Origin: an uncultured Acidimicrobiaceae bacterium
GTDB taxonomy: Bacteria > Actinomycetota > Acidimicrobiia > Acidimicrobiales > Microtrichaceae
Length of the DNA stretch: 36,751 nt
NCBI GenBank assembly: GCA_937868025.1
Contig: CALMLJ010000656.1
Location: 1-36,751 of the forward strand
Direction of reading: 5' to 3'
Within the stretch, counting starts at the first letter, position 1; every line of letters begins with the position of its first letter. Positions 1 through 36,751 of this stretch are shown piece after piece. Position numbers and translations under genes: made by a program. The notes under the pieces are model-generated. The model worked only from the letters and a program-made list of their open reading frames with translations. It made no database searches and had not been told where the DNA came from.

Positions 1-659
1 ACGTGGGTGAACGACGACGGGATCTCCTCGAGGTGATGGGTGACGAGCGCCAGCGGCGTGCCGTCGGCACCGATCGCGTCGAGGTCCGCCACGAACTCCT
101 CCCGGCCGGCGATGTCGAGGCCGGCAGTCGGCTCGTCGAGCAGCAGCAGTTCCGGGTCGGTCATGAGGGCTCGGGCCAGCTGCACCCGCTGCCGCTCACC
201 GCTCGACAGCGTCCCGAAGCGGTGCGTTGCCAGTCGGGCGATGCCGAGACGGTCGAGCGACGCCACGGCACGGGCCCGGTCGTCGTCGGTGTATTGGTGC
301 CACCACGGCTCGAGCGACGCGTTCAGCGCGCACATGACCACGTCGGAAGCGACGAGGTCGCGTCGGACCAGATCGACGAACGCCGAGCTGACGAATCCCA
401 CCCGTCGACGAAGTGACCGGACGTCGGTGCGTCCGAGCAACTCGCCGAGGACCCGGACCGAGCCGGTCGAGGGGTGGTCGTACAGCGCGGCGATGCGGAT
501 GAGCGAGGTCTTGCCGCACCCGTTGGCGCCGAGCACGACCCATCGTTCGTCGCGTTGCACGCTCCACGTGATGTCGGTGAGTACCTGGTCGTCGCCTCGG
601 CGCAGACCGACGTCGGTGAGCTCGAGGGCAGCATGGGTCGTCGGCGTGATGGGAGGCAT
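1..659 (-). CDS. ABC transporter ATP-binding protein (3' end missing)
   Basis: This is the nucleotide-binding subunit of an ABC system; its substrate is not evident. The ATG at 659-657 opens a frame that stays open to the left window edge, giving 219 complete codons. Visible in order are Walker A (GANGCGKTS), the signature LSSGERQRVQLARAL, Walker B LLLLDEPTAGLD, and an H-loop histidine in LVTHHLEEIP. An AGGATC purine stretch lies just upstream of the ATG. The next gene is divergent, so the interval 660-751 should hold promoters for both. The architecture resembles stand-alone ATPases of the ModF/YlmA kind, but no permease is visible to confirm a transport role. Assignment as an ABC ATPase is firm; the substrate is unknown. 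Confidence 0.9.
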   Translation of the reverse strand, partial: MPPITPTTHAALELTDVGLRRGDDQVLTDITWSVQRDERWVVLGANGCGKTSLIRIAALYDHPSTGSVRVLGELLGRTDVRSLRRRVGFVSSAFVDLVRRDLVASDVVMCALNASLEPWWHQYTDDDRARAVASLDRLGIARLATHRFGTLSSGERQRVQLARALMTDPELLLLDEPTAGLDIAGREEFVADLDAIGADGTPLALVTHHLEEIPSSFTH

Positions 660-751
660 TAGCGTGATCCTGACATGGCCGGCACCACACGACGACCACA
701 GCTACGGATGCACTCCGGAAGGCGGACACAGCCATCAGCGCGTTCCTAGGG

Positions 752-2056
752 TTGGCGGCCGTCCTCGTCCTGGTGGCGGCCACAGCGTTCTTCGTGGCGG
801 TCGAGTTCTCCTTGGTGGCCGTCGACCGTAACGAGGTCGAGATCGCCGCCGGTGGTGGTGACAAGCGCGCCGCCATGGTGTCGGCGTCGCTCAAACGGCT
901 GTCGTTCCACCTCTCGGGTGTCCAGCTCGGCATCACGGTGTGCTCGGTCGGCATCGGTGTGCTCGCCGAGCCCAACGTCGCGTCCTTGCTCCGCTCACCG
1001 ATCGAGGCGATCGTCGGCGCGGCGAACGCCGAGACCGTGTCGGTCCTCTTGGCGCTGCTCATCGCGACGGTGGTCCAGATGGTCGTGGGTGAGCTCGTGC
1101 CCAAGGCGATCGCGGTGGCACGCCCGCTCGGCACCGCCCGCTTCCTTGCCCCCGCCGAGCGCGCGTACTCCGGTGTGTTCCGGCCGGTCATCGTGTTGTT
1201 CGGCGGGACCGCCGACGCGCTCGTGCGCCGCCTCGGGGTGGAGCCCACCGAGGAACTGAGCCAGGTCCGGTCGCGCCACGAGCTGGCGAAGCTCGTCGAG
1301 TCGTCGGGCGCCCAGGGGAGCCTCCAGCCGGCCGAGGTCGAGCTGCTCACCCGCACGTTCCGGTTCCGCGACAAGGACGCGGCCGAGGCCCTCACGCCGC
1401 GGACGGCCGTCGTGGCCCTGTCGGTCGCCGATTGCGGCGCCGATCTGCGGCAGCGGTCGGCCGAGACCGGGTTCAGTCGCTTCCTGCTCTACGGCGCCGA
1501 TCTCGACGACGTCGTCGGCCTCGTGCACGTGAAGGCCCTGTTCGACATCGAACCGGAGCGTCGCGACACCGTTCCGCTCGTCGAGCTCCGCACCGACGTC
1601 CTCGTCGTCCCCGAATCGCGACCGCTCGACGGCCTCCTCCTCGAGATGCGCGCCTCCCGGGTGTACCTCGCCGTGGTGCTCGACGAATACGGCGGCACCG
1701 CCGGCATCATCACGCTCGAAGACCTGCTCGAGGAGATCGTCGGCGAGATCGACGACGAGCACGACCAGGCCACGGACCGCGCTCCGGTGTGGAGCTGGGG
1801 TGGCACGTCGGTCCTCGCCGGACGGCTGAGCCTCGACGAGGTGTACGACTCGACCAAGCTCCGGCTCCCCGAGGGCGACTACGAGACGCTCGCGGGCTTC
1901 GTGCTCGACCAGCTCGGGCACATCCCCGAGGTCGGTGACGGATTCACCTACGAGAACTGGTCGATCGACGTGCTGGAGATGGACCGCCACCGGATCGCCA
2001 GCGTGCGACTCGTGCAGACGATCCGTCCCGACGACGAGCCCGAGGGGCGCTCGTGA
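752..2056 (+). CDS. CNNM/DUF21-CBS-CorC_HlyC membrane protein
   Basis: This is a predicted membrane protein of the CNNM/HlyC-CorC family, members of which are linked to divalent cation (Mg2+/Co2+) export or homeostasis; the hemolysin name is historical. The 434 residues hold an N-terminal DUF21 domain with several membrane segments (about 1-175, beginning next to [12 protein letters not shown]). A CBS pair follows (about 195-320, with [26 protein letters not shown]), then a C-terminal CorC_HlyC domain (about 340-425). The start is uncertain. TTG at 752 matches the N-terminus of the downstream paralogue within two residues but has no Shine-Dalgarno sequence. A GGAAGG at 717-722 would instead suit an unusual ATC at 734. 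The stop overlaps the next start by 4 nt (GTGA), so the two paralogues are probably co-translated and may pair. Confidence 0.88.
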
Positions 2057-3078
2057 CGCTCTTCGCGGCGATCGTGCTCATTCTGGCGAACGGGTTCTTC
2101 GTGGCGGTCGAGTTCGCCCTGTTGGCGTCGCTCCGGAGTCGCATCGAGGAGGAGTCGGGAAAGCTTCGCGGGCGGCTCGCGCTCCGGTCGATGGGCCGGC
2201 TCGGCACTGTGCTCGCCGGCACCCAGCTCGGCGTGACGCTCGCTTCGCTGGCCCTGGGCTCGGTGGCCGAACCGGCAGCGGACCGGTTCCTCGTGAGCCT
2301 CTTCCACTCGGTGAACATCCCCGAGTCGTTCGCCGAGCCGATCGCCCTCGTGATCGCCCTCGCGATCGTGGTGTTCTTCCACCTGGTGGTGGGGGAGATG
2401 GTCCCCAAGTCGATTGCGCTCGCGCAGCCCGAGCGCACGCTGCTCATGCTCTCGATCCCGGCGTCGGGGTTCGTGTGGATCTTCCGGCCGGTCATCTGGG
2501 TCCTCAACCGGCTGGCGTTCCTCGGCTCACGGCTGTTCGGCGTGGAGCCGGCCGACGAGTTGCGGTCGACGGCGAGTGCCGCCGAGCTCGGCCTCATGAT
2601 CCAGGAGTCGCGCGAGGAGGGGCTGCTCGAGGACGGCGACCACGAGCTGCTCACCGCTGCGCTCGGCTTCCTCGAACGCGCGTCGGCGGAGGTCATGGTG
2701 CCCCGTGACGAGATCGTCGCGATCCAACGGTCGGCTTCGGTGGCCGACGCAGAGGAGGTCATGCGTTCGAGCGGGCACAGCCGGGTGCTCATCTTGGGTC
2801 GCGACGTCGACGACGTCCTCGGGTTCGTCCACGCCAAGGATCTTCTGCGGCTCCCGATGGACGCGCGCGACCGGCCGGTGCCGCTCGATACCGTCCGCAT
2901 GATGCTCACGGTCCCGCCCGAGCGTGGTCTCGGCGAGGTGCTGCTGGCGATGCGGCGGGCCCGTCGCCACGTCGCCGTCGTCAGCGACGAGCACCGGCAC
3001 ACGGTGGGCATGGTCACGATGGAGGACGTCCTCGAGGCCATCGTCGGTGACATCATCGACGAGTCCGACCAGGAGTAG
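2053..3078 (+). CDS. CNNM/DUF21-CBS membrane protein, short paralogue
   Basis: This is the second CNNM-type protein, overlapping the first by 4 nt at its GTG start. Its 341 residues carry a DUF21 membrane domain (about 1-170, with FFVAVEFALLASLRSR near the N-terminus). A CBS pair follows (about 190-335, ending in MVTMEDVLEAIVGDIIDE). The protein stops right after the second CBS motif, so it lacks the C-terminal CorC_HlyC domain of its neighbour. Tandem CNNM genes, one with and one without that domain, are common in actinobacteria. A hetero-oligomeric transporter is plausible but inferred. Confidence 0.88.
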   Translation: MTLFAAIVLILANGFFVAVEFALLASLRSRIEEESGKLRGRLALRSMGRLGTVLAGTQLGVTLASLALGSVAEPAADRFLVSLFHSVNIPESFAEPIALVIALAIVVFFHLVVGEMVPKSIALAQPERTLLMLSIPASGFVWIFRPVIWVLNRLAFLGSRLFGVEPADELRSTASAAELGLMIQESREEGLLEDGDHELLTAALGFLERASAEVMVPRDEIVAIQRSASVADAEEVMRSSGHSRVLILGRDVDDVLGFVHAKDLLRLPMDARDRPVPLDTVRMMLTVPPERGLGEVLLAMRRARRHVAVVSDEHRHTVGMVTMEDVLEAIVGDIIDESDQE

Positions 3079-3097
3079 GCCAACAGGGGGAGCGACC

Positions 3098-4459
3098 ATG
3101 GGTGACGATCGGGGAGCCGCGCTCGGCGAGGCGTTGGCGGCTGTCGTCGGCGGGGAGGTCTCGGGGCTCGTCCGCTTGTCGGGCGGCGCCAGCCGTGAGA
3201 CCTGGTCGTTCGACGCTGCCGACCGGGGGTACGTCCTCCAGCGCCGACGCCCCGGCACGAGCGACTTGAGCGGTGACGTCGGGCTCGAGGCCGACCTGCT
3301 GCGCGCCGCCGCGGCGGTCGGCGTCGCGGTGCCGTCGGTCGTCGCGTCGGGCAGCGGGGACACCGACGGACTGGGTGCGCCGTGGATGGTGTGCGACCGT
3401 GTCGACGGTGAAGCGCTGCCTCGACGCCTGCTGAGCGACGACGCGTTCGCCGGGGTCCGCGGACAGCTCGCGTTCGAGTGCGGCGCCGCGCTCGCCCGCA
3501 TCCACACGATCGACGTCGCGCCGTTCGGTGATCGGCTGGTCGCCGACGACCACATCGCCCGCCTTCGTGACGTGCTCGACCTCGTCTCCGGCCACCATCC
3601 GGCCCTCGAGGCCGGCTTCCGTCACCTCGAGGTGCGGCCACCTCCTGAGCGACCGGTGGCGCTCGTGCACGGCGACTTCCGCACCGGGAACCTCCTCGTG
3701 CGCCCCGACACCGACCCCCGTCCCGGCCTCGCCGCCGTGCTCGACTGGGAGCTCGCCCACCTCGGCAACCCGATCGAGGACCTGGGCTGGTTCTGCGTCC
3801 GGGCGTGGCGGTTCGGTGCCCCGCACCGCGCCGGAGGTTTCGGTGCCGCCGAGGAGCTGCTCGACGGCTATGCGTCGGTCTCGGGTGACACCATCGATGC
3901 TGCCGAGCTCGACTGGTGGGAGCTGTTCGGCACGCTCCGGTGGGGAGTCATCTGCGCCGTCCAGGCCGAGAGCCACCTGAGCGGCGCGGTCCGTTCGGTC
4001 GAGCTCGCCACGATCGGCCGGCGCGCCTGTGAGAACGAGTACGACGCGCTCGCCCTGATGGGGGCGAGCAGTCCCCACACCGAACCGCCCGCTCCGTCAG
4101 CCGCCCGCACTGTCCACGACCGCCCCACGGCCGCCGAACTGATCGAGGCGGTGCGGGAGTTCCTCGAGACCGATGTCATGGGGTCGACCGAGGGTCGCGT
4201 CCGCTTCCACGCCCGGGTCGCGGCGAACGCGCTGGCGATCGTCGAGCGGGAACTCGCCGCTGGAACCGCCGCCGCGGATGGTCACGGCTGGCGACTCGCC
4301 GCGCTCGGCGTCGCCGACGACGCCCAGCTCGCCGGCGCGATTCGCGCCGGCGACCTCGACGACCGGTGGGACGACGTCGTCACCGCGCTCGCCGCGACGG
4401 CGCTCGACAAGGTCCGCGTCGCGAACCCCCGGTACCTGCGGGTCTCCGACGTGGTCTGA
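3098..4459 (+). CDS. Aminoglycoside phosphotransferase (APH) family kinase-like protein with C-terminal extension
   Basis: This is a small-molecule kinase fold of the APH/choline-kinase type, 453 residues. The ATG at 3098 follows AGGGGGAGCG at 3085-3094, a good ribosome binding site; the frame extends further upstream but into the previous gene. Seen are a Gly-rich N-lobe (RLSGGASRETWSF), the Brenner catalytic motif VHGDFRTGNLLV (about residues 190-201), and the metal-binding VLDWELAHLGNPIEDLGW (about 214-231). Residues 345-450 form a helical C-terminal region resembling the DUF6285 domain that accompanies such kinases. Relatives lie beside acyl-CoA dehydrogenases (the ACAD10/11 kinase type), so the substrate may be a hydroxy-acyl or other small alcohol rather than an antibiotic. 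Nothing here supports a resistance role. Confidence 0.85.
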   Translation: MGDDRGAALGEALAAVVGGEVSGLVRLSGGASRETWSFDAADRGYVLQRRRPGTSDLSGDVGLEADLLRAAAAVGVAVPSVVASGSGDTDGLGAPWMVCDRVDGEALPRRLLSDDAFAGVRGQLAFECGAALARIHTIDVAPFGDRLVADDHIARLRDVLDLVSGHHPALEAGFRHLEVRPPPERPVALVHGDFRTGNLLVRPDTDPRPGLAAVLDWELAHLGNPIEDLGWFCVRAWRFGAPHRAGGFGAAEELLDGYASVSGDTIDAAELDWWELFGTLRWGVICAVQAESHLSGAVRSVELATIGRRACENEYDALALMGASSPHTEPPAPSAARTVHDRPTAAELIEAVREFLETDVMGSTEGRVRFHARVAANALAIVERELAAGTAAADGHGWRLAALGVADDAQLAGAIRAGDLDDRWDDVVTALAATALDKVRVANPRYLRVSDVV

Positions 4460-4488
4460 CGGGCCGTCAGAAACGAGCCGTCCGTCAG
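4456..4488. repeat. Inverted repeat overlapping the kinase stop codon
   Basis: CTGACGG (4456-4462) and CCGTCAG (4464-4470) form a near-continuous palindrome that includes the stop codon TGA. A second CCGTCAG lies at 4482-4488. The first arm can pair with either copy. There is no U-tract. It could be a weak terminator or an operator for the next gene. Confidence 0.35.
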
Positions 4489-4489
4489 G

Positions 4490-4519
4490 TTGGCGTCGCG
4501 GGGGTTCCTTCGCCACAAT
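4490..4519 (+). promoter_or_regulatory. Candidate promoter giving a leaderless transcript
   Basis: A TTGGCG (4490-4495) and a CACAAT (4514-4519) are separated by 18 nt. The -10-like box ends 7 nt before the ATG at 4527. No Shine-Dalgarno sequence fits in that space, so transcription probably starts at or next to the A of the ATG. Confidence 0.5.
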
Positions 4520-4526
4520 CTCGCTC

Positions 4527-5186
4527 ATGCAAATCGGCGTCTTGGGTGGTACGGGTCCTGCAGGAAGCGGCTTGGCCGTGCGACTGGCTTCGGCCGGCTT
4601 CGACGTGGTCATCGGATCGCGGTCCAAGTACCGGGCGCTCGAGGTCCGCGACAAGCTGCACGCCAAGTGGGAGGACTACAACCTTCCGCTCAACGCCGGT
4701 GACAACGAGGCGGCCGCGCTGGCCGACGTCGTGGTGGTCGCCACCCCGTGGGACGCGGCAGCAGTGACGGTCTCGGAGGTTGCAACCCAGCTCCGCGGCA
4801 AGGTGGTCATCTCGATGGCCAACGCGCTCGCCAAGGTCGGCCACGAGTTCCAGCCCCTCGTTCCGCCGCGCGGTTCGGTGGCCGCCTCGGTACAGGCCGC
4901 GGTGCCGAAGTCGCTCGTCGCAGCGGCCATGCACCACGTGCCGGCCAAGGAACTCGGCGATATTCGTCATCCCTGCATCAGCGACGTGCTGGTGTGCTCC
5001 GATCACCCGTCGGCCACGGCGACCACGATCGACATCGTGTCCCAGCTGCCCGACCTGCGTCCGCTCGACGCCGGCGAGCTGTCCAACGCGGCACCGATCG
5101 AGGCGTTCGCCGCGGTGCTGCTGCAGGTCAACATGAAGTACAAGACCCGCGTCGCCATCCGCTTCACCGGCCTCGACGACATCTGA
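4527..5186 (+). CDS. npdG: NADPH-dependent F420 reductase-like protein
   Basis: The 219-residue protein is predicted to move hydride between NADP(H) and coenzyme F420, supplying reduced F420 to F420-dependent enzymes in the cytoplasm. The Rossmann fold starts at residue 1 with MQIGVLGGTGPAGSGLA, a Gly-rich dinucleotide loop. VVIGSRS follows at the second strand, where family members contact the NADP 2'-phosphate. VVVATPWDA and the C-terminal APIEAFAAVLLQVNMKYKT region match the Fno/NpdG family. ATG at 4527 is chosen because the frame upstream is coding sequence of the previous gene in another frame and the Rossmann strand starts immediately. An LLM-class oxidoreductase at 26116 could use the same cofactor. 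Confidence 0.85.
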   Translation: MQIGVLGGTGPAGSGLAVRLASAGFDVVIGSRSKYRALEVRDKLHAKWEDYNLPLNAGDNEAAALADVVVVATPWDAAAVTVSEVATQLRGKVVISMANALAKVGHEFQPLVPPRGSVAASVQAAVPKSLVAAAMHHVPAKELGDIRHPCISDVLVCSDHPSATATTIDIVSQLPDLRPLDAGELSNAAPIEAFAAVLLQVNMKYKTRVAIRFTGLDDI

Positions 5187-5299
5187 CTCATTGGCCTCGG
5201 CCACCTGCGCTGAGGTTCGCTCCCGACTCCGTCGAGAGCTTCTCTGACGCTTCGGTACCTCGGCTGATCCGGGTTACCGGAGCAACGCCGGTCGGGGTG

Positions 5300-5305
5300 T
5301 AACTT
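5300..5305 (+). promoter_or_regulatory. Candidate -10 box for mshC
   Basis: TAACTT ends 8 nt before the GTG at 5314, a spacing expected for a leaderless or near-leaderless transcript. A convincing -35 is not seen. The rest of the interval 5187-5299 shows no gene. Confidence 0.35.
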
Positions 5306-5313
5306 CGGAGGCC

Positions 5314-6441
5314 GTGCGCCTCTTCGACACCGCCCGCCAGGAGATCGTCCCGTTCGAGGTTGGTCCCGTGGTGTCGCTGTACACCTGTGGCATCACGCCG
5401 TACGACTCGACGCACCTCGGGCACGCTGCGACGTACCTCGGCTACGACGTGCTGCAGCGTCGGCTGCGTGACCTGGGCCACGAGACGCGGTGCGTCCGCA
5501 ACGTCACCGATGTCGACGATTCGATCCTCGGCAAGGCCCGCGAGATCGGGGTGCACTACCTCGACCTCGCGGCGGCGGAGATCGCGCGTTTCGACAACGA
5601 CATGGTCACCCTCGAGACCATCCCGAGCTACTCCGAGCCGCGGGCCACGTCGGCCATCCCCGACATCCGCGGGTTCATCGGTATGGTCCTCGATGAGGGC
5701 TACGCCTACCAGGCCGGGGGCGCCGTCTACTTCGAGGTCTCGAAGTTCCCCAAGTTCGGCACGATCAGCAACTACACCCGCGACGACATGCTGGCCTTCG
5801 CTGCCGAGCGCGGGGGCAACGTCGACGATCCCCACAAGCGTGATCCGCTCGACTTCATCCTGTGGCAGCCGTCGCTGCCCGACGAACCGGCGTGGGACTC
5901 GCTGTGGGGTCCCGGTCGTCCCGGTTGGCACATCGAGTGTTCGGCGCTGTGCCTTCGTGAGCTCGGCACCACGATCGACCTGCACGGCGGCGGCTCCGAC
6001 CTGATCTTCCCGCACCACGAGTGCGAGGCGGCGCAGTCCGAGGCGGCGACCGGCGAGCCGCTCGTCCGGCACTGGATGCACCAGGCGATGGTGTCGATGG
6101 ACGGCGAGAAGATGTCCAAGTCGCTCGGCAACCTGGTGTTCGTGTCCGACCTCGTGAAGGACTGGGACCCTCGGGCGATCCGCCTGACGGTGGTCTCACA
6201 CCACTACCGCGAGCCGTGGGAGTGGAACGACTCGCTGATGCCGACCAACGACGAGCGCCTTCGAGCCTGGGTTGCCGCCGGCAACGGCAGCGGCGCCCTC
6301 GACGAGGTGCGGGCCGCGCTCGACGAGGACCTCGACACGCCCGGTGCCATCGAAGCGATCGATCGTGCGGCGGCGAAGGGGCTCGGGGTCAGTGAGGCTG
6401 CTGCCCTGCTCGGTGTCGTCACCGACCGTCCGGTGATCTGA
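5314..6441 (+). CDS. mshC: Cysteine:glucosaminyl-inositol ligase-like (MshC), class I synthetase fold
   Basis: MshC joins cysteine to GlcN-Ins with ATP, the third step of mycothiol synthesis in the cytoplasm. The 375-residue protein has the class I nucleotide-binding motif HLGH at residues 34-37, KMSKS near 267, and likely zinc ligands C25, the Cys of WHIECSA and the His of FPHHE. The diagnostic N-terminal string is CGITPYDSTHLGHAATYLGYD. MshC has CGITPYDATHLGHAATY here, whereas cysteinyl-tRNA synthetase normally has CGPTVYD. CysS (about 460 aa) also carries a C-terminal anticodon-binding part that is absent. At 375 aa it is shorter than mycobacterial MshC (a little over 410). A CysS paralogue of other function remains possible, but MshC is favoured. 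Confidence 0.8.
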   Translation: MRLFDTARQEIVPFEVGPVVSLYTCGITPYDSTHLGHAATYLGYDVLQRRLRDLGHETRCVRNVTDVDDSILGKAREIGVHYLDLAAAEIARFDNDMVTLETIPSYSEPRATSAIPDIRGFIGMVLDEGYAYQAGGAVYFEVSKFPKFGTISNYTRDDMLAFAAERGGNVDDPHKRDPLDFILWQPSLPDEPAWDSLWGPGRPGWHIECSALCLRELGTTIDLHGGGSDLIFPHHECEAAQSEAATGEPLVRHWMHQAMVSMDGEKMSKSLGNLVFVSDLVKDWDPRAIRLTVVSHHYREPWEWNDSLMPTNDERLRAWVAAGNGSGALDEVRAALDEDLDTPGAIEAIDRAAAKGLGVSEAAALLGVVTDRPVI

Positions 6442-6445
6442 GATC

Positions 6446-6460
6446 TGAGACAGGGTCTCA
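6446..6460. terminator. Short hairpin after mshC
   Basis: TGAGAC and GTCTCA flank a 3-nt AGG loop five bases after the mshC stop. There is no U-tract, so termination is only possible. The rest of 6461-6625 holds no gene. Confidence 0.3.
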
Positions 6461-6529
6461 CGCGCGACCCCGGTCGCACGCGGTAGACAGTCGTAAAGGA
6501 ACGGCTCGGAAATGGTGGGTTCTGAGCCC

Positions 6530-6551
6530 CTTCACACGTTGTTCACCGGAA
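6530..6551 (+). promoter_or_regulatory. Two PHO-box-like 11-nt units upstream of plsC
   Basis: CTTCACACGTT (6530-6540) is followed directly by GTTCACCGGAA (6541-6551). The second matches the GTTCACC core of actinobacterial PhoP direct repeats exactly and the first at five of seven positions. A CACAAT at 6579-6584 could be the -10 box. This is suggestive only; GTTCACC also occurs by chance in GC-rich coding sequence. Confidence 0.25.
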
Positions 6552-6625
6552 GTCGCAGCATCGGTGCTTGATCTTGAGCACAATGGACCGACGAGACAAC
6601 GAGACGAGCGAGGAAGGGGGACACG

Positions 6626-7459
6626 ATGACGGTGAAGGAAGCGGGACAGATCCAGGGGCTTGCCAAGGCCGTCCTGAGCCCCGTGTTCAAGTTCGCGTGG
6701 CGGGTTCGCACCGAGGGGCTCGAGAAGGTGCCGGCCTCCGGCGGCGCAATCCTCGCCCCCAACCACACGTCCGTGCTCGATTCGTTCTTCCTGCCGCTCG
6801 TGGTCGGGCGCGCCATGACCTACGTCGGCAAGGCCGAGTACATGGACGACTGGAAGACCAAGTACCTCTTCCCGGCGATGGGCATGATCCCGATCGACCG
6901 GTCCGGTGGAGATGCGTCGTCGCGGGCGCTCGACGCCGCCGTCGGGGTGCTCGAACGCGGTGAGCTGTTCGGCATCTATCCCGAGGGCACCCGCTCCCGC
7001 AGCGGCAAGCTCCACAAGGGCCACACCGGCGTCGCCCGGATCGCACTCCGGGCCAACGCCCCGATCGTCCCCGTCGGCATCATCGGCGCCGTCGAGGTGC
7101 AGCCGCCCGACGCCAAGTTCCCGCGGCCGTTCATGGAGGTGCTGATTCGTTTCGGCGATCCCATCGACGTGTCCCGCTACCGCGACCGTGCCAACGACCG
7201 ACTGGTGTTGCGCCAACTCACCGACGAGCTCATGTACTCGATCCGCGACCTCTCCGGTCAGGAGTACGTCGACACGTACGCCACCAAGACGCACGAGACG
7301 ATGCCGGCGGAGTCCACGCACATCGTGACGCCCGAACCGAATGTCGAGGCCCTGCCTCCGCTCGTCGAGAAGGTGCCGTCGCTCACGACCGAGGCAGCCC
7401 AGCCGCGGTCGTCCACGGCGGTGCTGCAGTCCCGGCCGCTCGTCGACCTGTCGTTCTAG
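6626..7459 (+). CDS. plsC: 1-acyl-sn-glycerol-3-phosphate acyltransferase family protein (PlsC)
   Basis: The enzyme is predicted to acylate lysophosphatidic acid or a related lysolipid at the inner membrane face. The ATG at 6626 follows a GAGGAAGGGGG stretch, a strong ribosome binding site. Motif I, NHTSVLD, begins at residue 46 (His and Asp of the HX4D catalytic pair). Motif III, EGTRSRSG, begins near residue 120. Motif IV is seen as APIVPVGIIG. The acyltransferase domain ends near residue 210, and a 65-residue low-complexity tail rich in Pro, Thr and Ser follows, with no recognised domain. Substrate specificity cannot be read from the sequence. Confidence 0.88.
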   Translation: MTVKEAGQIQGLAKAVLSPVFKFAWRVRTEGLEKVPASGGAILAPNHTSVLDSFFLPLVVGRAMTYVGKAEYMDDWKTKYLFPAMGMIPIDRSGGDASSRALDAAVGVLERGELFGIYPEGTRSRSGKLHKGHTGVARIALRANAPIVPVGIIGAVEVQPPDAKFPRPFMEVLIRFGDPIDVSRYRDRANDRLVLRQLTDELMYSIRDLSGQEYVDTYATKTHETMPAESTHIVTPEPNVEALPPLVEKVPSLTTEAAQPRSSTAVLQSRPLVDLSF

Positions 7460-7555
7460 CCCGACGTCGTCGCCCCGGCCGGGCCCTCGACAGCGGCCAC
7501 CAACAGCGCCATCGGGACCCGGCCGCGGCTGATCTCAGCGCGCCGCCGCCTCGCG

Positions 7556-8539
7556 TCAGTCAGGTGCGAGGACGAGGCGCGAGAACCGCTGACTGTTGCC
7601 GTCCAGTGGCCCAGCGATCACGGTGCGCGTCGCGGTGGGCGAGTCCTCGACGGCGACGATCTCGGTCCGGTCGAGTGTGCCCGGTACCAGCATCTCGACC
7701 AGCACGCGGGCGCCGCCGATCTCGCCCGCCGTCTCGGGGTAGCCGGTGTAGGAGTCGAACAGTCCGAGCGAGCGTTCGCCGAGTCCGTCGACGCCGACGG
7801 TGCGCAGCTCGAACGCCGGGCGCAGCAGGCCTCGGTACACCGAGTAGACGATGCGGCCGGCGTCGGTGAGCCGGTAGGCGTATTTGGCCTCGCCCGTGAC
7901 CGGTACTGCGATGGCGAGCGGGTCGCTGCCGGTGGTCGTCGCGGTGAAGAGGGCGTAGTCCTCCGACATGCTCCACAGGTTGTACCCGCGGACGATGAGT
8001 CGTGACCCGTCCCGGCTGAAGTCCTGGATCGTCGGAAGGCCGGTGCCGAGGGGCCACGCGAACGAACGGCGGAGCGTCAGGTCGATCGCGTTGTAGATGT
8101 CGACGTAGGCGCCCGTGTTGTCCCACCTCGTGATGCCGAAGGTGGAGCCGTCGGCGGAGAAGCGGTACCCCGACGTCTGGGGGCCGAAGTCGATACGGAG
8201 GACCCCGTTGCCGTCGTAGATCCCGGTGGACACCGTCCCGTCGGGGTGGTCGACGCGACCCAGGCGATCGGCGTTCGCCGGGTTTCCCAGACCGGTGGCG
8301 TCGAAGTAGAGGTCGAGGGCCGTGACCGGGTCGGCGGGGAAGTCCGACGTGCCGCCCGGGTTCGAGAGGATCGTGCCGACCCCGGCAGGTGAGGTCGTGA
8401 CGAAGATTCGGTTGCCGGGCGACAGCAGCTCGGCACGGTACGGGGACGGTGCCGGCGGATCGGTCGGGCAGGCGGTGGCGACGAGCGCGAGGGTTGCCGT
8501 CGCCAGCGTGAGTGGGATCGAGCGGAACCTACGAGACAT
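7556..8539 (-). CDS. Predicted lipoprotein with beta-propeller-like repeats, function unknown
   Basis: I do not recognise a specific family. The N-terminus is a lipoprotein signal peptide: basic MSRRFR, a hydrophobic stretch, and a lipobox ending LVATAC, so the mature protein should be anchored at the cell surface. The body has repeating strand-rich units with phrases such as FSADGSTFGITRWD and FSRDGSRLIVRG, typical of TolB/WD40-like propellers. ATG at 8539 is preferred because a GGAG lies 10 nt upstream; a GTG at 8548 and an ATG at 8545 in the same frame would add two or three residues. It runs convergent to plsC and divergent from thrS. The 96 bases between it and plsC contain a CCCGGCCGGG palindrome but no convincing terminator. 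Confidence 0.8.
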   Translation of the reverse strand: MSRRFRSIPLTLATATLALVATACPTDPPAPSPYRAELLSPGNRIFVTTSPAGVGTILSNPGGTSDFPADPVTALDLYFDATGLGNPANADRLGRVDHPDGTVSTGIYDGNGVLRIDFGPQTSGYRFSADGSTFGITRWDNTGAYVDIYNAIDLTLRRSFAWPLGTGLPTIQDFSRDGSRLIVRGYNLWSMSEDYALFTATTTGSDPLAIAVPVTGEAKYAYRLTDAGRIVYSVYRGLLRPAFELRTVGVDGLGERSLGLFDSYTGYPETAGEIGGARVLVEMLVPGTLDRTEIVAVEDSPTATRTVIAGPLDGNSQRFSRLVLAPD

Positions 8540-8649
8540 GGTCATCACACTCCGGGCCGGTGGCTACGTGAGAGGAGGGTACATAACAGTGTGTCACCAA
8601 CTCGTCTCGGGGGTTGGGCAAACTGCACGGGGGCTCGAAGGGGCGCCGG

Positions 8650-8655
8650 TAGCAT
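8650..8655 (+). promoter_or_regulatory. Candidate -10 box for thrS
   Basis: TAGCAT ends 7 nt before the ATG at 8663. This favours the second of two in-frame ATGs, because the first (8654) lies inside the box. No clear -35 at 17-18 nt is seen. Confidence 0.4.
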
Positions 8656-8662
8656 GCTCGCC

Positions 8663-10624
<1,962 letters not shown>

Positions 10625-10640
10625 GGGTTCGGTCCCGACG

Positions 10641-11147
10641 ATGCCGCTCGACCACCTCTGGGCCACCTGGCGCTCCAATTACGTCACGTCGTCGGTGGAG
10701 TCACGCTCCGACGCGCCCACCGACGGACGCACGCTCTTCGAGCGCATCCTCGCCGCGGACGGGACCGACGACGAGAAGCACCTGCTGCACCGCGGCCGCA
10801 CCTGCTTCGTGCTCCTCAACAAGTTCCCCTACACCTCCGGGCACCTGTTGGTGCTCCCCAACCGTGGTGTCGCCGACCTCGAAGCGCTCACCGACGACGA
10901 GCACATCGAGCTGTGGGCGCTCGTGCGCTCGTCGGTGGTGGCGCTCAAGGCGGCGTTCCGGTGCGACGCCGTCAACGTCGGGGTCAACCTCGGGGCCGCC
11001 GCCGGCGGCAGCCAGTCCGATCACCTCCACGTGCACTGCGTGCCGCGCTGGACCGGCGACGCCAACTTCATCGGCGTCGCCGCCGAGACCAGGGTGCTCC
11101 CCGTGTCGCTCGACGACGCGCTCGCTTCGCTCCGGGCCGTCTGGTAG
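10641..11147 (+). CDS. HIT family nucleotide hydrolase/phosphorylase
   Basis: This is a histidine-triad protein of 168 residues, starting 16 nt after the thrS stop. The triad HLHVH lies at about residues 128-132 in SQSDHLHVHCVPRW. LLNKFPYTSGHLLVLPNR is the typical HIT N-terminal strand-helix. It corresponds by position to mycobacterial Rv2613c, reported as an Ap4A phosphorylase. A role in clearing diadenosine polyphosphates, which aminoacyl-tRNA synthetases make as by-products, would suit its place next to thrS. That functional link is inference. Confidence 0.88.
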   Translation: MPLDHLWATWRSNYVTSSVESRSDAPTDGRTLFERILAADGTDDEKHLLHRGRTCFVLLNKFPYTSGHLLVLPNRGVADLEALTDDEHIELWALVRSSVVALKAAFRCDAVNVGVNLGAAAGGSQSDHLHVHCVPRWTGDANFIGVAAETRVLPVSLDDALASLRAVW

Positions 11148-11181
11148 CGGCCCTGACCACTGATCCGGCGGGAAGGTTTGA

Positions 11182-11212
11182 ACCGGAGCGCACGGAATTC
11201 GTGCGCTCCGGT
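11182..11212. terminator. Strong perfect hairpin after the HIT gene
   Basis: ACCGGAGCGCACG (11182-11194) and its exact complement CGTGCGCTCCGGT (11200-11212) enclose a 5-nt loop, GAATT. The 13-bp GC-rich stem is 34 nt past the HIT stop and just upstream of the promoter of the next gene. No U-tract follows. U-less hairpins are proposed as terminators in actinobacteria, so this probably ends the thrS-HIT transcript. Confidence 0.65.
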
Positions 11213-11233
11213 CCACACCTCGCCCCGAGCGGA

Positions 11234-11263
11234 TTGGGGCGCCGCTGCGTCTCCTCCTAGGCT
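11234..11263 (+). promoter_or_regulatory. Candidate promoter with TAGGCT -10 box
   Basis: TTGGGG (11234-11239) and TAGGCT (11258-11263) are 18 nt apart. The -10 box ends 7 nt before the GTG at 11271, which predicts a leaderless mRNA. Confidence 0.5.
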
Positions 11264-11270
11264 CGGCGCT

Positions 11271-11795
11271 GTGACCGAGTCCCCCGAGTCCACGCCCGAG
11301 ATCGATGACGCCGACGTCGTCGACGAACTGCCCGCCGACCTCAACGTCGCCGAGGCGTCGGCCGACTACCTCCTGCCCAACAACAACCGTCGCCGTATCC
11401 CCGCGGCGATCTACCTGTTGATCTCGGCGGTGTGCCTCCTGTTGTGGATCACCAAGCGCGACAGTTCGCCGCTCGTGAACGACGGGTACCTGTGGGTCGC
11501 CGTGTTCCTCGGTGGCTTTGCGATCTACGGCCTCATCGCAGGTCGCACCCTGCTCGTCGACGAGACGGAGGCGCTCGCGACCGCCAACCGCACCGTGGGG
11601 TTCACCGTCGGCCACGCGTCCGCGCAGATGGTGTGGCGAGGTTGGCTGTCGCGTCCGGTGTGGCGCCTGCTGGCCTACTCCGCGGACAACCCGCCGTCGC
11701 GGCGGGCGATCGTCGTCGTCGACGGCATCTCCGGCGAGGTCGTCGAGTGGTTCGCCGAGCAGAACCCCGAGGACTGGGCGACCTCCGCTTCCTGA
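11271..11795 (+). CDS. Small two-helix membrane protein of unknown function
   Basis: I do not recognise this 174-residue protein. It begins with an acidic, Pro/Glu/Asp-rich cytoplasmic segment (residues 1-45). Two hydrophobic segments follow (IPAAIYLLISAVCLLLWI and GYLWVAVFLGGFAIYGLIAG). A soluble C-terminal domain contains AQMVWRGWLSRPVWRLLAYSADNPPSRRAIVVVDGISGEVVEWF. GTG 11271 is chosen from its position 7 nt after a TAGGCT box; upstream frame would run through the hairpin. It sits between a terminator-like hairpin and the pgsA operon, so it seems to be its own unit. A link to envelope lipid synthesis is only suggested by location. Confidence 0.75.
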   Translation: MTESPESTPEIDDADVVDELPADLNVAEASADYLLPNNNRRRIPAAIYLLISAVCLLLWITKRDSSPLVNDGYLWVAVFLGGFAIYGLIAGRTLLVDETEALATANRTVGFTVGHASAQMVWRGWLSRPVWRLLAYSADNPPSRRAIVVVDGISGEVVEWFAEQNPEDWATSAS

Positions 11796-11904
11796 CTGCT
11801 CCGGTGGCCGGATTCACCGACAGCTCAACGGTCGAGGTGGGTCGATGCGGCAACAGTGCCGGACTCGCCCGCGGCAGTGGCTGTACGCTGAATGAACGTT
11901 CCCC

Positions 11905-11910
11905 TATGCT
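11905..11910 (+). promoter_or_regulatory. Candidate -10 box for pgsA-patA-pimA
   Basis: TATGCT lies 42 nt upstream of the pgsA ATG. A TGTACG (11882-11887) 17 nt earlier is a weak -35 candidate. pgsA has its own AAGGAG ribosome binding site, so this transcript would be leadered. Confidence 0.35.
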
Positions 11911-11952
11911 TGCTGCAGTTAGCACCCGCTGACGACAGCTGAAGGAGTCACG

Positions 11953-12669
11953 ATGCTCGACGGACGCTTCCGCGGCCAGATCGAGACCTGGGTCAAGCCA
12001 GTCGGCATGAGCGTGAAGCGCGCGGGCATCCCCGCCGACGCCATCACCGCCGTCGGCCTGGCCATGTCGGTCGCCTGCGCCATCGCCGTCGGGGCCGGCG
12101 CGCTCCGCCTCGGTGTCATCCTCCTCGCACTCACGGGCATTCCCGACACCCTCGACGGTGCCGTGGCCAAGGCCTCGGGCACGTCGAGCCAGCGCGGCGC
12201 CTTCTTCGATTCCGTCAGCGACCGCGTCACCGATGCGCTCCTGTTCGGTGGCGTCGCCTGGTACCTCGCCTCGCAGACCGACCAGAGCCGATACCTCCCG
12301 GTGCTCGCCTTCGCTGCGTTCGGTACGGCCGTGCTGCCGTCCTACATCCGCGCCAAGGCCGACGCGCTCGGCCTCGACGCCCGCGGTGGCCTCGTCGAGC
12401 GGGCCGAACGATTCGTGATCCTCGGTGCCGGCCTCCTCTTCGACCGGTTCCTCATTGCCGCCCTCGTGGTGCTCGTGGTGCTCAACATGGCCACCGCGAT
12501 CCAGCGTTTTGTGAAGGTGTGGAACCAGGCCTCGAAGCCGCTGCCCATGCCCCGTCCCGCTGCCGCCCGTCGTCGCTCCCGTGCCTCGACGCCGTCGCCG
12601 GCCGCTGCGCGCTGGCAGGCGCGTCGCGCCGAGGCCCGCGAACGAGCCCGGACTCGCCGCGGCTACTGA
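11953..12669 (+). CDS. pgsA: CDP-alcohol phosphatidyltransferase, probable phosphatidylinositol (phosphate) synthase
   Basis: This membrane enzyme transfers a phosphatidyl group from CDP-diacylglycerol to an inositol (phosphate) acceptor, the first step toward PI and PIMs. The 238 residues hold about six hydrophobic segments. The family signature runs D65, D68, G69, A72, G82, D86 and D90 with canonical spacing. The position normally occupied by Arg after A72 is Lys (K73). The last 45 residues form a basic Ala/Arg/Ser-rich tail. ATG 11953 follows AAGGAG by seven nucleotides. Acceptor choice (inositol phosphate rather than glycerol phosphate) is inferred from the patA-pimA neighbours. Confidence 0.85.
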   Translation: MLDGRFRGQIETWVKPVGMSVKRAGIPADAITAVGLAMSVACAIAVGAGALRLGVILLALTGIPDTLDGAVAKASGTSSQRGAFFDSVSDRVTDALLFGGVAWYLASQTDQSRYLPVLAFAAFGTAVLPSYIRAKADALGLDARGGLVERAERFVILGAGLLFDRFLIAALVVLVVLNMATAIQRFVKVWNQASKPLPMPRPAAARRRSRASTPSPAAARWQARRAEARERARTRRGY

Positions 12670-12672
12670 TCG

Positions 12673-13671
12673 GTGGCCCCGCTCGACCCCATCGGCGCCG
12701 CTCGCGCCGCAGCCCGCAAGGCCCTCGCGCCGGCGCTGGAGCGCGCCGCCGGTCCAGCGATCGTGGGCGCCTACAAACTCGGCGAAGCGCTTGCCCAACG
12801 CGCCCCGCGCCAGATCGGCGACCCCGTGCTCGCCGCCGCCGGCCACGCCGCAGCGCTGCGCGGCGGCGACAAGCGCCTCATCGTCGAGCGGAACCTACGC
12901 CGTGTCTACGGGCGCGACCTGACCCGCAACGAGATCAACACCAAGGTGCAGGCGACCTTCGAGAGCTACGCCCGCTACTACTACGACTCGTTCCGTCTGA
13001 CCGGAATGTCGGTCGACGAGGTGGCCGCCGGGTTCACCGTCGAGGGCATCGAGCACATCGAGGAGGCGATGGAGCACGACGCCGTCGGCCCCGTGCTCGC
13101 GCTGCCACACCTCGGTGGCTGGGAATGGGCAGCGTTCTGGATCACCCAGGTTCGGAACTGGGGCCTGGCCGCGGTGGTCGAGCAGCTCGAGCCACCCGAA
13201 CTGTTCGAGTGGTTCCTCGAGTTCCGCACGTCGCTCGGCATGAACATCATCCCGCTCAGTCCCACCGCCGCCGACGAGGTGGCGATGGCAGCGGCCAACA
13301 AGGAGATCGTGTGCCTGCTGTGCGACCGCGACCTCACCCGCGCCGGACCCGAGATCACCTTCTTCGGTGAGACGACCTCGCTGCCGGCGGGCCCCGCCGT
13401 GATGGCGTTGCGCGGCGGCTGCCGGGTGCTGCCCACCGCCGTGTACTTTACCGAACGTGGAGTGCACGGTGTCGTGCGCCCTCCGATCGAGATCGAGCGG
13501 ACGCCCGGAGCGACCTCGATCCGTGAGGACGTCGTCCGCTTCACCCAGGTGCTCGCCACCGAGCTCGAAGGCCTCATCGCCCGGGCACCCGAGCAATGGC
13601 ACCTCCTGCAACCGAACTGGCCGAGCGACTACGAGGCGCTCGGCACCACGCCGCCGCCCCGTCGCGGCTGA
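12673..13671 (+). CDS. patA: Phosphatidylinositol mannoside acyltransferase (LpxL/HtrB family)
   Basis: PatA acylates the mannose of phosphatidylinositol mannosides at the cytoplasmic membrane face. The 332 residues match the LpxL/HtrB-like acyltransferase fold. The catalytic HX4E pair is H146 and E151 in PHLGGWEWA. Later family blocks are seen as NKEIVCLLCDRDLTRAGPEITFFGE and PAVMALRGGCRVLPTAVYF. The GTG start lies 3 nt after the pgsA stop, and pimA follows after 14 nt, so the three are one operon. The order pgsA-patA-pimA is the strongest evidence for the exact role. Confidence 0.9.
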   Translation: MAPLDPIGAARAAARKALAPALERAAGPAIVGAYKLGEALAQRAPRQIGDPVLAAAGHAAALRGGDKRLIVERNLRRVYGRDLTRNEINTKVQATFESYARYYYDSFRLTGMSVDEVAAGFTVEGIEHIEEAMEHDAVGPVLALPHLGGWEWAAFWITQVRNWGLAAVVEQLEPPELFEWFLEFRTSLGMNIIPLSPTAADEVAMAAANKEIVCLLCDRDLTRAGPEITFFGETTSLPAGPAVMALRGGCRVLPTAVYFTERGVHGVVRPPIEIERTPGATSIREDVVRFTQVLATELEGLIARAPEQWHLLQPNWPSDYEALGTTPPPRRG

Positions 13672-13685
13672 GCAGGGTCGACGTC

Positions 13686-14813
13686 GTGCACATCGGGATG
13701 GTCTGTCCGTACAGCCTCACCGTGCCCGGTGGTGTGCAGGGCCAGGTGCTGGGTCTGGCCCGGGCGCTGCGCGAGCGTGGGCACAACGTCCAGATCCTGG
13801 CGCCGGCGGACGCTCCGCCCACCGAGGGCGGCGTCACGGTCATCGGGCCATCGGTGATGAACGCCGCCAACGGTTCCATCGCCCCGATCTCGCCGAACCC
13901 TCAGGCACAATTGCGCACCATGCGGGCGCTGTGGGACGAGAAGTTCGACGTCCTCCATCTCCACGAACCGCTCGTGCCCGGCCCGACCGTGACGGCACTC
14001 ATGCTCCGCTCGGCCCCGATCGTCGGGACGTTCCACGCCGCCGGCGAGCAGCCGATGTACAAGTCGATGTCGAGCCTCGCCCGCTGGTTCGGGTCGAGGA
14101 TCGACGCCAAGGTCGCCGTCTCCCAGGACGCGCAGGCCCTGGCAGGCGTCGCGATTCCCGAGCCGTGGACGATCCTGTTCAACGGAGTCGAGGTCGACCA
14201 GTTCGCGTCGGCCGAGCCGTGGGTCGACCCGCCCGGCCCCGACGGCGCGGTCGACGACCGCCCGACGGTCTTGTTCGTCGGGCGCCACGAGGAGCGCAAG
14301 GGCCTGGGGGTCCTGCTCGACGCCGTGGGCCTCATCGACCAGGACCTGCGGGTGTGGGTCGCCGGATCGGGCCCCGAGACCGAGGAGTTGCAAGCGCGCC
14401 ATGCTGCCGACCATCGCATCGAGTGGCTCGGCCGCATCAGCAACGACGAGCGGAACCGACGGATGGCCGCAGCCAGCGTGTTCGTGGCACCGTCGCTCGG
14501 TGGCGAGTCGTTCGGGGTGATCCTCCTCGAGGCAATGGCGGCCGGCGCACCGGTGGTGGCCTCGTCGATCAGCGGCTACGTGGGCGTCGCCGGTCCGCTC
14601 GACGGCGAGCCGGCCGCAGCGCTCCTGCCCGAACCGGGGGATCCGGCCGCGTTCGCCATGGCCATCTCCGAGGTGCTCGGCGACGACGCGCTGGCCGACC
14701 GCCTGCGTGCGAGCGGTCGCGACCGCGCGAATCGGTTCTCGATGGATCGCTTGGCCGAGGCGTACACCGTCCTCTACGAGGCCGTCATCGCCGAGGCCGC
14801 GCTCAACGCCTGA
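13686..14813 (+). CDS. pimA: Phosphatidylinositol alpha-mannosyltransferase (PimA-like, GT4)
   Basis: PimA adds the first mannose from GDP-mannose to phosphatidylinositol, using a GT-B fold glycosyltransferase bound at the membrane. The 375-residue protein starts VHIGMVCPYSLTVPGGVQGQV, very close to the usual PimA N-terminus, which supports the GTG at 13686; a GAGCAGGG lies just upstream. The C-terminal half carries the GT4 EX7E motif at E274 and E282 in GGESFGVILLEAMAAGAPVVAS. It closes the pgsA-patA-pimA operon and meets the HNH gene tail-to-tail with a 13-nt gap. Confidence 0.93.
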   Translation: MHIGMVCPYSLTVPGGVQGQVLGLARALRERGHNVQILAPADAPPTEGGVTVIGPSVMNAANGSIAPISPNPQAQLRTMRALWDEKFDVLHLHEPLVPGPTVTALMLRSAPIVGTFHAAGEQPMYKSMSSLARWFGSRIDAKVAVSQDAQALAGVAIPEPWTILFNGVEVDQFASAEPWVDPPGPDGAVDDRPTVLFVGRHEERKGLGVLLDAVGLIDQDLRVWVAGSGPETEELQARHAADHRIEWLGRISNDERNRRMAAASVFVAPSLGGESFGVILLEAMAAGAPVVASSISGYVGVAGPLDGEPAAALLPEPGDPAAFAMAISEVLGDDALADRLRASGRDRANRFSMDRLAEAYTVLYEAVIAEAALNA

Positions 14814-14826
14814 GGGAACTGCGACC

Positions 14827-15921
14827 TCATCTGCCACCGCCGGCGGTGGAATGACGCGCTCTGTGGCACCGGGAGCACCGGAGGTCGGTCTCCTCGACGA
14901 GTGTGTGCTTCGTGACGGCGAAGTCGGGTACGTGGTCGTACTCGAGGAAGTCCGTCCCTCCGCAGTCGACGCACACGTCGTCGCGTTCCTTCACCACGAG
15001 CTTCTGCCGTTTCGTGTGGTGCCGGTGCGTTCCCGAGACGTTGATCGGACGTGACTCGGCGTCGTGGATCATGACCCGCAGCGAGGCCTCCGAGGCGATT
15101 CTCTCCACGATCGAGCCTCCGATCGGCGTGCCGTCGTGGAGCGTGCATCCGTCGGCTCGTACGTGGAGGATGACCTCGGTCGTGACCTCTGACCCCCCGC
15201 CTCCGATGAGACGTACCAACGAGTCGACCCGTTGCTGGCCCAGGCTCGACCACCGAACGTGAGATGGACGCGTCCCGGACGCGTCGATCTCACCGTCGGT
15301 GGCGTTCTTGTCGGTGTTCGGGTCGGTCTCGCGTCCGTCTCCCCGCATGACCTCGGCGTCGATCGCTGCGATGACGAGCGCGGCCTGTTCCGGGGTCATC
15401 CGGATCGATGCGGTCACCATGCCGTCGGGCTCGGTTCGCCACGTGAGGGACCGGTCGCGCTGATGGCGTTGGTTCCGTGTGGCCTCGTCCTCGTTGCGAG
15501 CCGACCAGGCTGCCAAGGCCGTGCCGAGTTGGCCCGGTGCCGTTCGCTCGGCGATGTCCAGGAGTTCGCCCTCGTGCTCGGCCGTCGCGAGCCGCGTGAC
15601 GGAGCGAACCTTGGTGTAGGACAGCCGTCCATCCCGGAGGGCCGACCGCGTCTTGGGGAGCCGGCGGAGTTCCCGTCCGACGCGGAGCCACTCGCGGGCG
15701 GTGCTCACCTCGATGTCGAGCACGCTCGCGATCCAGTGCGCGCAGGTGGGGGAGCCGTCGAGCGCCCATTCGCCGGACTGGTCGAGTTCGGCTGACAGCT
15801 CGACGAGGCGGGTGATGGACACCAACCACTGCCGGCCGATGCGTGCCAGTTCTGTCCTCACGTTGGTCTGCGTCGCAGGACGCTCGGCTTCGATCACGCG
15901 GGGTCCGTCGTTCCGGAGCAT
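14827..15921 (-). CDS. HNH endonuclease, DUF222 / 13E12-repeat type
   Basis: This 364-residue protein has an N-terminal DUF222 helical region (about 20-200, with WALDGSPTCAHWIASVLDIEVSTAREWLRVGREL) typical of the 13E12 family. A C-terminal HNH zinc-nuclease module follows. Likely metal ligands are C317, C320, C349 and C352, with the catalytic-type histidine H330 in YDHVP. These proteins are abundant, variable and scattered in actinobacteria, and some occur in mobile elements; their biological role is poorly defined. ATG 15921 follows a GAGAGG. The gene is antiparallel to its neighbours and interrupts conserved gene order. Codons for about residues 210-221, in the linker between the two domains, coincide with a long palindromic repeat. 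Confidence 0.88.
   Translation of the reverse strand: MLRNDGPRVIEAERPATQTNVRTELARIGRQWLVSITRLVELSAELDQSGEWALDGSPTCAHWIASVLDIEVSTAREWLRVGRELRRLPKTRSALRDGRLSYTKVRSVTRLATAEHEGELLDIAERTAPGQLGTALAAWSARNEDEATRNQRHQRDRSLTWRTEPDGMVTASIRMTPEQAALVIAAIDAEVMRGDGRETDPNTDKNATDGEIDASGTRPSHVRWSSLGQQRVDSLVRLIGGGGSEVTTEVILHVRADGCTLHDGTPIGGSIVERIASEASLRVMIHDAESRPINVSGTHRHHTKRQKLVVKERDDVCVDCGGTDFLEYDHVPDFAVTKHTLVEETDLRCSRCHRARHSTAGGGR
14834..14849. terminator. Palindrome at the pimA/HNH convergence
   Basis: A perfect 16-nt palindrome, CCACCGCCGGCGGTGG, spans the last codons of the HNH gene and lies just past the pimA stop. It could fold as a short hairpin with a CCGG loop and serve both strands. It is weak and lacks a U-tract. 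Confidence 0.3.
15259..15293. repeat. Palindromic repeat, copy A (inside the HNH gene)
   Basis: Arms GTGAGATGGACGCGTCC (15259-15275) and GGACGCGTCGATCTCAC (15277-15293) flank a single central C. They are complementary at 16 of 17 positions. GTCGGTGGCG follows at 15295-15304. The repeat is in frame within the HNH coding sequence. A related copy lies at 16054-16083. Confidence 0.7.
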
Positions 15922-15996
15922 CGCGTTCGCCTCTCGGGGTTGTTCTCGTGTTGGGGGAACCGGAGGTTCGAGTCGCAGTCGAGCTGCGCTCGACCG

Positions 15997-16002
15997 AGCC
16001 TA
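15997..16002 (-). promoter_or_regulatory. Candidate -10 box for the HNH gene
   Basis: On the minus strand this reads TAGGCT, the same hexamer found before several other genes here. It lies 75 nt upstream of the HNH ATG, which has its own GAGAGG ribosome binding site. Confidence 0.35.
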
Positions 16003-16053
16003 AATCGCACCCCTGACAGTGAAATGAGCGCTGGAACGCTCACGGTCGGTGGC

Positions 16054-16083
16054 GATCACGCGTCCAGGGCGCGTCGATCTCAC
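16054..16083. repeat. Palindromic repeat, copy B (intergenic)
   Basis: ACGCGTCC, a central A, then GGGCGCGTCGATCTCAC match copy A over most of its length. The left arm is one base shorter and one pair is mismatched. The 16-nt stretch CTCACGGTCGGTGGCG directly precedes it (16039-16054). It matches the sequence that follows copy A at 15 of 16 positions, suggesting remnants of a tandem unit. Confidence 0.65.
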
Positions 16084-16251
16084 ACGGCGCGTTCGCGTGA
16101 TCTGCGCTCGGGAGATCTGGCGGCACACGACGGTCGATCGCCGGAGGGCTCATCGCCCTGGTGTGGAGGGAGAACCCGGTCCCGAGGGGAGCGTGCCTAT
16201 CATGGACGGGCGATCGCGTCCGCTCTGTCGGCCGCGGTCCGAGGAGAGCAC

Positions 16252-16812
16252 ATGATCTGGGTCCTGGTGATCCTCATAGCGCTGGTCGTGATCGTCGGGT
16301 TGGCGTTCATGTTCACGTACAACGGCCTCGTCGGGCTCCGCAACAAGATCGAGGCGGCGTACGCCCAGATCGACGTGCAGCTCAACCGTCGGCACGACCT
16401 CATTCCGAACCTGGTCGCCACGGTCAAGGGCTATGCGGCGCACGAGAGCGGCACGCTCGAGGCCGTGATCCAGGCCCGCAACATGGCCATGTCGGCCAAC
16501 TCGATCGAGGACAAGGCGGCAGCGGAGAACGTCATCACCGGTGCGCTCAAGTCGGTCTTCGCCCTGTCGGAGGCCTACCCCGACCTCAAGGCCAACACGA
16601 ACTTCCAGCAGTTGCAGACCGAACTCAGCTCGACGGAGGACCGTATCGCCTACGCCCGGCAGTACTACAACGACAACGTCCGGGCCTACAACACCAAGAT
16701 CCAGTCGTTCCCGAGCGTGGTCGTGGCCAACATGTTCAAGTTCGAGGAACGTCAGTACTTCCAAGCCGATGACCAGTCGCGGGGCAACGTCGCGGTCGAT
16801 TTCGGCGCATGA
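16252..16812 (+). CDS. lemA: LemA family membrane-anchored protein
   Basis: The 186-residue protein has one N-terminal membrane helix (WVLVILIALVVIVGLAFMFTYNGLV) followed by the long helical LemA domain. Hallmarks are GLRNKIEAAYAQIDVQLNRRHDLIPNLVATVKGYA and the C-terminal FPSVVVANMFKFEERQYFQ. The start ATG follows GAGGAGAGC. The biochemical role of LemA is not settled; in many bacteria its gene sits beside the membrane protease HtpX or TPM-domain proteins. Here too an HtpX-like gene follows after 25 nt, so the two are probably one operon and may work together in membrane protein quality control. Confidence 0.93.
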   Translation: MIWVLVILIALVVIVGLAFMFTYNGLVGLRNKIEAAYAQIDVQLNRRHDLIPNLVATVKGYAAHESGTLEAVIQARNMAMSANSIEDKAAAENVITGALKSVFALSEAYPDLKANTNFQQLQTELSSTEDRIAYARQYYNDNVRAYNTKIQSFPSVVVANMFKFEERQYFQADDQSRGNVAVDFGA

Positions 16813-16837
16813 GTTCCGCGAGGGGGACGGTCCTGTC

Positions 16838-17698
16838 ATGAGTATCGAAGCGCGCACGCTCCTCGACCGCACCGACCGCAATCGCGAGGCCACCAAGTTC
16901 CTCGTCGTGCCGCAGGTGCTCGCGACAGCGATCGTGGTGGGCGTCATCGTCGGTCTGGTGGCGACCTGGTGGATCGGTCTCGTCGCCGGGGTGCTGTCCG
17001 GTGTGATCGTCGCCGTCATCCTCCCCAAGTCGGCGCCGGCGGGGCTCGCGACCGTGTTCGCGGCCCGCCCCGCTCCCGAGCCGGAGTTCCCCCGCTACCA
17101 CAACCTCATGGAAGGGTTGTCGATCAGCTCGGGGTCGGTCATGCCGACGCTGCAGGTGATCGACGAGGCCCGCCCGAACCTCGCGGTCTACGGGCCGCCC
17201 GACGAGGGTGTGGTCATTGCCACGACCGGTCTGCTGGAGCAGCTCGACCGCGTCGAACTCGAGGGTGTGCTCGCCGAGGCGCTGGTGCGCCTCCGGAGCC
17301 ACGATGCCGAGCTGGGTGCGCAGGCAGCGATGCTGGTGTGCGGTCCACTGGTGCGCAACGGCCCGCGGCGTCCCGGTCGCCCGATGGGCTACGTCGCGTT
17401 CCTCGCCGGGTGGCGCGCCGGCCGGCTGCGACGGGTGCTCGGCGACCAGCGCGAGTTCCTGTCGGACCTGGGCGCGATCGACATGACCCGGTACCCTCCG
17501 GGCCTCGGTTCCGCGCTCGAGAAGATGGAGGCGCTCGGCACCGGCGTGGAGTCGGCGACGTGGGGCACGGCCCACCTGTGGCTCGCCGACCCGCTGGTCG
17601 AGGCGGCTGACACCGACACAACGGCGTACCAACTCTCTGCCCTGTTCGGGGGAGGGGCGCCGATCGACCAGCGCGCGTCGCTCATGGCGGAGCTGTAG
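16838..17698 (+). CDS. HtpX/M48 metalloprotease-like protein lacking the HEXXH motif
   Basis: This 286-residue protein has two N-terminal membrane helices (about 21-62) and an M48-like domain. NLMEGLSISSGSVMPTLQVID, the segment VVIATTGLLEQLDRVELEGVLA and REFLSDLGAIDMTRYPPGL (205-223) align well by eye with HtpX. Where HtpX has HELSH after GVLA, this protein has EALVR (residues 147-151, bases 17276-17290), so both zinc-binding histidines and the catalytic glutamate are gone. E206, equivalent to the third zinc ligand, remains. The frame is intact, so this looks like a maintained pseudo-protease rather than a decaying gene. It follows lemA with an AGGGGGACGG ribosome binding site. A regulatory or scaffold role with LemA is inference. 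Confidence 0.78.
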   Translation: MSIEARTLLDRTDRNREATKFLVVPQVLATAIVVGVIVGLVATWWIGLVAGVLSGVIVAVILPKSAPAGLATVFAARPAPEPEFPRYHNLMEGLSISSGSVMPTLQVIDEARPNLAVYGPPDEGVVIATTGLLEQLDRVELEGVLAEALVRLRSHDAELGAQAAMLVCGPLVRNGPRRPGRPMGYVAFLAGWRAGRLRRVLGDQREFLSDLGAIDMTRYPPGLGSALEKMEALGTGVESATWGTAHLWLADPLVEAADTDTTAYQLSALFGGGAPIDQRASLMAEL

Positions 17699-17714
17699 CC
17701 CTCCGTCATCGGAC

Positions 17715-17720
17715 TAGCCT
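17715..17720 (+). promoter_or_regulatory. Candidate -10 box for the DUF3048 lipoprotein gene
   Basis: TAGCCT ends 10 nt before the ATG at 17731. No ribosome binding site lies between them (CGCGGGCCTC), consistent with a near-leaderless transcript. Confidence 0.4.
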
Positions 17721-17730
17721 CGCGGGCCTC

Positions 17731-18825
17731 ATGTCTCGATCTCCTCGCAACCTCACGCTTCGATCGACCGCCTGCTGCGCCGTGGCTCTGCTCATGGCGA
17801 CGAGCTGTGGCGGCGACGACAAGAAGGCCGATCCTCCGGCCACGACGACCACGTCGACGTCGACCACGACCACCGAGGCGACTACGACCACGACCGCCGT
17901 GCCGGTAGTGGCGGCAACGGCGCCGTTGACCGGCCTGCCGATCGACGACGCCACTGCGGTCAAGCTCCTTCGTCCGGCGCTGGCGGTGAAGATCGACAAC
18001 TCGGTCGACGCGATGCCCCAGGAGGGCCTCAACCAGGCCGACATCGTCTTCGAGATCAAGGTGGAGGGCATCAGCCGGCTGATGGCGGTGTTCCACAGCC
18101 AGGACGCCGGTGAGATCGGCCCGACACGCTCGGCGCGCTACAGCGACCCGCCCATCCTGGCGCTCCTCGGCAAGCCGCTCTTCGGCTGGTCGGGGGCGAA
18201 CGAGGGTGTCGTGCGTGACGTGTACCGCAGCGAGTGGGTCGTCAACGTCAACTGGGACAAGCACCCCAAGGACTATTTCCGCAAGAAGGGCCGCAAGGCA
18301 CCGCACAACCTGTTCACGTCGACCGACAAGCTGTTCGCATACGCCGAACCCAACCAGGGTCCGCCGCTCAAGGTGTTCCAGTACCTCGGAGAGGGTGAGA
18401 CCAACGCCGGTGCGATCCCGATGCCGGGCGTGACCGAGAAGGTCGGCGACACGCCGTCGGCGTGGGTGTGGGACCCCGCCGGCAATCAGTGGCTCCGGTG
18501 GCAGTACAACAAGCGCGACCAGACCGAGGGCACCGGGCAGGCGAACGCGACGAACGTCGTGATCATGGAGATCCAGTACCGGGGCGGTTCCAAGACGCCG
18601 ACGGCGAAGACCGAGGGCACCGGCAAGGTGACGGTCCTCGGTGCGGGCGGCACCGCGGTCACCGGCACGTGGAACCGTCCGTCCCAGCTCGAGCCGATCA
18701 CGCTCACGGGCGCCGACGGCCAGCCGATCCGGCTGACCCCGGGGCGAACCTGGGTCGAGTTCACCGACGGTGCCACGGCGGCGCCGATGTCGCCCGAGGT
18801 CGCGGCCTCGATGCTGGCCGGCTGA
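17731..18825 (+). CDS. DUF3048 domain lipoprotein (YerB-like)
   Basis: This is a predicted surface lipoprotein of 364 residues. The signal peptide ends in a lipobox LLMATSC with C26 as the acylation site. A Thr-rich linker (about 34-60) leads to the DUF3048 domain, which begins LTGLPIDDATAVKLLRPALAVKIDNS. It contains GLNQADIVFEIKVEGISRLMAVFHS and GEIGPTRSARYSD. The function of DUF3048 proteins is not established; Bacillus YerB is a relative. It lies downstream of the lemA pair but has its own putative -10 box. Confidence 0.88.
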   Translation: MSRSPRNLTLRSTACCAVALLMATSCGGDDKKADPPATTTTSTSTTTTEATTTTTAVPVVAATAPLTGLPIDDATAVKLLRPALAVKIDNSVDAMPQEGLNQADIVFEIKVEGISRLMAVFHSQDAGEIGPTRSARYSDPPILALLGKPLFGWSGANEGVVRDVYRSEWVVNVNWDKHPKDYFRKKGRKAPHNLFTSTDKLFAYAEPNQGPPLKVFQYLGEGETNAGAIPMPGVTEKVGDTPSAWVWDPAGNQWLRWQYNKRDQTEGTGQANATNVVIMEIQYRGGSKTPTAKTEGTGKVTVLGAGGTAVTGTWNRPSQLEPITLTGADGQPIRLTPGRTWVEFTDGATAAPMSPEVAASMLAG

Positions 18826-18849
18826 TCGGTCGGGTCGGGTCGTTCGGCC

Positions 18850-18873
18850 GCGGTACTGGTGACGGCGTACCGC
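18850..18873. terminator. Hairpin between the DUF3048 gene and pdxS
   Basis: GCGGTAC (18850-18856) and GTACCGC (18867-18873) flank a 10-nt loop. No U-tract follows. It could end the upstream transcript or act as an operator for pdxST. Confidence 0.3.
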
Positions 18874-18907
18874 CGTTACTCGCTTCGGAGGGCCTCAGGC
18901 GGAGCGA

Positions 18908-18913
18908 TACACT
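18908..18913 (+). promoter_or_regulatory. Candidate -10 box for pdxST
   Basis: TACACT ends 6 nt before the pdxS ATG, and GGCGCC between them is not a ribosome binding site. This suggests a leaderless transcript. Confidence 0.4.
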
Positions 18914-18919
18914 GGCGCC

Positions 18920-19828
18920 ATGACTGATTCAGCCTCCCCGGTCGCTCCTTCGTCGCTTCGCGGCACCGTCCAGGTCAAGCGCGGCCTCGCCGAGATGCTG
19001 AAGGGTGGCGTCATCATGGACGTCGTCGACGCCGCACAGGCGCGGGTCGCCGAGGACGCCGGTGCGTGCGCCGTCATGGCCCTCGAGCGGGTGCCCTCCG
19101 ACATCCGCCGCGACGGCGGCGTCGCCCGCATGAGCGATCCGCAGATGATCGAGGAGATCAAGGCGGCGGTGACCATTCCGGTCATGGCCAAGGCCCGCAT
19201 CGGTCACTTCGCCGAGGCGCAGATCCTGCAGGCGCTCGGGGTCGACTACGTCGACGAGTCCGAGGTGCTGACCCCCGCGGATGAGACCCATCACATCGAC
19301 AAGTGGGCGTTCGACGTGCCGTTCGTGTGCGGTGCCACCAACCTGGGTGAGGCGCTCCGTCGCATCTCCGAGGGTGCGTGCATGATCCGCTCCAAGGGCG
19401 AAGCCGGCACGGGCAACATCGTCGAGGCGGTTCGTCACCTCCGCCAGATCCTCGGTGACATCCGCAAGATCACGCAGGCCGATCCCGCCGAGCTGTTCGA
19501 ATGGGCCAAGCAGTTGCAGGCCCCGCTCGGCCTCGTGCAGGAGATCCATGACACCGGGGTCCTGCCGGTCCCCATGTTCTGCGCCGGCGGCATTGCGACC
19601 CCGGCGGACGCCGCGCTCGTGATGCAGCTCGGCGCCCAGGCCGTGTTCGTCGGCTCGGGCATCTTCAAGAGCGAGCACCCCGACATCATGGCGAAGGCCG
19701 TGGTCGAGGCGACCACCAACTTCGACGACGCCGACATCTTGGTGAAGGTCAGCCGCGGGCTCGGCAAGTCGATGGCCGGCCTCGAGATCGGCGGCCTCGA
19801 GACGACGTTCGCCGATCGGGGCTGGTGA
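18920..19828 (+). CDS. pdxS: Pyridoxal 5'-phosphate synthase subunit PdxS
   Basis: PdxS condenses ribose 5-phosphate, glyceraldehyde 3-phosphate and ammonia to pyridoxal phosphate. It forms a dodecamer fed with ammonia by PdxT. The 302 residues are nearly textbook. [35 protein letters not shown] leads the barrel. [15 protein letters not shown] carries the Schiff-base lysine. [19 protein letters not shown] holds the second catalytic lysine and the Gly-rich phosphate loop. The ATG at 18920 lies 6 nt after a -10-like box. pdxT follows after 57 nt. Confidence 0.97.
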
Positions 19829-19885
19829 GAGACCGTCGGCGAGTTCGCCGGAGGTACCGGAGCGTTAGTAGGGAGCGAAGCGACC

Positions 19886-20491
19886 GTGCCTAGCGAAGGT
19901 GGCCTCCGGCCATCGTTGATGATCGGGGTGCTGGCACTCCAGGGCGCCTTCGCTGCTCATCAACGCATGCTGGAAGGCCTCGGGGCCAGCACGATCGCGG
20001 TCCGGCAACCGAAGCACCTCGACGGTGTCGACGCGCTCGTGATCCCCGGTGGCGAGTCGACCACGATGTCGAAGCTGGCCGTCTCCACGGGTCTGTTCCA
20101 GCCGATCTCCGAGCGGCTCGCCGCCGGCATGCCAGCGTTCGGCACGTGCGCCGGAGCCATCATGCTGGCGAGCCACATCGCGGACGGGCGCGCCGACCAA
20201 CGCGACTTCGAGACACTCGACATCGACGTGCGGCGCAACGGGTACGGCCGCCAGATCGATTCGTTCGAAACCGAGATCGACGTCGACGGCCTGGATGCGC
20301 CGTTCCATGCGACGTTCATCCGGGCGCCGATCATCGAGCGCACGGGTGACGGTGTGCAGGTGTTGGCCGCTGTCGGCGACAATGCGGTGTTCGTACGCGC
20401 GGGGGCCGTCATGGCCACTACGTTCCATCCAGAGCTCGGTGCCGATGATCGCCTGCACCGTCTGTTCCTCGACGCGATCACCAGTTCGTAG
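19886..20491 (+). CDS. pdxT: Pyridoxal 5'-phosphate synthase glutaminase subunit PdxT
   Basis: PdxT hydrolyses glutamine and passes ammonia to PdxS. The class I glutaminase features are GGESTTMSKL (oxyanion loop), the nucleophile in FGTCAGAIML, and the His-Glu pair in TTFHPELGADDRLH. GTG 19886 has a GGGAG 10 nt upstream and gives 201 residues. ATG 19919 would give MIGVLALQGAF directly, the usual PdxT N-terminus (190 residues), but lacks a ribosome binding site. I cannot decide between them. Confidence 0.94.
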   Translation: MPSEGGLRPSLMIGVLALQGAFAAHQRMLEGLGASTIAVRQPKHLDGVDALVIPGGESTTMSKLAVSTGLFQPISERLAAGMPAFGTCAGAIMLASHIADGRADQRDFETLDIDVRRNGYGRQIDSFETEIDVDGLDAPFHATFIRAPIIERTGDGVQVLAAVGDNAVFVRAGAVMATTFHPELGADDRLHRLFLDAITSS

Positions 20492-20505
20492 AAGGAGACT
20501 CTTCC

Positions 20506-21255
20506 ATGTCGGGTCACTCCAAATGGGCAACGATCAAGCACAAGAAGGGCGCGACCGACAAGGCGCGCGGCAAGCAGTTCGCGAAGCTGATCAAGCAGGT
20601 CGAGGTTGCCGCTCGTGCCGGCGGGGGTGATCGGGAATCCAACCCGACGCTCCGCACGATGTTCCAGAAGGCGCGGGCCGCCTCGGTGCCGCTCGACACG
20701 ATCGAACGTGCCGTCAAGCGTGGCACCGGCGAGCTCGAGGGTGTCGAGTACCAGGAGGTCAACTACGAGGGCTACGCGCCCGGTGGTGTCGCCGTGTACG
20801 TCGAGGTGCTGACCGACAACCGCAACCGCACCGGCCCCGAGATGCGCTCGGTGTTCTCCAAGAACGGCGGCTCGATCGCCGAGCCGGGCGCGGTGGCGTG
20901 GCAGTTCGAGCGCAAGGGCATCGTCACGGTCGACGGCGCTGTCGACGAGGACGAACTGATGGAGGCGGCGCTCGAGGCGGGCGCCGAGGACATCTCCCGC
21001 GACGCCGAGAACAACTGGCATGTTGTGGCCGACGGTTCGGCCACCCACGAGGTGTCGTCTGCGCTCGAGGCCGCCGGATACGCGGTCATGTCGGCGGAGC
21101 TGACGATGATCCCGTCGTCGCTCATCACCATCGACAGCCTCGAGACCGCCAAGGCCATCCTCAAGGTCATCGAGGCGCTCGACGACCACGACGATGTCCA
21201 GGAGGTCTACGCCAACTTCGACATCCCCGACGCCCTGATGGCCGAGCTTGACTAG
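20506..21255 (+). CDS. yebC: YebC/TACO1 family protein
   Basis: The 249-residue protein starts MSGHSKWATIKHKKGATDKARGKQFAKLIKQVE, the family hallmark, followed by NPTLRTMFQKARAASVPLDTIERAVKRGTG. YebC proteins have been described as transcription regulators, and more recently some as translation factors that relieve ribosome stalling. The sequence does not separate these roles. A clear GAAGGAG precedes the ATG, 15 nt after pdxT. The location upstream of ruvC is widely conserved among bacteria, though two other units intervene here. Confidence 0.94.
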   Translation: MSGHSKWATIKHKKGATDKARGKQFAKLIKQVEVAARAGGGDRESNPTLRTMFQKARAASVPLDTIERAVKRGTGELEGVEYQEVNYEGYAPGGVAVYVEVLTDNRNRTGPEMRSVFSKNGGSIAEPGAVAWQFERKGIVTVDGAVDEDELMEAALEAGAEDISRDAENNWHVVADGSATHEVSSALEAAGYAVMSAELTMIPSSLITIDSLETAKAILKVIEALDDHDDVQEVYANFDIPDALMAELD

Positions 21256-21778
21256 TCAGCCGGGCGGGGAAGCGGCGCCGGCGCTGGACGGGGGCCCCGA
21301 CGATCCGGGCAACCCACCGGTGCTCCGCGTCGGCGACCGTGCGCCGGTGTTCGAGCTCGACGGCATCGATGGTTCGACGGGGGAGCGGCGTCACTTCACG
21401 AGCGGCGAGTTCGCCGGCGCGCCGTTGATCGTGGCGTTCTATCCGGCCGACAACACGCCGGTGTGCACCGAGCAGTTGCTGAGCTACACGGCCAACATCG
21501 GGCTCCTCGACCGTGACGGCATCCAGCTCGTGGCGATCAGCCCGCAGGATCCCGAGAGCCACCAGCTGTTCGCCAAGGCGCACGGCGGGTTCGCGTTCCC
21601 GATGTTGAGCGACGTCGACAAGTCGGTCGGCCGGGCGTTCGGCATCCTCGGTCTGCTCGACCTCTATCGCCGCTCGACGTTCGTCATCGACGCCGACGGT
21701 GTTGTGGTCGGGGCGCACCGCTCGATCGGGCCGGGCAGCGGCTTCCGTCCGCTCCAGGAACTCGTCGCCGAAGCGTGA
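21248..21778 (+). CDS. bcp: Peroxiredoxin, Bcp/AhpC-TSA type
   Basis: This is a predicted thiol peroxidase of 176 residues that reduces hydroperoxides in the cytoplasm. The peroxidatic cysteine is C73 in YPADNTPVCTEQ. No second cysteine is seen, so it is 1-Cys-like and would need an external thiol, possibly mycothiol. The TTG start at 21248 lies inside the last codons of yebC (8-nt overlap), so it is probably translationally coupled. The first 22 residues are a Gly/Pro-rich extension before LRVGDRAPVFELDG. The next in-frame GTG would be too far downstream for a complete fold. Confidence 0.87.
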   Translation: MTSQPGGEAAPALDGGPDDPGNPPVLRVGDRAPVFELDGIDGSTGERRHFTSGEFAGAPLIVAFYPADNTPVCTEQLLSYTANIGLLDRDGIQLVAISPQDPESHQLFAKAHGGFAFPMLSDVDKSVGRAFGILGLLDLYRRSTFVIDADGVVVGAHRSIGPGSGFRPLQELVAEA

Positions 21779-21807
21779 GCACGTAGCGCCGTCGCCGTCG
21801 GTGCGGC

Positions 21808-22632
21808 CTACACCTCGTTGGCGACGCCGAGGAGGCGGGCCCGGGTGACCGAGCGGACGCCGCGACTGAGGCTGACGATGGCGATGACCCAGGCGACGAG
21901 GCCGACGTAGAACCCTGAGACCTGGGCGCCGAACAAGGCTCCCGAGCTCTGGCCGTAGGCGATCATGATCAGCGGCAGCGACACGAGGCCGGAGGCCTGC
22001 TGCGCAGCCGCGGTCGACTTCACCCGTGCCGAGAGGCGCAGCACGAGCGACAGCGTGAACGCCAGGAACGGCGGGATGACCCAGAACATCAGGATCCACC
22101 ACTGCGCCGTCGGGAAGAACCAGCCGCCGACCTCGGGACCGGCGATCACGTTCACGAGCACCGAGTACAGGCCGAACCCGACGATCGTCGTCAGGTAGCC
22201 GGGGACGAGACTGGCGATGAGCTTGCCGAGGTAGATCTCGCGGGCCGAGGCGGGGGAGTGGGCGAGGAACTCGCCGGTGCCCCGCTCGCGTTCGCCGACG
22301 ATGGTCGCAGCGCCGACCGCCGTCGAGATCGTCAGGGGGACGACCACCGCAACGGGGGCGAACAGGAACACCGCGAGCGCGAAGCTCGTCTTGCCCTCGG
22401 GCGTGGTCCCTCTGATCTGGGACTGCGCCGCCTTGGGCAGCACCTTCAGGGTGTTGGAGATCTGGTTGACGATCTCGACGTTGCCGATCTTGGTGATCGT
22501 GAGCAGCAGGATGGCGGGCACGACCAGGAAGAACAGTGCCCCCAATGCGACCATCGGGACCCAGTAGTCCTTGGCCTGCGCAAGCTGCTTGAGGTCGGTG
22601 CGGGCGACGATCCACATGCGTTTCCAGTTCAT
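21808..22632 (-). CDS. ABC transporter permease (ABC-2/NatB-like)
   Basis: This 274-residue protein is the membrane subunit of an exporter. It starts MNWKRMWIVARTDLKQLAQAKDYWVP, typical of ABC-2 type permeases, and has about six hydrophobic segments, including LGALFFLVVPAILLLTI and YLTTIVGFGLYSVLVNVI. GERERGTGEFLAHSP is the conserved cytoplasmic coupling motif. The ATG at 22632 follows GAGGAGG and overlaps the stop of the upstream ATPase gene by 4 nt. The substrate is unknown. It converges with bcp, leaving 29 nt that show no clear terminator. Confidence 0.88.
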   Translation of the reverse strand: MNWKRMWIVARTDLKQLAQAKDYWVPMVALGALFFLVVPAILLLTITKIGNVEIVNQISNTLKVLPKAAQSQIRGTTPEGKTSFALAVFLFAPVAVVVPLTISTAVGAATIVGERERGTGEFLAHSPASAREIYLGKLIASLVPGYLTTIVGFGLYSVLVNVIAGPEVGGWFFPTAQWWILMFWVIPPFLAFTLSLVLRLSARVKSTAAAQQASGLVSLPLIMIAYGQSSGALFGAQVSGFYVGLVAWVIAIVSLSRGVRSVTRARLLGVANEV

Positions 22633-23699
22633 GCGCTGACCTCCTCGTGGCCGGCCCCCACCGTTTCGGTCGTCGAAACGCCCGCTGAGCGGGCGTTGGC
22701 GCGACCGAAACCCTGAGGATCGGGGGTGTCGAGGGTCGGGAGTGGACGCCCGGCAAGGAGTTCGGTTCGCTCCCGACGTACGGCGAAGTAGAGGTCCTCG
22801 AGGGTGGGGACGTGGGGCTCGACGCGGGTGAGGCGTACCCCGTCGCGGGCGAGGCTCAGCACGAGGTCGGGCACTCGGCCGAAGCCGTCGAGTTCGATGC
22901 GGGCCACGTCGGTGCGGTCGTAGCCGATGACCCCGGTCATGTGGGCGAGGCGGTCGAGCTGGTCGGGTGCCTCGGCGTCGAGCACGACCATTGCCGCCGG
23001 CAGGTAGCGCTCCGTGAGCTCGTCGGGGGTGCCGGTGCACAGCGCATGGCCCGCTTCCATCACCACGATGTGGTCGGCGAGGCCTTCCGCCTCGGCCAAC
23101 AGGTGGGTGCACATCACGACGGTCTTACCGTCGTTCGTCATCTCGCGGATCAGGTCGAGGACGGCCTGCGAGCTCTCGGGATCGAGGCCCGACGTAGGCT
23201 CGTCGAAGAGCAGGAGATCGGGATCGTGGAGCGTCGATCGGGACAGGGCCAGGCGGGTCTTCATGCCGGTCGAGTAGCCGCCGACCTGGTGGTCGAGGGC
23301 ATCTGCGATGCCGAACCGCTCGGCGGCAGCGACGATCTTCTGGCGCAGTCCGGCGGCTGGCACGTCGTAGAGCTGCGCGGAGTAGAGGAGGTTGTCGTAG
23401 CCCGAGAGCCGGTCGTAGAGCGCCGGCTTGGCGGAGACGACGCCGCAACGGGGCCGCACCTGGTCGCCCTCGCCGCGGGGATCGGTGCCGAACACGGAGA
23501 TGTCGCCGGTCTTCGGCGAGAGGGCCCCGGTGATCGATCGGATGGCGGTCGTCTTTCCGGCGCCATTGGGTCCGAGGAGCACCGTGATGCGCCGGGCCGG
23601 CACGTCGAAGGTGAGGTCGTCGAGCGCCTGGACGTCGCCGAATCGGTGGCCCACGCCGCGAAGCGACACCGTGGGAGGGAGTGCGGTCTGGTCAGCCAT
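22629..23699 (-). CDS. ABC transporter ATP-binding protein
   Basis: This is the ATPase partner of the permease, 356 residues. Walker A is LLGPNGAGKTTAIR, the signature is YSTGMKTRLALSRS, and Walker B is LLLFDEPTSGLD. The H-loop histidine is in VVMCTHLLAEAEGLADH. Residues about 240-340 form a C-terminal regulatory region common in drug and Na+ exporters. It is divergent from ruvC; the 95-nt gap should carry both promoters. Confidence 0.92.
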   Translation of the reverse strand: MADQTALPPTVSLRGVGHRFGDVQALDDLTFDVPARRITVLLGPNGAGKTTAIRSITGALSPKTGDISVFGTDPRGEGDQVRPRCGVVSAKPALYDRLSGYDNLLYSAQLYDVPAAGLRQKIVAAAERFGIADALDHQVGGYSTGMKTRLALSRSTLHDPDLLLFDEPTSGLDPESSQAVLDLIREMTNDGKTVVMCTHLLAEAEGLADHIVVMEAGHALCTGTPDELTERYLPAAMVVLDAEAPDQLDRLAHMTGVIGYDRTDVARIELDGFGRVPDLVLSLARDGVRLTRVEPHVPTLEDLYFAVRRERTELLAGRPLPTLDTPDPQGFGRANARSAGVSTTETVGAGHEEVSA

Positions 23700-23781
23700 T
23701 TGGAGAGCTATCGGCCGTTTCCGGGTCGGACCTGACCCGTTTCGCTGTGATGGGTCACATTCCCCCGGGCTCCAGGTCGAC

Positions 23782-23787
23782 TAGCCT
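23782..23787 (+). promoter_or_regulatory. Candidate -10 box for ruvCAB
   Basis: TAGCCT ends 7 nt before the GTG start of ruvC. CGTACAG between them is not a ribosome binding site. A -35 is not clear. Confidence 0.45.
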
Positions 23788-23794
23788 CGTACAG

Positions 23795-24286
23795 GTGTTC
23801 GTCCTCGGGATCGATCCGGGCCTGTCCCGCTGCGGCTACTGCGTCCTGTCGGTGGGCCCTCGCGGCCGCTCCCGGGCGGTGGCGGTCGGTGTGCTCACGA
23901 CACCCGTCGACCTCAGCACCCCCAAGCGCCTCGCGATCCTGCAGCGCGATGTGCGCGAGCTCCTCGACGACTACCCGCCGAGCGCCGTCGCCATCGAGCG
24001 GGTGCTGTTCCAGGTGAACGTGAGCACGGCGATGTCGGTCGGCCAGGCCTCGGGCATCGTGATGGCCGAGGCGGCGGGCCGCGGGTGCGACGTGATCGAG
24101 TATTCCCCCAACCAGGTGAAGGAAGCGGTGGCCGGCTACGGCTCCGCCGACAAGGAGCAGATGCAGGAGATGGTTCGCCGACTGTTGGGTCACAGCGCGG
24201 TGCTGCGTCCCGCCGATGCCGCTGATGCCGCGGCCGTGGCCCTCTGCCACGTCGCCTACGCACCGTCCATGGTGACCGTCCGATGA
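23795..24286 (+). CDS. ruvC: Holliday junction resolvase RuvC
   Basis: RuvC cuts Holliday junctions symmetrically, guided by RuvAB. The 163 residues carry the acidic active site: D7 in LGIDPGL, the Glu in VAIERVLFQVN, and the C-terminal DAADAAAVALCH aspartates. GTG 23795 gives the standard N-terminus VFVLGIDPGLSRCGY. Upstream in-frame codons extend into the divergent promoter region and are not used. ruvA starts 10 nt after the stop. Confidence 0.96.
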   Translation: MFVLGIDPGLSRCGYCVLSVGPRGRSRAVAVGVLTTPVDLSTPKRLAILQRDVRELLDDYPPSAVAIERVLFQVNVSTAMSVGQASGIVMAEAAGRGCDVIEYSPNQVKEAVAGYGSADKEQMQEMVRRLLGHSAVLRPADAADAAAVALCHVAYAPSMVTVR

Positions 24287-24296
24287 GGGGGCGCCG

Positions 24297-24908
24297 ATGA
24301 TCGGCTCGCTGAGGGGCACGTTGCTCGACCGCACCGGTACCGATGTCACCGTCGAGGTCGGCGGCATGGGCTACCGGATGTCGACCACCCCGGCCACGAG
24401 CGGTGCGCTCGGCGTCGAGGGCTCCGAGGTCTTCGTGTGGGTGCACCACCACATCCGCGAGGACGCCCAGACCCTGTACGGGTTCGCAGGTCGCGAGGAA
24501 CGCGATGTGTTCGAGACCCTCATCGGCACGCACGGCGTCGGCCCGGCGCTGGGTCTCGCGATCTTGTCGACGCACTCGCCGCGGGCGCTCCGCCTCGCCA
24601 TCGCGACCGACGACGTGTCGGCGCTCTGCCTGGTGCCGGGCGTCGGGCGCAAGACGGCGCAACGCCTGCTCGTCGAGCTGAAGTCACGCCTCGACGGGTC
24701 GGGCGACGTCGACCTCCGGGCGCTCGCCGCCGACGGTGCGTCGCCGTCGGCTGCCACCGGCCCCTCGGCCCACGCCGACGTTCGCGACGCCCTGGTCGGC
24801 CTCGGTTACGGCAACGAGGAGATCGCCGGCGTCGTCGGCCAACTGCCGCTCGACGGCGACGCCTCCGACCTGTTGCGACAGGCCCTGCAGAAGCTCGCGG
24901 TCGCGTGA
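24297..24908 (+). CDS. ruvA: Holliday junction branch migration protein RuvA
   Basis: RuvA binds the four-way junction as a tetramer and loads RuvB. The 203 residues start [12 protein letters not shown], the usual OB-fold beginning. Helix-hairpin-helix motifs follow ([17 protein letters not shown] and [18 protein letters not shown]), and a C-terminal RuvB-binding domain ([17 protein letters not shown]) closes the protein after a short acidic/Ser-Ala linker. It sits between ruvC and ruvB with gaps of 10 nt each. Confidence 0.97.
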
Positions 24909-24918
24909 GGGGGCTCGC

Positions 24919-26004
24919 GTGAGAGACGAACTCCTCGACCCCGAGTTCAACTCGCTCGACGCGGTGGTTGCCGACGGCCTCGACGTGCGCGACGTCGACG
25001 GTCAAGCGGCGATCGACGCCGCCAACCTTCGGCCCCGCGACCTCGACGAGTTCGTCGGTCAGGCCGAGCTCAAGCACCGCCTGCGCATCATCCTCGAAGC
25101 GGCGCGCCGCCGAGGCCAAGCGGCCGATCACCTGCTGTTCGCCGGTCCGCCCGGTCTCGGCAAGACCACCCTCGCCGGCATCGTCGCCAACGAGATGGGG
25201 GTGCACCTCCACGTCACGTCGGGTCCGACGCTCGAACGCGCCGGCGACCTCGCCGCCATCCTCACCAAGCTCGGTGAGGGCGACGTGTTGTTCATCGACG
25301 AGATCCACCGGCTGAGCCGCACCGTCGAAGAGGTGTTGTACCCGGCGGTGGAGGACTTCCAGCTCGACATCGTGCTGGGCAAGGGTCCCGCAGCCCGTTC
25401 GATCCGGCTCGACCTTCCCCGGTTCACCCTCGTCGGGGCGACCACCCGCACGGGTCTCATCACCGGTCCGCTTCGTGACCGCTTCGGCCTCGTTGCCCGC
25501 CTCGAGTTCTACGACGTCGCCGACCTCGAGTCCATCGTGAGGCGTGCGGCCGGCATCGTCGCCGCCGACATCGACGCCGGAGGCGCCCATGAGATCGCCC
25601 GACGCAGCCGTGGCACTCCTCGCATCGCCAACCGTCTGTTGCGCCGGGTGCGTGACTACGCCGAGGTCGAGGCCGACACCCGCATCGACCGCGAGGTCGC
25701 CTCCGACGGCCTGGCCGTGTTCGGCGTCGACGAGCTCGGCCTCGACAAGGTCGACCGCGCCGTACTCACCGCGCTGTGCGACCTGTTCGGTGGTGGTCCG
25801 GTCGGGCTCAGCACCCTGGCCATCGCCGTTGCCGAGCCCACCGAGACGGTCGAGGACGTGTACGAGCCGTTCCTCATCCAGCAGGGCCTGCTCATGCGGA
25901 CGCCCCGCGGCCGGGTTGCCACGCCGGCCGCCTGGCGACACATCGGCCTCGTGCCGCCCCCGTCGGCGTCGGCCAGCGCTGCCGACCCCAGCCTCTTCGA
26001 CTGA
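24919..26004 (+). CDS. ruvB: Holliday junction branch migration helicase RuvB
   Basis: RuvB is the AAA+ hexameric motor that drives branch migration. The 361 residues contain [16 protein letters not shown], Walker [11 protein letters not shown], Walker [10 protein letters not shown], sensor 1 GATTRTG, the arginine finger region GPLRDRFGL, and a C-terminal winged-helix DNA-binding domain ending in [14 protein letters not shown] 24919 follows GAGGGGG. Upstream codons overlap ruvA and are not used. A short Ser/Ala-rich tail closes the protein. Confidence 0.97.
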
Positions 26005-26088
26005 CCCGATCGCCGGACTTTCGTACTGCGAGGAGTGCCGCCGATGGCGCGTCTCGCAGCACAAGACCCCTCTGGGGTGGCTGGGACG

Positions 26089-26119
26089 TAGGCTCCGAGC
26101 CATGAGGACTGCCGCATGA
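26089..26119 (+). promoter_or_regulatory. Leader with TAGGCT box and five-codon overlapping ORF
   Basis: TAGGCT (26089-26094) ends 7 nt before an ATG at 26102. That ATG opens MRTAA and stops at 26117-26119, so its stop overlaps the ATG of the oxidoreductase gene (26116). The same bases carry an AGGA that could be the ribosome binding site of the main gene. Either a leaderless minigene coupled to the main ORF or a 14-nt leader is possible. Confidence 0.4.
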
Positions 26120-26994
26120 AGACCGCCTGTTCACTCGCCAACTTCACCTGGGACGGCGGCACCGCCGCCATCGGTCCGAAGATCGCCGAGGTCGCCCAGA
26201 TCGCGGACGAGGCCGGGTTCAGTTCGCTGACGGCGATGGACCACTGGTTCCAGATCGAGATCGCCGGCCCGCCCGAGAACGCCATGCTCGAGGGCTACTC
26301 GGTGCTGGCGTTCGCTGCCGGGCTCACCAAGCGGATCAATCTGCAGCTCCTCGTGACCGGCGTGACGTACCGCCACCCCGGCCTGTTGGCCAAGACCGTG
26401 ACGACGCTCGACGTCCTGTCGGGTGGTCGGGCGACGCTCGGCATCGGCGCCGCCTGGTTCGAGGAGGAGCACGTCGCGCTCGGTGTGCCGTACCCGTCGA
26501 CCGCGGAGCGGTTCGAGCGCCTCGACGAGACCCTCGCGATCTACGACCAGATGTGCAGCGACGACGAGGGACCGTTCGAGGGCAAGCACTACCAGCTCGC
26601 CCGCACCCTCAACTCGCCCCAGCCGCTGAGTGGCCGGCCTCCGGTGATGATCGGCGGCATGGGTCCCAACAAGACGCTGCGCCTCGCCGCCCGCTACGCC
26701 CAGGCGGTCAACTGGTTCCCGATCGGCACCGGCGCCTTCCAGGGCCTGAAGGCCACGCTCGCGAAGCACTGCGAGACCGAGGGCACCGACGTCGACGCGA
26801 TCCGCCTGACGATGATGGCGATGCACCCGGACTGCTCCGACCCGACGGCCGTCGACGAGTTCGTTGCCCAGATGGCGGAGTACGCAGCGCTCGGGGTCGA
26901 CGAGGTGTTTCTCTCGCCGAGCACGGCCGACCCCGTGCCCACGGTGCACGCCATCGGCGAGATCCTGGTCCCGCGCCTGGCCGAACTCGGCTGA
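26116..26994 (+). CDS. LLM-class (luciferase-like) oxidoreductase, probably F420-dependent
   Basis: This 292-residue TIM-barrel flavin/F420 enzyme belongs to the bacterial luciferase-like superfamily. Typical segments are IADEAGFSSLTAMDHWFQ, LLVTGVTYRHPGLLAKTVTTLDVLSGGRATLGIGAAWFEEEH and PPVMIGGMGPNKTLRLAARYAQAVNW. Close groups in actinobacteria use coenzyme F420, in keeping with the F420 reductase-like gene at 4527. The substrate is unknown. It is inserted between ruvB and queA, which are adjacent in several other bacteria; queA starts 10 nt after its stop. Confidence 0.88.
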   Translation: MKTACSLANFTWDGGTAAIGPKIAEVAQIADEAGFSSLTAMDHWFQIEIAGPPENAMLEGYSVLAFAAGLTKRINLQLLVTGVTYRHPGLLAKTVTTLDVLSGGRATLGIGAAWFEEEHVALGVPYPSTAERFERLDETLAIYDQMCSDDEGPFEGKHYQLARTLNSPQPLSGRPPVMIGGMGPNKTLRLAARYAQAVNWFPIGTGAFQGLKATLAKHCETEGTDVDAIRLTMMAMHPDCSDPTAVDEFVAQMAEYAALGVDEVFLSPSTADPVPTVHAIGEILVPRLAELG

Positions 26995-27004
26995 CGAACC
27001 TCCG

Positions 27005-28075
27005 ATGAAGGCCCAGGAGTTCGACTACGAGCTACCCGAACGCGCCATCGCGACCGTGGGTGCGGAGCCCCGTGACTCGGCGCGCCTCCTCGTCGACACC
27101 GCCGGACGCGGCGACGGAACCGCCGAGGGTCTCGTCGACGCCGTGGTCGGCGATCTTCCCGATCACCTGCGGGCGGGAGACGTGTTCGTAGTCAACGACA
27201 CCCGGGTGCTCCCGGCGCGGGTGCGCTTCACCCGTTCCACCGGCGGTTCCGGCGAGGTGTTGTTCCTGACCGCCATCGAGGACGGTTGGTGGGACGCACT
27301 CGTCCGGCCCTCGGCGAAGCTGCCGCCCGGAACGGTGGTCGCTGTCGACGACCGGTTCTCGCTCGAGTTCGGCGCCGACCTCGGTGAAGGGCGTCGGATC
27401 GTGTGCCCCCTCGTCGACGGAGCCCCTGCGGGAGGTTCGACCCTGCTCGACGCTCTCGGGCGGGTGGGCGAGATGCCCCTGCCGCCGTACCTGGGTGACG
27501 CTCACCTCGACGACCCCGACCGGTACCAGACGGTGTTCGCCAATCGTCCGGCTTCGGCGGCTGCACCCACGGCGGGCCTCCACCTCACCGACGCGCTGCT
27601 CGATCGGATCCGGGCGAAGGGTGTACAGATCGCCCGGGTCGAACTCGTGGTCGGGCTCGGCACCTTCCGCCCGATGACGACCGACGACGTCGAGGACCAC
27701 GTGATGCACCACGAGTCCTACCGGGTCCCTCCGACGAGCTGGGACGCGATCGAGCGGGCCCGTTCCGAGGGCCGGCGCATCGTGGCGGTCGGGACGACCG
27801 TCGTGCGAGCGTTGGAGTCGGCGGCGGCGACCGGCGAGCTCGCCGGCAGCACCGATCTGTTCATCCGTCGCCCCTACGACTGGCAGGTCGTGGACGTGCT
27901 GATGACGAACTTCCACCTGCCCCGGTCGACGCTGCTCGTGATGATCGACGCGTTCGTCGGGCCACGCTGGCGCGACATCTACGCTGCAGCGCTCGACCGC
28001 GGCTACCGGTTCCTGTCGTTCGGTGACGCCATGTTGCTGGAGCGGGAGCGGTCGACGGAAAGCGCATCAACATGA
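27005..28075 (+). CDS. queA: tRNA preQ1(34) S-adenosylmethionine ribosyltransferase-isomerase
   Basis: QueA transfers and rearranges the ribose of SAM onto preQ1 in tRNA, making epoxyqueuosine. The 356 residues begin MKAQEFDYELPERAIA, and family blocks include GDVFVVNDTRVLPARV, EMPLPPYLGD, RPASAAAPTAGLHLT, and the C-terminal DVLMTNFHLPRSTLLVMIDAFVG. ATG 27005 is chosen on the conserved N-terminus; there is no strong ribosome binding site, and coupling to the upstream gene is likely. The stop overlaps the tgt start (ATGA). Confidence 0.96.
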   Translation: MKAQEFDYELPERAIATVGAEPRDSARLLVDTAGRGDGTAEGLVDAVVGDLPDHLRAGDVFVVNDTRVLPARVRFTRSTGGSGEVLFLTAIEDGWWDALVRPSAKLPPGTVVAVDDRFSLEFGADLGEGRRIVCPLVDGAPAGGSTLLDALGRVGEMPLPPYLGDAHLDDPDRYQTVFANRPASAAAPTAGLHLTDALLDRIRAKGVQIARVELVVGLGTFRPMTTDDVEDHVMHHESYRVPPTSWDAIERARSEGRRIVAVGTTVVRALESAAATGELAGSTDLFIRRPYDWQVVDVLMTNFHLPRSTLLVMIDAFVGPRWRDIYAAALDRGYRFLSFGDAMLLERERSTESAST

Positions 28076-29187
28076 AGTTGCACATCGACATCGAGGCGAC
28101 CGACGGGGCCGCTCGGACGGGAAGGGTCCGAACGGCACGCGGCGAGTTCCGCACCCCCGTGTTCATGCCGGTGGGCACTCGCGGCGCGGTCCGCACGGTG
28201 ACGACCGCGGACGTCGAACGCCTCGGCGCCGAGGTCATCCTGGGCAACACCTATCACCTGATGCTGCGGCCCGGTGCCGACGTCGTCGCCGACCTGGGCG
28301 GGCTCCACCGGTTCGAGGACTGGTCGGGGCACATGCTCACCGACTCCGGTGGGTTCCAGATCTTCTCGCTCAACCCGAAGGTCGACGACGACGGCGCCAC
28401 CTTCAAATCGACCTACGACGGGTCGACCCACCGGGTGACCCCCGAGGACGCGGTGCGCATCCAGGAGCTCCTCGGCGCCGACATCCAGATGGTGCTCGAC
28501 GTGTGTACGGCGTTGCCCGCAAAGCCCGGCCAGCTCCGACGGGCCGTCGAGCGAACCGCCGACTGGGCGGCACGAGCCCGGGCGTCGCACGGTCGTCGTG
28601 GCGACGAGTCGATCGTCGAGCGGCAGGCGCTGTTCGGCATCGTCCAGGGCGGCACCGATGCGGATCTACGCGCCGAGTCGGCGCAGCGCACCGTCGAGCT
28701 CGACTTCGACGGGTACGCCGTCGGTGGATTGTCGGTGGGGGAGACCCGCGACGTGATGTTGCCGGCGCTCGAGGCCGCCGTCGCCCATCTGCCCGCCGAC
28801 CAGCCGCGCTATTTCATGGGTCTGGGCGATCCCGTCGGGATCGTGGAGGCGGTGGCGCGAGGGATCGACATGATGGACTGCGTGCTGCCGACCCGCCTCG
28901 CCCGCCACGGCACGTTGTTGAGCGACGGCGGCCGGGTGAGCATCCGCCGCAAGGAGTTCCAGCGCAGCGACGAGCCGATCGATCCGTCGTGCCCCTGCGA
29001 GGTGTGCCGCCGGTACTCCAAGGGCTATCTGCGACACCTCATGACGGTCGGCGAGCCGACCGGCGCCACGCTCTGCACCCTGCACAACACGGCCTGGTTG
29101 CTGCGGCTCATGGACCGCATCCGTGAGGCGATCGCCGCGGGCCGGCTCGACGCGCTGCGCGCCGAGGTGGCCGCGGTCTGGGGTTGA
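28072..29187 (+). CDS. tgt: tRNA-guanine transglycosylase
   Basis: Tgt exchanges guanine 34 of GUN-anticodon tRNAs for preQ1, the step before QueA. The 371 residues contain TDSGGFQIFSL (general acid/base Asp), GIVQGGTDADLR, YAVGGLSVGE, and the nucleophile region GIDMMDCVLPTR. The zinc site CPCEVCRRYSKGYLRHL is intact with its three cysteines. The ATG overlaps the queA stop. Mycobacteria generally lack this pathway, so its presence separates this lineage from them. Confidence 0.97.
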   Translation: MKLHIDIEATDGAARTGRVRTARGEFRTPVFMPVGTRGAVRTVTTADVERLGAEVILGNTYHLMLRPGADVVADLGGLHRFEDWSGHMLTDSGGFQIFSLNPKVDDDGATFKSTYDGSTHRVTPEDAVRIQELLGADIQMVLDVCTALPAKPGQLRRAVERTADWAARARASHGRRGDESIVERQALFGIVQGGTDADLRAESAQRTVELDFDGYAVGGLSVGETRDVMLPALEAAVAHLPADQPRYFMGLGDPVGIVEAVARGIDMMDCVLPTRLARHGTLLSDGGRVSIRRKEFQRSDEPIDPSCPCEVCRRYSKGYLRHLMTVGEPTGATLCTLHNTAWLLRLMDRIREAIAAGRLDALRAEVAAVWG

Positions 29188-29201
29188 GCCCCGTGGCGCA
29201 C

Positions 29202-29207
29202 TAGGCT
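29202..29207 (+). promoter_or_regulatory. Candidate -10 box for yajC
   Basis: TAGGCT ends 9 nt before the GTG start of yajC. CCGCGACTC between them is not a ribosome binding site, so yajC may have its own near-leaderless transcript in addition to readthrough from tgt. Confidence 0.4.
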
Positions 29208-29216
29208 CCGCGACTC

Positions 29217-29606
29217 GTGAACGCCCTTCTGTCCATCATCGCCGCGGAACAACAGTCCGGTGGCAGCTTCATCATCTTCATCCCGCTGATCGCGCTGATG
29301 GGCTACCTGCTCATCGTGTCGCCTCGCAAGCAGAAGAAGAAGCAGGCCGAGATGATGAGTTCGCTCAAGGTCGGCGACGAGGTCATGACGACGTCGGGCA
29401 TCTACGGCACGATCAGCTACCTCGAGGACAACATCGCCCACCTGGTGGTCGACACCGACGTGGTGATCCGGGTGTCCAAGACGTCGGTCAACCGACTCGG
29501 TGGCGCGGCTGCCAGCTCCGACGAGGTCATCGACCTCGACGAGGTCGCCGGCGAGACCGACGCTGGCAGCGACGACGCCCCGTCGTCGAAGTCGAAGAAG
29601 TCCTGA
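29217..29606 (+). CDS. yajC: Preprotein translocase subunit YajC
   Basis: YajC is a small single-pass partner of SecDF at the Sec translocon. The 129 residues show one membrane helix (SFIIFIPLIALMGYLLIV) followed by the basic SPRKQKKKQAEMMSSLKVGDEVMTTSGIYG. The strand-rich YajC domain then ends in DTDVVIRVSKTSVNRL. A 35-residue acidic/Ser-rich tail ending KSKKS follows. GTG 29217 is the only start that leaves room for the helix. Confidence 0.94.
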   Translation: MNALLSIIAAEQQSGGSFIIFIPLIALMGYLLIVSPRKQKKKQAEMMSSLKVGDEVMTTSGIYGTISYLEDNIAHLVVDTDVVIRVSKTSVNRLGGAAASSDEVIDLDEVAGETDAGSDDAPSSKSKKS

Positions 29607-29607
29607 G

Positions 29608-29633
29608 CGATCGGGCCGACCTCGGCCCGATCG
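29608..29633. terminator. Strong hairpin right after yajC
   Basis: CGATCGGGCCGA (29608-29619) and its exact complement TCGGCCCGATCG (29622-29633) are separated by CC, so about ten pairs can form. It begins two nucleotides after the yajC stop. No U-tract follows. It should terminate or attenuate transcription before secD. Confidence 0.6.
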
Positions 29634-29766
29634 ACGTCCGCCACCAGCGCCCGCATCGACGAGCGCTTGCTGACGAGAGCACCGGCCTCGTCGCCGGACT
29701 CGCGCTCACATGGTCACGACTCCGGCCGAATGACGTTCAGTACGATGTGTGGGCCGAGGCCCATAC

Positions 29767-29796
29767 CTGACGTCGGCACGGCGAAGCCCGTATGCT
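29767..29796 (+). promoter_or_regulatory. Candidate promoter for secDF
   Basis: CTGACG (29767-29772) and TATGCT (29791-29796) are 18 nt apart, a good match to an actinobacterial housekeeping promoter. The leader would be about 50 nt. The remaining bases from 29634 hold only a small TGGGCC/GGCCCA hairpin (29750-29763) and no gene. Confidence 0.5.
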
Positions 29797-29855
29797 CCGC
29801 CGGTTGCGAATCGTCATTCCGACCTTGAACGATCGACAGGGAAACGCCACTCCTC

Positions 29856-32018
29856 ATGAAGAAGAAAAAGGGACTCGTCCCGCTCGCCCTGGTCACGGTG
29901 CTGTCGCTCGGCTCCTGCCTCGCCGTGATCCTGGCCGACTTCACCCCCAACCTGGGTCTCGACCTCCAGGGTGGTGTCTCGGTCGTCCTCCAGCCGGTCA
30001 AGGCCGGGAAGAAGCAGACCAAGGTCAGCCAGGAAGCACTCGAGCAGACACAGCGGGTCATCGAGACCCGTGTGAACGCGATCGGCGTCGGTGAACCCGA
30101 CATCACGATCCAGGGCACGACGATCGTCGTCCAGCTGCCGGGCATCAAGGACCAGAAGCGGGTCCTCGACCTCGTCGGCAAGACCGCCGAGCTGCGGTTC
30201 CGGCCGGTGTTGGCGGCCCCGACGGCCGCGCCGCCGAAGGACGCCGACGAGCAGATCGCCGCGCTGCGCGAGGAGCTGAAGATCCCCGAGGGCGTGACCG
30301 TCCAACAGATCGTCGACGAGGAGAACGCCGCGGCGACCGCTGCCGATCCGACGGTCACCGATCCGACCGCGACGACCGTGCCGACCGATCCGACCGCGAC
30401 GACTGCCGTCGATCCTGCTGCGACGACCGTAGCGCCGACGACCGCGGCGCCGACGACCACCGCCGCGAGCGGTGCGGGCAGCGGTGGCAAGAGTTCGATG
30501 AAGGGCGCTGCCGCCCGTCGCCAGTCGACCACCACCACGGCCGCCGAGGCAGCGACCACCACCACGGCGGCGCCGACGGCGACCACGACGACCGCGCCCG
30601 GCACCGTCACGACCACGACCGTCTACGTGCCGAAGAACCAGTGGGGCATCGACGTCACCGATCCCAACTTCGCCAAGCTCTACCAGCTGGATCAGGCCGT
30701 CAACAACGACGCCGAGAAGGCGACGGCGCCTGCCGACGACAAGGCCGACGCCGAGGTCGTGCTCCTGGGCCAGCCCGACACCGACGGCACCCGGGTGAAG
30801 TACAAGCTCGGCCCGACGCTCCTCACGGGGCGTGCCATCGAGACGGCCAGCGCTGGTCTCGCCAACGGCAAGTGGGTCGTCAACCCGGTCTACAAGGACG
30901 GCAAGGACGGCATCGACCTGTTCAACAAGGCCGCGGCGCTGTGCAACGCCGGTGCCCCCGAGTGCCCGGGCATCGCCTCCGGCGAAGGCGGGGCCCAGGT
31001 CGGCCAGCTCGCGGTGGTGCTCGACGGCGAGGTCATCAGTGCTCCCGCCATCAACGCCGCATCGTTCAGCCGTGACCAGATCCAGATCTCGGGCAGCTTC
31101 ACCGAGCAGAGCTCGAAGGACCTCGCCCTGGCGCTGCGCTACGGCTCGCTGCCCCTCGAGCTCGAGCCGCAGACCGTCCAGACCGTGTCGGCCACGCTCG
31201 GTTCCGGTGCGCTGCGATCGGGCATCATCGCCGGCCTCATCGGCCTCGGCGTGGTCGTGTTGTACGTGATCGCCTACTACCGACTCCTCGGCGCCATCAC
31301 CGTGGGTTCGCTCATCCTGACCGCAGCGTTGCTCTGGGCGGTGGTCGGCCTGCTCGGTCACTACAGCGGCCTGGCCCTGTCCCTCGCCGGCATCGTGGGC
31401 ATCATCGTGTCGATCGGTGTGTCGCTCGACTCGAGCGTGGTCTACTTCGAGAACCTCAAGGAAGACGTGATGCACGGCCGCACCCTGCGCTCGGCCGTCG
31501 ATCGGAGCTTCGACCAGGCCTGGGGCACGATCATCAAGGCCGACGTGTCGTCGCTGATCGGCGCCATCATCCTCTACGTGCTCTCCGTCGGTCCGGTGAA
31601 GGGCTTCGCCTTCTACCTGGCCCTGTCGACGGTGATCGACCTCGTGCTCGCGTACATGTTCATCCGCCCGGCGACCGTGCTCGCGGCCCGGTCGAAGCTC
31701 GGCCTGCGTCCGGCGCTGTTCGGCATCCCGATGCCGGCGACGACCCCGGCAGGGGCAGGCGGTGCGACCGGTCGCTCGGCGAGGACCGGCGCATCCACTG
31801 GTGCCGCCGCGGCGTCCAAGCCCGTCGCGACGGGTGCCATCGTCGCCGACGAGCCCGAGGTTGAGCCCGAGCCGGAGCCGGAGCCGGAGGTTGCTCCGGA
31901 GTCCGAGATCGAAGCCGTCGAGGCTGCGACCGACGCCGAGCCGGATGCGTCCGAGCCGGACGCCGGGGAGGTGGTCGCCACCGATGACGACCCCACGAAC
32001 GAAGGGGGTGAGCGCTGA
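29856..32018 (+). CDS. secD: Protein translocase subunit SecD with low-complexity insert
   Basis: SecD, with SecF, uses the proton gradient to help pull exported proteins through SecYEG. The 720 residues include TM1 (about 7-27), LGLDLQGG at 33-40, and the first periplasmic region with ETRVNAIGVGEPDITIQG. Five C-terminal helices start near 455. The conserved aspartate of TM4 is in GVSLDSSVVYFENLKEDV. The protein is longer than usual (about 500-620). An Ala/Thr/Pro-rich segment (about 155-258) splits the periplasmic domain, and a 100-residue acidic Pro-Glu tail ends the protein. The ATG at 29856 has only a weak upstream AGGGAAA. Confidence 0.94.
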   Translation: MKKKKGLVPLALVTVLSLGSCLAVILADFTPNLGLDLQGGVSVVLQPVKAGKKQTKVSQEALEQTQRVIETRVNAIGVGEPDITIQGTTIVVQLPGIKDQKRVLDLVGKTAELRFRPVLAAPTAAPPKDADEQIAALREELKIPEGVTVQQIVDEENAAATAADPTVTDPTATTVPTDPTATTAVDPAATTVAPTTAAPTTTAASGAGSGGKSSMKGAAARRQSTTTTAAEAATTTTAAPTATTTTAPGTVTTTTVYVPKNQWGIDVTDPNFAKLYQLDQAVNNDAEKATAPADDKADAEVVLLGQPDTDGTRVKYKLGPTLLTGRAIETASAGLANGKWVVNPVYKDGKDGIDLFNKAAALCNAGAPECPGIASGEGGAQVGQLAVVLDGEVISAPAINAASFSRDQIQISGSFTEQSSKDLALALRYGSLPLELEPQTVQTVSATLGSGALRSGIIAGLIGLGVVVLYVIAYYRLLGAITVGSLILTAALLWAVVGLLGHYSGLALSLAGIVGIIVSIGVSLDSSVVYFENLKEDVMHGRTLRSAVDRSFDQAWGTIIKADVSSLIGAIILYVLSVGPVKGFAFYLALSTVIDLVLAYMFIRPATVLAARSKLGLRPALFGIPMPATTPAGAGGATGRSARTGASTGAAAASKPVATGAIVADEPEVEPEPEPEPEVAPESEIEAVEAATDAEPDASEPDAGEVVATDDDPTNEGGER
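30345..30403 (+). repeat. Short coding repeats within secD
   Basis: GATCCGACCGCGACGAC occurs at 30360-30376 and again at 30387-30403, with a partial unit at 30345. They encode TDPTATT-type repeats in the low-complexity insert of SecD. Confidence 0.65.
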
Positions 32019-33178
32019 TGGGCACCCTGAGCCGTCTCTACCGCGTCCAGACCGACTTCAACTTCACCAAGGTGTGGCGGATCATGATCGTGATCTCGTC
32101 GATCCTGGTCCTCATCGGCGTCGGATCCCTGGCCACCCGGTGGCTGAACCTGTCGATCGACTTCCGCGGCGGTGCCGTGTGGGAGGTCCCGTCGAAGACC
32201 ATGTCGACCGGCGACGCCGAGGACGTCCTCGCCTCCTTCGACAAGGAGAATGGCGCGAAGATCCAGAGCGTGACCGACGCGAACGGTCGCCGCATCGTGC
32301 GGGTCCAGGCCGAGGCCGCGAAGAACATCGCGGAGAGCGACAAGATCGCCGACGCGCTGGCCGAGAAGGCCGGCATCAAGGTCACCGAGATCGCCACCAA
32401 CACGGTGGGCCCGTCGTGGGGCGCCAGCCTCACCAAGGACGCGGCACGGGCGCTCGTGGTGTTCTTCATCGTCATCGCGGCCTACATGTCGTGGCAGCTG
32501 GAATGGCGGATGGCCGTGTCCGCCCTCCTCGCGGTGGTGCACGACGTGATCCTCACGCTCGGCTTCTACTCAGTGTTCGGGTTCGAGGTGACCCCGGCCA
32601 CGGTGATCTCCGTGCTGACGATTCTCGGCTTCTCGTTGTACGACACCATCGTCGTCTACGACCGGGTGCAGGAGAACGCGGCGCGGTACGACCGCACCGG
32701 CCGGTACACGTACAACGCGATCATGCGGCGTTCGCTCAACCAGGTGCTGATGCGCTCGCTCAACACGACCTTCGTCGCGATCCTCCCGGTCGTCGCGATC
32801 CTCGTCATCGGCGGCATCGTCTACGGCCAGGCCACGATGCTCGACTTCTCCCTCGCCCTGTTGGTGGGCCTCGTGGCCGGCGCCTATTCGTCGATCGCGA
32901 TCGCGTCGCCGCTCGTCGTGTGGCTCAAGGAGCGCGAGCCCCGCTACGCGAAGATCCGCCAGCGGGCCCGTGACCGCGGCGCCGAGGTCGAGGCCGACTG
33001 GATCCCGGTGGCCGAGGTGGCGCTCGCCGGCTCGCCGGTGTCGTCGTCGCCCTACGTCGCGTTCGACGGCGACAGCGCACCGTCCACCGCCCCCAAGGTC
33101 TCCCCGCTGGCGACCAAGGCGGCGCAATACCAGCGGGAACACCCGCCCCGGCCCCGCAAGCAGGGCAAACGGCGCTGA
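32018..33178 (+). CDS. secF: Protein translocase subunit SecF
   Basis: SecF is the partner of SecD. The 386 residues show FNFTKVWRIMIVISSILVLIGVGSLA as TM1, IDFRGGAVWEV as the SecF/SecD family box, and five C-terminal helices. The conserved aspartate is in GFSLYDTIVVYDRVQEN. MRRSLNQVLMRSLNTTFVAILPV is typical of SecF. The final 70 residues are a Pro/Ser/Arg-rich tail. The ATG shares one base with the secD stop (TGATG) and follows GAAGGGGG, so the two are translated together. Confidence 0.96.
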   Translation: MGTLSRLYRVQTDFNFTKVWRIMIVISSILVLIGVGSLATRWLNLSIDFRGGAVWEVPSKTMSTGDAEDVLASFDKENGAKIQSVTDANGRRIVRVQAEAAKNIAESDKIADALAEKAGIKVTEIATNTVGPSWGASLTKDAARALVVFFIVIAAYMSWQLEWRMAVSALLAVVHDVILTLGFYSVFGFEVTPATVISVLTILGFSLYDTIVVYDRVQENAARYDRTGRYTYNAIMRRSLNQVLMRSLNTTFVAILPVVAILVIGGIVYGQATMLDFSLALLVGLVAGAYSSIAIASPLVVWLKEREPRYAKIRQRARDRGAEVEADWIPVAEVALAGSPVSSSPYVAFDGDSAPSTAPKVSPLATKAAQYQREHPPRPRKQGKRR

Positions 33179-33208
33179 TGGGCGGTCCTGCCGAAGCTCC
33201 CACCCAGG

Positions 33209-33214
33209 TAGCGT
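33209..33214 (+). promoter_or_regulatory. Candidate -10 box for apt-relA
   Basis: TAGCGT ends 6 nt before the apt ATG. GACGCG between them is not a ribosome binding site, which fits a leaderless transcript. Confidence 0.4.
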
Positions 33215-33220
33215 GACGCG

Positions 33221-33742
33221 ATGGATCCCGCCGATCTCCGACACCACATCCGGGACATCCCGGATTACCCCCAGCCGGGGGTGATGTTCCGTGACATCAC
33301 CCCGCTACTGGGCGACCCTGCCGCCTTCTCGGCGTCGATCGGCGCGCTCGCCGAACCGCACCTCGGGCAGGTCGACCTGGTCGCCGGCGTCGAGGCCCGC
33401 GGGTTCATGTTCGCCGCCCCCGTCGCCCACCGACTGGGGGTCGGGTTCGTGCCGGTCCGTAAACCGGGCAAGTTGCCGCACACCACGGTGACGGAGACCT
33501 ACGAGCTCGAGTACGGCACCGACTCCCTCGAGATCCACACCGACGCGGTCACAGCGGGCCAGCGGGTGCTGGTCGTCGACGACGTTCTCGCAACGGGGGG
33601 AACAGCGGCGGCGACGGTGGCGTTGCTCACCTCGATGGGCGCCGATGTCGTCGCCGCATCGTTCCTCATCGAGATCGCCCCGCTCGACGGCCGGTCGCGG
33701 CTGGGCGACCTCCCCGTGCACACCGTCATCACCTACGCCTAG
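33221..33742 (+). CDS. apt: Adenine phosphoribosyltransferase
   Basis: Apt salvages adenine to AMP with PRPP. The 173 residues start HHIRDIPDYPQPGVMFRDITPLL after a short lead, the typical Apt N-terminus. VAGVEARGFMFAAPVAHRLGVGFVPVRKPGKLP is the substrate loop, and VLVVDDVLATGGTAAA is the PRPP-binding motif. relA follows 15 nt after the stop. The apt-relA pair is conserved in both actinobacteria and Firmicutes. Confidence 0.96.
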   Translation: MDPADLRHHIRDIPDYPQPGVMFRDITPLLGDPAAFSASIGALAEPHLGQVDLVAGVEARGFMFAAPVAHRLGVGFVPVRKPGKLPHTTVTETYELEYGTDSLEIHTDAVTAGQRVLVVDDVLATGGTAAATVALLTSMGADVVAASFLIEIAPLDGRSRLGDLPVHTVITYA

Positions 33743-33757
33743 GAGTCCCGCCGCCCG

Positions 33758-35980
33758 ATGCCCGCCGTGACCCGTGTCCTCCCGTGGCGTCGCCACCAGC
33801 TGCCGGCGGCAGAGAAGGTCGGGCCCCTGGTCGAGCAGTTCCGCAACGCGCATCCCAAGGCGTCCTCCGAGCTGATCACGCGGGCCTACGAGGTCGCCGA
33901 GGCGGCGCACGAGGGGCAGATGCGGCGTTCGGGCGAGCCGTACATCACCCACCCGTTGGCCGTCGCCACGATCGTGGCCCATTTCGGTCTGGACGAGACG
34001 ACGATCGTGGCGGCCCTCCTCCACGACGTCGCCGAGGACACCGACTTCACGCTGGCGGACATCGAGAAGGAGTTCGGCGCCGAGGTCGCGGCCTTGGTCG
34101 ACGGTGTGACCAAGCTCGATCGCATCCACTTCGACTCGAAGGAGGCCCAGCAGGCGGCCGCCATCCGCAAGATGCTCGTGGCCATGGCCGACGACATCCG
34201 GGTGCTCGTCATCAAGCTCGCCGACCGCCTGCACAACATGCGCACCATCGCCGCGCTCCCGGCGGACAAGCAGGAGAAGACCGCGTGGGAGACGATGGAC
34301 GTCTACGCCCCGCTGGCGCACCGGCTCGGTATGGGCGAGCTCAAACAGCAGCTCGAAGACCTGTGTTTCGCAGCGCTCCACCCCAAGCGCTACGCCGAGA
34401 TCGATCACATGGTCGCGACCCGGTCGCCCGAGCGCGAGCTGTACCTGACCCAGGTCGAGGAGGAGGTCCGCTCCCGCCTCGCCGAGGTGCAGATCCAGGC
34501 CGAGGTCACCGGGCGGCCCAAGCACATGTGGAGCATCTACGAGAAGATGGTCGTGCGGGGCAAGGAGTTCGACGACATCCACGACCTGGTCGGCATGCGG
34601 GTCATCGTCGCCTCGGAGAAGGACTGCTACGCCGCGCTGGGGTCGATCCACTCGATCTGGACGCCGGTGGCGGGGCGGTTCAAGGACTACATCGCCACGC
34701 CCAAGTTCAACCTGTACCAGTCGCTGCACACGACCGTGATCGGCCCGCAGGCCAAGGCGGTCGAGGTCCAGATCCGGACCCGTGAGATGCACCAGCGGGC
34801 CGAGTCGGGCATCGCCGCCCACTTCTCGTACAAGGCCGGCGACGGCGGCGGGGGAGTCGAGGACCTCTCCTGGCTCAACCGCATGGTCGACTGGCAACAC
34901 GAGATGTCGGACCCGGCCGAGTTCATGGCCAACCTGAAGAGCGACCTCGACCAGGACGAGGTGTACGTGTTCACGCCGAAGGGCGACGTGCACAACCTGC
35001 CGCTCGGTGCGACGCCGGTCGACTTCGCGTACGCCATCCACACCGAGGTCGGCCACCGCTGCATCGGTGCCCGCGTCGGCGGCCGCCTGGTCCCGCTCGA
35101 GCATCACCTGACGTCGGGCGACACGGTCGAGATCTTCACGTCCAAGGTCGAGGGCGCCGGCCCGTCGCTCGATTGGCTCGACTTCGTGGCCACACGGTCG
35201 GCCCAGCAGAAGATCAAGCAGTGGTTCAGCCGCGAGCGTCGCGAGGACGCGCTGGAGTCGGGCCGGGAGTTGTTGGCCAAGGCGCTGCGCAGCGAGTCGT
35301 CCCACGTGCAGAAGCTGGCGACCGACGAGTTGCTGGCCGAGATCGCCGGCGAGTTCCACACGCCCTCGTTGGATGCCCTGCACACCGCGATCGGCGAGCA
35401 TCGGATCGAGGCGTCCGACGTGGTCGCGAAGGTCGTCAGCCAGATGCGTGGCGCCGACAACGGCCGCTCCGAGGTCATCTCGAGCGGCAGTGCCCGCAAC
35501 CGTCGCACCGGCACGGGCTCGGTCGGGGTCACCGTCGAGGGCCAGGTCAACGAGCTCGTGCGTATCGCCCGGTGCTGCACGCCGGTGCCGGGTGATCCCA
35601 TCATCGGGTTCATGACGCGGGGCCGCGGCGTGTCGATCCACCGCACCGACTGCGAGATCGGAGCGTCGCTGGCCCGCGGCCACGGCGAGCGCCTCATCGA
35701 CGTCACGTGGGACGACCATTCGACCGGCACCTTCAGCGTGGTGGTCGAACTCAAGGCGCTCGACCGCTCCCGCCTGCTGCAGGACGTCACCCACATGTTG
35801 TCCGACCAGCAGGTCAACATCGTGTCCTGCCTCACGAGCACCGGCCCCGATCGGGTGTCGAAGATGCGCTTCGAGTTCGAGCTGGGCGACCCGTCGCACC
35901 TGGAAGCGATCCTGAGCGGGCTGCGCCGGATCGACTCGGTGTACGACGCCTACCGGGTGCTGCCCGGCGGCGGCAACTGA
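33758..35980 (+). CDS. relA: Bifunctional (p)ppGpp synthetase/hydrolase (RelA/SpoT homologue)
   Basis: This is the stringent-response enzyme. The 740 residues have an N-terminal HD hydrolase with an intact metal site (HPLAVATIVAHFG and ALLHDVAEDT). The synthetase domain follows with VTGRPKHMWSIYEKMVVRGKEFDDIHDLVGMRVIV and KFNLYQSLHTTVIGP. A TGS domain comes next (DEVYVFTPKGDVHNLPLGATPVDFAYAIHTEVGHRC). The Cys-containing region RIARCCTPVPGDPIIGF and a C-terminal ACT domain close the protein. Both catalytic halves look functional, so it should make and degrade (p)ppGpp. An AGGAG overlaps the apt stop codon and precedes the ATG by 11 nt. Confidence 0.97.
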   Translation: MPAVTRVLPWRRHQLPAAEKVGPLVEQFRNAHPKASSELITRAYEVAEAAHEGQMRRSGEPYITHPLAVATIVAHFGLDETTIVAALLHDVAEDTDFTLADIEKEFGAEVAALVDGVTKLDRIHFDSKEAQQAAAIRKMLVAMADDIRVLVIKLADRLHNMRTIAALPADKQEKTAWETMDVYAPLAHRLGMGELKQQLEDLCFAALHPKRYAEIDHMVATRSPERELYLTQVEEEVRSRLAEVQIQAEVTGRPKHMWSIYEKMVVRGKEFDDIHDLVGMRVIVASEKDCYAALGSIHSIWTPVAGRFKDYIATPKFNLYQSLHTTVIGPQAKAVEVQIRTREMHQRAESGIAAHFSYKAGDGGGGVEDLSWLNRMVDWQHEMSDPAEFMANLKSDLDQDEVYVFTPKGDVHNLPLGATPVDFAYAIHTEVGHRCIGARVGGRLVPLEHHLTSGDTVEIFTSKVEGAGPSLDWLDFVATRSAQQKIKQWFSRERREDALESGRELLAKALRSESSHVQKLATDELLAEIAGEFHTPSLDALHTAIGEHRIEASDVVAKVVSQMRGADNGRSEVISSGSARNRRTGTGSVGVTVEGQVNELVRIARCCTPVPGDPIIGFMTRGRGVSIHRTDCEIGASLARGHGERLIDVTWDDHSTGTFSVVVELKALDRSRLLQDVTHMLSDQQVNIVSCLTSTGPDRVSKMRFEFELGDPSHLEAILSGLRRIDSVYDAYRVLPGGGN

Positions 35981-35999
35981 CCCTCCGGATCGGTTGGTA

Positions 36000-36014
36000 C
36001 CGGGCTCTCCCCGG
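36000..36014. terminator. Weak hairpin after relA
   Basis: CCGGG and CCCGG flank a 5-nt CTCTC loop, 20 nt after the relA stop. It is short and without a U-tract. Confidence 0.3.
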
Positions 36015-36023
36015 GCGGCTACT

Positions 36024-36056
36024 GTTCACCCGTTCGTTGCCTCGTGTTCATCGTGA
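36024..36056 (+). promoter_or_regulatory. PHO-box-like direct repeats before the DUF47 gene
   Basis: Three consecutive 11-nt units are GTTCACCCGTT, CGTTGCCTCGT and GTTCATCGTGA. The first matches the actinobacterial PhoP core GTTCACC fully, the third matches at six of seven positions, and the middle one is poor. The two good cores are 22 nt apart, two helical turns. The downstream gene is of the PhoU-like family, which makes phosphate control plausible. Confidence 0.45.
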
Positions 36057-36062
36057 GGCAAC
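36036..36062. repeat. Inverted repeat in the DUF47 leader
   Basis: GTTGCCTC (36036-36043) and GAGGCAAC (36055-36062) are perfect complements around an 11-nt centre that contains GTTCATC. Further small hairpins follow at 36067-36079 (GGTCGG/CCGACC) and 36096-36110 (TTCGGC/GCCGAA). The leader up to the ATG is therefore strongly structured. Confidence 0.5.
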
Positions 36063-36138
36063 CTTCGGTCGGCCCGACCAACCACCCCAGACCGATTCGG
36101 CTACGCCGAAGCTGCCTCGTTCGGAGCATCAAGATCCC

Positions 36139-36751
36139 ATGCGATTCCGGCTCGTCCCGACCGATGACAAGTTCTTCGACCTGTTCATCGACACGGCGCA
36201 CAACGTCCACAACTGTGCGCTGCTGCTGCAGAAGATGGTCGAGAACCTCGTCGACTCGGGAGCGCAGCGCGACGCGATCCTGGCGGCCGAGCGCAAGGGC
36301 GACGACCTCACCCGTGACGTGCTGGCCCGGCTCCACACGAGCTTCGTGACACCGTTCGACCGTGAGGACATCCACAACATCGCGGAACGCCTCGACGACG
36401 TGACCGACGACATGTTCCACGTCGCCGACCTCCTGCACATGCTCAAGATCCGCGAGCCCATGCCGGAGATGGCCGAGCTGTGCGACGTGCTCGTCCGCAT
36501 GTCGGCCGCCAACGTGAGCCTGTTCGAACGGTTCGAGTCCATGAAGGACCTCGACTCGCTCCTCATGGAGATGGGTCAGCTCGAGAGCGAGGGCGACCGC
36601 ATCTACCGTCGTGCCATCGCGCGGTTGTTCGCCGAGCACGACACGATGACGGTGTTGAAGTGGAAGGACATCATCTCCGCCACCGAGAACGCCATCGACC
36701 GCCTCGAGGACGTCAGCGACGTCGTCGAGTCCGTCATCGTCAAGAACGCGT
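36139..36751 (+). CDS. DUF47 / PhoU-like phosphate transport accessory protein (3' end missing)
   Basis: The frame opens at the ATG at 36139 and runs to the window edge, 204 codons without a stop. The protein is all-helical and begins MRFRLVPTDDKFFDLFIDTAHNVHNCALLLQKMVE, typical of the DUF47 family (PhoU-related). LESEGDRIYRRAIARLF and the final KDIISATENAIDRLEDVSDVVESVIVKNA are typical helical segments of that family. Such proteins are usually encoded next to PitA-type phosphate transporters and are thought to control them; a pit gene just past the window is expected but not seen. Family members are about 205-215 residues, so it is nearly complete. A GGAG lies 12 nt before the ATG. Confidence 0.88.
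   Translation, partial: MRFRLVPTDDKFFDLFIDTAHNVHNCALLLQKMVENLVDSGAQRDAILAAERKGDDLTRDVLARLHTSFVTPFDREDIHNIAERLDDVTDDMFHVADLLHMLKIREPMPEMAELCDVLVRMSAANVSLFERFESMKDLDSLLMEMGQLESEGDRIYRRAIARLFAEHDTMTVLKWKDIISATENAIDRLEDVSDVVESVIVKNA

Follow-up and report, generated by a model that had tools for sequence, protein, structure and literature searches.

The lemA-htpX Locus

The window, i.e., the whole stretch of 36,751 nucleotides analysed here, carries a lemA gene directly upstream of a gene derived from htpX, both on the same strand and separated by a gap of 25 bases. Assignment of the first gene to the LemA family is firm: Pfam PF04011 matches with E 7.8e-62 and 208 bits, where the cut-off is 26.2. 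The second gene, here called pseudo-htpX, retains an open frame for a protein of 286 aa, and both the intact frame and the close lemA neighbour pointed out in a preliminary description of this DNA hold. After a gap of 32 bases, the next gene in the 3′ direction encodes a DUF3048 protein with an N-terminus that looks lipoprotein-like by eye. The locus and its conserved surroundings are composed of the following genes:

12673-13671, + strand: acyltransferase gene (Pfam PF03279), conserved upstream context
13596-14813, + strand: glycosyltransferase gene, PimA-like (Pfam PF13692/PF13439), conserved upstream context
16252-16812, + strand: lemA, LemA family membrane protein, 186 aa (Pfam PF04011)
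16838-17698, + strand: pseudo-htpX, HtpX/M48-derived, without HEXXH, 286 aa, intact frame (translation, homologues, AlphaFold2)
17731-18825, + strand: DUF3048 gene (Pfam PF11258, 111.8 bits; PF17479, 65.2 bits)
within 18920-21255, + strand: pdxS, pdxT and yebC (Pfam PF01680, PF01174, PF01709), conserved downstream context

We take the glycosyltransferase to be PimA-like from its neighbourhood, as Pfam assigns it to glycosyltransferase families only. A DUF222 gene (14827-15921, - strand) lies between it and lemA; among the listed loci, a DUF222 relative occupies this place only at the G001 locus (L174).

Hereafter, the htpX position between the PimA-like gene and pdxS is referred to as the slot, and copies are termed active or dead according to whether a complete HEXXH motif is present. 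The features of the window protein relevant to this distinction are:

16907-17056, + strand: N-terminal helical hairpin predicted to anchor the protein in the membrane, residues 24-73 (helices at 24-41 and 44-73 in the model)
17177-17191, + strand: edge-strand region, residues 114-118 (NLAVY), model strand 115-118, aligned to 3cqb and 3c37
17276-17290, + strand: former HEXXH, now EALVR, residues 147-151 (alignment and translation)
17303-17440, + strand: short linker, residues 156-201, replacing the hydrophobic membrane helices 3 and 4 of active slot copies
17453-17467, + strand: former third-ligand motif (EXXXD), with E206 and D210 present

EALVR aligns exactly onto the HELSH of HEXXH-bearing homologues, and both zinc histidines and the catalytic glutamate are absent at residues 147-151. 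The coordinates and residues first reported for this motif, including Glu at 206, are borne out.

M48 Kinship and Predicted Fold

The initial impression that the second gene resembles HtpX/M48 is supported by both profiles and structure. The NCBIfam HtpX models match the window protein, all below their cut-offs (best PRK04897, E 3e-29), as well as 38/38 sequences of a homologue alignment (A1) composed of the window protein and 37 relatives. On the other hand, Pfam Peptidase_M48, the profile suggested as a check, does not match the window protein and matches only 6/38 of the same alignment. The HtpX profile matches and the structural matches below place the M48 ancestry of the window protein beyond chance.

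AlphaFold2 models reach a pLDDT of 95.5 for the window protein and of 91.9 for L050, a member of a distant dead clade. Within the window model, residues 156-201 form short helices only. ZMPSTE24 and HtpX occupy the top Foldseek ranks of the window model with a probability of 1.00, no match of this search reaching E 0.001, and VIA-align scores it at 11.2 with BepA, 11.2 with ZMPSTE24, 11.1 with 3c37, 10.6 with Ste24p and 9.1 with BlaR1, scores no more than 1 apart counting as tied. The predicted fold of pseudo-HtpX is therefore that of M48, and the structural match whose absence would have told against this kinship was found.

Spread of the Dead State

A search of 5.8 billion proteins, in which the 7994 candidates sharing most words were scored, yielded 354 relatives; among the best 120 of these, the closest named source is Microthrixaceae. 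Like the window protein, 37/37 full-length aligned relatives with at least 40% identity lack HEXXH. Alignment A1 (38 sequences: P0002, P0004-P0021, P0024-P0028 and P0030-P0043) omits the fragments P0022, P0023 and P0029 as well as P0003, which is nearly identical to the window protein. From P0044 onward, the motif reads HELSH or something similar, except in P0047 (HELSR).

Taken alone, the window would permit a local mutation or a sequencing error in a single assembly. However, P0003, which shares 99% identity with the window protein, heads a cluster of 25 members from several sources and also lacks HEXXH. This cluster and the missing motif of the 37 aligned relatives exclude such an accident, to which we assign a negligible probability. 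EALVR itself, whose conservation had been put in question, is not conserved: AALVR, EELAR, NLLGR, ELLCR and other variants take its place among dead copies.

The nearest genome family comprises 33 genomes and is that of G001 (locus L001, Microthrixaceae bacterium SSF14). Slot copies are readable in 30 of them, of which 29 are dead and one is active (G003); the three unreadable cases are G008, where pdxS was not found, and G013 and G033, whose contigs end near pdxS. No stop was reported by the search inside any dead copy of this family.

A broader census sampled the class evenly with 84 genomes, in which about 7.5 kb upstream of pdxS was read where the contig permitted. It returned 31 slots with an active htpX, 10 with a dead one, 35 without a detectable htpX and 8 that were unreadable. 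The dead class consists of nine copies plus G001, the latter classed from a separate gene-order reading of loci. The unreadable class includes L384, which ends before the motif, and L352 (G035), where pdxS lies away from the slot and the slot copy, located elsewhere (L199), is active. At L345, L349, L357 and L369, the gene lying between pdxS and the PimA-like gene is more degenerate and shows no more than traces of the HtpX pattern; the first three are counted among the 10 dead census copies, and L345 gives no Pfam M48 match. At L326, L327 and L328, the PimA-like gene, DUF3048 and pdxS are present with no detectable lemA or htpX between them. A different arrangement is seen at L072 (uncultured Elusimicrobiales) and L077 (uncultured bacterium), where two to three tandem HtpX-like genes with HELAH motifs lie beside lemA.

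Residue and Helix Changes in Dead Copies

An alignment of 161 rows, 74 of them dead and 87 with HEXXH, was used to follow the former catalytic site. Remnants of the motif are scarce in the 74 dead rows (H147 in 9, E148 in 6, H151 in 1), and the second histidine is replaced by Arg in 58/74. The third-ligand motif has a mixed fate. D210 is present in 74/74 dead and 52/52 active rows, whereas E206 is found in 51/52 active and only 17/74 dead rows; the retention of E206 noted at first is thus true of the window protein and does not extend to the dead family. The Arg at 151 together with the invariant D210 suggests an ion pair that would replace the zinc.

Beyond the former metal site, E142 and R279 are present in 74/74 dead rows, and N114, T129, Y219, P220, P221 and W248 are near-invariant. 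N114, found in 72/74 dead and 51/52 active rows, opens region 114-118, the putative counterpart of the substrate-binding edge strand of M48 proteases. Hydropathy of the N-terminus is about equal in both groups (median KD19 of 2.78 in dead and 2.90 in active rows).

It is very improbable that pseudo-HtpX is still an enzyme working through other residues or another metal. The retained outline of the M48 core and the E206 of the window protein would speak for it, but none of the 74 dead rows reveals a newly conserved His, Cys, Ser or acidic position, and the polar residues that have become frequent are R151 and R153.

The segment between HEXXH and the third ligand has also changed, with a median length of 33 aa in dead versus 70 aa in active slot copies and a hydropathy of 0.93 versus 2.47. 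By a rule combining linker length and hydropathy, the last two membrane helices are missing in 66/74 dead rows and present in 73/87 HEXXH rows; as 14/87 HEXXH rows also fail the rule, the helix pair is usual, not universal, in active copies. A short linker is also seen in several HEXXH rows close to the dead clade (e.g., L066, L073, L075, L078 and L051), and three dead rows (L019, L049 and P0047) retain the helices, which implies that helix loss did not necessarily follow motif loss. L019 (Ilumatobacter nonamiensis YM16-303, 7713-8699) reads QQLSQ at the HEXXH position and retains E206, the helices as judged by hydropathy, and a Pfam M48 match; the tree places it inside an active clade, which makes it a young loss that arose independently.

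Phylogeny and Selection

Two trees were built to trace these losses. The first contains all 161 rows (74 dead) with the motif columns excluded, and requires at least six changes between the active and dead states; well supported branches force four of these. The window protein falls in an all-dead group of 14 rows with a support of 98. The second, inferred under a mixture model from 66 representative rows that were picked once the first tree was known and that omit several long-branch rows, requires four changes and places 35 dead rows on one side of a branch with a support of 94. A single origin of all 38 dead rows of the second tree was rejected (AU p 0.009). The likeliest history would involve one deep loss followed by several later ones.

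The dead gene is constrained where constraint could be measured, albeit less than HEXXH copies. The dN/dS of five dead pairs ranges from 0.08 to 0.28 with a median of 0.106, compared with a median of 0.050 for 24 HEXXH pairs of all kinds; 40 other pairs, the window's own among them, yielded no value. Purifying selection in these five pairs agrees with the earlier suggestion of a selected role.

These values bear on the possibility that pseudo-htpX is a decaying remnant, namely that, after the second HtpX discussed below had taken over, the copy in the slot lost both catalysis and the last two helices and now drifts, persisting only because its loss is slow. Such decay would fit the many motif variants, the empty slots, the very degenerate copies (L345, L349 and L357) and a dN/dS about twice that of HEXXH pairs. 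We nevertheless consider it unlikely: dead copies of the G001 family are reported free of stops, dN/dS is well below 1, E142, D210 and R279 are each kept in 74/74 rows, 29/30 readable copies of one family persist in the dead state, and both dead proteins modelled (window and L050) give high-confidence folds.

Gene Order and the LemA Partner

The usual order in these genomes is acyltransferase, PimA-like glycosyltransferase, lemA, htpX, DUF3048, pdxS, pdxT and yebC. Among 41 dead loci read, the PimA-like gene lies upstream in 38 (exceptions L057, L062 and L178) and pdxS downstream in 37 (exceptions L019, L049, L080 and L207), some of these absences falling at contig ends. With both flanks in place at most dead loci, the dead copies occupy the slot of the active ones.

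The same gene order raises the possibility that the client is the adjacent phosphatidylinositol-mannoside pathway, with pseudo-HtpX anchoring or regulating the PimA-like glycosyltransferase and the acyltransferase at the inner membrane face. It would account for the PimA-like gene upstream of 38/41 dead copies even where lemA and DUF3048 are missing. However, this block of genes persists across the class whether htpX is present or not, 35/84 slots being empty, so that position by itself is weakly informative, and the PimA name derives from the neighbourhood, the Pfam matches naming glycosyltransferase families only. We regard this link as improbable.

LemA behaves differently from the flanks. 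By profile detection in the census, it is present in the slot of 30/31 active versus 1/10 dead copies, the single dead one being G001; by similarity to the window LemA in a larger, non-random set that omits other HtpX types, it is adjacent at 40/50 active versus 8/40 dead loci, and a distant LemA could escape either method. DUF3048 neighbours 33/48 active versus 24/39 dead loci of that same larger set. The census counts indicate that LemA accompanies live HtpX and that the clade of the window is an exception. The pairing of lemA with a dead HtpX, as first described, is hence real in the window, while a consistent partnership of the two is contradicted. In G015, lemA is missing next to the dead copy, but a lemA elsewhere directly follows DUF2207 membrane protein frames (L318, 3066-5450); in G007 and G022, also with a dead copy without adjacent lemA, the gene upstream of the distant lemA appears DUF2207-like by eye only.

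A Second M48 Gene in Dead Genomes

A search for a second, active HtpX had been proposed, and in related dead genomes such a gene is common. With the second gene defined as the top Pfam M48 match located elsewhere than in the slot, at a threshold of E 1e-25, it is detected in 24/29 dead genomes of the G001 family and 26/28 further dead genomes, i.e., 50/57, versus 19/32 genomes with an active slot copy (Fisher p 0.003, with kinship and completeness unaccounted for). At E 1e-18, the proportions are 52/57 and 22/32 (p 0.016, likewise uncorrected for kinship and completeness). HEXXH is present in the second copies retrieved from dead genomes, and in the G001 family the tree assigns these copies to a distant subfamily at a different locus.

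A role as scaffold or decoy, as put forward originally, would be plausible for pseudo-HtpX. In a more specific form, the dead protein would regulate the second, active HtpX as one of its subunits or as a decoy, tuning membrane proteolysis through mixed complexes or competition for substrates. The HEXXH-bearing gene in 50/57 dead genomes is in line with this idea, and inactive homologues controlling active cousins are a known theme (PMC11266112). Against it, the second HtpX of the G001 family is of a distant subfamily encoded at a separate locus, and 4/29 dead genomes of this family have no detected second copy, possibly reflecting incomplete assembly. On balance, such direct control appears rather unlikely.

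A Proposed Role for Pseudo-HtpX

The persistence of a dead gene in place across dozens of related bacteria leads us to propose a pseudoprotease role. The reading we favour, tentative though still short of probable, is that pseudo-HtpX is a conserved HtpX (M48) relative without HEXXH that would work as a likely membrane-anchored, client-binding pseudoprotease, holding its targets uncut. The N-terminal hairpin is predicted to anchor the protein in the membrane, and the retained core and edge strand may still bind client polypeptides, as in protease-repressed BepA. Pseudo-HtpX would then be fixed in the holding mode, and the second, stand-alone HtpX would do the cutting. LemA would be a possible complex partner in the clade of the window and in the few other dead lineages keeping lemA.

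A more detailed version for the Acidimicrobiia, possible yet doubtful, envisages an old HtpX pseudoprotease family with one deep loss and several later ones, in which Arg-Asp stands in for the zinc site and the protein serves as a permanent BepA-like holder, LemA being retained in the clade of the window.

Relationship to Known Systems

Pseudo-HtpX shares with HtpX, the M48B membrane zinc metalloprotease, sequence kinship, the N-terminal hairpin, the predicted M48 core fold, the lemA neighbour and the slot occupied by active Acidimicrobiia copies. It differs in that HEXXH is absent, the third ligand is mostly lost in the family and the last two membrane helices are gone; the window protein also scores under every HtpX cut-off. 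Among M48 proteins, BepA uses its edge strand to bind LptD, either to cut it or, when proteolysis is repressed, to assist it in a chaperone-like manner (PMC8423444). BepA is periplasmic and can switch between two modes with its zinc site retained, whereas pseudo-HtpX would be permanently without cutting and its client binding is a proposal.

Outside M48, membrane pseudoproteases offer further parallels. The YqgP rhomboid, the iRhoms and the Derlins belong to another catalytic class and fold. Like the role proposed here, theirs is a pseudoprotease function in membrane proteostasis, and YqgP, an FtsH adaptor, is the nearest parallel for a bacterial pseudoprotease role in the portion of the literature covered (PMC7231995), although YqgP itself is active. 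LemA combined with a degenerate protease finds its nearest parallel in MamQ and MamO, both required for one organelle, the magnetosome (PMC3905215). MamO differs in being trypsin/HtrA-like and tied to magnetite formation. The NCBIfam MamQ model matches the window LemA below its cut-off.

No HtpX or M48 pseudoprotease appears among the literature matches listed, which mostly leave aside subscription papers, so that an earlier mention may exist; matches for HtpX in Acidimicrobi- were, judged by the listing, unrelated. A word search of the main text of the 2024 pseudometallopeptidase review (PMC11266112) returned neither M48 nor HtpX.

Significance

M48 protease functions are described as poorly understood (PMC7950410), and the role of LemA as unknown (PMC3905215). 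Retaining the fold, the locus and, partly, LemA while discarding the zinc site, this lineage offers a natural separation-of-function experiment: whatever the dead protein still does must be a non-catalytic function of HtpX. The copies also form a graded series from protease to pseudoprotease, with HELSR, QQLSQ and FELSQ retaining the helices as judged by hydropathy, followed by EALVR and NLLGR without them. Two carriers of dead copies, Ilumatobacter nonamiensis YM16-303 and Acidimicrobiia bacterium EGI L10123, are recorded under strain names instead of MAG titles, and culture work may therefore be possible. If the reading proposed for the Acidimicrobiia is true, LemA-HtpX complexes would have a function free of proteolysis.
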